The notes under the pieces were generated by a model that was given only the letters and a program-made list of their open reading frames with translations, was not told the origin of the DNA and searched no databases. Source: a virus. From it: a stretch of 37,199 nucleotides of DNA. Below, piece after piece: positions 1-37,199 of the stretch; the stretch's first letter is position 1, and every line of letters begins with the position of its first letter. The stretch covers positions 1 through 37,199 of the IMG/VR virus record IMGVR_UViG_3300045996_000523. One strand, 5' to 3'. Made by a program: the position numbers and the translations under genes.

Positions 1-1
1 A

Positions 2-973
2 GCAGCGCGGCGCGACTCCACCGAAGGCTGGCGATTCCAAGACCACGAGCGCACGGGCTACGCCGCCGCCGATGGCATGGAAGAGGTCGCCGCGTGGGAG
101 TGCGTCGAGGACTGCCCGGTATTTTTGCTTGACCAACAGGCGGGAGACAAGCGCGGGATCTATGGCGAGTACAACAAGCCGGGCACCGTGTTTGGCTACG
201 AAGACACCGGAGGCGCAAGCAGGTATTTTGCGACGTTCGCGCCGGATGCGCCGGAGAATGGTCGCGATGGTGAAGCGAGTGCCGATCGACGATACACCGA
301 ACGCGGCGGCACCAACTTCGCACCGCTGCCGGGTCGGCGTCGCGAGGCGGCAAGCGGACCAAGCGAGTACTTCGCCACGTTCGCGCCAGATGCGGAGCCG
401 CTGCCGATCGACCAGGCGGACGCACCGCGGTTCCGCTATGTGGCGAAGGCGAGCCGGGCGGAACGGAATGCTGGGCTGGAGGGGATGCCGGAGCACAAGG
501 TGACGGACGCCGACAAGTGGGCAACGAAGAGCCGACGCAGCGGAACCGCCAAGAATCCGATCGAGTGGGAGCAGAAGCCAGCCGCCAACGACCATGCCAC
601 GGTCAAGCCCATCACCATCATGCGCTGGCTGGTTCGCCTCGTCACCCCACCCGGCGGCCTTGTCCTCGACCCGTTCCTCGGCAGCGGCACCACGGGGATC
701 GCGGCCGTCCTTGAGGGCGTCCGCTTCGTCGGCATCGAGCAGGACGCGCACTACCTCGACGACATCGCCCGCGGTCGCATTGCCCACTGGCAGCGGTTCG
801 GCGAGGACGGGCTGAAGTATGCGAAGAAGCCGCCGGTCGGCGTGACATCTGGAGCCTTCGGCACCGAGACGGCTGAAGGCGCAGCGCGGCGTGGGCGAAG
901 GCCACGGCATGAGGTGGTTATTGAAGTGCCCACCCACGCCACCTTGCCGCTCTTCGTGGAGGTGGCGGATTGA
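2..973 (+). CDS. Site-specific DNA methyltransferase, C-terminal part (cut by left edge)
   Basis: The frame is open to the first base, so the true start is outside the window; about 323 residues are visible. It carries DPFLGSGTTG, the S-adenosylmethionine-binding motif I, near the C-terminus, preceded by HATVKPITIMRWLVRL, typical of N6-adenine/N4-cytosine methyltransferases whose catalytic D/S-PPY box lies N-terminal (here off-window). It would methylate phage or host DNA, perhaps against restriction. Oddity: the segment YFATFAPDA occurs twice (about 228-253 and 372-397), as if some 48 residues of the variable region were duplicated. The stop overlaps the next start (TGATG). The class is secure; the target sequence cannot be told. 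Confidence 0.9.
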   Translation, partial: AARRDSTEGWRFQDHERTGYAAADGMEEVAAWECVEDCPVFLLDQQAGDKRGIYGEYNKPGTVFGYEDTGGASRYFATFAPDAPENGRDGEASADRRYTERGGTNFAPLPGRRREAASGPSEYFATFAPDAEPLPIDQADAPRFRYVAKASRAERNAGLEGMPEHKVTDADKWATKSRRSGTAKNPIEWEQKPAANDHATVKPITIMRWLVRLVTPPGGLVLDPFLGSGTTGIAAVLEGVRFVGIEQDAHYLDDIARGRIAHWQRFGEDGLKYAKKPPVGVTSGAFGTETAEGAARRGRRPRHEVVIEVPTHATLPLFVEVAD

Positions 974-1455
974 TGGTTGTGCGCATCCCGCTCACGCAGG
1001 GCAAAGAGGCGATCATCGACGAGGCGGACTACCCGCTCGTGTCTCAATATCGCTGGCATGCCGTCAATCACCCCCATACGTGGTATGTGGTGTCACACGG
1101 ACCCGGCGGGCGCACCATGTATATGCACCGGCTCATCATGGGCTTTCCGCCAAACGTCGACCACAAGGACGGCGACGGGCTCAACAACAGCCGGAGCAAC
1201 CTGCGTGCCTGTACAGGCACGCAAAACCAGTGCAACCGGAAGGGGTTGCAGCGCAACAACACAGTCGGGTACGTGGGTGTCGAATACGCGCCCAAGCGAA
1301 ACAAACCCTACCGGGCGCGGGTACACTTTCGTGGACGCCATCACTTTGCGGGATGGCACGCGACGAAAGAAGAGGCCGCCGCTGCTCGTGACCGGCTGGC
1401 GAAGGAATTGCACGGCGAGTTTGTTACCCTGAATGAATCGGTGGCGCGTCCATGA
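973..1455 (+). CDS. HNH endonuclease with AP2-like DNA-binding tail
   Basis: The 160-residue protein has an HNH core at about residues 52-78: MHR (H52), VDHKDGDGLNN (D63-H64, N71) and SNLR. It is followed by an AP2-like segment (GYVGVEY, then W and RARVHF, then EEAAAARD, about residues 97-145). This pairing is known from homing-type HNH nucleases in phages. The ATG at 973 is preferred to the TTG at 970 because GGAGG lies at 958-962 with good spacing. It sits between a methyltransferase and the large terminase. HNH proteins beside terminases can help packaging, but the AP2 tail makes a homing or free-standing nuclease more likely. Confidence 0.85.
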   Translation: MVVRIPLTQGKEAIIDEADYPLVSQYRWHAVNHPHTWYVVSHGPGGRTMYMHRLIMGFPPNVDHKDGDGLNNSRSNLRACTGTQNQCNRKGLQRNNTVGYVGVEYAPKRNKPYRARVHFRGRHHFAGWHATKEEAAAARDRLAKELHGEFVTLNESVARP

Positions 1456-1646
1456 CCACGCTTGTGTACCGGGTCTCCGTCGCGGTCGAAGACGTGCCGC
1501 ACGACGACGAGCTAGGACCTATGCTCAGCATCGACGCGCTGCAGATGGTCGTACGGCTGGCATTGGAGCAGGCGACGCGTCGGCGGCTGCACGACTTCGA
1601 GGTCGAGGCAAAGATCCGCGTCGAGCATACGGGGATAGCGAGCTAG
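1452..1646 (+). CDS. Small hypothetical protein
   Basis: A 64-residue, mostly acidic, soluble protein whose ATG overlaps the preceding stop (ATGA). It has a predicted strand (TTLVYRVSVAVE) and then an amphipathic helix (LSIDALQMVVRLALEQATRRR). No family is recognised. Tight coupling on both sides (its stop overlaps the next GTG as TAGTG) supports that it is translated. By position it could be a small packaging accessory, but there is no motif evidence for a small terminase. Confidence 0.6.
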   Translation: MTTLVYRVSVAVEDVPHDDELGPMLSIDALQMVVRLALEQATRRRLHDFEVEAKIRVEHTGIAS

Positions 1647-1831
1647 TGGAGATCGTGTACGCGGTGACTGTGATTTTTCTTGTCGGATGGGCCGTGCTAG
1701 GCGTCGTGATGTACCGCGAACATGCGCGGAATGTACGAGAGTGCATTGACTATCTGCGGCAACCGTATCCGCGTGGCAACCCCGAACGTGATGCGTTCTG
1801 TTGGCGCACGCTGCACGAAGGGCAAGGTTGA
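1646..1831 (+). CDS. Small single-pass membrane protein
   Basis: A 61-residue protein starting at a GTG that overlaps the previous TAG. Residues 3-23 (VYAVTVIFLVGWAVLGVVMY) form one clear membrane helix; the rest is a charged tail (REHARNVRECIDYLRQPYPRG) with two cysteines. Its stop overlaps the terminase start (TGATG). No family is recognised. A membrane protein directly upstream of the terminase is unusual; it could be an accessory or host-interaction factor. Confidence 0.6.
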   Translation: MEIVYAVTVIFLVGWAVLGVVMYREHARNVRECIDYLRQPYPRGNPERDAFCWRTLHEGQG

Positions 1832-3165
1832 TGGTCGCCACTTTGCCGCCGCCCGACCTCGGCGTCGTCCAGTACCGACCGCGCGGCGCGGCTTGGGCAC
1901 TCTTCGACGCGACGGACCCGGCGTTTACGGCGCCGGAGGTGCTGATCGAGGGGCCGTTCGGCACCGGCAAGACGGTAGCCGCGCTCTGGAAGATCCACGC
2001 TGCAGCGCTCGACTACCCGGGGATGCGCGGACTGGTGCTCCGCAAGACGAACACGGCGCTACGAGCCTCGGCGCTGGTCAGTTTCAAGAAACACGTCCTC
2101 GGGTCTGGCGACTACGGCGTCCGCTACTTTGGCGGCAACACCATCACGCCGGCGCAGTTTGAATACCCGAACGGTAGCGTGATCGTTGTCGGTGGCGTGG
2201 ATCAGAAAGCGGTGTTCTCGACGGAGTATGACCTGGCCTACATCAACGAGGCGATCGAGCTCACGCTGGAGGAATGGGAAACGCTGCTCGGCCGGATGCG
2301 GAACGGCGTCATGCCCTATCAGCAACTGATCGGCGACTGCAACCCAGACACGCCGACGCACTGGCTGAACCAGCGGGCCGATACGGACGCGATGCTGCGG
2401 CTGATCTCCCGCCACAAAGACAACCCGCGCTACTGGGATGCCAAGCGCGAGGACTGGACTGACGAGGGACGCGCCTACGTGGTCGGCAAGCTCGACCACA
2501 TGACCGGCGTTCGGTATAAGCGGTATCGGTTGGGGTTGTGGGTAGCCGCCGAGGGCCAGGTCTATGAGGGGTTCGACCCGGCCATCCATGTCATTGATCG
2601 CTTCGAGATCCCGCCCGAATGGCCTCGCTACTGGGCGATCGACTTCGGCTACGTCAACCCGTTTGTCTGGCAGTGGTGGGCGCAGGAACCGGACGGCGGG
2701 CTCATCATGTACCGCGAGATCTACATGACGCGCCGGCTCGTGACCGATCATGTCGCGCAGGGATTGGCGCTGTCGGCGAACGAGCCGCGCCCTATCGAGA
2801 TCGTCACCGACCACGACGCAGAGGACCGGGCGACGCTGGAGGATGCGAGTGGGTATCGGACGATGGCGGCGATGAAAGACGTATCGCCGGGCATCCAGGC
2901 CGTCGCCGAACGGTTGCGCCCGCTGAACGGCACGCCGCGGCTGCGCTTCATGCGCGACAGCCTCGTCGAGCGCGACCAGGAACTCGTCGACGCCGGCAAA
3001 CCCACCTCGACGGTCGAGGAGTTCCCCGGCTACGTCTGGAATACTGGTGCCGGCCGGCGCAAGGGCGAGGAGCCGGTCAAGGCGAACGATCACGGCATGG
3101 ACGATACTCGGTACATGGTCGCGCACGTCGACCTAACGACGCCGCTCACGGTGGAGATCTGGTGA
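1831..3165 (+). CDS. terL: Phage terminase large subunit
   Basis: This is the 444-residue DNA-packaging motor, which cuts concatemeric DNA and pumps it through the portal using ATP. Walker A is GPFGTGKT at residues 41-48; Walker B is LAYINE with E140 the likely catalytic carboxylate. The C-terminal RNase-H-like nuclease shows WAIDFGYVNP (D271), IVTDHDAED (D327/D329) and MDDTRYM (D424/D425), the usual acidic metal-binding set. The length is normal for the family. ATG 1831 overlaps the upstream stop; a longer start at 1801 would overlap the upstream gene and adds no conserved sequence. It is followed by a small gene and the portal, the standard head order. Confidence 0.95.
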   Translation: MVATLPPPDLGVVQYRPRGAAWALFDATDPAFTAPEVLIEGPFGTGKTVAALWKIHAAALDYPGMRGLVLRKTNTALRASALVSFKKHVLGSGDYGVRYFGGNTITPAQFEYPNGSVIVVGGVDQKAVFSTEYDLAYINEAIELTLEEWETLLGRMRNGVMPYQQLIGDCNPDTPTHWLNQRADTDAMLRLISRHKDNPRYWDAKREDWTDEGRAYVVGKLDHMTGVRYKRYRLGLWVAAEGQVYEGFDPAIHVIDRFEIPPEWPRYWAIDFGYVNPFVWQWWAQEPDGGLIMYREIYMTRRLVTDHVAQGLALSANEPRPIEIVTDHDAEDRATLEDASGYRTMAAMKDVSPGIQAVAERLRPLNGTPRLRFMRDSLVERDQELVDAGKPTSTVEEFPGYVWNTGAGRRKGEEPVKANDHGMDDTRYMVAHVDLTTPLTVEIW

Positions 3166-3419
3166 TGGACACCAAGACATCAGCGAGTGAGCGTCGCCTT
3201 CTGTCTCGATTCTGGGCGCGTCTTGACGCATTGGATATGGAGCGCAGCTATTTCTCCGACGTGCGCCACGATATGCAACAAGCCGGCTTGCCAGAACATG
3301 ACGAGATCGACAAGTTGCTCGGAGACATTCACCTCGCGTCGGCACGGCTTCGCGCGGTTGGGTTTCGGATGACGCGACGGATGGCGGGCAAGCCTGAGCC
3401 GCCGGAGATGGAGTACTAA
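3165..3419 (+). CDS. Small hypothetical protein between terminase and portal
   Basis: An 84-residue, charged, predicted mostly helical protein (ERRLLSRFWARLDALDME, then HDEIDKLLGDIHLASARLRAV). ATG 3165 overlaps the terminase stop, and its TAA overlaps the portal ATG (TAATG), so it is translationally coupled to both. No family is recognised. The helical, charged make-up would suit a small packaging or scaffold-like accessory, but that rests on position only. Confidence 0.65.
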   Translation: MDTKTSASERRLLSRFWARLDALDMERSYFSDVRHDMQQAGLPEHDEIDKLLGDIHLASARLRAVGFRMTRRMAGKPEPPEMEY

Positions 3420-5509
3420 TGGGCATTATCCGCGAAACGTTGACGCGCCTCTTCACCGCTGACCCGTCCTGGCGGGGGTCGACGATCATGGAGCAGCGGG
3501 CCAGCCTGCCGCTCTACCCGGCCAACACCATCGGCCGCCCCTCCTGGCCGGCCCGCTCCGTCTCGACCTACATCGACCGCTTCTATGCCCTCAACGCCAC
3601 CATCTACGCCTGCGTCATTGCCCGGGCGCTGTCTGTTTCGATCGCTCCGCTGCGCGTCATGGATGCCGAGGGCAACCCGGTCGCCGCTCACCCATTGCGG
3701 CAGTTGATCCGCCAACCCAACCCGCAGATGAGCGAGGCGGAGTTCTGGACACTCGTGAGCGTGATCGCCGACGTCACCAACCTCTGCGTGATCGAGAAGG
3801 AGCGCAGCGTCAACGGTCGGGTGATTAGCTTATGGCCGCTGCGCACCGACTGGATCAAACCCATCCCGCGCACCAACGCGCCGCCCGACTGGGAGTACTA
3901 CATCCCCGGACAGACGCCGTCGCTGCTCAAAGCCGAGGACGCCATCGTCTACTCGCCAGCCCCATCGGCAACGCAGAGCCCGCACGGCGCCGGCCCGATG
4001 TCGGTGATCTTCCGCGAGGCGTCGATCTCTAATGCGATGACCGACTTTATCAAGGTGCTCTTTGAGCGGGGCGGCGTGCCGCAGTACGGACTGATCCCGC
4101 GCACCGATTCCAATGGCCGGGTCAATATGCAGCAGGCCGACGCCGACGCGCTGCGTGAGAAGTGGCGACAGCGGTTCAGCGGCACCGACGGCATGGCTGA
4201 CATCGCCGTGCTGGTCGGCGTCGAAGATGTGAAGCGCATCGGTTTCGACCTGAACGAGATGGCCTACACCGATCTACGGGACGTCACCGAGCTCGACATC
4301 TGCAAAGCGTTCGGCGTGCCGGCCGGCCTGGTCGGCGTCAAGGCGGGGCTGGAGCGCAACACCTTCACCAACTTCAGTGAGAGCCGTGCCGACTTCTACG
4401 AGCGGACCATCACCGGACTCTGGGCGCGGCTCGATGGCGCGTTCAGCCGCGGCCTGCTGCCGGAGTTCACGGACGACCGAACGCTGTCGGTGGAGTTCGA
4501 CACGTCGGACGTGGCGGCGTTGCAGGATGACATCGGCCCGGCGAGAGACTGGGCGCTGGCGGCGTTCGGCGGCGGGCTCATCAGCCGGCACGTCGCTCAG
4601 CGTGAGGCACAGGTCGAGGAGCACGGGCCCGACACGTTTATGATCCCGTTCAACCTGATCGAGACGCCGTTCAGCGCCAACGGCAACGGTCGGGCGCATG
4701 GCAGCGTGATCGAGGCGCGCATTCTGGAGCCGAGGGCGCTGTCGAGCGGGCTGCATCGCCTCCCGGTCGAGGTGCGGGCCAGGCTAGCGGACACCGCCAA
4801 GCAGACTATCGTCCGCGTCGGCAATCAGCACGCGCCGTCGCTGCGACGGTTCTTTGAGGGGCAACGGGATAGGGTCGTCGGCGAGGCGAGATGGATTGCG
4901 CACGATGCCGAGCACGTCGAGTATCGTGCACTATCGGCAATGGACTGGGGTGCTGAAGACGAGCTACTCGACGCCGTACTCCGTGCCCTCAACATGTCGG
5001 CCGGCGAAGCGGCGACCGTGGTCACGAACGGACTGGTGAGCACCGAAGTCTCGTGGGATGTGAACAGCCCGTGGGTACGACAGGCGCTGCACAAACTCGC
5101 CGGCCGTGTCACGAACGTGAACGAGACGACACGAGCCGACATTCAGCGCGTGGTCGGTGAGGCGCTAGACGCGGGCACGTCGCCGGACGACCTGGCGAAC
5201 CGGCTGCGCGGACTCTTCGATGAGACCTACGCCAACCGCCACCTGACCGTTGCCCGCACCGAGAGCATGGTGGCGTACAACACGGCGGCGGCCGAGAGCT
5301 ACCGTGCAAGCGGCGTCGTCGGGATGGCGGAACTGGCCGACAACCCGGACCATGACGACGACTACGGCGCGAGCGACGGACTCAGTTGCGCCGAGCGGAA
5401 TGGCATGCTCGTCGACTTGGATCGGGTAGACACGCACGTCGAAGCCGAGCACCCGAACGGGACGCTCGCGGTGCTGCCGGTGCTGAGCACGCCGCTCGGG
5501 GAGGTGTAG
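3419..5509 (+). CDS. Portal protein fused to MuF-type head morphogenesis domain
   Basis: At 696 residues this is much longer than an HK97-type portal (about 400-450). Residues about 30-420 look like the portal: YALNATIYACVIARALSV, HPLRQLIRQPNPQMS, LWPLRTDW, and the late signature ELDICKAFGVPAGLVG followed by FTNFSESRADFYERTI. Residues about 500-690 resemble Mu gpF/SPP1 gp7 minor head proteins: TTRADIQRVVGEAL, LTVARTESMVAYNTAAAE, and a closing HPNG where the family often has HPNCRC. The fused protein would make the dodecameric DNA gate and carry MuF domains into the head. Portal assignment is strong; the MuF part is good. Confidence 0.9.
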   Translation: MGIIRETLTRLFTADPSWRGSTIMEQRASLPLYPANTIGRPSWPARSVSTYIDRFYALNATIYACVIARALSVSIAPLRVMDAEGNPVAAHPLRQLIRQPNPQMSEAEFWTLVSVIADVTNLCVIEKERSVNGRVISLWPLRTDWIKPIPRTNAPPDWEYYIPGQTPSLLKAEDAIVYSPAPSATQSPHGAGPMSVIFREASISNAMTDFIKVLFERGGVPQYGLIPRTDSNGRVNMQQADADALREKWRQRFSGTDGMADIAVLVGVEDVKRIGFDLNEMAYTDLRDVTELDICKAFGVPAGLVGVKAGLERNTFTNFSESRADFYERTITGLWARLDGAFSRGLLPEFTDDRTLSVEFDTSDVAALQDDIGPARDWALAAFGGGLISRHVAQREAQVEEHGPDTFMIPFNLIETPFSANGNGRAHGSVIEARILEPRALSSGLHRLPVEVRARLADTAKQTIVRVGNQHAPSLRRFFEGQRDRVVGEARWIAHDAEHVEYRALSAMDWGAEDELLDAVLRALNMSAGEAATVVTNGLVSTEVSWDVNSPWVRQALHKLAGRVTNVNETTRADIQRVVGEALDAGTSPDDLANRLRGLFDETYANRHLTVARTESMVAYNTAAAESYRASGVVGMAELADNPDHDDDYGASDGLSCAERNGMLVDLDRVDTHVEAEHPNGTLAVLPVLSTPLGEV

Positions 5510-5728
5510 ATGCTCACCGCGGCGGTCCACATCGCCCAGCCGGAGACGGTCAACGGCCGGCAGTGGTGGCGCTGTCCATGCTGCCGGCGCACGCTGGCCG
5601 AGATCGTCGGCGACCGGATCGTCGTCAAGGTGGCGCACCAAACCGTGCGCCTACCGAGAGTGGGCGACGTTGACCAGCCGTGTCCTCGGTGCGGTGCGGT
5701 CAGTGTGCTACGTGGCGTGATAGACTAA
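5510..5728 (+). CDS. Com-like zinc-ribbon protein
   Basis: A 72-residue protein starting directly after the portal stop. It has two Cys pairs, WRCPCCRRTLAE and QPCPRCGAVSV, spaced like a small zinc ribbon. The pattern resembles phage Mu Com, an RNA-binding zinc-finger protein that activates translation of the mom DNA-modification gene. Com-like proteins do occur beside head genes in other phages. The fold call is from the cysteine pattern; a role in translation control is inference. Confidence 0.65.
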   Translation: MLTAAVHIAQPETVNGRQWWRCPCCRRTLAEIVGDRIVVKVAHQTVRLPRVGDVDQPCPRCGAVSVLRGVID

Positions 5729-5842
5729 CGACATAAGCGAAGAGCCCACAGACTGCCGGGCCAAGTCGAGCGCACCAGCGCCGCAGTCGTTCGCCACAGG
5801 AGGCGAGTGACGCGGCGTTTCTCTTTGTGCGAGGCGAGCCCG

Positions 5843-6628
5843 ATGCCCAGACCGCTCAACATCCCTGATAGCTACGACGTCCGGGCGTTCCACGAGGTGC
5901 GGGTCGACAGTGACCTTGGCACGTTCGACGGCCACGCCTCGGCGTTCTGGTCGGTCGACTCGTATAACACCGCGTTCGCGCCCAAGGCGTTTAGAGAAAC
6001 CCTTGGTAAGAAGGGTGACCGCATCCCTGTCCTCTTCTTCCACGACCCGACTGAAATGGTCGGCCCCGCGCTGCAACTCAAAGAGGACAAGACCGGGCTC
6101 TTTCACCATTCCAAGGTCATCGAAGACGGGCGCACCGGCTCGTATGTCCTGGCGCATCTGCGCGGCGGCACGCCGATGGGCATGTCGTTCGGATTTGAGC
6201 GGCGCAAGGATCGGGCGGCGACCGAGGGCGACCCGATCGACCTGAGTACCGCCGATGTCGGCGTGACGCCGAGCGACGTGCGGGTCATCACCGAGGTCGA
6301 GCTATTCGAGATCAGCGTACTTCCCTGGACGTTTGCCAGCCAGCCGAAGGCGGACGTGTCTAATATCCGGGCGTCGGTGCAGTTCGACGCCGTTCAATCC
6401 CTCTTGGATGACCTGCGCGCCGGTCGCCTGACCGAAGAACGGCGCAACGTCATCGCCGAACTCGTCGCCGCCTGGGGCGAAGCCGCCGGAGCCGGGCCTG
6501 CCCACTCCACGGACGCAGAGGCACGACAGACAGACCTCGTACTGACAGACGACGACCGCGCCGCCGCACTGGAAATCCTGTTGGCGGGGAGCGGCCTAAC
6601 ACCGGAGCAACTGCGATGCGTAGCTTGA
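5843..6628 (+). CDS. HK97-type prohead protease
   Basis: A 261-residue serine protease that matures the capsid by cutting scaffold or capsid N-termini. Visible motifs: LGTFDGHASAFWSVDSYNTAF, VLFFHDPTEMVG (likely catalytic H67) and MGMSFGFE (likely catalytic S115), then VELFEISVLPWTF. A C-terminal extension of about 75 residues ends in a helical acidic tail. ATG 5843 has GAGG eight bases upstream. A GTG at 5807 behind AGGAGG (5798-5803) would add 12 residues but its spacing is only three bases, so it is less likely. It overlaps the capsid gene start by 13 bases, as expected for the protease-capsid pair. Confidence 0.9.
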   Translation: MPRPLNIPDSYDVRAFHEVRVDSDLGTFDGHASAFWSVDSYNTAFAPKAFRETLGKKGDRIPVLFFHDPTEMVGPALQLKEDKTGLFHHSKVIEDGRTGSYVLAHLRGGTPMGMSFGFERRKDRAATEGDPIDLSTADVGVTPSDVRVITEVELFEISVLPWTFASQPKADVSNIRASVQFDAVQSLLDDLRAGRLTEERRNVIAELVAAWGEAAGAGPAHSTDAEARQTDLVLTDDDRAAALEILLAGSGLTPEQLRCVA

Positions 6629-7974
6629 CGCAATACCGCGAGGAGATCGCGGCGAAGACGAAAGAGATTGTGCCCCTGGCTGAGCGAGCGGCGAAGGGCG
6701 AACTCGGTGGCGACGACCTCGTCACATTCCGCGAACTGAAGGGCGAGATTGAAACCCTACACGGCGAGATGCGGGACGCCGAAGGGCTCGACGCCGACGC
6801 CAAGCAGATGCTCGAACTGGCCCGGCAATCGAGCCAGCCGGACGGTCGGCGCATCAGCGGCCAGGTGCCGCGTGAGCGTGAAGAGCAGCGCGAGAGTGAG
6901 ACCGGCGAAGAGGCGCCGCGCTACCGATCTCTCGGTGAGGCGTTCGCCCACTCCGAGGCGCTCAACGAATACCGGCAGCGCGTCGGGCAGGGCACGAGCA
7001 GCCGGGCGTTTCGGGTTGGATCAACCTTGCGGGAACATCGTGACGAGGCCGCCAATGCGAAGGGCGTCTCGCCTGAAGTCCGGAACGTCGTCAACAACAC
7101 CGGCCTTGGTTCGGTGGTTGAGAAGGACCGGCTGCCGGTCTACGTGACGCCAGACCGTCAGCAGTTGACGGTGCGCGACCTGTTCGCCAGCGGCACCACA
7201 GACGGAGGCACGGTCGAGTTCGTCAAGGAAGGCGCGATCACCAATAACGCCGCCGAGGTGGCGGAGGCGATCGACCTAACGACCGGCCTCAAACCGGAGT
7301 CGGCGCTGGCGCTGTCGGTCGACACCGCGCCGGTGCGGACCATCGCCCACATCATCTATGCCACCCGACAGGCGCTCGACGACTACGGTCAGCTGCGGAT
7401 GCTCATCGACCAGTTCCTGCTCCGAGGTCTCGATGAGCGGATCGACCGCCAGTTGCTGCTCGGCAACGGTGTTGCGCCGAATATCACCGGCGTCCTCGCC
7501 GCCTCCGGCGTGCAGGTGCTGAACGCCGCCTACTGGACGGCGAACCCGCTGCCGACCGCCGGCGCGGCGGCGAACGACTGGGACCGGCTGCGCCGCGCGG
7601 TGCGACTCGTTCGCACGGTCGGACGCGGCACGGCGACGGGCATCGTGCTCTCGCCGATGGACATTGAACGCGCCGAGCTCATCAAGACGACGACGGGTGA
7701 GTACCTGTACCCGGGCGGCGGTCCCGCCGGCGGCGGCGTGTTCACGATGTGGCGACTGCCGGTCGTCGAGAACGAGAACCTGACAGAAGGTCGGGCGGTC
7801 GTTGGCGACTTCGCTCGCGGCGCCGCAGTGCTGGACCGGATGCAGGGGCAGATCTTCGCCACCGACAGCAACCGTGACCTCTTCGAGCGAAACATCATCA
7901 CGATCCTGGCCGAGACGCGGATCGCCTTCCCGATCTACGCGCCGAGCCGCTTCACCGACGTGACGCTCCGCTAA
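6616..7974 (+). CDS. HK97-family major capsid protein
   Basis: At 452 residues it has the HK97-fold layout: a charged coiled N-terminal region (about 1-125; YREEIAAKTKEIVPLAER and a Gln/Glu-rich stretch) that looks like the delta domain used as internal scaffold, then the capsid core with LPVYVTPDRQQLTVRDLF, GGTVEFVKEGAITNNAAEVAE, HIIYATRQALDDYGQLR, LLLGNGVAPNITGVL and the late GDFARGAAVLDRMQGQIF. The upstream protease probably removes the N-terminal region. It overlaps the protease gene end and is followed at TAATG by a small gene. Confidence 0.95.
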   Translation: MRSLTQYREEIAAKTKEIVPLAERAAKGELGGDDLVTFRELKGEIETLHGEMRDAEGLDADAKQMLELARQSSQPDGRRISGQVPREREEQRESETGEEAPRYRSLGEAFAHSEALNEYRQRVGQGTSSRAFRVGSTLREHRDEAANAKGVSPEVRNVVNNTGLGSVVEKDRLPVYVTPDRQQLTVRDLFASGTTDGGTVEFVKEGAITNNAAEVAEAIDLTTGLKPESALALSVDTAPVRTIAHIIYATRQALDDYGQLRMLIDQFLLRGLDERIDRQLLLGNGVAPNITGVLAASGVQVLNAAYWTANPLPTAGAAANDWDRLRRAVRLVRTVGRGTATGIVLSPMDIERAELIKTTTGEYLYPGGGPAGGGVFTMWRLPVVENENLTEGRAVVGDFARGAAVLDRMQGQIFATDSNRDLFERNIITILAETRIAFPIYAPSRFTDVTLR

Positions 7975-8363
7975 TGGTGGAGCCGAGGCGAGTACAGCCG
8001 GGCGCCTATCGCACGATTCATCCGATTGGGATGGGGTCGCTTCCGGTGGGCGTCTACCCGGCAAGAAAGAGGATTCACACGATGGACCGACCGGATCAGT
8101 TCTACACCATTGAGAACGACGAAGTACGGCAGCGCAAGGATGGCGCTACCTCGACGCGATTCCGCAAGGGTGCGCAGATCGACCTCGTCACAGCCGCGCA
8201 ATACGGCTTCGTTGATGACCAGGTCGCCGTCCTTGCTCGGCCCGCCGATGAGAAGCCGGACGTCGCCGAGACCGATGAACTGCCCGAGGTGAGTCAGCCG
8301 GAGGGCGGTGCTCGCGCTCGTGGCGCGGCGCCGGAGAATCGCAGCAAGCGGAACGGGGAGTAG
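7974..8363 (+). CDS. Small head-associated hypothetical protein
   Basis: ATG 7974 overlaps the capsid stop and gives 129 residues. A second start at ATG 8082 has AGAGGA about ten bases upstream and gives a 93-residue protein starting MDRPDQFYTIENDEVRQ, which looks like a more natural N-terminus; the first 36 residues are basic and low in structure. The C-terminal 45 residues are acidic and disordered (DEKPDVAETDELPEVSQPEGG). The position between capsid and head-tail connector is typical for small virion or decoration-type proteins. The start remains uncertain. Confidence 0.65.
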   Translation: MVEPRRVQPGAYRTIHPIGMGSLPVGVYPARKRIHTMDRPDQFYTIENDEVRQRKDGATSTRFRKGAQIDLVTAAQYGFVDDQVAVLARPADEKPDVAETDELPEVSQPEGGARARGAAPENRSKRNGE

Positions 8364-8370
8364 CTGAGCC

Positions 8371-8928
8371 GTGGCGATGCGCTACGCCGACCGCGATGCC
8401 GTGCTGCGGCAGCTGAAGATCGTCGACTCGACGCAGGTCGAGCGGGTCGAACTGCTGGAGAACGGGCTGGCCGAGGTGCTTGACGGCAAGCTCGGCCGGT
8501 CGTTCGGCACGACGCCGGTTGCCGAAACGCGCACCGCCTACGGCTATAGCAGCGACCTCCTGATTCTGCCCGCGCCGATCACGAGCGTGACCAGCGTGAC
8601 GATCGACGGCGTGGCGCTGGATGTGGCTAGCTACCAACTCTGGTTCACCGACGCGGCCGGTAGTCGCGGCATCCTGCTCGGCGCCGGCTACTGGTGGGGG
8701 CCGGTCGCGGTGAACGGCATTTGGGCCGACCAGACGGCAGGCGTGCCTGCCGACATCCGCGAGGTGATGACGTTCCTAACCGTTGACGAGTACCGGGTGC
8801 GGGTATCGAGCCCGGCCGGGCAGATCGGACCGGACGGTCTGATTATCCCGGTACGCAACCCGTGGAAGTACGAGGTCGTGCAGGCCACCATCGACCGCTA
8901 TCGCCTCGCCACGGAGGTCGTCGTCTGA
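8371..8928 (+). CDS. Head-tail connector (gp6-like adaptor)
   Basis: A 185-residue protein in the adaptor position just after the capsid genes. It has the all-helical start RYADRDAVLRQLKIVDSTQVERVELLENGLAEVLDGKLGR (shown in part), an insertion with PAPITSVTSVTIDGVAL, and a return helix PADIREVMTFLTVDEYR, as in connector proteins that bind the portal ring. GTG 8371 is favoured by GGGGAG ten bases upstream; ATG 8377 is also possible. Its stop overlaps the next ATG. Assignment rests on gene order plus this pattern. Confidence 0.7.
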   Translation: MAMRYADRDAVLRQLKIVDSTQVERVELLENGLAEVLDGKLGRSFGTTPVAETRTAYGYSSDLLILPAPITSVTSVTIDGVALDVASYQLWFTDAAGSRGILLGAGYWWGPVAVNGIWADQTAGVPADIREVMTFLTVDEYRVRVSSPAGQIGPDGLIIPVRNPWKYEVVQATIDRYRLATEVVV

Positions 8929-9401
8929 TGGCCGGCCTGAATGTCGAGTTCGTGGGGCTGGACCGTTGGCTGGCGGCGATGCGCGGCGCGCCGAAGGTGC
9001 TCGAGACCGAGATGGTTGGCGCAACCAACCGCCTCACGCTCCAGGGTGTCTCGGTGGCGCAGAGCCACGCCGCGGTCGACACCGGCCACATGCGGCGCAG
9101 CATCGTCAACAAACCGGCGACGTTCGGCGGCGGTGTGGTGCGCGGTGAATTCGGCACCAACGCCCGCAGCGCCGAGGGCTTCCCGTATCCCATCGCCATT
9201 GAGAAGGGGCGGCGCGGGTTCGGGCCGGTGCGGGCGCGGGTGCTGGCGTTCGTCGCCAAGGGTGGCGAGCAGGTCTTCGCCCGGTACGTCGGACCAGCGG
9301 CGGCGCAACCGTTCATGAAGCCGGCGCTCGACCACCTGCGGCCACTCGTGCCGCGTGAGTTCCGGGCCGCCCTGCAGCGCGCGTTAGCGCGGATCAGGTA
9401 G
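8928..9401 (+). CDS. HK97 gp10-like neck / tail-completion protein
   Basis: A 157-residue protein with the gp10 family layout: GLDRWLAAMRGAPKVLETEM, the segment AAVDTGHMRRSI (the diagnostic DTG.L/M..SI), EFGTNARSAEGFPYPIAIEKG, and the late PFMKPALDHL. These proteins join head and tail at the neck. The start overlaps the upstream stop. Family pattern and gene position agree. Confidence 0.85.
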   Translation: MAGLNVEFVGLDRWLAAMRGAPKVLETEMVGATNRLTLQGVSVAQSHAAVDTGHMRRSIVNKPATFGGGVVRGEFGTNARSAEGFPYPIAIEKGRRGFGPVRARVLAFVAKGGEQVFARYVGPAAAQPFMKPALDHLRPLVPREFRAALQRALARIR

Positions 9402-9405
9402 CGCG

Positions 9406-9849
9406 ATGGACATGCCGCTGCTGCTCGGTCGCATGGCGGACGTGGTGCGGCTGGTGCCTGGCATCATGGATGCCCACTACCCGGCGCCGCCGACCATTGA
9501 GGACGGGCCGAGGGCGGTCATCTACTGGGGCGGCCCTGAGATGACCCACGTGAGTTACGGCAGCGGCACTGAGCAGCGATGGCTGCCATCGGCGACCTGT
9601 CAACTCCTGATCCCAGAGATGGGGCACACGCCGCAGGAGTTCGCCACCATTGAGGGCCTGATTACGCCGATTGTTGACGCCTTCGTGCCGGAGACGGAGG
9701 GCTGGGACTACATGCGGGCCGCCAGCTACGTCGATCGGTGCGAGGTGCGAACTATCCAGAGCCGGCTCCAGGTCAACTACGCCGGACATCTGCACTACGC
9801 GGCCGAACTCTATTTCTCGATCAAGTTCCACAGAAGCGCGGGGAGTTAG
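9406..9849 (+). CDS. Tail-terminator-like protein
   Basis: A 147-residue protein following the gp10-like gene, where siphoviruses place the tail terminator. It starts with a helix (LLLGRMADVVRLVPGI), has a central strand (RWLPSATCQLLIPEMG), the helix EFATIEGLITPIVDAFV and ends in a strand pair (HLHYAAELYFSIKFH), which matches the alpha/beta terminator fold in outline. Assignment is mainly from order; sequence similarity was not checked. Confidence 0.6.
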   Translation: MDMPLLLGRMADVVRLVPGIMDAHYPAPPTIEDGPRAVIYWGGPEMTHVSYGSGTEQRWLPSATCQLLIPEMGHTPQEFATIEGLITPIVDAFVPETEGWDYMRAASYVDRCEVRTIQSRLQVNYAGHLHYAAELYFSIKFHRSAGS

Positions 9850-9853
9850 CACC

Positions 9854-10111
9854 ATGAGCGAAGAGAAGGTCGTCCTAACGTACACGCCGAGCGGCGAGCC
9901 CGGCATCCTGCCTGGCGTTCCGGCGCGAGATCTCACCGAGGAGGACGTCGCCAACCTGACGCCCGAACAGCTGCGGGACGCGACGCTGCCGGGCCCGACC
10001 GGACAGCCGCGCTACACCCGCGTCAAGGGCGCGATGAGCGAAGAGCGGTTGCATGAGATGGCCGCTGAGGACGTGACACCAGAGCCAGAGACCAAGAGCA
10101 AACGCGGATAA
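9854..10111 (+). CDS. Small acidic hypothetical virion-region protein
   Basis: An 85-residue protein with GGGAG at 9841-9845 before ATG 9854. It begins MSEEKVVLTYTPSGEPGILPGVPARDLTEEDVA (shown in part) and ends in a charged tail (PETKSKRG). The GVPARDLTEEDVANL segment resembles short Lys/Glu-rich phage proteins near tail-tube genes. No firm family is assigned. Confidence 0.65.
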   Translation: MSEEKVVLTYTPSGEPGILPGVPARDLTEEDVANLTPEQLRDATLPGPTGQPRYTRVKGAMSEERLHEMAAEDVTPEPETKSKRG

Positions 10112-10159
10112 CGACCGACCGACCGGCCGGCCTAGCCGCTGGCGATGGAGACATGAGCG

Positions 10160-11395
10160 ATGGTTACAAGTATCCCGAATGAAGTCAGCCAACGGCGTGT
10201 CCAGGCCGGCACCGAGACGGTGCGTGGCACGGCGGTTGTGCCGACGACCCGATGGACCGGCGACCTGTCGATCAGCGCGACTCGGCCCCTCCTCCGCACG
10301 GAGGAGACGACGGGTGGCTATGACCGGATGCTGACGCCGCGTCTTGGCAACCCGGACGTGAGCGGCACCTACGCCCAAGGCTTGACCTACGAAGACTTCG
10401 CCATCCTCACCCGATACGGTGTGAAGGGTGGCGGCACAGGGGTCACCGACGGGCAGGCGACGCCCGGCTACACCTACCGCCGGCAACCGACGTTCGACGT
10501 GGATGACCTCGACAGCGCGACGCTCGAATACGGCGTGCCCGGCATGGTCTGGCAGTCGACCGGCGTCATGCACGACGAGTTCACGATCAGCGGCGACCGG
10601 GACGATGCCGATGCCGACTGGAAGTGGTCGAGCAACCTCTTTGTGCGGGGCAAGGACGACAAGGCGCCGACGAACGGCACCGCCACCGGCGGCAGCGCGA
10701 CCACGATCACACAGACCGGCGCGGCATGGACGGTCAATGCCTTCGCCGGCACCTACGTCCGCCTCACCGGAGGCGCCGGGGTTGGGCAGGTGCGGAAGAT
10801 CGCGAGCAACACGGCCGACACACTGACCCTTGCCGCGCCGGTCCTCAGCCCGGTCGCGGCAGCGGGCACGGTATTCACCATCGAGGGTGCGTTCACGCCG
10901 GCGATCACGCTCCCGACGCGGGAGTCGGTCGCATTCCCGGGCACGAAGCTCTACCTGGACGCCGAGGGCGGCACCATCGGCACCACGCAGGTGCTCGGCC
11001 GCTTCATCTCGTTCTCGGTGACGTGGACCAATAACTATCAGAAAAAGTGGTTCGCTGAGAACGTCACGGAGGCGAGTTCACGAACCGGGCGCGGCAGTCG
11101 GATGATCAGCGGGCAGGTGCGGATGGAGTTCGATCGCCGCACTGAGTACGAGCAGTGGGAAGCCTTGACCGGCGCCAAGATGCGGATCGAGCAGACGGGT
11201 TCGGTTATCAACGTGTCGCCCGAGACGCGCAAACTGGCCCGCATCGACGTCCCACGTCTGCGCTGGGACGCCGTGACCGAGGACGAGCGCGAGGCGAACA
11301 TCACCGCGACGTTTGCCTTCCTCGCCTACATGGATACCGTCGCCGGATACCCGGCCGCGGTCGAGTCCAAGATCGCGCTGGCGACGCTGCCGTAG
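10160..11395 (+). CDS. Major tail (tube) protein
   Basis: At 411 residues, beta-rich with few long helices, it lies immediately before the G/GT chaperone pair, where the tube protein belongs. Visible features are TTRWTGDLSISATRPLLRTEE near the start, a Gly/Thr/Ala-rich insertion at about residues 170-235 (GTATGGSATTITQTGAAWTV), and strands ending FAFLAYMDTVAGYP. The insertion may be an exposed Ig-like or tube-surface domain. GGAG at 10147-10150 precedes ATG 10160. The position is strong support; the sequence alone is moderate. Confidence 0.75.
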   Translation: MVTSIPNEVSQRRVQAGTETVRGTAVVPTTRWTGDLSISATRPLLRTEETTGGYDRMLTPRLGNPDVSGTYAQGLTYEDFAILTRYGVKGGGTGVTDGQATPGYTYRRQPTFDVDDLDSATLEYGVPGMVWQSTGVMHDEFTISGDRDDADADWKWSSNLFVRGKDDKAPTNGTATGGSATTITQTGAAWTVNAFAGTYVRLTGGAGVGQVRKIASNTADTLTLAAPVLSPVAAAGTVFTIEGAFTPAITLPTRESVAFPGTKLYLDAEGGTIGTTQVLGRFISFSVTWTNNYQKKWFAENVTEASSRTGRGSRMISGQVRMEFDRRTEYEQWEALTGAKMRIEQTGSVINVSPETRKLARIDVPRLRWDAVTEDEREANITATFAFLAYMDTVAGYPAAVESKIALATLP

Positions 11396-11440
11396 CGTCA
11401 AGGGGGAAAGCGGGGAAAGAACCTCCGCAAAGGAGCAACG

Positions 11441-11911
11441 ATGCCACAGCCGAGCCGCAAGCCGAAGGGCAAGCCGACCGTTGTCAGAGGGCACCGCCGA
11501 TCCAAGGCGCGGTATGCTGATCTCGTCTGCGACATCGTCGAGCCGGAGGAAGGGTCCGAACCGCTCAAGGTCACAGTCAGGACCAATCTGCGGTTCGGCG
11601 ATGTCGATTCAATCCCACTCGGCGCCGACGTGACGATGGAAGAGGCGTTCAAAGCGATTGCGCCCTACGTCGTGGCGTGGAACGTGATCGACGACGACAT
11701 CGAGACGGGCGAACTGATCGCGGTGCCGCCGCCGGCGGAGGCCGGACCGAAGGTGCTGAGCCTGTTGGACATGGACGAGGCGATATGGCTCATCATCCAG
11801 ACCAAGTACGCCTTCAAGCGAAGTCAGGACGACAACCGGGGAAAAGGATTAGCGACGCCCGAGCCCACGGAGTCGCCGCCGAACGGTCGCGCCTCGCTGG
11901 TCGCCCCGTAG
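11441..11911 (+). CDS. Tail assembly chaperone, G-like product
   Basis: A 156-residue protein between tail tube and tape measure. It has a basic start, a beta-rich core (ADLVCDIVEPEEGSEPLKV), a helical part (MEEAFKAIAPYVVAW) and LDMDEAIWLIIQTKYAFKRS before a low-complexity end. In lambda-like phages the G product and its frameshifted GT form bind the tape measure and recruit tube subunits. The slip heptamer GGGAAAA at 11839-11845 is in the right phase to switch to the downstream frame. The start has AAAGGAG at 11431-11437, itself able to pair with CTCC just upstream. Confidence 0.8.
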   Translation: MPQPSRKPKGKPTVVRGHRRSKARYADLVCDIVEPEEGSEPLKVTVRTNLRFGDVDSIPLGADVTMEEAFKAIAPYVVAWNVIDDDIETGELIAVPPPAEAGPKVLSLLDMDEAIWLIIQTKYAFKRSQDDNRGKGLATPEPTESPPNGRASLVAP

Positions 11912-12138
11912 CAGCGCCGCCGCCGGATCTGGCGACGCGGCTCTGGTTTGACCTCTCACCGCTCCGGCCTGACGAGTACGCCGAGACCGATGCGGAGCGG
12001 TGGACGGAGGCGGTCGAGGTGCAGAACGCCTACACCGATGGGGTCCGCTCCGCACAACGGGCGCATGAGGACAAGGCGGCGGCGGATGCTCGGATCAAAC
12101 AGATGATGACCGAGGCGTCGGTGGATGTGGGGGCGTAA
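11441..12138 (+). CDS. Tail assembly chaperone, GT-like -1 frameshift product
   Basis: Reading in the starting frame to K135 (AAA at 11843-11845), a -1 slip on G-GGA-AAA continues in the frame that runs RISDARAH to the stop at 12136-12138, giving about 232 residues. The extension has coding character (TRLWFDLSPLRPDEYAETDA, then an Ala/Lys-rich helix) and no sensible start of its own. The -1 direction and heptamer match lambda G/GT, where GGGAAAG is used. It should be made in small amounts and act as the T domain that binds the tail tube protein. Confidence 0.8.
11839..11845 (+). promoter_or_regulatory. Programmed -1 ribosomal slip site GGGAAAA
   Basis: The heptamer is phased G GGA AAA in the upstream reading frame; after slipping, both tRNAs can re-pair with GGG and AAA. 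It lies 66 bases before the stop of the upstream product, inside the overlap of the two frames. This is the same class of site as lambda GGGAAAG. No clear downstream pseudoknot was worked out. Confidence 0.8.
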
Positions 12139-12140
12139 TG

Positions 12141-12299
12141 CTATGGAGCCTCTTCGCTGTTCTTCCGTTCGTAGTACTCACGGGCAGCGGTTGTCTCTCG
12201 CATCTTCTGATAGCCGAGCATCAACCCGCCGACGACGCAGCCGACGAGAAGGATCAATGCGAGAAGCGTTGAGCCGATATAGAGAAGATCGGCGACCAT
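12141..12299 (-). CDS. Small membrane protein on the opposite strand
   Basis: A 52-residue leftward gene in the gap between the chaperone and tape-measure genes. AGGAGG (complement of 12308-12313) stands eight bases before its ATG, one of the best ribosome-binding sites in the window. It encodes a short polar start, one strong membrane helix (about residues 9-30, TLLALILLVGCVVGGLMLGY) and a charged tail with EYYERKNSEEAP. An extended -10-like TGCTATGCT lies just upstream (complement of 12325-12333). It is one of only two convincing leftward genes here. A membrane-surface role such as exclusion or lysis timing is inference. Confidence 0.6.
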   Translation of the reverse strand: MVADLLYIGSTLLALILLVGCVVGGLMLGYQKMRETTAAREYYERKNSEEAP

Positions 12300-12334
12300 T
12301 GGGGATACCTCCTATGCGAAACGCAGCATAGCAC

Positions 12335-15300
12335 ATGGATAGCACCTTACGTGTTGTCATAACCGGACAGGACGGCGCATCTAACGTCTTCCGACAGGTC
12401 ACGTCGTCTGCGCAACGAATGGGCACCTCGGTATCCAAGGCTGGGACCGACGGTGCGCGCGGCATGGATACGCTGGGCGGCTCAGTTGGTCGGGCCGCCC
12501 GAACGTTCGACGGCCTGAGCGCCGCGCACGCCGCCGTCGGCGCTGCCGCCGCCACGATGGCCGGCTTCCTCTCTGACGCCGCCCGTGCCGCCGCCGACGA
12601 GGAGGCGACCTTTGCCCGGCTCGACGCGGCCGTCGTGGCGACCGGCGCCAGTTATGAAGCCTACGCCGAGCAGATCGATGCCGCGATCGAGAACGGCGAG
12701 CGCCTATCGTTCTCCGACGATCAGATCGCCGACGCCCTGGCAAGGATGACGGTCACGACGGGCGATGCCGGCGTGGCGCTCAATGGGCTCGGCGTGGCGA
12801 TGGACTTCGCCCGTGCCCGCAACATCGACCTTGCCACAGCCTCCAACCTGATCGGAAAGGCGCTTGCCGGCAATACGACCGCGCTGAGCCGGTACGGCAT
12901 CGTCGTCGCCGAGGGCGCAACGGCGACTGAGGTGCTGGCCGCAATTCAGCAGAAGGTCGCCGGACAGGCCGAGGCGTATGCCGATAGCACACAGGGCTCC
13001 ATAGACCGGATCAGCAATAGTTTCAACAACTGGATAGAGGGGATCGGGGCTAGTACCGGGCCGCTTCAGACGCTGCTCGGTGTCCTGCCCGGCATCAGTG
13101 CAGGCTATACATTACTTGGAGCCGCGCTCAGCCCGATCGGGCGAGTGGCTATGGTGGCGCGCCTCGGCATGGGTGCGCTGGCGCTGGCGACGAACCCGCT
13201 GGCGCTCGGCCTCGGCGCGGTGACGCTCGCCGGTATCGAGATGTACCGGCGATTTCAGGCGTCCAGCGAAGCCACCAATAACTTTGAGGACGCGATAGAC
13301 GGCCTCTCCGCGACGGCCCTCGACCTTCGTCTGTCAGGACTGGACTCGGCCGCGCTCGGGCTGGAGAACTTCGGGCTCCAACTCGACGACGTCTCGGCGA
13401 CGTCGAAGCAGTATCTCTCTGACTCGGACGCGCTGCGCGACCGCGCCATCGAGCTCGGCGTCACCGAGATGTCTCTGGTCGACGCCTACAGTCGGACAGC
13501 GGAGGAACAGACCAGGGTCACCGACGCTACCGTGGCGATCACCGACGCCTTCGACGACCAGCGCATCAACGCGACCGCGCTGGCGGCCGACCTGACCGCG
13601 CTGCACACCCAATTCGAGAACGGTCAGATCACCGCCGACCAATACGACGCCGGCCTCATCGCCATCAGCGAGAACCTCCTCAAGTACTCCAACGCGGCAG
13701 CAGAGGCGGTATCGGTGACGGAGATGCTGGGGACCAGCCTCGCGCAGGTCGGGCGGCAGGCCGGGGCGGCAGCGGCGGAACTTGCGGCGCTCTTCGCCGA
13801 GCAAGCGGCGGCGACGGTTGACTTCGCCAATGCGCTGGGGGTGCTCGACACCGAACTCGAGCAAATGAACTTTGCCGGTGTCGGCGGCGACGCCGTCGGC
13901 ATGGCGACCGCTATGACGTCGGCGAGCGAGGCGCTCGAAGCCGGCTTCCGCGTCATCGTTGAGAACACCGACGCCATCAGCAAGCAGAGCCAGGAGGTTG
14001 CCGATTGGGCGGACGGACTGGTCTCCGCCGCAGAAGGGCAGAGCGTTCTCAACCAGGCGCTACAACAGGGCAGGATCACGGTCGACGAGCACAGCGCGGC
14101 GATCACCGCGCAGGGGCAGATTCACCAGGCAAACGCGCAGATTCAGGCCGACGTGCTGGCAATCCAGGCGAAACAGGCACCGCTCATTGCCGACCTGACG
14201 AGTCGGCAGGCGATGTACCTGGAGTCGCTTCGTGAGCAACCGGCCGCGCAGCAACTTGTCACGCTCGGCTTCATGGATGCCACCGAGGCGGCCAAGGCCC
14301 AGAACGCGGTGATGCTGGCCGGAGCGGCTGCCGCCGGTGAACTCGGCAAGAACGGCGAGGCGGCGGCGACCCAGATCATCCAGGGCGCTGTTCAGGCCGA
14401 TCCAATTCTCAAGGCGATGCTCCTCGATATGGAGCTCATCAATGAGGGCGCCGACGGCACGATCACCGTCAACTTCGGCGACGCCGTCAGCGCCACCGCG
14501 GCGATTCAGGATCTCACCGCTTCGGTTGACGCTCTGACCGTCGCGCTGGGCGGGGTGCCGCCGTCGGTGCAGGTGAGTATCGACGTAGTCGGGGCGGAAG
14601 CCGCAGAGCAGGCGATCAATGTCCTGATGCCGGGCCTCCAGAACCTGGACGGCGCAAAGGCGCGGGCTGAGGTATCGGTCGTCGGAGCGAACGCAGCGCA
14701 GGACGCGGTCGAGTCCATCATACCGGGACTTCGGAACCTGGACGGATCGAGTGCGACCGCCACGGTCGAGGTCGAAGACTTCGCATCAGACGTCGCCCAG
14801 ATGGCTGCCAGCAACGTGCGAGCGGTTGACGGCACGACCGCCCACATGCAGGCGATTGGCGTTGACCTCGCATCACAGGCGGCGCATTCTGCCTCCGGTT
14901 CGTTTCATGCCGTCAACGGCCAGACATCGACACTCACCGCGATTGGCGTCAACCTGGCGTCGGCGGTTGCGCAAGCGGCCGGCGGTTCGTTTAGCGCGAT
15001 CAATGGACAAACCGCGACCCTCACGGCGATCGGCGTCGATCTCGCGTCGGGCGCTGCAGCCAGCGCGCGAGGAGCGATCGCATCCGTCGACGGCATGGTC
15101 GCCACCAGCACGATCAATATCGTCACCAATCACATCACCCGGTTTACCACGCAGGGATCGCCGGTCGGTCCTCGTGCCTTCGCCAACGGCGGCATCGTGC
15201 AGGCCGCACTCGCTGAAGCCGGGCCGGAGCTCCTGCATCTAGCCGGTGGCGGGATGGCCGTCGTGCCGAACCGGGGCGTCTACGGTGTGCCGGACGGCTC

Positions 15301-15490
15301 GTATGTGACCCCAGCCCCGCAGACCCGGTCGCTGCTCGCCGGCGGCAGTGGCGGGCTGAACGTCAGCGTCAACGTCGCCGGCAACGTCTACGGAGTTGAT
15401 GACCTCACGAACGCGGTGATTGAGGGCGTCGTGCCGGCGCTCACCGTGGCGATGAACGACGTGCGGGCTGGACAGGGGGTGCGGCGATGA
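12335..15490 (+). CDS. Tape measure protein
   Basis: At 1051 residues this is the longest gene, in the canonical place after G/GT. The N-terminal part matches tape measures (VSKAGTDGARGMDTLGGSVG, LDAAVVATGASYEAYAEQ, LGVAMDFARARNIDLATASN, LIGKALAGNTTALSRYGI, STQGSIDRISNSFNNWIEG). Hydrophobic segments follow at about residues 245-305. Residues about 745-930 hold six diverged repeats of roughly 30 residues, the last three sharing LTAIGVDLAS. The C-terminus is Gly-rich (FANGGIVQAALAEAGPELL). It sets tail length and is thought to enter the cell envelope at DNA ejection. ATG 12335 lacks a clear Shine-Dalgarno. Confidence 0.92.
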   Translation: MDSTLRVVITGQDGASNVFRQVTSSAQRMGTSVSKAGTDGARGMDTLGGSVGRAARTFDGLSAAHAAVGAAAATMAGFLSDAARAAADEEATFARLDAAVVATGASYEAYAEQIDAAIENGERLSFSDDQIADALARMTVTTGDAGVALNGLGVAMDFARARNIDLATASNLIGKALAGNTTALSRYGIVVAEGATATEVLAAIQQKVAGQAEAYADSTQGSIDRISNSFNNWIEGIGASTGPLQTLLGVLPGISAGYTLLGAALSPIGRVAMVARLGMGALALATNPLALGLGAVTLAGIEMYRRFQASSEATNNFEDAIDGLSATALDLRLSGLDSAALGLENFGLQLDDVSATSKQYLSDSDALRDRAIELGVTEMSLVDAYSRTAEEQTRVTDATVAITDAFDDQRINATALAADLTALHTQFENGQITADQYDAGLIAISENLLKYSNAAAEAVSVTEMLGTSLAQVGRQAGAAAAELAALFAEQAAATVDFANALGVLDTELEQMNFAGVGGDAVGMATAMTSASEALEAGFRVIVENTDAISKQSQEVADWADGLVSAAEGQSVLNQALQQGRITVDEHSAAITAQGQIHQANAQIQADVLAIQAKQAPLIADLTSRQAMYLESLREQPAAQQLVTLGFMDATEAAKAQNAVMLAGAAAAGELGKNGEAAATQIIQGAVQADPILKAMLLDMELINEGADGTITVNFGDAVSATAAIQDLTASVDALTVALGGVPPSVQVSIDVVGAEAAEQAINVLMPGLQNLDGAKARAEVSVVGANAAQDAVESIIPGLRNLDGSSATATVEVEDFASDVAQMAASNVRAVDGTTAHMQAIGVDLASQAAHSASGSFHAVNGQTSTLTAIGVNLASAVAQAAGGSFSAINGQTATLTAIGVDLASGAAASARGAIASVDGMVATSTINIVTNHITRFTTQGSPVGPRAFANGGIVQAALAEAGPELLHLAGGGMAVVPNRGVYGVPDGSYVTPAPQTRSLLAGGSGGLNVSVNVAGNVYGVDDLTNAVIEGVVPALTVAMNDVRAGQGVRR
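14560..15117 (+). repeat. Six diverged repeats of about 30 residues inside the tape measure gene
   Basis: Successive units begin VSIDVVGAEAAEQ, AEVSVVGANAAQD, ATVEVEDFASDVAQ, MQAIGVDLASQAA, LTAIGVNLASAVA and LTAIGVDLASGAA, each ending near LDG, VDG, VNG or ING. The last three are close in protein and DNA, suggesting recent duplication. Units like these can change tail length by gain or loss. Confidence 0.7.
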
Positions 15491-15906
15491 CAGTACAGGC
15501 ACCACGGACCAACCTGACCGGATTCGGTGATGTGCTCTTCGGCGTCCTGCGTGACGAGGGCGGCACCCTGCCCGACTTTGTGTCTGAGCCGATGATATCC
15601 ACCCGGCACGTGCCGGGCAGCAACCGGACGATCACGCATATCTTAGGGGTGGGCGTGAGCCGGGCAACATTCATCGTCTGGCTGGAGACGGTCGACGCCT
15701 ACCGCGGCCTGCGCGCGCTCCTCTCGACCGAGGCAACACTGACCCTGATTGCCGGCACAACGACCGAGGCAGGTGTCTACGAAGAGATCCACGGCACCGG
15801 CTACGTGAGGCTCGCCGACACGCTGCTCGTCGGGATGGGCGCGCCGGTGCTCTATCCAGACGGCGCGGTTGAGGTCGAGGTCACGTTCCAGCGGGCGGTG
15901 CCGTAA
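15487..15906 (+). CDS. Distal-tail-like protein
   Basis: A 139-residue beta-rich protein whose ATG overlaps the tape measure stop. It lies where siphoviruses encode the distal tail (Dit) or M-like tip protein. Features are ISTRHVPGSNRTITHILGVG, SRATFIVWLETVDAYRGLRAL and VEVEVTFQRAVP at the end. The order tape measure, small protein, then large hub supports the call; no motif proves it. Confidence 0.6.
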   Translation: MTVQAPRTNLTGFGDVLFGVLRDEGGTLPDFVSEPMISTRHVPGSNRTITHILGVGVSRATFIVWLETVDAYRGLRALLSTEATLTLIAGTTTEAGVYEEIHGTGYVRLADTLLVGMGAPVLYPDGAVEVEVTFQRAVP

Positions 15907-17510
15907 TGGTTTCGACCTTTGAGGAAGCGCTACTCGCAGATACCAAGGATGTCCACCTCGCGGTGCGGGTCGGCCCGGCGATGGCAACCGGCATGGACTT
16001 CCTGACTGGCGCCTCGTTTGTTGATTGCGTTGAGGCGCATACCAGTCATGGCGTGGATCAGTTGGTCGGCTCGGCGACGCTGGTGATGCCGCTGCCGCGC
16101 GATCCGGTCGTGACGCTGGGCGCATCGGTGATGATCGAGGCCGGCTATGGCGACGCCCGCCAACGTATCTTCAGTGGTCGCATCCCCGAGGACGAGACGA
16201 GCTTCGATGAGAACGGCGGCTGGCTGGAGGTGCGGGCCGAGGGGTGGAGTTCGCTGCTCGCCTATCCCGAGTGGGAAGACATCGAGTACCAGGGACCGCG
16301 CACACTGCACGAGATCTTCCGGGCGCTGTGCAGCCGGCGGCAGGTGCCGCTCTTCGGCAACGACCTGACGACGACGACGACCGGCGCCCCGCTCCTGCTC
16401 GGCACGAACAACCGCGTCGATAGCGGCATCATCAGGATCGAGCGCGACACCAGCCCACTCGACTGGCTGGATCGGGTGAGCCGGCTCTTCGGCTACCGGG
16501 TGTTTGACGACGTCGATGGGCGGTTCTGGTTGCGGCGGATCTCGGGGCTGCCTGACAACAATAGCGCCGAGGCGACCTACACCGAAGGCGTCAACGGCGT
16601 CTCGTTCAGGAAGCACCGCGACCTTCATCCCGTCGTCACCTACTGGGAGGTATTTGGGGCGCGCTACACGGACGCACAGGGCGTTCCAGTTGAGATCAGG
16701 AGTATCCCCGCCTCGGTGCCGACAAATACGCTCCTAGACCCTCCTGGCTACTCCAGGGATAGTACGGGCGACGATGTGCTCGTGACGACGGCACTGGCAG
16801 ATGCCGCCCGCAACGCACACGAGGTCGACTACTCCGAAACGTCAACGGTCTTTACGTGGACCACGGAGGGCGACCCGCAGCGCAGTCTCGGCGAGTCGGT
16901 CGACCTCTACAGTCCGACCGCCGTCGAGACGTCGGCGAACGTCTGGTTGACCCGGATCGACCAGTCGGTGACGGATGATGGCTACTGGGCCGATATGGAG
17001 GGGTGGGCCGGGCACGGCCAGGTGCTGCCGGCCGGGAACGACTGTTCGACGGTGACACTGATCGGATCGGAGGGCAGGCACCTCGGCAGTGCAACGCTCA
17101 GTCACTACCGCCGACCAACCCCGGACGGGATGCAACTGACGTTCGCGTTCGAGGTGCCGGAGTACTACAGCACGATCACGGCGCGGGGCTGGGGGCACGG
17201 CGTCAACTCATACAATGACAATTCCCAGCTGGACGTGAGCACGTTTGAGATCTGGCAGAGTGGTACACGGGTGGCGCAGGGCGATCTTCCACGCCTCGCA
17301 GAACGACTACCGCGCCGTTACGATTACGATCAGGACCAGTACTGGTCGCGTCTCTCGATTGCGCTTAGCGGGTCGATTGAACCCGGCACGGCTGAACTGC
17401 GGATCATCGCCGGCGAGGAAACCATCGACGACGTTGACATCGTGGACGACTTCGAGATCCGCAACCTGACACTCGAAACGTGCGGCGTCGGCGAGCCGAT
17501 CATCGCATAG
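15906..17510 (+). CDS. Tail hub / baseplate protein
   Basis: A 534-residue protein. The N-terminal two thirds looks like phage hub proteins (gp27/gpD class): beta strands around QRIFSGRIPEDE, WLEVRAEGWSSLLAYPEW, RTLHEIFRALCSRRQVP, IRIERDTSPLDWLDRVSRLFGYRVF and DGRFWLRRISG. From about residue 380 a beta-sandwich-like tail follows (SATLSHYRRPTPDGMQLTF, then GTAELRIIAGEET), perhaps a sugar-binding or fibre-attachment domain. Its start overlaps the upstream stop (TAATG). Confidence 0.75.
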   Translation: MVSTFEEALLADTKDVHLAVRVGPAMATGMDFLTGASFVDCVEAHTSHGVDQLVGSATLVMPLPRDPVVTLGASVMIEAGYGDARQRIFSGRIPEDETSFDENGGWLEVRAEGWSSLLAYPEWEDIEYQGPRTLHEIFRALCSRRQVPLFGNDLTTTTTGAPLLLGTNNRVDSGIIRIERDTSPLDWLDRVSRLFGYRVFDDVDGRFWLRRISGLPDNNSAEATYTEGVNGVSFRKHRDLHPVVTYWEVFGARYTDAQGVPVEIRSIPASVPTNTLLDPPGYSRDSTGDDVLVTTALADAARNAHEVDYSETSTVFTWTTEGDPQRSLGESVDLYSPTAVETSANVWLTRIDQSVTDDGYWADMEGWAGHGQVLPAGNDCSTVTLIGSEGRHLGSATLSHYRRPTPDGMQLTFAFEVPEYYSTITARGWGHGVNSYNDNSQLDVSTFEIWQSGTRVAQGDLPRLAERLPRRYDYDQDQYWSRLSIALSGSIEPGTAELRIIAGEETIDDVDIVDDFEIRNLTLETCGVGEPIIA

Positions 17511-17520
17511 AAAGGGACAG

Positions 17521-17817
17521 ATGGCACAGCGACATACCAACCCAACCTCAGTAGCGAAGCGGGCCCGGATGCTGCGCCCGGTCGCCGAGGCGATCCTACG
17601 GCCCGAGGACATCCGGCGAGCCAAGCGGGTTGACCGGGCGATCACGCAGGACGGACGGGTGCGCAATGAACCGGCCTACTCGTCGGCGTGGGACGGCTAC
17701 CCGCACCTGATGATCGGCACGCGGCACCTCTGGATCGATGCGACCGGCGACCTGCGGATCAAGGCCGGGCACCCGACGTCTGATACCGACGGCGTCGTAG
17801 TGGGAACGCAGACATGA
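17521..17817 (+). CDS. Small tail-region hypothetical protein
   Basis: A 98-residue protein with AAAGGGACAG before ATG 17521. It has a basic helical start (SVAKRARMLRPVAEAI, EDIRRAKRVDRAI) and a beta-rich end with PHLMIGTRHLWIDATGDLRIKAGHP, the last part resembling short segments in tail fibres that end virion subunits. It overlaps the next gene by four bases. Probably a virion component; the family is unknown. Confidence 0.6.
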   Translation: MAQRHTNPTSVAKRARMLRPVAEAILRPEDIRRAKRVDRAITQDGRVRNEPAYSSAWDGYPHLMIGTRHLWIDATGDLRIKAGHPTSDTDGVVVGTQT

Positions 17818-18374
17818 GCGATCCGTGGGGCGAAGACATCCTCATCATTGAACTCGGGACGCCTGGACCTGCGGGCGCCGGCATCACAGCGCCGGAGAAG
17901 ACCGGCATCCTCGACCGGCTCACGGCGATCGAGTCGAATGAGGACACCCATACCCACGCCGTCACGACGCCGATTGTCGGACGCACCTCGCGCACCGGCG
18001 GCGCGGTCGGCACATTCAACAATACGACCGCGAACGGCACGCCGATCGAGTCGCTGCGGGTGACGCTCGCCGGCCTCGACACGACGAAGACGTATTTGGT
18101 GGAGGCGACCGGGTTCGCGAATATCTCGGCCGCTCCGGCTAGTGGCGCCTTCGTCTCGGCGGCGGCGCAGATCGAGGGCGTGCTAGGCACATTCCACGGA
18201 CATTCCACTGACGTAGCACTACTATCTGTGTCATGCGAGACGAGCGCCACCGTTTCGGGCGTGACGACCGTGACCGGCACGATCAACTGCAAGAACAACA
18301 TCAGCGCCAGCCACTTTATCAGTGACGGGCAATTCAAGTTGAAAGCGACGCCGCTACGAACAGGGGTTGCGTGA
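17814..18374 (+). CDS. Tail fibre-like protein 1
   Basis: A 186-residue protein starting in an ATGA overlap. Residues about 8-40 contain IIELGTPGPAGAGITAPEK and DRLTAIES, a collagen-like and coiled-coil start shared with the protein at 18759. The rest is Thr/Ala/Ser-rich beta structure (TTKTYLVEATGFANISAAP, CETSATVSGVTTVTGTINC), as in adhesin or fibre heads. Probably a trimeric host-binding protein; the receptor cannot be told. Confidence 0.65.
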   Translation: MSDPWGEDILIIELGTPGPAGAGITAPEKTGILDRLTAIESNEDTHTHAVTTPIVGRTSRTGGAVGTFNNTTANGTPIESLRVTLAGLDTTKTYLVEATGFANISAAPASGAFVSAAAQIEGVLGTFHGHSTDVALLSVSCETSATVSGVTTVTGTINCKNNISASHFISDGQFKLKATPLRTGVA

Positions 18375-18375
18375 T

Positions 18376-18759
18376 ATGGCACTACCGGCGCTTTGGCACT
18401 TTACGGGCGAACACTCGATCACGCAGGGTAGCGACTGGTATCGCACGCTCGGCCTCAAACTGGACGACGGCTCGTACCTCAACACGGCCGGCTATACGGC
18501 ACGGATGCAGATACGGGCCAGCAAGGAGTCGCCGACCGTCCTGCTGGAACTGACGACGGGCAACGGCCGTATTCAGGTCGGCATCCAGGGCTCGGCACCG
18601 AACCAGTACAACGTGCTCCTTGCCGTGCTCGGTAGTATCTCCTCGCCGCTCACTGACTGGGGGCTCGGCTACTACGACCTGGAGCTCGTCGACACCTTCG
18701 GCGTGCCGCAGCGGATCATCGAGGGGAACGTCACCCTCAACCGGGAGGTGACGCGCTAA
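18376..18759 (+). CDS. Baseplate upper protein-like Ig-fold protein
   Basis: A 127-residue protein. WHFTGEHSITQGSDWYRTL followed by LNTAGYTARMQIRASKES matches the pattern of small beta-sandwich proteins found with siphovirus fibres (BppU N-terminal-like), where a field such as L.GYTARMQIR is common. ATG 18376 is chosen over TTG 18367. Its stop overlaps the next ATG. It probably links fibres to the tail tip; moderate support. Confidence 0.6.
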   Translation: MALPALWHFTGEHSITQGSDWYRTLGLKLDDGSYLNTAGYTARMQIRASKESPTVLLELTTGNGRIQVGIQGSAPNQYNVLLAVLGSISSPLTDWGLGYYDLELVDTFGVPQRIIEGNVTLNREVTR

Positions 18760-19604
18760 TGGCTATCATCAAGATCATTGAGGTCGGCACGCCGGGGATA
18801 CCGGGCAGCATCACCGGGCCGGAGAAGATCGCCATTCAGGACCGGCTTACGGCGCTCGAAGCGTACAACCTCACCGACCTGGACGACGTCGTTATCGACA
18901 CCGCGCAGCGCGGCGACACCCTCTTTCGAGATAGCACGGGCTTCGTCAACCACTATGGGCTGACGCTCAACAACAAGCGACAGATGCAATTCCTTGCGAA
19001 CCTCGGCGCCGCGACGGTGACGACAGTGGGGTTCGCTGCTGCGCCGACCCTGACGGCGACGGTGAGCAGTGTCGACAACACGCTCGGCCCGTGGACCAAA
19101 CACACAACCACGACCACCCTCAACGACTTTACCGGCATGAACGGCGGGGGCGTGCTCAAAGACTGGGATCCCGAGTTTGTCGCGACGATTCAGCTGCCGA
19201 CCACGATCACGAGCTACCGACTCTGGGTTGGTCTGTTCTCTGGATCGATCCACACGTCGAGCGACCCGGTTATCGACGGCGCCGGCTTCCGCTACGCCAC
19301 CGATGTCGATGGCACGGCATTCTGGCGGTGTTGGTCGAACGATGGCACCAGCGGTGGAACCGCCACCACGACGACCGCGAGCGTTATTGCCGGGACACAC
19401 TACCGTCTGCGTATCCATGTTCAGGACAACACCTTTAGCAGCAACGATCAAATCCGCTTTTGGGTCAATGACGTGTTAGTGGCGACGCACACGACGAACA
19501 TGCCGAGGACCGGGATCGTTCTCATCCCCCACGTCCGGTTGACGACGCTGACCGCCGCCGCCCGTGAAATCTCTTGGGGGCGGGTTGCCCTCTCGCACAT
19601 CTAG
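18759..19604 (+). CDS. Tail fibre-like protein 2 (receptor-binding candidate)
   Basis: A 281-residue protein. The N-terminus IIEVGTPGIPGSITGPEK, DRLTALEA repeats the start of the protein at 17814, so the two probably attach to the same site. The C-terminal 200 residues are beta-rich and aromatic (YRLWVGLFSGSIHTSSDP, FRYATDVDGTAFWRCWSND, RLRIHVQDNTF), compatible with a jelly-roll or lectin-like head. This is the best receptor-binding candidate in the main tail module. Confidence 0.65.
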   Translation: MAIIKIIEVGTPGIPGSITGPEKIAIQDRLTALEAYNLTDLDDVVIDTAQRGDTLFRDSTGFVNHYGLTLNNKRQMQFLANLGAATVTTVGFAAAPTLTATVSSVDNTLGPWTKHTTTTTLNDFTGMNGGGVLKDWDPEFVATIQLPTTITSYRLWVGLFSGSIHTSSDPVIDGAGFRYATDVDGTAFWRCWSNDGTSGGTATTTTASVIAGTHYRLRIHVQDNTFSSNDQIRFWVNDVLVATHTTNMPRTGIVLIPHVRLTTLTAAAREISWGRVALSHI

Positions 19605-19612
19605 GGGTTGTG

Positions 19613-19987
19613 ATGGAGCCGCGTGTTGTCGTTGTCGCCATACCCGCGCAGCAGACGGAGATCGACCCGGCTCGTGTCCACGCCTGGCTCGCCGGGCAGG
19701 GCGTCACGGTGGGCGCGGTCAGCCTGCGCTATGTCAATGGGTCTGATGGCAGCCCTCCGCAGCGAGAGTTGCTGATCCAGACCGACGCCGACGTCGCGCC
19801 GTTGTTTGCAAACTGGTCGGCGGTGCCGCGTTCGGAGATGCGCGCCGCGCTCGTCGCCTATCGCAATTCGACACAGACGCTCTTGCAGGCCGCGTCGCCC
19901 ATTCCGGCAGCTGTCCACAAACAGTGGGTGCGGGATCTGAACGACCTGCTCCGGGCCGGCGTCGCTCAGTTCCGGGATGATGGGTAA
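19613..19987 (+). CDS. Hypothetical protein after fibre genes
   Basis: A 124-residue protein starting at ATG 19613 behind TAGGGG. It begins with strands (EPRVVVVAIPAQQTEI), has VHAWLAGQGVTVGAVSLRYV, and ends with helices (MRAALVAYRNSTQTLLQAA, VRDLNDLLRAGVAQF). No family is recognised. It may close the tail operon or serve as a fibre chaperone; this is from position only. Confidence 0.55.
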   Translation: MEPRVVVVAIPAQQTEIDPARVHAWLAGQGVTVGAVSLRYVNGSDGSPPQRELLIQTDADVAPLFANWSAVPRSEMRAALVAYRNSTQTLLQAASPIPAAVHKQWVRDLNDLLRAGVAQFRDDG

Positions 19988-19989
19988 GT

Positions 19990-20268
19990 GTGGAAGGGAT
20001 TGCGACATGGCTGATCCAAAATGGCGACAAAGCCTCGGTCGTCTCATTCCTGACTGCGGCCCTGTCCCTTACACTGCTTGGGCTGGGCAAGCAGTGGGTG
20101 GTTCTGGGCTGGGTCTATCGCCAGTGCGTCAAGGACAAAGAGGAGGCGCTGGAGCGAGAGCGCGAACTCCGCAAAGAAATCGACGATGGCAACAAGCAAG
20201 CGCTCGCCCGGCTCAAAGTGTACGAGGAAGTCCAGCGCACGACTCGCCAGCGGAAAACTTCGCAGTGA
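19990..20268 (+). CDS. Membrane protein with coiled-coil tail
   Basis: A 92-residue protein from GTG 19990. A membrane helix covers about residues 15-42 (ASVVSFLTAALSLTLLGLGK, then WVVLGWVY), followed by a charged coiled coil (DKEEALERERELRKEIDD). The pattern, a short hydrophobic start plus charged helical tail before the endolysin, would suit a holin-like or inner spanin-like protein. It overlaps the next gene by four bases (GTGA). Confidence 0.6.
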   Translation: MEGIATWLIQNGDKASVVSFLTAALSLTLLGLGKQWVVLGWVYRQCVKDKEEALERERELRKEIDDGNKQALARLKVYEEVQRTTRQRKTSQ

Positions 20269-20501
20269 TTGAATGGTTCAAGCGGATGGGGAAGATAATC
20301 CACTGCATGTTTGCCTACTGCGACGAGGCCGCCGCGGAGCCGGCGGCGGCGGAGGAGTCGAAGCGCCTGGTTAGCGAGCTCAACGAACGCATCGAGCATA
20401 TGATCCTCGATGAGGGCGTCGACCGATCCTGGCTGGAGCGGGCGGTGCTCAATCAACTCAAGGCGATGGAAGAGGAGCGGCGGCACGATGCTGGAGACTG
20501 A
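20265..20501 (+). CDS. Small helical hypothetical protein
   Basis: A 78-residue protein starting at a GTG overlapping the upstream stop. It has a short amphipathic start (IEWFKRMGKIIHCMFAY), an Ala/Glu linker and a long charged helix (ESKRLVSELNERIEHMIL). No family is recognised. Coupled translation with its neighbours puts it in the same prelysis set. Confidence 0.5.
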   Translation: MIEWFKRMGKIIHCMFAYCDEAAAEPAAAEESKRLVSELNERIEHMILDEGVDRSWLERAVLNQLKAMEEERRHDAGD

Positions 20502-21021
20502 GGAGTTCGTTTTGGTCCTCTTTGTCTTTCTCGCCTTCGTCACCATCGTCCTTGGCGGGTGGTTGGTCACGCTTGCCCTCATCGGTCGCTGGTTCGTTGA
20601 CCGCACCCTGAACACGACGCTCGGAACCCGGATCGGGCGCGTCCTCTGGTCGATGGGGACGGGCCTCTTTCTGATCGGCGTCCTCTTCGCCGCCCGCGCC
20701 ATCAAGGGCGTCGGATCACAGCCGCCCATCGACCCGTACTGGCTCTACGCCGCTATCCTTATGGCTATGCTCGCAGCGTTCGCATGGGCCACGGTATGGG
20801 CGCTGACCTGTGGCCCGCCACTGGTCGGCGCGCTGGCCGAGGGTATCCGTAACCGCCTCGGCGGCCTGCCTCAGCGTGAGGGGCGCACCCAGCTCCGCTG
20901 GCAGGATCGCGTCGCTCGTCGGCAGGGCGTCCAAGACGTGCGGCAGATCGCGCAGGACGACCGACAGACGGCGCAGGACACGCGGCAGACGCATCAGGAC
21001 ACCCGAGATCAGCAGGCATGA
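20488..21021 (+). CDS. Three-helix membrane protein with heptad-repeat tail
   Basis: A 177-residue protein with AGAGGAG about ten bases before ATG 20488. Three hydrophobic segments lie at about residues 6-36, 52-72 and 82-107. The soluble tail ends in four 7-residue repeats of the form RQxxQDx (20920-21003). It could be a holin-type protein by position just before the endolysin, but the long polar tail is not typical of small holins. Confidence 0.6.
   Translation: MLETEEFVLVLFVFLAFVTIVLGGWLVTLALIGRWFVDRTLNTTLGTRIGRVLWSMGTGLFLIGVLFAARAIKGVGSQPPIDPYWLYAAILMAMLAAFAWATVWALTCGPPLVGALAEGIRNRLGGLPQREGRTQLRWQDRVARRQGVQDVRQIAQDDRQTAQDTRQTHQDTRDQQA
20920..21003 (+). repeat. Four 21-base tandem repeats encoding RQxxQDx heptads
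   Basis: The units read RQGVQDV, RQIAQDD, RQTAQDT and RQTHQDT, and the DNA follows the same 21-base period (CGGCAG...CAGGAC). The heptad spacing suggests a helical or coiled tail on the membrane protein. Confidence 0.75.
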
Positions 21022-21067
21022 CACCCTGCTAGAATAGGGGCAGCAACGGAAGAGAGGAGCGCCAGCA

Positions 21068-22129
21068 ATGGCGACGCACAAGTACATTCTGAGCGCCGGA
21101 CACCGCAACACGAACCGGGGCGGCGCGTCGAACGAGATCAACTGGACGTTCCCATCATGTCTTGCCATTAAGCGCGCCATCGAGCGGCGCGGCGGCAAGG
21201 CATGGATCGTGCAACAGATGGACGGTGACAGTGACCCCACGTTCTACACCGCAGGCGGATTGCAGCAAGCCGCATCCCATTGTGTCAAGCTTTCGGATAC
21301 ATACGGGCCATTTGATGCTTACCTATCTTCACACTACAACGGCGGAGCCTCGCCGGGATTCCACGCGATCTACCCGGACGCCTCGGGTTTATCTCCGGGC
21401 AGTTCGGTTGATGTGGCCACAAACAACAGTCGAGACATCGCCGTCGCCGTCGCCATCAGAGATGCGGTCAAGGCGACGAACACAGTCGGGATGCTGAACT
21501 GGACGCGCCATTCACCGGGCGTGATGAATGAGGACGAAACCGGCGTCGGCGCGAAGGGCTACCGGCTCGGCGAGTTCGTCGGCACACTTGGATTCCGCGA
21601 CGAGACGACGCGCACGATCATCGAGGCGGGCAGCATTGACGTCGCTCGCGAACGGGCCTTCATCAACGACCCGACCTGGGTCAACAACGTCTACGCCGAG
21701 GCCGTCGTCAACGGCCTGGAAACCGTGTTCGGCAAGATGGGCAACGTCGCGCCGCCGCTGCCGCCGGTGCCACCTGACCCGCCGACGACGTATCCGGCAC
21801 CGCTCGCGATTCCCGAACTCGACAAATACAAGAGCGGTGACGTATCGACCATCCCTGCGCTGATTCCGTTCGGCACCGGCTACGTCGGCGTATGGGTCGG
21901 CGACCGTGCCAAGGCCGTGCGGCAGACGGCGCGGCTCCGCCACTTCGACGGTCGCACCGACGAGCGGGTCGGCCCGGACGTGACCGCCGGCCTTGTGTTC
22001 GACGTGGACTGGCTGATCCTCAAACCCGGCGATGCTAGCTATGTCGCGCTCTACCGGACAGCGTACGGAACCTTCATTCGGCAGCGTGAGACGATCCGGG
22101 TCGGCGACGACCGTAAGATAGGAGGGTAA
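21068..22129 (+). CDS. N-acetylmuramoyl-L-alanine amidase-type endolysin
   Basis: A 353-residue protein with AGAGGAG before its ATG. The N-terminal half matches Amidase_3 zinc amidases: SAGHRN (H12), ASNEIN (E23), YLSSHYNGG (H89) as probable zinc ligands, and TIIEAGSID with a likely catalytic Glu. It would cut the bond between muramic acid and the stem peptide. A Pro-rich linker (PPLPPVPPDPP, near residue 230) joins an unknown beta-rich domain (about 245-353), perhaps for wall binding. No signal peptide is seen, so a holin or similar is needed. Probable holins lie on both sides. Confidence 0.85.
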   Translation: MATHKYILSAGHRNTNRGGASNEINWTFPSCLAIKRAIERRGGKAWIVQQMDGDSDPTFYTAGGLQQAASHCVKLSDTYGPFDAYLSSHYNGGASPGFHAIYPDASGLSPGSSVDVATNNSRDIAVAVAIRDAVKATNTVGMLNWTRHSPGVMNEDETGVGAKGYRLGEFVGTLGFRDETTRTIIEAGSIDVARERAFINDPTWVNNVYAEAVVNGLETVFGKMGNVAPPLPPVPPDPPTTYPAPLAIPELDKYKSGDVSTIPALIPFGTGYVGVWVGDRAKAVRQTARLRHFDGRTDERVGPDVTAGLVFDVDWLILKPGDASYVALYRTAYGTFIRQRETIRVGDDRKIGG

Positions 22130-22131
22130 CC

Positions 22132-22455
22132 ATGAGTGAGCAGGCCGTCACGATCGCGTGGATCGAAAAGCTCCGCAGCGACCCGCCGCAACACTTCGGC
22201 AGGATGGTATCGCCTAGCGGCGCGTCACGCTGCGCGATGGGATGGCTCTATCAAGTAGGCCATGTCCCGCGCTGGCTCAGCAACGGCGCGTACATCGGAG
22301 AAGAGGGGGATCGGATCGTCTACCTCAACGACACGGTGCGGATGCCGCTGCCGCAGATCGCCAAGCACATCCGCGAGCGCGCCATCTACTACGGAGTTCT
22401 CAAAGTGGGCGAGGTCGCTGATCCCGTTACGAGAAAGGAGGCAGTGCATGTCTAG
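22132..22455 (+). CDS. Hypothetical protein after endolysin
   Basis: A 107-residue soluble protein starting two bases after the endolysin stop with GGAGG upstream. It contains CAMGWLYQVGHVPRWLSNG and NDTVRMPLPQIAKHIRER. A similar Cys-Ala-x-Gly segment occurs in small proteins whose function is not known to me. Nothing shows a lysis role apart from position. Confidence 0.55.
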   Translation: MSEQAVTIAWIEKLRSDPPQHFGRMVSPSGASRCAMGWLYQVGHVPRWLSNGAYIGEEGDRIVYLNDTVRMPLPQIAKHIRERAIYYGVLKVGEVADPVTRKEAVHV

Positions 22456-22501
22456 CTACAAGTGGACGTAGGCTGATCGTGCGTAGTGGAGGATCGTGGT
22501 G

Positions 22502-22711
22502 ATGCTGATCGACGCCATTGTCTTTATCACCGTCGCGATCCTCTACTACACACTATGGATCTCGATTGCGATCCATTCCAGCAAGGAGCGGATCGTCGAA
22601 CGACATCAAAGGATGGACCTCGATGGATCTCGCGTGGGTGTGGCTGATTGTCCTGGTCGTTGCTATCGCCGTGCTGTATGGACTTGGATTCTACGCCGCG
22701 AGGTCGTATGA
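22502..22711 (+). CDS. Small membrane protein (overlaps the next gene)
   Basis: ATG 22502 has GGAGG at 22488-22492 with nine-base spacing. It makes up to 69 residues: a membrane helix at about 3-25 (LIDAIVFITVAILYYTLWIS) and a charged segment (HSSKERIVERHQRMDLDG). The last 30 residues lie in the overlap with the next frame and look less like natural protein, so the end may be incidental. The signal-anchor shape could fit an inner spanin-like protein. Confidence 0.5.
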   Translation: MLIDAIVFITVAILYYTLWISIAIHSSKERIVERHQRMDLDGSRVGVADCPGRCYRRAVWTWILRREVV

Positions 22712-22736
22712 CCGATGGGTCACGTCGCAGGAGTAA
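22623..22736 (+). CDS. Very small membrane protein nested in overlap
   Basis: A 37-residue protein, mostly one membrane helix (WVWLIVLVVAIAVLYGLGFYAA) with a short tail. AAGGA lies about ten bases before ATG 22623. Its first 89 bases overlap the previous gene in another frame. There is no lipobox, so it is not a classic Rz1. Confidence 0.5.
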   Translation: MDLAWVWLIVLVVAIAVLYGLGFYAARSYDRWVTSQE

Positions 22737-22939
22737 TCCGCTGGCAGTCGTGGGACCGGGTATACCGGGCGACAGTCGACGGCAAGCCGGCTGAGCTCAT
22801 CGTCTCGGTGCGACGCGGCAAGCCACCCTATGTCGCGCACCTTTACCTCGATGCGGACTTCCTGGGGTCGTGGCCGGCGAGTACGATGCGCGAGGTCTAC
22901 GACGGTGCGGCTGAGCGCATCCGCGCAGGGGTTCAGTGA
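22715..22939 (+). CDS. Small hypothetical protein
   Basis: A 74-residue, soluble, beta-rich protein (VIRWQSWDRVYRATVDGKPAEL is the start in part; AHLYLDADFLGSWPAST; then a C-terminal helix). Its ATG lies inside the previous gene's end and its stop overlaps the next ATG (TGATG). The pattern WDRVYRATVDGK..ELIVSV looks like a compact beta-sheet protein with no recognised family. Confidence 0.5.
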   Translation: MGHVAGVIRWQSWDRVYRATVDGKPAELIVSVRRGKPPYVAHLYLDADFLGSWPASTMREVYDGAAERIRAGVQ

Positions 22940-23019
22940 TGGACTACTCGAATCGCTGGGTCTACATCGTCGCTGCCATCATCATCATTGGACTCATCGT
23001 CCTATTCGCGATCGAGTAG
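22939..23019 (+). CDS. 26-residue membrane peptide
   Basis: ATG 22939 overlaps the upstream stop. The product is little more than one membrane helix (VYIVAAIIIIGLIVLFAIE). It is coupled to a real neighbour and resembles the other tiny hydrophobic proteins in this cluster. Confidence 0.45.
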   Translation: MDYSNRWVYIVAAIIIIGLIVLFAIE

Positions 23020-23027
23020 CACGACAC

Positions 23028-23171
23028 ATGAAATGCAAGTGCATCACCGATCCACAGTTCGACCCGTATGGCCGGAAGCCACCGCATGAGATCAACCCGA
23101 CCCGGTTGGAATGCACTGAAACAGAAACGGAGAACGAGCCATGCCAAACGGATACAACATCGTCTACCTGA
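23028..23171 (+). CDS. Small Cys-containing hypothetical protein
   Basis: A 47-residue soluble product starting MKCKCITDPQFDPYGRKPP and ending in an acidic, Thr-rich tail. It carries four cysteines in pairs (CKC near the start, later C and C), which may bind metal. Upstream there is no strong ribosome-binding site; support is moderate. Confidence 0.4.
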   Translation: MKCKCITDPQFDPYGRKPPHEINPTRLECTETETENEPCQTDTTSST

Positions 23172-23227
23172 TCGCGGCGCTCCTGCTGATCGTGGCGCTG
23201 GCCCTGTACATCGCATCGGCCCTCTAA
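23141..23227 (+). CDS. 28-residue membrane peptide
   Basis: ATG 23141 follows ACGGAGAACGAG. The product is a single membrane helix (VYLIAALLLIVALALYIASA). It overlaps the preceding gene in another frame and its stop overlaps the next ATG (TAATG), so translation is plausible by coupling. Confidence 0.45.
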   Translation: MPNGYNIVYLIAALLLIVALALYIASAL

Positions 23228-23535
23228 TGGAGTCGCTGCGCTTCGACTGGCTACGGCGGGCGCTGCGGACGTTCGTACAGGCGTTCGTCGGGTCGCTGAT
23301 CCTGACACTCGTGCCGTGGCTCCAGACGATGCAGGAAGCCGTCGGCAGTGGCGACGATGTCGTGATTGATCCAAACTTCCTGCAAGCGACGGTCCTCTCG
23401 GCGATCATCGCCGGGATGATCGCGCTCGTCTCGGGGGTGCAGAATCTTTTGGAGGACAAGGTGCCGGCCGTTCCGGCGATCGGCAAAGCGCCGGCGAGCG
23501 GGGGGCAGAACCCAGTACCAGACGGGTCGACGTGA
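23227..23535 (+). CDS. Probable holin
   Basis: A 102-residue protein with two hydrophobic segments: about 13-35 (RTFVQAFVGSLILTLVPWL) and 54-73 (TVLSAIIAGMIALVSGVQN), separated by a short acidic loop, and a polar Pro/Gly-rich tail. A basic start (RFDWLRRALR), two helices, polar tail and a nearby endolysin fit small r1t-like holins of high-GC phages. Holins permeabilise the inner membrane at a set time. The call is from layout and context. Confidence 0.65.
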   Translation: MESLRFDWLRRALRTFVQAFVGSLILTLVPWLQTMQEAVGSGDDVVIDPNFLQATVLSAIIAGMIALVSGVQNLLEDKVPAVPAIGKAPASGGQNPVPDGST

Positions 23536-23996
23536 TGCGGTTGGCGTCGGAGGGGCGAAATGGCTGGGTCGACTTTGGCGTGTTCCTGGTGTTGGGTGGC
23601 CTCGTCGTCTGGGCGTTCGCCACGTTCTCAGGCACCGGGACCAATGCACGCAAGGTCGGCGGAGGCGCCAGTCCGGCGTCGGTGGTGGTCAATTTGCCCG
23701 ACAAGATGATCGTGGTCGAGGCGACTGACGTACCAACGCAGCCGGTCGGCAGTCCGACGCCGACACCGGGGCCGTGCAGCTACGACCTGGGTATGGATGA
23801 TCTATGCTACTGGCAGGGCGAGGTGCCGCCGACCTCGACGCCGCTGGTGCCACCGTGCTGGGAGGGCTCGGCGACGCCGGGGGCGGCCTGCGAACGCATT
23901 CCGATCCCACCGACGCCGACGCCGACCGAGATCTGCGTCGGCTCGTATGGGGTCGGGAACTGTATCTGGCCGGGAACGCCGGCCGCCGGGAAGTGA
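23535..23996 (+). CDS. Membrane-anchored Pro/Thr/Cys-rich protein
   Basis: ATG 23535 overlaps the upstream stop (a GTG at 23532 is also possible). About 153 residues: one membrane helix at about 13-31 (DFGVFLVLGGLVVWAFATF), then an exposed-looking tail rich in Pro/Thr (PVGSPTPTPGP, PIPPTPTPTEI) with six cysteines. The repeated PTPTP linkers are like cell-surface stalks. No family is recognised; an envelope-facing role is likely. Confidence 0.6.
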   Translation: MRLASEGRNGWVDFGVFLVLGGLVVWAFATFSGTGTNARKVGGGASPASVVVNLPDKMIVVEATDVPTQPVGSPTPTPGPCSYDLGMDDLCYWQGEVPPTSTPLVPPCWEGSATPGAACERIPIPPTPTPTEICVGSYGVGNCIWPGTPAAGK

Positions 23997-24009
23997 GCAA
24001 GAGGTCAAT

Positions 24010-24399
24010 ATGCCGTTTACGGGCGAGGTGATCCACGGTTGGCGAATTGCACGGATGACTGATGGTCGTCGACCGATGCACGGCACCGGGGTCGCCGCGT
24101 GGGTCGACGAGCCGGTGATCGAACTCGTCAAGGGGCACCGTCACATCCGGGCGAAGGGCCAGGCCGGGATCGACCCGGAGATCGTGCTCGGGCGTGCCCT
24201 CCACGCGGCGCTGGTAGATGACCACCGAGAGGCATGGGAACGGCAGGAGTTCGAGGATGCGGACCGGATTGCGGACGCTCTGCTCCTTCACGAGCGGATA
24301 CGAGAGATCCGCGAGAACGGATGGGCCGCCCGTCGCGTGAATGCAAAAGCGGCCCGCATGAAGATCAACGCAGCGACATCAAGCGCGAAAGGGAGCTAA
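24010..24399 (+). CDS. Hypothetical helical protein
   Basis: A 129-residue protein with GAGGTCAAT before ATG 24010. It is charged and helical in its second half (ALVDDHREAWERQEFEDADRIADALLLHERIREIRE, shown in pieces: DHREAWERQEFEDADRI, LHERIREIRENG). It begins with a basic beta-like part. No family recognised. Confidence 0.55.
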   Translation: MPFTGEVIHGWRIARMTDGRRPMHGTGVAAWVDEPVIELVKGHRHIRAKGQAGIDPEIVLGRALHAALVDDHREAWERQEFEDADRIADALLLHERIREIRENGWAARRVNAKAARMKINAATSSAKGS

Positions 24400-24402
24400 C
24401 AC

Positions 24403-24846
24403 ATGGCAGTCACGAATAGGTGGTACGGTGAGGCGATCGTCTGCGCCTTTGACAAGGAGATCGACTACCTCGCCGACAATATCGCGGTGACGCTACATAC
24501 GGTGACGTACACGCCGGACCAAGACACACACATCTACCGAAACCAAGTCACCAACGAACTCGGCACCGCCAACGGTTACACCGCTGGCGGGCAGAACCTC
24601 GGCACCAAGACGAACACCTACACCGGGGCAACCAATGTCATCATGTTCGGCGCGGCGGATGTGGTCTGGACGGCGACGGGCACGTTGACGGCGCGGACGG
24701 CGGTGGTGTCCGACATCACGCCGGGCACGGCTGCCACCAACCCGCTGCTGACCTATCACCAGAGCGACGTCGACGTGAGCGCCACGGATGCCTCGTGGAC
24801 GTTCGACATCCCTGCGGCGGGCATTGCGACGGTCACGGTCGGCTAA
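24403..24846 (+). CDS. Probable accessory virion protein
   Basis: A 147-residue beta-rich protein with GGGAG before ATG 24403. It contains NRWYGEAIVCAFDKEIDYL, then many Thr/Gly/Asn residues (NELGTANGYTAGGQNLGTK) and a final beta strand set. Composition and length look like virion decoration or tip proteins. Small, soluble, Thr-rich proteins like this accompany structural genes. Family not recognised. Confidence 0.6.
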   Translation: MAVTNRWYGEAIVCAFDKEIDYLADNIAVTLHTVTYTPDQDTHIYRNQVTNELGTANGYTAGGQNLGTKTNTYTGATNVIMFGAADVVWTATGTLTARTAVVSDITPGTAATNPLLTYHQSDVDVSATDASWTFDIPAAGIATVTVG

Positions 24847-24863
24847 CGGATCGGGGGAACAGG

Positions 24864-25271
24864 GTGAAGAAGGCAATCGTTTTTGGTGTCGCGCTGGTAG
24901 TCATGGCGCTCAGTGCGCCGTCGGCGTCGGCGCAGACGACCGGCACGGCGAAACTCTACGACCTCGATGGCAACCTCGTCGGCACCGTCACCGACCCTTC
25001 CGCGACGTTCGCCCGCACTGGGCCGTTCGTCTATGTCAGCGGAACCCTGACGAATACCGAAGGCAACGTGAGTCAGTTCACGTCGATCCTGCTCGACACG
25101 GCGGGCGGCTGCGAGGAAGGGGTGCTCGTGCTCGGCCAGTTCCCCGGCGTGCCGAGCAGCGAGCTCCGCCTGACGGGCGTCGATGACAACCTGCTCTGCA
25201 AGTTTCCGCTGGGAAACGTCGCCAGCCAGTCCACCGAGAACTTCCTGAACCGGGTGTTTGCCACCATTTAG
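24864..25271 (+). CDS. Secreted protein with signal peptide
   Basis: GTG 24864 with GGGGGAACAGG upstream gives 135 residues. It starts with a textbook signal peptide: KK, hydrophobic core (AIVFGVALVVMALSA) and ASA-Q cleavage site near residue 24. The mature part is small, beta-rich and has two cysteines that could form a disulphide. It would be exported by the host Sec system during infection. A role outside the membrane (for example surface change or exclusion) is inference. Confidence 0.6.
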   Translation: MKKAIVFGVALVVMALSAPSASAQTTGTAKLYDLDGNLVGTVTDPSATFARTGPFVYVSGTLTNTEGNVSQFTSILLDTAGGCEEGVLVLGQFPGVPSSELRLTGVDDNLLCKFPLGNVASQSTENFLNRVFATI

Positions 25272-25286
25272 CAACAGGAGGGCACC

Positions 25287-25505
25287 ATGGGTGTTCGCTA
25301 CATCACCACGATCCACTACCTCGACCCGGAGGGCAATGCAGCGGTTGAGGAGCGCAGTTTCACGGGTCTCGACGCCGACGCGGTTGCGATTGCGACTGAC
25401 GCCGGCAACTGCGCCGCCGAGGCGTTGAGCGAAAACTCCTATACGCCCGAGGGGTCGGTGGTGGTCACGGTGAACATTTCGCATGAACACTTCGCCGATC
25501 AGTAG
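25287..25505 (+). CDS. Small hypothetical protein
   Basis: A 72-residue protein with AGGAGGGCACC before ATG 25287, a strong ribosome-binding site. It is acidic and predicted alpha/beta (RYITTIHYLDPEGNAAVEE, then a helix, then a strand VVVTVNISHEHF). No family recognised. Confidence 0.6.
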   Translation: MGVRYITTIHYLDPEGNAAVEERSFTGLDADAVAIATDAGNCAAEALSENSYTPEGSVVVTVNISHEHFADQ

Positions 25506-25513
25506 CCTAGGCA

Positions 25514-27646
25514 GTGCCATCCAATGTCGCCACTACCAGCCGGATAGCGAATAGCGGAGCGTGGGCGGGCCGATCCGGGTTTGCAACCGCGTCGGCCCTC
25601 TACGTTCTCAGTCAGAACACCTCCACCGGCAAGCTCCAGGTCAGTAGCTCCACCAACGGCACGACCTGGACGCTGCACGACAACACCAACGCGCCCACCA
25701 ACTTCTCCGCTACACATCCCTACTCCGGCTATCTCCAGGGCGCGGGTCGGACCGGCGCGGGATACCTCTACGTCATCTACTTCAACGCCGCGAACTCCTG
25801 CCGCGTCCGCCGATTCAACACGGCGACGAATACGTGGGAAACCACGGATGTCGGCACGAACGTCAGCGCATCCAGCATCACCAACACCCTCAACGTCGGC
25901 CTCGTCGTTCGCTCCGATGGCGATGTCATTGCCTTCTTCCATGTGGTCGCAACCGGCCTCAATTATTCCCGCTACGAAGGGGCGTCGTGGTTCAATGCGG
26001 CGGTTCAGGCGGTGGCCTCTGCCTGGGTCAATAGTGTCGCCATCGACTCCGCCGACCGGACCTACTTCACCTACGCCGACAACACGAATAACGACAACAC
26101 CTACCGCACCCTGAACGCGGCGAATGCGTTAGGGACCGAGACGGACTTCGACGCCACGGCACATACCACCGCCAAACTGCGCTACGCCGGCAGCGCCGTT
26201 TACCACGAGGGCACGGCGGAGCGCCTCTTCGCGATCGGACGCGACACCGGCGGTGAGATCGACGGCTACACCGGCACCATCGGCGCGACGCTCGGCACGC
26301 AGACGGCCGTGCAGGGTATCTCGACCTCGGTCGCGCCGAACCTGACGAGCACCGACGTTTCGTTCTTCGGCACCGGCTCGGCGGGGCGCGTGCATGTCGT
26401 GTGGGGCACCGCAAACGCCTTCCTTCACGATGTCTCGACAACGGCGGCGGCACCATATACGTTCGGCACCGACATCACCATCCTCTCCGGTCTCGCCGAT
26501 GCCGATGTCTGCCCGCAGTGGATCAACGGCCTTTCCGGTCTCGGCGTCCTCTATCAAGAGTCGGGCACGGTCAAGGTCGAGTGGATCACCGCGCCGACGC
26601 CGCCCGGCTCACCCGGCACCCTGACGGTCGCGACGGCGACGGCGACAGCCGATGCCGAGGACGTGACATTCGACGCCGCCTCGAACATGACGGTGGCCGC
26701 GGCGACGGCGACGGCACAGGCGCAGGCCGTCGACCTGACGGGGGGTGGTGGCGGCATCAGCGCCACCCTGACGGTGACGGCCGCGACGGCGACGGCGCAG
26801 GCCGAGGCTATCACCTTTGATACCGCAGCGATCCTCACCGTCGCGCCGGCCACCGCCACAGCCGCGGCGCAAGCGATCACCTTCGATGCAGCATCGGCCC
26901 TAACGATCGCGCCGGCGACGGCGACGGCAGCGGGGCAAGCGGTCAACCTCGCGGCGGCGCAGGCCGCGACGTTCACGGTTGGCGCCGCAACAGCCACGGC
27001 GCAGGCCGAGGCCGTAACGTTCGATACAGCGGCGAGGCTGGTCGTCGCAGCGGCAACGGCAACCGCGCAAGCGGAAGCGGTCACGTTCGACACAGCGGCA
27101 CGGCTGATAGCCGGAGATGCTGCCGCCACGGCGCAGGCGCAAGGCGTGACGTTCGATGCCGCCGCGTCGCTGACGCTCTCGCCAGCGACCGCGACGGCAC
27201 AGGCCGGGTCGGTTGCGCTCGGTGCCGGCGCAGCTGCCAGTCTCGCCGTGATCGCAGCCACCGCAGCCGCGCAGGGCGAAGCGGTCACGTTCGACGCCGG
27301 TGCCACGTTTACGACCACCCCTGCAACCGCAGCCGCGCAGGGCGAAGGCGTCACCTTCGACGCGGCTGCCGTCTTCGCTGCTATCGCCGCCGCCGCAACG
27401 GCACAAGCCGAGGGCGTGGCGCTTACTGGTGCCGCCAGTGGAGCCGCGGCAATGATCGCCAGCGCGGCAACAGCGACCGCCCAGGCGGGCGCGGTTGTCC
27501 TAACAGGAGGAGCGCCGATCACCGGCCCGGTGATCGTCTACCTAGCTGGGCCGGTGGTGGCCGCTCCCTATGACGCTGGCGACACCGACGCGGAGTATGC
27601 TGCCGGCACACACACTCTCACCTACGCAGCAAGCAGTGGAGACTAA
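25514..27646 (+). CDS. Large virion-like protein with Ala/Thr repeat tail
   Basis: A 710-residue protein from GTG 25514, behind a weak ribosome-binding site. Residues 1-365 look like a beta-propeller or sialidase-like fold with recurrent SxDG/Trp-type blades (SSTNGTTWTLHDNTNAP, VVRSDGDVIAFFHV, SVAIDSADRTYFTYADN, RVHVVWGTANAF). From about residue 370 to 675 are about 13 repeats of 22-25 residues, with core ATATAQAEAVTFDTAA. The C-terminus is a small polar cap. A tail fibre or adhesin with a rigid stalk is the likely role. No catalytic residues are shown. Confidence 0.7.
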   Translation: MPSNVATTSRIANSGAWAGRSGFATASALYVLSQNTSTGKLQVSSSTNGTTWTLHDNTNAPTNFSATHPYSGYLQGAGRTGAGYLYVIYFNAANSCRVRRFNTATNTWETTDVGTNVSASSITNTLNVGLVVRSDGDVIAFFHVVATGLNYSRYEGASWFNAAVQAVASAWVNSVAIDSADRTYFTYADNTNNDNTYRTLNAANALGTETDFDATAHTTAKLRYAGSAVYHEGTAERLFAIGRDTGGEIDGYTGTIGATLGTQTAVQGISTSVAPNLTSTDVSFFGTGSAGRVHVVWGTANAFLHDVSTTAAAPYTFGTDITILSGLADADVCPQWINGLSGLGVLYQESGTVKVEWITAPTPPGSPGTLTVATATATADAEDVTFDAASNMTVAAATATAQAQAVDLTGGGGGISATLTVTAATATAQAEAITFDTAAILTVAPATATAAAQAITFDAASALTIAPATATAAGQAVNLAAAQAATFTVGAATATAQAEAVTFDTAARLVVAAATATAQAEAVTFDTAARLIAGDAAATAQAQGVTFDAAASLTLSPATATAQAGSVALGAGAAASLAVIAATAAAQGEAVTFDAGATFTTTPATAAAQGEGVTFDAAAVFAAIAAAATAQAEGVALTGAASGAAAMIASAATATAQAGAVVLTGGAPITGPVIVYLAGPVVAAPYDAGDTDAEYAAGTHTLTYAASSGD
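26621..27525 (+). repeat. About 13 Ala/Thr-rich repeats of 22-25 codons
   Basis: Each unit runs roughly L/FTVxPATATAQAEAVTFDTAA. Two units near 26990-27110 are nearly identical. Units ending in LTGG instead of TFD occur about every fourth repeat. DNA is very GC-rich (GCGACGGCGACG) and prone to slippage. Confidence 0.8.
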
Positions 27647-27648
27647 CG

Positions 27649-27960
27649 ATGATTGAGCACACGATAGCGACCAATCTGCACGTCATCCCGCCCGTGGTGA
27701 CGCTTGCCACCGGCGATCGGATGGTGCGCCGGTTTGCAGCCGGCAAGACGATCACGGGCCGGTCGGTGACGATGGAACGGCTCGGCACCGATCCGCCAGT
27801 CCTGACGCCCGCACTGGTCGAGTTGCAGGCGAACGAGACGGACGGGCTCACCGTCATCATCATCGGAGGCGATCGTGGCCGGAGCTATCTGCTCACCGCC
27901 ACATTCACGGCTGGAGCGGAGATTTGGTCACGACAACTCACGGTACGGGTGAGGCCGTGA
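27649..27960 (+). CDS. Hypothetical protein, end of rightward late operon
   Basis: A 103-residue beta-rich protein starting three bases after the repeat protein stop. It contains HVIPPVVTLATGDRMVRRF, LTPALVELQANETDGL and a final strand pair (YLLTATFTAGAEIW, QLTVRVRP). The small beta-sandwich layout resembles the fibre-linked protein at 18376 in outline. Its end overlaps the leftward regulator gene tail-to-tail by 33 bases. Confidence 0.6.
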   Translation: MIEHTIATNLHVIPPVVTLATGDRMVRRFAAGKTITGRSVTMERLGTDPPVLTPALVELQANETDGLTVIIIGGDRGRSYLLTATFTAGAEIWSRQLTVRVRP

Positions 27961-28155
27961 CTCTATCGGCTGCGGGTCGTACCCCATCGCCTCGCGTTGG
28001 CGGTCGATCTCGGCGCGCTCAAAGCGCCGGTATCCGCTCGGCAGTTTGATCGTGCGAACCATGCCCTTGTCAGCCCAGCGGCGCAGACCGCTCGGACTCA
28101 CGCCGAGCATCCTGGCGGCCTGGGTGATGGTCAGCAGTTTCGGCGTGTCGGTCAT
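27928..28155 (-). CDS. MerR/excisionase-like helix-turn-helix regulator
   Basis: A 75-residue leftward gene. ATG at 28155 has GGAG eight bases upstream; a longer form starting at 28185 is possible. LLTITQAARMLGVSPSGLRRWADKGM is the helix-turn-helix and IKLPSGYRRFERAEIDRQ the wing, as in MerR-type, BldC-like and Xis-like small DNA-binding proteins. It faces the early operon over a region with an inverted repeat at both -35 boxes, so it probably regulates itself and the rightward genes. Excisionase function would need an integrase, which is not in the window. Confidence 0.85.
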   Translation of the reverse strand: MTDTPKLLTITQAARMLGVSPSGLRRWADKGMVRTIKLPSGYRRFERAEIDRQREAMGYDPQPIESRPHPYRELS

Positions 28156-28176
28156 CGTTGAATCTCCATGTATCAA

Positions 28177-28210
28177 GTCTACCATATTGCGTCAATATTC
28201 TCTATTGACA
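28177..28210 (-). promoter_or_regulatory. Leftward promoter region for the regulator
   Basis: On the complement TTGACG (28195-28190) lies 15-17 bases from GATACA/TACATG, and TTGTCA (28210-28205 complement) lies 19 bases from TATGGT. Either could drive the regulator gene; the 19-base spacer would be notable for MerR-type control. The exact start is not decidable from sequence. Confidence 0.4.
28191..28209. promoter_or_regulatory. Perfect inverted repeat, candidate operator
   Basis: GTCAATA-TTCTC-TATTGAC has 7-base perfect arms around a 5-base centre. The right arm lies in the rightward -35 box (TTGACA), the left arm in a leftward TTGACG box. It sits between the divergent regulator and early operon, so binding of a dimeric regulator would block or tune both. 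Confidence 0.65.
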
Positions 28211-28233
28211 AAGTTTACACAGTCTGTCATACT
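28205..28233 (+). promoter_or_regulatory. Rightward early promoter
   Basis: TTGACA (28205-28210), exactly 17 bases, then CATACT (28228-28233, four of six matches to TATAAT). It fits sigma70-type promoters and lies in the most AT-rich intergenic segment. The first gene starts at 28278 with AAGGAG at 28264-28269. Confidence 0.7.
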
Positions 28234-28277
28234 ACGCAGGCAGCCAGGACGAACGCACACACGAAGGAGTGACCAGG

Positions 28278-28502
28278 ATGACCAGCGAAATTCAGACCTA
28301 CGTCATCGACGGCGACGTGTACGTGGATCACCCGCGCTTGGGCCGCATTCTCGATCCGCGTGTCTACTGTCCGCACGGTGTCCGGTACGCTCCTGATGAC
28401 CTCGGACGCGCGGCACGATGCGGTGGGTGCGAGGCTGCCAGCGCGTATTTCGACGAGATGGAGGCGCGTGCTCACGCCCACATTCCGGCGCGGCTCGGCT
28501 AG
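28278..28502 (+). CDS. Small Cys-containing early protein
   Basis: A 74-residue protein, first gene of the early operon, with AAGGAG eight bases before ATG 28278. It is acidic, with YCPHGVRYAPDD and ARCGGCEAAS, spaced like a small zinc site. No family recognised; early position suggests host take-over or regulation. Confidence 0.65.
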   Translation: MTSEIQTYVIDGDVYVDHPRLGRILDPRVYCPHGVRYAPDDLGRAARCGGCEAASAYFDEMEARAHAHIPARLG

Positions 28503-28531
28503 TTGACGTCCGCGCACCGTGGCGGTACGCT
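28503..28531 (+). promoter_or_regulatory. Possible second early promoter
   Basis: TTGACG (28503-28508), 17 bases, TACGCT (28526-28531). It lies in the short gap before the next gene. The -10 is weak, but spacing is ideal and the -35 matches the nearby TTGACA/TTGACG boxes. Confidence 0.4.
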
Positions 28532-28566
28532 TGCCACCACGTCGACCAACCCAAGGAGCGCCGGTC

Positions 28567-28887
28567 ATGGAATGCAGAGTCTGTCGCGGTCGCGGTTTCC
28601 TCGCTGAACACCCCGAAGGCGTGACGTGTGATGAGTGCTTCGGCACGGGTCGATACGTCTCGACGGTGATCTACAAGGCGTCGGCGGGCGTCTGGCGACA
28701 GGCGGCACGCATCGCCGAGGAGCGCCACCCATTCTTGTGCCAACTCATGCGTAACGCCGCATTTCTGGTGCCTGACGATCAGTGGGTCGGTGTCCGCGTT
28801 CCGGTCATCGACGGCGGCGACTTGCGCTGGTATCGGCATGACGCTGAGCAGATGATCCGCGCCGCCACCCAACAAGCAGCCACGTAG
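28567..28887 (+). CDS. DnaJ-type zinc-finger protein
   Basis: A 106-residue protein with AAGGAG eight bases before ATG 28567. CRVCRGRGFL and CDECFGTGRY match the CxxCxGxG pairs of the DnaJ cysteine-rich domain, binding one zinc. The J domain is missing; the rest is a helical, basic part (SAGVWRQAARIAEERHPFL). Phages often have such stand-alone zinc fingers; function unknown. Confidence 0.7.
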   Translation: MECRVCRGRGFLAEHPEGVTCDECFGTGRYVSTVIYKASAGVWRQAARIAEERHPFLCQLMRNAAFLVPDDQWVGVRVPVIDGGDLRWYRHDAEQMIRAATQQAAT

Positions 28888-28943
28888 ATGAGTTCCGTAA
28901 TGCCGGCGCAGCGAGCGTCGCGCTCCACCATCCTCCATCCTCC

Positions 28944-28968
28944 GCCGGCGGGTGTCCTCCCCGCCGGC
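28944..28968 (+). terminator. GC-rich hairpin after the DnaJ-type gene (no T-tract)
   Basis: GCCGGCGGG and CCCGCCGGC pair perfectly over 9 bp with a 7-base loop. No run of T follows, so it is at most a weak intrinsic terminator, or the first stem of the structured RNA downstream. Confidence 0.45.
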
Positions 28969-28985
28969 ACCGGGAAGCCCCTTGC

Positions 28986-29381
28986 CGGGCTCTCCCGTTC
29001 GACCGACTACTGCCCCCTTTCGGCGATGAAATCGACGGCATCCCGGCAGGTGTCAAGCGGGAACTTGTTGGCAGTAGTCGGTCGAACGGGCGGGCGTGAC
29101 ATCGGGCTCTTCCGTTCGACCGATCGCCAGTCGTGCAATTGCCGCGTGGCAATGTTGTCGCATCAGACGTGTCGGAAGCGCGCGGTGAATGCGTACAAAC
29201 GGCTTTGGGGAATTTCTCGGCGGTCGGTCGAACGGGCGGGCGTGGTGTCTGCTTACCGAGCTCTTCCGTTGTGCTCCTGTCGTCCGTGTTTGGCTGCGTG
29301 ATTGACCAGCGCCGCGCAGCCGAGACAAACGGTAGGGGTGCCGCATGGGCGGCAGGGGCACAACGGGCGGGCGTGGTGCTC
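28986..29381 (+). ncRNA. Three tandem long stem-loop units, candidate structured RNA
   Basis: Unit 1 arms 28994-29014 / 29070-29090 (21 bp perfect), unit 2 arms 29112-29128 / 29219-29235 (17 bp, one G-U), unit 3 arms 29266-29289 / 29343-29366 (up to 24 bp with several G-U). Each stem extends outward by the same GCTCTyCCGTT / AACGGGCGGGC boxes with one shared mismatch, followed by unpaired CGTGRTG/CGTGACA. Inserts of 55, 90 and about 53 bases are unrelated. Arm differences in unit 3 are matched on the other side (GTTCGACC/GGTCGAAC against GTTGTGCT/GGCACAAC). The G-U pairs form only in the rightward transcript. Function unknown. Confidence 0.65.
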
Positions 29382-29443
29382 GTTCACGCATGATGGAGAG
29401 GAGGTGCTTATCGACTAGCACGACGCCATAGTCAAGTCACGAA

Positions 29444-29473
29444 GACGGCGAGACGATTGCTCGCCTCGCCGTC
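29444..29473 (+). terminator. GC-rich hairpin at end of the structured region (no T-tract)
   Basis: GACGGCGAG (29444-29452) and CTCGCCGTC (29465-29473) pair perfectly with a 12-base loop that offers a second register. There is no T-tract. It may be the last stem of the RNA element, a processing site or a weak terminator before the gene at 29502. Confidence 0.45.
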
Positions 29474-29501
29474 TCACGTTCCCACCGGAAGGATACATGA
29501 C

Positions 29502-29780
29502 ATGGAGCCTGACTACCATCTTGCAAAGTGCCATATCTGCGGCACGATGCGGAGTTATGACGCGCACAATCGCACGCTCCTGCCGTGCGCGCACGAGTGG
29601 GAGATCCGGAGCAAGGTGAAGCCGTGGCACCTTCATCCGCGCTGGCTTGATCCGGCGTTCTGGGCGCACGTTCGTGTGCTCTTCATTGCGGATGAGACCA
29701 AGGCCAAGCGGGACAGGGCGCGGCGACAAGCGTTGAAGCGAGCCCGCGCCAATGGCGTCGCCGAAGGCGGTGCGGCATGA
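29502..29780 (+). CDS. Small zinc-finger-like protein
   Basis: A 92-residue protein with GGAAGGA before ATG 29502. CHICGTMRSYD is followed about 20 residues later by CAHEWEI, a Cys/His set that may bind zinc. The C-terminus is strongly basic (KAKRDRARRQALKRARANG), as in nucleic-acid-binding proteins. Stop overlaps the next ATG. Family not recognised. Confidence 0.6.
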   Translation: MEPDYHLAKCHICGTMRSYDAHNRTLLPCAHEWEIRSKVKPWHLHPRWLDPAFWAHVRVLFIADETKAKRDRARRQALKRARANGVAEGGAA

Positions 29781-29884
29781 GCGATCAGCTGCCCGCGCTG
29801 GCGATCTATCGTCACGTCAACCGCTACCGACGTCGGCGCTTGCTGCGCTGGCCGTGGCGATTTAGCCGAATGAGGATGCTGTGA
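29777..29884 (+). CDS. 35-residue Arg-rich protein
   Basis: ATGA overlap at the start and TGATG overlap at the end couple it to both neighbours. It is very basic (NRYRRRRLLRWPWRFSRMRM). Small size makes it uncertain, but the tight coupling fits the operon style. Could bind nucleic acid. Confidence 0.45.
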   Translation: MSDQLPALAIYRHVNRYRRRRLLRWPWRFSRMRML

Positions 29885-30111
29885 TGGCCCTGACATACAG
29901 TCCTGCCGTGATTGCGCGCCGGTACCCCGCTGTCACACAGCCGGCCTCGGCGAATGGGACTGAGGTGGCAAAGCAACTCCGCGTCTGCGCATGGTGCGAG
30001 CGCGAGCGCCATGCGACGCACATGTACTGGTTGCGCTGCCGTAATAACGATCACCAGGTCTGCGTCGACTGCCTCCGGCACGCGGCGCGGACAGGACAGC
30101 GGCCGTCATGA
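29884..30111 (+). CDS. Small zinc-ribbon protein
   Basis: A 75-residue protein with a C-terminal zinc-binding pattern: CAWCERERHATHMYWLRC, then VCVDCLRH. GTG 29881 or ATG 29884 may start it. Such CxxC...CxxC ribbons bind one zinc; partner unknown. Overlaps next ATG by four bases. Confidence 0.6.
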   Translation: MALTYSPAVIARRYPAVTQPASANGTEVAKQLRVCAWCERERHATHMYWLRCRNNDHQVCVDCLRHAARTGQRPS

Positions 30112-30251
30112 CGAGCCGGGAGCGCGGCCGTCATGAGTGGCGACGATTCGGCCAGGCGCTGATCGAACTACTGGTGGCGGTCGCGTTCCTGATCGCCTTC
30201 GTGATGCTGACCGACTGGTGGCTGGGGCTCACGTACCAGCCGTACCCATAG
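30108..30251 (+). CDS. 47-residue membrane protein
   Basis: ATGA overlap with the upstream stop. Basic start (TSRERGRHEWRRF), one membrane helix (ALIELLVAVAFLIAFVMLTD) and a short Trp/Pro tail. Function unknown; the positive-inside rule would put its N-terminus in the cytoplasm. Confidence 0.5.
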   Translation: MTSRERGRHEWRRFGQALIELLVAVAFLIAFVMLTDWWLGLTYQPYP

Positions 30252-30259
30252 GAAACCCC

Positions 30260-30502
30260 ATGCCTGTCCTCATATCCAGTGACGACGTGGAACGGAGCGT
30301 GCTGGAGTTGCAGTTCGATGCGTCCTCGTGCCACCTCCTGGGGCGCGACCCGCACACGCGGAATGATTGGTTTGTCGTTTTCTCGATGGCCTGCCAACTC
30401 GCATCCTACGCAGCGCATCAGGCTGGGATGGATACGGAGCAGACGATCGAGAGCGCAAGTTTCCCGCTGATGACGTGGACGACGGAGGGCGATGATGTCT
30501 GA
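30260..30502 (+). CDS. Hypothetical early protein
   Basis: An 80-residue acidic protein starting at ATG 30260 (GGAAA upstream). It is alpha/beta (PVLISSDDVERSVLELQFD, WFVVFSMACQLASYAAHQAG). It overlaps the recombination gene start. No family recognised; a partner of the annealing protein is possible from position only. Confidence 0.55.
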   Translation: MPVLISSDDVERSVLELQFDASSCHLLGRDPHTRNDWFVVFSMACQLASYAAHQAGMDTEQTIESASFPLMTWTTEGDDV

Positions 30503-31334
30503 CCGGGTGTTCGACCCATCCAGCCATCTCACCAAGGTCAGCGGCTCCGACTATCTCGGTGTGCAGTGGCGACTCGTCTGGTTCCGAGACAAGTATCCGC
30601 ACGGCCGAATCACCGCCGAACACGTCACGCTCACCGATCAGCTCGCCATCTTTCGAGCCGAAGTGACCGCCGTCGAGGATGGCGAAATCCTTGGCAGCGC
30701 CACCGGATACGGAAGCGAGACAAAAGGGGATTTCAAGGACTTCATCGAGAAGGCGGAGACAAAGGCGATCGGCCGTGCGCTGGCCGCCCTTGGCTTCGGC
30801 ACGCAGTTCGCTCCAGACCTCGCGGAGGGTGATCGCATCGTCGATACCCCTGTAACGCGCCAGGAGCCACGAGATTCAACGCAACGGGCGGGCAAGACGT
30901 ATGCTCCCTCGAAAAACATCGACGCTCCTAGGGCCACACAGAGCGCCGCCGAGCCGGAGATACCGGCAGAGCGGCAGCGCGACGGCGAGTGGATCCACTG
31001 GAACCGAAAACTTCACAAGGCCGTAAGCGACCGTGGCGACGGTCACGAAGGCGTCCACGCGCTCGTGACCGGAACCTTTGACCTCGGCAGCGTCAAGGAT
31101 GCGACCGCCAACCAGTTGCGGTCGATATACGGCTGGGTCGAGAGCAATGATCGCAACGTCGTACGGGAGAAGATCGCCCGACTTCGTATAATGGCGCAGC
31201 CACCAGCCGACGACGATATGGACTCAACCTATCCGCCGGTGGAGGAGGAGCAAACCGAACTCGAGCCGGAAGTGTTGGCCGCGGTGAACGCGGACATCGA
31301 CCGGCAGCAGCAGGCGAGACGATACGACGGATAG
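30495..31334 (+). CDS. Single-strand annealing-type recombination protein
   Basis: A 279-residue protein with GGAGGG before the double ATG (30492/30495). Residues about 15-115 hold HLTKVSGSDYLGVQWRLVWF, GSATGYGSETKGDFKDFIE and KAETKAIGRALAALGFGTQF, the AxTxAIGRALxxLGxG signature of phage annealing-type (Rad52/Erf-like) proteins. The C-terminal half is hydrophilic with an acidic end (DDDMDSTYPPVEEEQTELE), as in proteins that load single-strand DNA-binding protein. Next to replication genes, it would pair homologous strands in phage recombination. Confidence 0.7.
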   Translation: MSDRVFDPSSHLTKVSGSDYLGVQWRLVWFRDKYPHGRITAEHVTLTDQLAIFRAEVTAVEDGEILGSATGYGSETKGDFKDFIEKAETKAIGRALAALGFGTQFAPDLAEGDRIVDTPVTRQEPRDSTQRAGKTYAPSKNIDAPRATQSAAEPEIPAERQRDGEWIHWNRKLHKAVSDRGDGHEGVHALVTGTFDLGSVKDATANQLRSIYGWVESNDRNVVREKIARLRIMAQPPADDDMDSTYPPVEEEQTELEPEVLAAVNADIDRQQQARRYDG

Positions 31335-31338
31335 CGGC

Positions 31339-31370
31339 GCGCCGTCCGGGCCTACGGGCCAGGACGGCGC
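31339..31370 (+). other. Very stable hairpin with TACG tetraloop between genes
   Basis: GCGCCGTCC / GGACGGCGC pair over 9 bp, then one g/a mismatch, then GGCC / GGCC closed by TACG. C(UACG)G is a UNCG-type tetraloop, the most stable known. No T-tract, so it may stop RNase, pause RNA polymerase or act as attenuator before the initiator gene. Confidence 0.6.
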
Positions 31371-31394
31371 CGCGGTGTGGGATAGGAAGCGCTG

Positions 31395-32255
31395 ATGCCG
31401 TGGGTACGGATTGATGACCGATTTGCGACGCATCCCAAGGTCGTCGCAAGCGGCCCGCTGGCGATGGCGATGCAAGTCGCCGCGCTCTGCTACTGCAACC
31501 GTGAGCTCACAGACGGCTTCGTGCCGCGCGCTGTTGCACGCACGCTGCTCGATTGGCAGATCGAGGACAAGCAAGGTGACATCTACGTCATCGGCGTGTC
31601 GCGGAGCTACTACGGGCAAGATGTTGAGTGTCAATGGGTGATCGACATCCTCGTCGAGTGCGGCATGTGGACCGCCGAACAGGGCGGCTATCGCATCCAT
31701 GACTACCTCGACTATCAACCGTCGAGGGAACAAGTGCTAGCAGAGCGCGAAAACAACGCTCGAAGGCAGTCCGCATGGAGGAATCGTGACAAACCATCCA
31801 CTAACACTATGAGTAACGCTGATAGTAACGCCGTTACTGACGGTGCAACTAACGGCAGTGTCACAGGTGCTCCCGTACCCGTACCCGTACCCATTACTAA
31901 CCCTGAACGGGTTAGTAAGAGAGAGAGCGCTAACGCGCCAAAACTCGCGATCAAAAAAGCCACTCGCTTACCTGATGACTTCGCAGTGACGCCGGAGATG
32001 TTCGCGTGGTCGTCCGAGATCGGCATGTCGTCGCTGCAAACGCTCGACGAGACAGCGCGGTTCAAGGACTACTATCTCGCCGTGCCCGGACAAAAGGGGC
32101 TCAAGCTCGATTGGGTGTCGACGTGGCGAAACTGGATTCGCCGCTCGAAAGAAATGAACGCCAATGGTTCGCCGGTGCCGCTGCGTGGTCGCCGCGAACG
32201 CCCAGGCGAGTTGACCATCGACGACCTGAAGCGCATGGGAGGCATGACGGAGTGA
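31395..32255 (+). CDS. Replication initiator / replisome organiser
   Basis: A 286-residue protein. The N-terminal 110 residues (PWVRIDDRFATHPKVVAS, ALCYCNRELTDGFVPR, VIDILVECGMWTAEQGGYRIHDYLDYQPS) form the winged-helix layout of phage replication proteins. A linker of about residues 125-190 is low in structure. The C-terminus (ARFKDYYLAVPGQKG, LDWVSTWRNWIRRSKEM) is the DnaT/helicase-loader-interacting motif. The linker DNA carries origin-like repeats. GGAAG precedes ATG 31395. It is followed by a helicase loader. Confidence 0.8.
   Translation: MPWVRIDDRFATHPKVVASGPLAMAMQVAALCYCNRELTDGFVPRAVARTLLDWQIEDKQGDIYVIGVSRSYYGQDVECQWVIDILVECGMWTAEQGGYRIHDYLDYQPSREQVLAERENNARRQSAWRNRDKPSTNTMSNADSNAVTDGATNGSVTGAPVPVPVPITNPERVSKRESANAPKLAIKKATRLPDDFAVTPEMFAWSSEIGMSSLQTLDETARFKDYYLAVPGQKGLKLDWVSTWRNWIRRSKEMNANGSPVPLRGRRERPGELTIDDLKRMGGMTE
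31800..31935. other. Candidate replication origin inside the initiator gene
   Basis: A locally AT-richer stretch holds repeats: AGTAACG at 31812 and 31824, CGTTACT at 31832 (making the palindrome AGTAACG-C-CGTTACT), ACTAACG at 31848, a perfect 10-bp inverted repeat TTACTAACCC / GGGTTAGTAA (31894-31903 / 31909-31918), CTAACGC near 31930, and three CCCGTA units (31872-31889). Origins with iterons inside the initiator gene are known from lambda O. Confidence 0.6.
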
Positions 32256-32470
32256 TCGACTGCAGCGTGGAGCCAGACGAGTTCGGCTATGTGTCTGGCC
32301 TTTATGATCCGGCGCACCGCAAGTGGATCGGCGTCGGATTCTGCCAGAAATGCGGCGGCTATCACTGCACGACGAGCTACGGCATGGATCGGGAAGAGTT
32401 GGAGCGCAGCATCCGCTATCACGAGGACAAGATTGTCGAGTTGCGCGCCCGGTTGGGGGAGGATTCATGA
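32252..32470 (+). CDS. Small zinc-site protein in replication operon
   Basis: A 72-residue protein from GTG 32252 in a GTGA overlap with the initiator. CQKCGGYHC gives three cysteines and a His in a compact site, after DEFGYVSGLYDPAHRKWIGVG (in part). C-terminal helix (REELERSIRYHEDKIVELR). The next gene starts in ATGA overlap. Function unknown. Confidence 0.6.
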   Translation: MIDCSVEPDEFGYVSGLYDPAHRKWIGVGFCQKCGGYHCTTSYGMDREELERSIRYHEDKIVELRARLGEDS

Positions 32471-32997
32471 ACACGTCCGAGACGGGCCTCGTCCTGGCGG
32501 TCATCAAAGCCGGCTTTCCCGACATGACGATCCTGGCGGAGACGCCGCTGTTCTGGGCGATGGCGCTCGACGACGTGCCCTACGCGGCGGTGATGCTGGC
32601 CGTGGCCGAGTACGGCAAGCACGGCAAGCCGTTCCCGCCCAAGCCGGTCGAGTTGCGTCAGATCGCCGCGGAAAAACTGGTCGGACTGCCGTCGCCGGAG
32701 GACGCCTGGCTGATCGTCGAGCAGCGCATCCGCGATACGTACTTTCCCGACCGAGCCCCAGAATGGGACGCGCCGAAGGCGGTGCAGGATGCGGTGCGGT
32801 CGATAGGCGGCGTGCGGGCGTTGGCGATGAGCGAACGTCCAGGAGCGGACAAACACCGATTCTCGGAAACCTACGGCGCCTATCGAGCGCGGGCGTTGCG
32901 GGAGGCGGACCTGTCGACGCTCTGGGCCGAACGCGAGGCGCAACTGACGGCGGAGACTGAGCGACCACGGGCATTGCCTGCCAAGGAGCGAGCGTGA
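32467..32997 (+). CDS. Helicase loader (G39P-like)
   Basis: A 176-residue protein. The N-terminal part follows the phage helicase loader/inhibitor G39P pattern: a helix, FPDMTILAETPLFWAMALDD, VPYAAVMLAVAEYGKHGKPFPPKPVELRQIA (shown in pieces), then a flexible Glu/Arg-rich C-terminal half. The family delivers the replicative helicase to the origin bound by the initiator. A helicase gene is not in the window, so it may use the host helicase or one beyond the edge. Overlaps both neighbours by four bases. Confidence 0.65.
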   Translation: MNTSETGLVLAVIKAGFPDMTILAETPLFWAMALDDVPYAAVMLAVAEYGKHGKPFPPKPVELRQIAAEKLVGLPSPEDAWLIVEQRIRDTYFPDRAPEWDAPKAVQDAVRSIGGVRALAMSERPGADKHRFSETYGAYRARALREADLSTLWAEREAQLTAETERPRALPAKERA

Positions 32998-33443
32998 AAG
33001 CTCTCACGATTCATCAACCGTGGGCGAGTTTTATCGCCTGGGGCGAGAAGCGCATCGAGACCCGCGACTGGTACACGCCGTACCGTGGACAACTCGCGAT
33101 CCACGCCGGTAAGTACCACCCGGATCGGTCGTACGATCTCTGGATCGAGCCGAACAAATCCATCCTCGCCGCGCATGACGTGGACGGGATCAATCAACTG
33201 CCGTGGGGTGCGGTGATCGCTACCTGTCAACTGGTGAAGTGCATACGGATGACGCCGACGTTCGTGGCGATTATGAATGACGGCAACTTGGGTATGCCGC
33301 ACGAATACGAGCTCGGCCTCTACGAACCGGGCCGCTTTGCGTGGGTGCTGGCCGACGTGCAGCGGGTGATGCCCCCAGTGTCGACGCGAGGCTATCCGGG
33401 CCTCTGGGAATGGGAAGATCCGGCGAATGGACGGGCTGCATGA
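32994..33443 (+). CDS. ASCH-domain protein
   Basis: A 149-residue protein from GTG 32994 (GTGA overlap). MKALTIHQPWASFIAWGEKR, then IETRDWYTPYRGQLAIHAGK match the ASCH/PUA-like domain that binds RNA or modified bases. LPWGAVIATCQLVKCIRM and RFAWVLADVQRVMPP complete the fold. It overlaps the methyltransferase gene by 17 bases. A link to base-modified DNA or RNA is inference. Confidence 0.8.
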   Translation: MKALTIHQPWASFIAWGEKRIETRDWYTPYRGQLAIHAGKYHPDRSYDLWIEPNKSILAAHDVDGINQLPWGAVIATCQLVKCIRMTPTFVAIMNDGNLGMPHEYELGLYEPGRFAWVLADVQRVMPPVSTRGYPGLWEWEDPANGRAA

Positions 33444-34995
33444 GCGAGCGGGTGTGATCCCGCACTACGACCAGGGCGGTGTCCGGCTCTACGCCGGCGA
33501 CGTGCGGGCGGTGCTCGCCGCGCTGCCGCAAGCGTCGGTCCATTGCGCCGTCACCAGCCCGCCATACTACGGACTTCGAGCATACGGCACCGAGCTGCAG
33601 ATATGGGGCGGCGATCCGGCGTGCCTGCATGAGTGGGGGGCGGAGTCAGTCAAGGTAGCAATCGGGAATAACTCTGGCATACGCGGCGGCGATGCGACGG
33701 ATGCCGAGCGTCGCCGTTGGGCGAGGAAGAAATCTATAGACGACGGGAACCAGCGTCTTGTGACGGCGGGTGCATTCTGCGCCCACTGCGGCGCGTGGCG
33801 TGGTGAGTTCGGCCAGGAGCCGACGCTGGATCTCTACGTCAAGCATCTGGTCGAGATCTTCCGCGGCGTTCGGCGGGTGCTGCGGGACGATGGGACGTGC
33901 TGGCTGAATATCGGGGATTCGTTCAACGCCGGGACAAATGCCACGCGCAAGGCAAGCGCTAACGTCCAGCATGGCTACTGGGAAAACGGCGGCACGTTCG
34001 GAGATCGCCGCGTTACTGACAAGTCAAGCAAGCCCAAAGACCTGATGCTCGTGCCGTTCAGCGTCGCGCTGGCGCTGCGGTCAGACGGCGCGGCGTCACC
34101 CGCCCACATGCGCGACATCGAGCGGTGGATCGACGCCGTGACCGCCAGCTACGACAGCCGCGACCAGTGGCCCGACAGGATCGCCGCCGAGGTGGAGCGC
34201 CTAGAGCGTGAGCACATCGACGCTAACCGAGGTGGCTGGTACGTGCGGCAGACGATCATCTGGAGCAAGCGCGCACCGATGCCGGAGAGCGTCACCGACC
34301 GCCCGACCACGGCGCATGAGTACGTGTTCCTGCTGAGCAAGCGGGCCGATTACTACTACGACGCTGAGGCGGTGAAGGAGCAGAGTGTTAGCGATCATCC
34401 GTCTGGCAACGGATTCAAGCGAGCGCCACGTCTGACATACCAGAACGCAGACGGCTCAGCTCGAGGAAACGACAACCAATGGACTGACGTGGGTGGTAGC
34501 CGCAACATGCGCTCCGTCTGGCACCTCGGCCCGTCCGCATTTCCGGCCGCCCACTTCGCCACATTCCCCCCAGAGATACCCCGCCGCGCCATCCTCGCCG
34601 GCACCAGCGCGAAGGGCGTCTGCGCCGAATGCGGTACGCCGTGGAGGCGCCTAGTGGAGAAGTCCACCACATTCGGCAGCGGATCCGGTAGGGCAGGGAA
34701 TGTGCCCAACGGCAAATACGCCGAGACGGCGCAGGCGATCAGCGGGAGTTACGACATCCGCATGGGTCCGCAGATCGACACTCGCACGGTCGGCTGGGAG
34801 CCGCAATGCCGATGCGACGCGCCCACGGTCCCGGCCACGGTGCTCGACCCATTCGTCGGCAGCGGAACGACGTGCGCCGTTGCCCGGCTGCACGGCCGGA
34901 ACAGTATCGGCATCGACCTATCCGAAACCTATCTCGATATGGCCATCAGGGAGCGGCTCGGCCAGGGCGTGCTCATGCTTGGAGGATTGCTGTGA
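33427..34995 (+). CDS. Site-specific DNA methyltransferase (N4/N6 class)
   Basis: At 522 residues and full length. Catalytic TSPPYYGLRAYG (about residues 38-49) is the D/N/S-PPY motif IV, and VLDPFVGSGTTCAVARL (about 477) is motif I, giving the beta-class order IV...I. Other parts: VEIFRGVRRVLRDDGTCWLNIGDSFN, VRQTIIWSKRAPMPESVTDRPTTAHEYVFLLSK (shown in part). A Cys-rich insertion (CAECGTPW, later CRCDAP) is common in phage enzymes of this type. It would modify adenine-N6 or cytosine-N4 in phage DNA. ASCH gene overlaps its start. Confidence 0.92.
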   Translation: MDGLHERAGVIPHYDQGGVRLYAGDVRAVLAALPQASVHCAVTSPPYYGLRAYGTELQIWGGDPACLHEWGAESVKVAIGNNSGIRGGDATDAERRRWARKKSIDDGNQRLVTAGAFCAHCGAWRGEFGQEPTLDLYVKHLVEIFRGVRRVLRDDGTCWLNIGDSFNAGTNATRKASANVQHGYWENGGTFGDRRVTDKSSKPKDLMLVPFSVALALRSDGAASPAHMRDIERWIDAVTASYDSRDQWPDRIAAEVERLEREHIDANRGGWYVRQTIIWSKRAPMPESVTDRPTTAHEYVFLLSKRADYYYDAEAVKEQSVSDHPSGNGFKRAPRLTYQNADGSARGNDNQWTDVGGSRNMRSVWHLGPSAFPAAHFATFPPEIPRRAILAGTSAKGVCAECGTPWRRLVEKSTTFGSGSGRAGNVPNGKYAETAQAISGSYDIRMGPQIDTRTVGWEPQCRCDAPTVPATVLDPFVGSGTTCAVARLHGRNSIGIDLSETYLDMAIRERLGQGVLMLGGLL

Positions 34996-35324
34996 AGTGC
35001 GGCAGATGCGGCTCGACAGAAGACCTCTGGCACTACCAAGGGAAGGCGGTTTGCCGACCGTGCAAGCGCGCCCGCCTTCGACGCTGGCGACGGCTCAGTC
35101 GGGCACGTCTGTCGGTTCTCTCCGAGCAGCGCGACATGACCCGCATGGTGCGCGGCATGATCGCCACGCTGCACCGGCAGGGCTGGAGCGACGTGCAGAT
35201 CGCGGCGCACACCGGCGTCTCGCGCTACACGCTCAGCCGCTGGCAACACCGCGACATGCGACATCTGCAGCGCCCGACATTCCGCCGCTTCGCCGACGCC
35301 TACGTGATGATCCAGGGGGATTGA
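34992..35324 (+). CDS. Zinc-ribbon and helix-turn-helix protein
   Basis: A 110-residue protein from GTG 34992 with GGAGG at 34981-34985. CGRCGSTEDLWHYQGKAVC, then RPCKRARLRRW is a four-Cys ribbon; the C-terminal part (GWSDVQIAAHTGVSRYTLSR) is a helix-turn-helix of resolvase or Xre-like shape. Likely a DNA-binding regulator. Confidence 0.65.
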   Translation: MKCGRCGSTEDLWHYQGKAVCRPCKRARLRRWRRLSRARLSVLSEQRDMTRMVRGMIATLHRQGWSDVQIAAHTGVSRYTLSRWQHRDMRHLQRPTFRRFADAYVMIQGD

Positions 35325-35326
35325 CC

Positions 35327-35503
35327 ATGAGCGACGTCGTTCGCGAGTTGACCGACACCGCAACCGAGAACCTTGGACCGTGCGAGTCGTGCGGCGAAGA
35401 CATCGAAGCTGGCGAGCACTACGTTCTCGGCACCATCGAGGGCGGCGCACGAGACGGCGAGACGTTGGTCTACCACCGCGACTGCTGGGGTGAGGGAGAT
35501 TGA
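35327..35503 (+). CDS. Small Cys-containing hypothetical protein
   Basis: A 58-residue acidic protein with GGGGGA before ATG 35327. CESCGEDIEAGEHYVLG and later HRDCWGEGD give Cys/His residues like a partial LIM/zinc-ribbon. Similar short proteins are common in actinophage-like early regions; function unknown. Confidence 0.55.
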   Translation: MSDVVRELTDTATENLGPCESCGEDIEAGEHYVLGTIEGGARDGETLVYHRDCWGEGD

Positions 35504-35505
35504 CC

Positions 35506-35778
35506 ATGACCAGCGGAGTCAAGCGCGACCCAGCCGGCCCGTTCGGCGTGCTGCTCGCGGACCTGCTCGATGAGCGCGGCATGAGTTACGGAGAACTGGC
35601 GCGGCGAATCAGGGTAGATCACGGCCACGTTACGCGCCTCATGACCGGAGAACGGGCGCCGTCGCTGCGAACGATCGGAAGGATTACGACGGCGCTGGAC
35701 GTGGCCGACCCGGCGACCCGGCTGGCGTTCTACGTGGCGGCGGCGGAGACGGCAGCGAAACGGAGCGAGACACCATGA
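35506..35778 (+). CDS. Xre-family helix-turn-helix regulator
   Basis: A 90-residue protein with GAGGGAG before ATG 35506. FGVLLADLLDERGMSYGEL, ARRIRVDHGHVTRLMTGER and PSLRTIGRITTALDV form a five-helix Xre/Cro-CI domain. The tail is short and helical. A repressor or Cro-like role is likely; whether lysogeny is involved cannot be told. Overlaps next ATG. Confidence 0.8.
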   Translation: MTSGVKRDPAGPFGVLLADLLDERGMSYGELARRIRVDHGHVTRLMTGERAPSLRTIGRITTALDVADPATRLAFYVAAAETAAKRSETP

Positions 35779-36122
35779 CCGAGCGTGAGAGATTGGGGCG
35801 GTTGGTCCGCGAGACGTGGGTATCGTTCTACCGAGGGTCGTTCAGCGCCAGGGCAGCGTCTGGGCTGACGACATGGGCCAACCTCAGCGACTGGGACCGC
35901 GAGGCGAACCAGCGCATAGCCGATGCCGTCGCCACCGAGGTCCGCGGGCCGCTGGAGGCACGGATTGGGCGACTGCTGGCGTACATCAGGGAACTTGAGG
36001 GATTGCCCGCTCCCGACAGTGGAACTCGGCAGGTGATTCTCGATGCGCGGCGGCGAAGATCGGGGGTCCGGCCCGAAGACCTTGCGCTGAACGGCTCTTA
36101 TCCGCAAAAGGAGAACCAATGA
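35775..36122 (+). CDS. Hypothetical early protein ending in the shared C-terminal repeat
   Basis: A 115-residue protein. Helical with basic patches (VRETWVSFYRGSFSARAA, LSDWDREANQRIADAV). Its last residues (NGSYPQKENQ) come from a diverged copy of the repeat that also ends the genes at 36119 and 36730. Stop overlaps the next ATG. Confidence 0.6.
   Translation: MTERERLGRLVRETWVSFYRGSFSARAASGLTTWANLSDWDREANQRIADAVATEVRGPLEARIGRLLAYIRELEGLPAPDSGTRQVILDARRRRSGVRPEDLALNGSYPQKENQ
36082..36113 (+). repeat. Repeated hairpin linked to a ribosome-binding site (copy 1, diverged)
   Basis: The segment has the same length as copies 2 and 3 between TTGCG and CCGCAA, and ends in CCGCAAAAGGAG, but the middle has diverged. 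It supplies the ribosome-binding site of ATG 36119. Confidence 0.55.
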
Positions 36123-36403
36123 ACACTACGTATCCAGAACACGCAAAGCTCAGCGTCATTAGAGATGAGTCGCAGAAGTGCGGCGAGTTTCTTGAATGGT
36201 TGGAGCACGAGAAGGGCTACACCCTGCATCACTATGTTGAGGGTAGTGAGCACGCCTACCCGGTCTATGAGTCAACGCAATCGCTCCTTGCTGAGTTCTT
36301 CGGCATTGACCACAAGAAACTCAGCGCAGAGAAGGACGCCATTATCAACGACTACCGAAGTTTTGCGGACAAGCGGAGTTCCCCGCAAAAGGAGACACCG
36401 TGA
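36119..36403 (+). CDS. Hypothetical early protein with ADKRSSPQKE tail
   Basis: A 94-residue acidic protein with AAAAGGAG six bases before ATG 36119. It has GEFLEWLEHEKGYTL, TQSLLAEFFGIDHKKLSAE and AIINDYRSFADKRS. The EFLEWLEHEKGY...LLAEFFGID...K.E pattern is typical for small phage proteins of unknown role. Its C-terminal 10 residues and the next ribosome-binding site lie in the repeat at 36361. Confidence 0.65.
   Translation: MNTTYPEHAKLSVIRDESQKCGEFLEWLEHEKGYTLHHYVEGSEHAYPVYESTQSLLAEFFGIDHKKLSAEKDAIINDYRSFADKRSSPQKETP
36361..36394 (+). repeat. Repeated hairpin linked to a ribosome-binding site (copy 2)
   Basis: TTTTGCGG (36361-36368) and CCGCAAAA (36383-36390) pair perfectly over 8 bp, directly followed by GGAG (36391-36394), the ribosome-binding site of GTG 36400. 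Related copies: 36082-36113 (diverged), 36941-36973, and 37182 to the window end (cut). Confidence 0.75.
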
Positions 36404-36714
36404 TCCATCCCAACGAAACCGAATCCGTCTTGCGTCGAATACTCAAAGCGATTGACGAGCATAGCGTTGAGGACGGCGGGCACGATCACCTAGCATGGCA
36501 CCGCATTGGTCAGCGTGACATTGCCGAACATGCCCGCGTTCCGTATGAATGGGTCCGCTACTACGTGCCACATCTTGTCAGCCGAGGGTGGCTGAGTGTT
36601 GACCAACGAACATCACCGCACGCCTACGCGCTAACCCCGGACGGACTAGCGGAGGTTGAGCGATCTTGGCCGAGATACGAACGAGCACCGTTGCGGGCCG
36701 AAAAGAACGGATGA
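36400..36714 (+). CDS. Winged-helix DNA-binding protein
   Basis: A 104-residue protein from GTG 36400 (GTGA overlap). ESVLRRILKAIDEH, IGQRDIAEHARVPYEWVRYYVPHLVSRGW and HAYALTPDGLAEVERSW form a winged-helix layout as in MarR/PadR-like regulators. Its ribosome-binding site is inside the repeat at 36361. It may regulate the early operon. Confidence 0.65.
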   Translation: MIHPNETESVLRRILKAIDEHSVEDGGHDHLAWHRIGQRDIAEHARVPYEWVRYYVPHLVSRGWLSVDQRTSPHAYALTPDGLAEVERSWPRYERAPLRAEKNG

Positions 36715-36729
36715 GGAAAGGGGGAGGAG

Positions 36730-36978
36730 ATGCCACTGTACGAAGTTGAGGAGATGGAGAACTGGGCTGAGCACATCGAAGCGGAGACCCCACTTGCAGC
36801 GGCCGAGACGTATGGGGGGATGTATCACGGAGACACTGTGGTTGTCACCCCGACGCCCGGATACCAAGATCACCCTCGCCAGATGTTCGACGTTCACGAC
36901 TCGGACGGGGAGTTGATCGACAACTATCTTGTCCAAGAAATTGCGGACAAGCGGAGCGACCCGCAAAAGGAGGGGTGA
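36730..36978 (+). CDS. Small acidic early protein with ADKRSDPQKE tail
   Basis: An 82-residue acidic protein with GGGGGAGGAG before ATG 36730. LYEVEEMENWAEHIEAETPLAAAETYGG and FDVHDSDGELIDNYLV resemble small phage proteins that carry a compact alpha/beta fold of the type Y.V......V.A.s..EA. The last 10 residues come from the repeat at 36941. Confidence 0.65.
   Translation: MPLYEVEEMENWAEHIEAETPLAAAETYGGMYHGDTVVVTPTPGYQDHPRQMFDVHDSDGELIDNYLVQEIADKRSDPQKEG
36941..36973 (+). repeat. Repeated hairpin linked to a ribosome-binding site (copy 3)
   Basis: TTGCGGACAAGCGGAG continues to CCGCAAAAGGAGG. The arms TTGCGG/CCGCAA pair over 6 bp. It encodes the ADKRSDPQKE tail of the gene at 36730 and provides AAGGAGG for TTG 36980. 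Confidence 0.75.
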
Positions 36979-36979
36979 A

Positions 36980-37180
36980 TTGAGTACGTACTACAGCAAG
37001 AACTACGCAGTTCCGGTACTTCGGGAGGCGTTGCGTGCATGGCAAAAGCAGGACCGTTTCTATGAGTTTCGAGGGCGCATCGTGGATGCCATCGAGGGGC
37101 ACAGCGAGGGCGATCATGTCCGATGTCGCTTCGACAACGATCGTCAAGTCAAGTTGTTTGAGGCGGCAATGGATGGATGA
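36980..37180 (+). CDS. Small early protein, TTG start
   Basis: A 66-residue protein. TTG 36980 follows AAGGAGG at six-base spacing, so the rare start is well supported; no ATG or GTG is closer. Content: STYYSKNYAVPVLREALRAW, FYEFRGRIVDAIEGHSEGD, KLFEAAMDG. Family not recognised. It ends before copy 4 of the hairpin repeat. Confidence 0.6.
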   Translation: MSTYYSKNYAVPVLREALRAWQKQDRFYEFRGRIVDAIEGHSEGDHVRCRFDNDRQVKLFEAAMDG

Positions 37181-37181
37181 A

Positions 37182-37199
37182 TTACGGACAAGCGGAGTT
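37182..37199 (+). repeat. Repeated hairpin (copy 4, cut by right edge)
   Basis: TTACGGACAAGCGGAGTT matches the start of copies 2 and 3 with one change. It follows the stop of the last gene, so another coupled gene probably begins just beyond the edge. Confidence 0.65.

Follow-up and report, generated by a model that had tools for sequence, protein, structure and literature searches.

Structured RNA elements have been described in the early operons of a few model phages. In phage T7, RNase III processes the early mRNA at hairpins located between the early genes, and helices of about two turns suit this enzyme. In phage HK022 the putR stem-loops are found about 270 nt downstream of the start of PR; the put RNA itself is about 70 nt long, has two stem-loops and a conserved sequence, and binds the zinc-binding domain of the RNA polymerase beta' subunit (PMC9378689). 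Two other kinds of phage RNA meet the defence systems of the host. The host senses the cabRNA of staphylococcal phages, which is derived from the terS-terL genes (PMC10686824), and the Racr RNA anti-CRISPRs, encoded directly downstream of a promoter, mimic CRISPR repeats (PMC10651486). In a few open-access literature searches, structured RNA in phage early operons was found to be a known kind of element, but the hairpin array described here fitted no named family.

Organisation of the array and its genomic context

The non-coding gap at positions 28986-29381 of the uncultured phage record IMGVR_UViG_3300045996_000523 (37,199 nt; the whole stretch is referred to as the window) holds three tandem, related long hairpins, U1, U2 and U3 (Table 1), located with their boxes and spacing where the initial annotation had placed them. 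Every unit has the box GCTCTyCCGTT at its 5' end and AACGGGCGGGC at its 3' end, and these 11-nt boxes are identical or almost so in the three units. The outer stem consists in all units of four pairs, including one U-G, followed by a U.C mismatch at the identical place. The inner stems, counted as ungapped pairs inward from the box ends, compare with the 21 (perfect), 17 and up to 24 bp proposed earlier; that of U1 has Watson-Crick pairs throughout, and in U3 weaker pairing reaches out to 29254-29378, which adds a few pairs outside the boxes. The apical regions (some 50-90 nt) displayed no significant homology to each other (p 0.42, 0.07 and 0.12) and no significant match to the rest of the phage genome.

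Table 1. Coordinates of the array and of the features surrounding it in the window
Feature	Position	Strand	Remarks
Small divergent HTH regulator (MerR / HTH_17)	27928..28185	-	Family match
Promoter-like site TTGACA-17-CATACT	28205..28233	+	Probable early promoter; 1 found, 0.4 expected
Small promoter-proximal ORF, 74 aa	28278..28502	+	From sequence
Small promoter-proximal ORF, 106 aa	28567..28887	+	No family
Short G+C-rich hairpin immediately 5' of array	28944..28968	+	Fold z -4.2; no T-run after it
Hairpin U1	28989..29095	+	107 nt; 4 bp + U.C mismatch + 21 bp
Hairpin U2	29106..29241	+	136 nt; 4 bp + U.C mismatch + 18 bp
Hairpin U3	29260..29372	+	113 nt; 4 bp + U.C mismatch + 25 bp
14-bp hairpin 3' of array, perfect but one	29443..29474	+	Terminator-shaped; no T-run
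Small ORF 3' of array, 92 aa	29502..29780	+	No family
Annealing-like (ERF-like) gene	30492..31334	+	Synteny anchor; PHROG matches of unknown function, name assigned here

The window is a 37.2-kb virus record with genes for a terminase, a portal, a head protease, a major head protein and a head-tail adaptor. The site at 28205 is the only promoter-like match of the region, with none inside the array, which starts about 750 nt downstream of it. Besides small ORFs and the annealing-like gene, a replication initiation protein gene is found downstream of the array. Since a divergent HTH gene, a promoter-like site and small ORFs precede the array, and annealing and replication genes follow it, the array is probably part of an early transcript or operon. 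With a codon model built from genes of the phage itself, all six frames across the array score negative, and the arms are non-coding by codon usage. A search with the neighbouring ORF 29457-29780 gave no relatives. Elsewhere in the window there are two DNA methyltransferase reading frames (77-973 and 33427-34995); the former matches only the C-terminal part of the same PHROG and is located inside a longer frame with repeated FATFAPDA.

Among named genomes the closest terminase belongs to a Chloroflexota MAG (52%), and 55 of 400 Chloroflexota genomes carry a relative of the annealing gene. The host is therefore probably a member of the Chloroflexota, a lead and not a proof.

Folding and probable selection on the RNA

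The fold z-scores of U1, U2 and U3 are -4.85, -5.59 and -8.18 on the sense strand and -6.07, -2.97 and -3.17 on the antisense strand; the fold of U1 is strong on both strands, whereas U2 and U3 clearly prefer the + strand. In a long-loop hairpin scan of the whole 37 kb, U3 (63.5) and U1 (63.0) were the two strongest hairpins of the genome, as compared to a maximum of 49.5 in only 20 dinucleotide shuffles. U2 alone is not exceptional in this genome-wide scan, and derives its standing from its sibling units U1 and U3. An antisense hairpin at 26677-26869 scored 56.5 in the same scan. Two further hairpins remained within the shuffle range: a sense hairpin of 18 uninterrupted pairs at 30117-30191 (score 45), where the next small-ORF junction begins and close to which CGGCCGTCATGA is repeated, and a hairpin at 22479-22553 over a small-ORF start (19 pairs, score 44), which prefers the + strand.

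The inner stem of U3 had been noted to differ from those of U1 and U2 on both arms with pairing kept, and compensated differences are borne out by the alignment of the three units over 25 pairs: 97.3% of the cells are paired, and at 11 of the 25 pairs both bases change from unit to unit with pairing intact, which was reached in none of 500 shuffles. Sliding the pairing partners brought the paired fraction down to 30-55%. As U1-U3 are paralogues, the compensated changes do not amount to covariation across species; a single step of template switching could rebuild the arms of a hairpin.

A second line of evidence is provided by the mismatches that pair on one strand only. The three window units alone contain 11 G-U pairs in the rightward RNA and no A-C; the strand specificity claimed in the initial annotation stands, but not its number of about seven. 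The stems of the window units together with those of the related phages G002 and L155 (see below) contain 22 G-U against 0 A-C, or 19:0 when G-U pairs common to units are counted singly, the hairpins of G002 and L155, unlike those of the window, having been picked by a G-U-tolerant scan and their strand bias counted later with symmetric scoring. In 30 other hairpins of the window the numbers are 46 and 58, under scoring that treats both mismatch types alike. Both lines of evidence favour selection on RNA over selection on DNA; a DNA-only process has no obvious reason for a G-U strand bias. Judged from the sequence, the array is very probably a selected RNA structure. The proposal that selection acts on the rightward RNA thus retains the G-U signature and the compensated differences between units, but homologous units were not found elsewhere and the covariation is that of three paralogues.

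Searches for homologues and occurrence in related phages

No match was obtained with Rfam 15 at the gathering threshold in the window, L148 or L155, and a permissive Rfam search returned only sub-threshold microRNA-precursor matches, in line with the earlier remark that no known RNA family has this layout. A covariance model of the units (R1) gave nothing convincing in the related phages or in 301 Chloroflexota genomes, its one match (E 0.0076 among the 301 genomes) being at chance level. The sensitivity of R1 is limited, as it failed to list U2 itself, probably because of the longer apical region of U2 and the search filters. The covariance-model search, suggested earlier as a check and run here on related phages and Chloroflexota genomes, thus yielded no convincing homologous units, and other searches of the phage collection, of Chloroflexota genomes and, by box pattern, of viral contigs revealed none either. 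A loose box pattern had single hits among the matches listed for the viral contigs; the matches of the tight pattern in L122 and L123 were judged to be chance, having poorer stems and no tandem copies.

Most of the relatives compared have only one or two genes in common with the window. The closest relative of its early region is G002 (terminase 62%, annealing gene 54%, methyltransferase 40%, replication gene 27%), in which three long sense-strand hairpins are found in a non-coding stretch upstream of the annealing gene. In L155 (annealing gene 57%) the layout is like that of the window: a divergent HTH-like gene, a promoter-like TTGACA-17-CATAAT and small ORFs precede a 400-nt gap that lacks codon signal and contains one hairpin of 21 pairs. 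The copy number of the hairpins thus differs between phages (three in the window, three in G002 and one in L155). Neither in G002 nor in L155 does this region show the frame signal seen in its neighbours, and alignment revealed no significant sequence similarity between these regions and the array; a search with the neighbour protein of L155 matched only itself. These hairpins are positional support and not sequence homology. Common descent with the array is plausible from position, but unproven because no significant sequence is held in common.

When the best hairpin within 2.6 kb upstream was scored at 57 annealing-gene loci, the window ranked first (63.5), followed by L193 (57.0), G002 (54.5), L155 (53.5) and the next locus (43.0). 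The strong hairpins of L193, and also of L135, were dropped as equivalents, as they are located inside apparent protein genes. G423 and G424 have more head genes in common with the window, but no such array was found 5' of their annealing gene, and the hairpins of G424, which have an integrase gene on one side and a leftward HTH gene on the other, were likewise dropped. Comparable hairpins adjoining the annealing gene were also lacking at twenty Chloroflexota prophage-like loci that carry this gene. Since the structural relatives and most other annealing-gene phages are without the array, the element is sporadic.

Several other palindromic structures were observed. The repeated palindromes of G424 (L342, 15553-15892) are built around GGCCTAATG and may be terminators or belong to an attachment site. 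In the more distant relative L327, three very stable, nearly perfect hairpins of 21, 27 and 18-19 pairs are found at 6090-6460 and 7464-7527, at another genome place, upstream of the terminase and in a stretch mostly without clear gene; the first two together have a fold z of -8.5. These may possibly be the same kind of element elsewhere in the genome. In L191, units resembling GGGATAATCTTC form a long tandem repeat about 6.5-6.7 kb from the annealing gene on its upstream side, and this repeat produces an artefactual giant hairpin. The Chloroflexota locus L253 has a 117-nt imperfect palindrome with arms of 48-49 nt about 3.2-3.3 kb upstream of the annealing gene, which is strong on both strands and more like a mobile palindromic element.

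Possible functions

We tentatively take the array to be a lineage-specific non-coding RNA of the early transcript, for which an RNase III-type processing site is the most likely role, though the whole of this reading, mechanism included, is possible rather than probable. As the other phages retain long stems without any common sequence, we infer a reader of helix shape; such a reader acting on an early mRNA places RNase III processing first. The inner stems of 21, 18 and 25 bp provide a duplex of about two turns in an intergenic, non-coding region of the presumed mRNA. Transcripts reading through from the early promoter would include the array, and its recognition would depend mainly on helix geometry. 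Host RNase III, the most likely reader, would cut the early mRNA, by which the regulatory and the replication genes would become separately decaying messages, and the conserved stem base with its U.C mismatch would help to position the cut. Against this reading, the near-identical boxes hint at a recent duplication or at a reader of sequence, the covariation is one between paralogues, G423 and G424 do without the array, and part of the G-U count comes from the G-U-tolerant scan.

It is rather unlikely that the array acts in cis like put, with nascent hairpins that bind RNA polymerase so that early transcription resists termination or pausing. The placement of stem-loops downstream of an early promoter does resemble that of HK022 putR. 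However, instead of an RNA of about 70 nt with two stem-loops, the array has three units of 107, 136 and 113 nt, no sequence is kept between phages, and terminator-like sites downstream of the array are not above chance.

The GCTCTT of U2 and U3 resembles what we take to be the boxA core of a lambda-type nut site. This reading was dropped, as GCTCTyCC is paired in the stem and the Chloroflexota rrn leaders carry CCTTGACAACTG instead, a host-type motif of which the window has no significant copy (chance level). In the 16S leaders of several Chloroflexota genomes (L348-L358) a common motif close to CCTTGACAACTG was observed, which is perhaps the boxA of this phylum.

Release of the hairpins as a trans-acting RNA, in which they would act as decoy duplexes for an RNA-processing or defence protein of the host, is also rather improbable. 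It would be in line with the fast turnover of the sequence, the maintained duplex length and the varying copy number, and precedents are found in the trans-acting Racr RNAs (PMC10651486) and in the hairpin-rich cabRNA that meets host sensors (PMC10686824). On the other hand, there is no promoter-like site directly 5' of the array and no T-run terminator 3' of it, no known RNA family was matched, and the apical regions are without significant genome match. That such arrays form a new class of phage RNA, in which fast-evolving long hairpins of the early operon serve in trans as decoys against such a protein, is unlikely; if true, conflict with the host would drive both sequence turnover and changes in copy number.

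Inverted repeats selected at the DNA level, be it as mobile palindromic elements, an origin or a recombination site without a role for RNA, are very unlikely. Template switching can create or repair inverted repeats and would mimic compensated changes among paralogues, but the strand bias of the G-U pairs speaks against a purely DNA-level role, and dispersed conserved copies as expected of MITE, REP or Correia type elements were not found in the genome, the phage records or the 400 Chloroflexota genomes. Finally, a protein-coding origin with incidental hairpins is highly improbable: the 137-aa ORF 28888-29301 is open, and open frames also cross the hairpins of G002 and L155, but such frames are common at 64% GC, its codon score is -0.29 (training genes +0.09 to +0.41), its second-position GC of 0.63 is above the 0.44-0.61 of the compared genes, and it has no family match.

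Comparison with known systems

The array is probably a real but undescribed RNA element, as far as can be judged from its sequence. An element that keeps its stem lengths and G-U strand bias while its sequence turns over would escape sequence-based family searches; the count of G-U versus A-C offers a cheap test of RNA selection for hairpins without alignable homologues.

Each of the described systems has some property in common with the array. Like a lambda-type nut site, it has a boxA-like GCTCTT followed by a hairpin, but here the box is base-paired. Like the Racr RNAs it would be a small, structured, non-coding phage RNA, but it lacks a promoter-like site directly upstream. It resembles cabRNA in that it would give a phage RNA of a few hundred nt, rich in hairpins and with no sequence similarity from phage to phage, whereas the array is non-coding and probably located in the early operon. 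HK022 put is similar in its stem-loops, which act in cis close to where the early operon begins. The T7 RNase III sites differ in that the array comprises three related tandem units within a single gap, and its stems are longer, with apical regions of about 50-90 nt; like them, it presents long hairpins between the early genes of what is presumably a polycistronic phage transcript.
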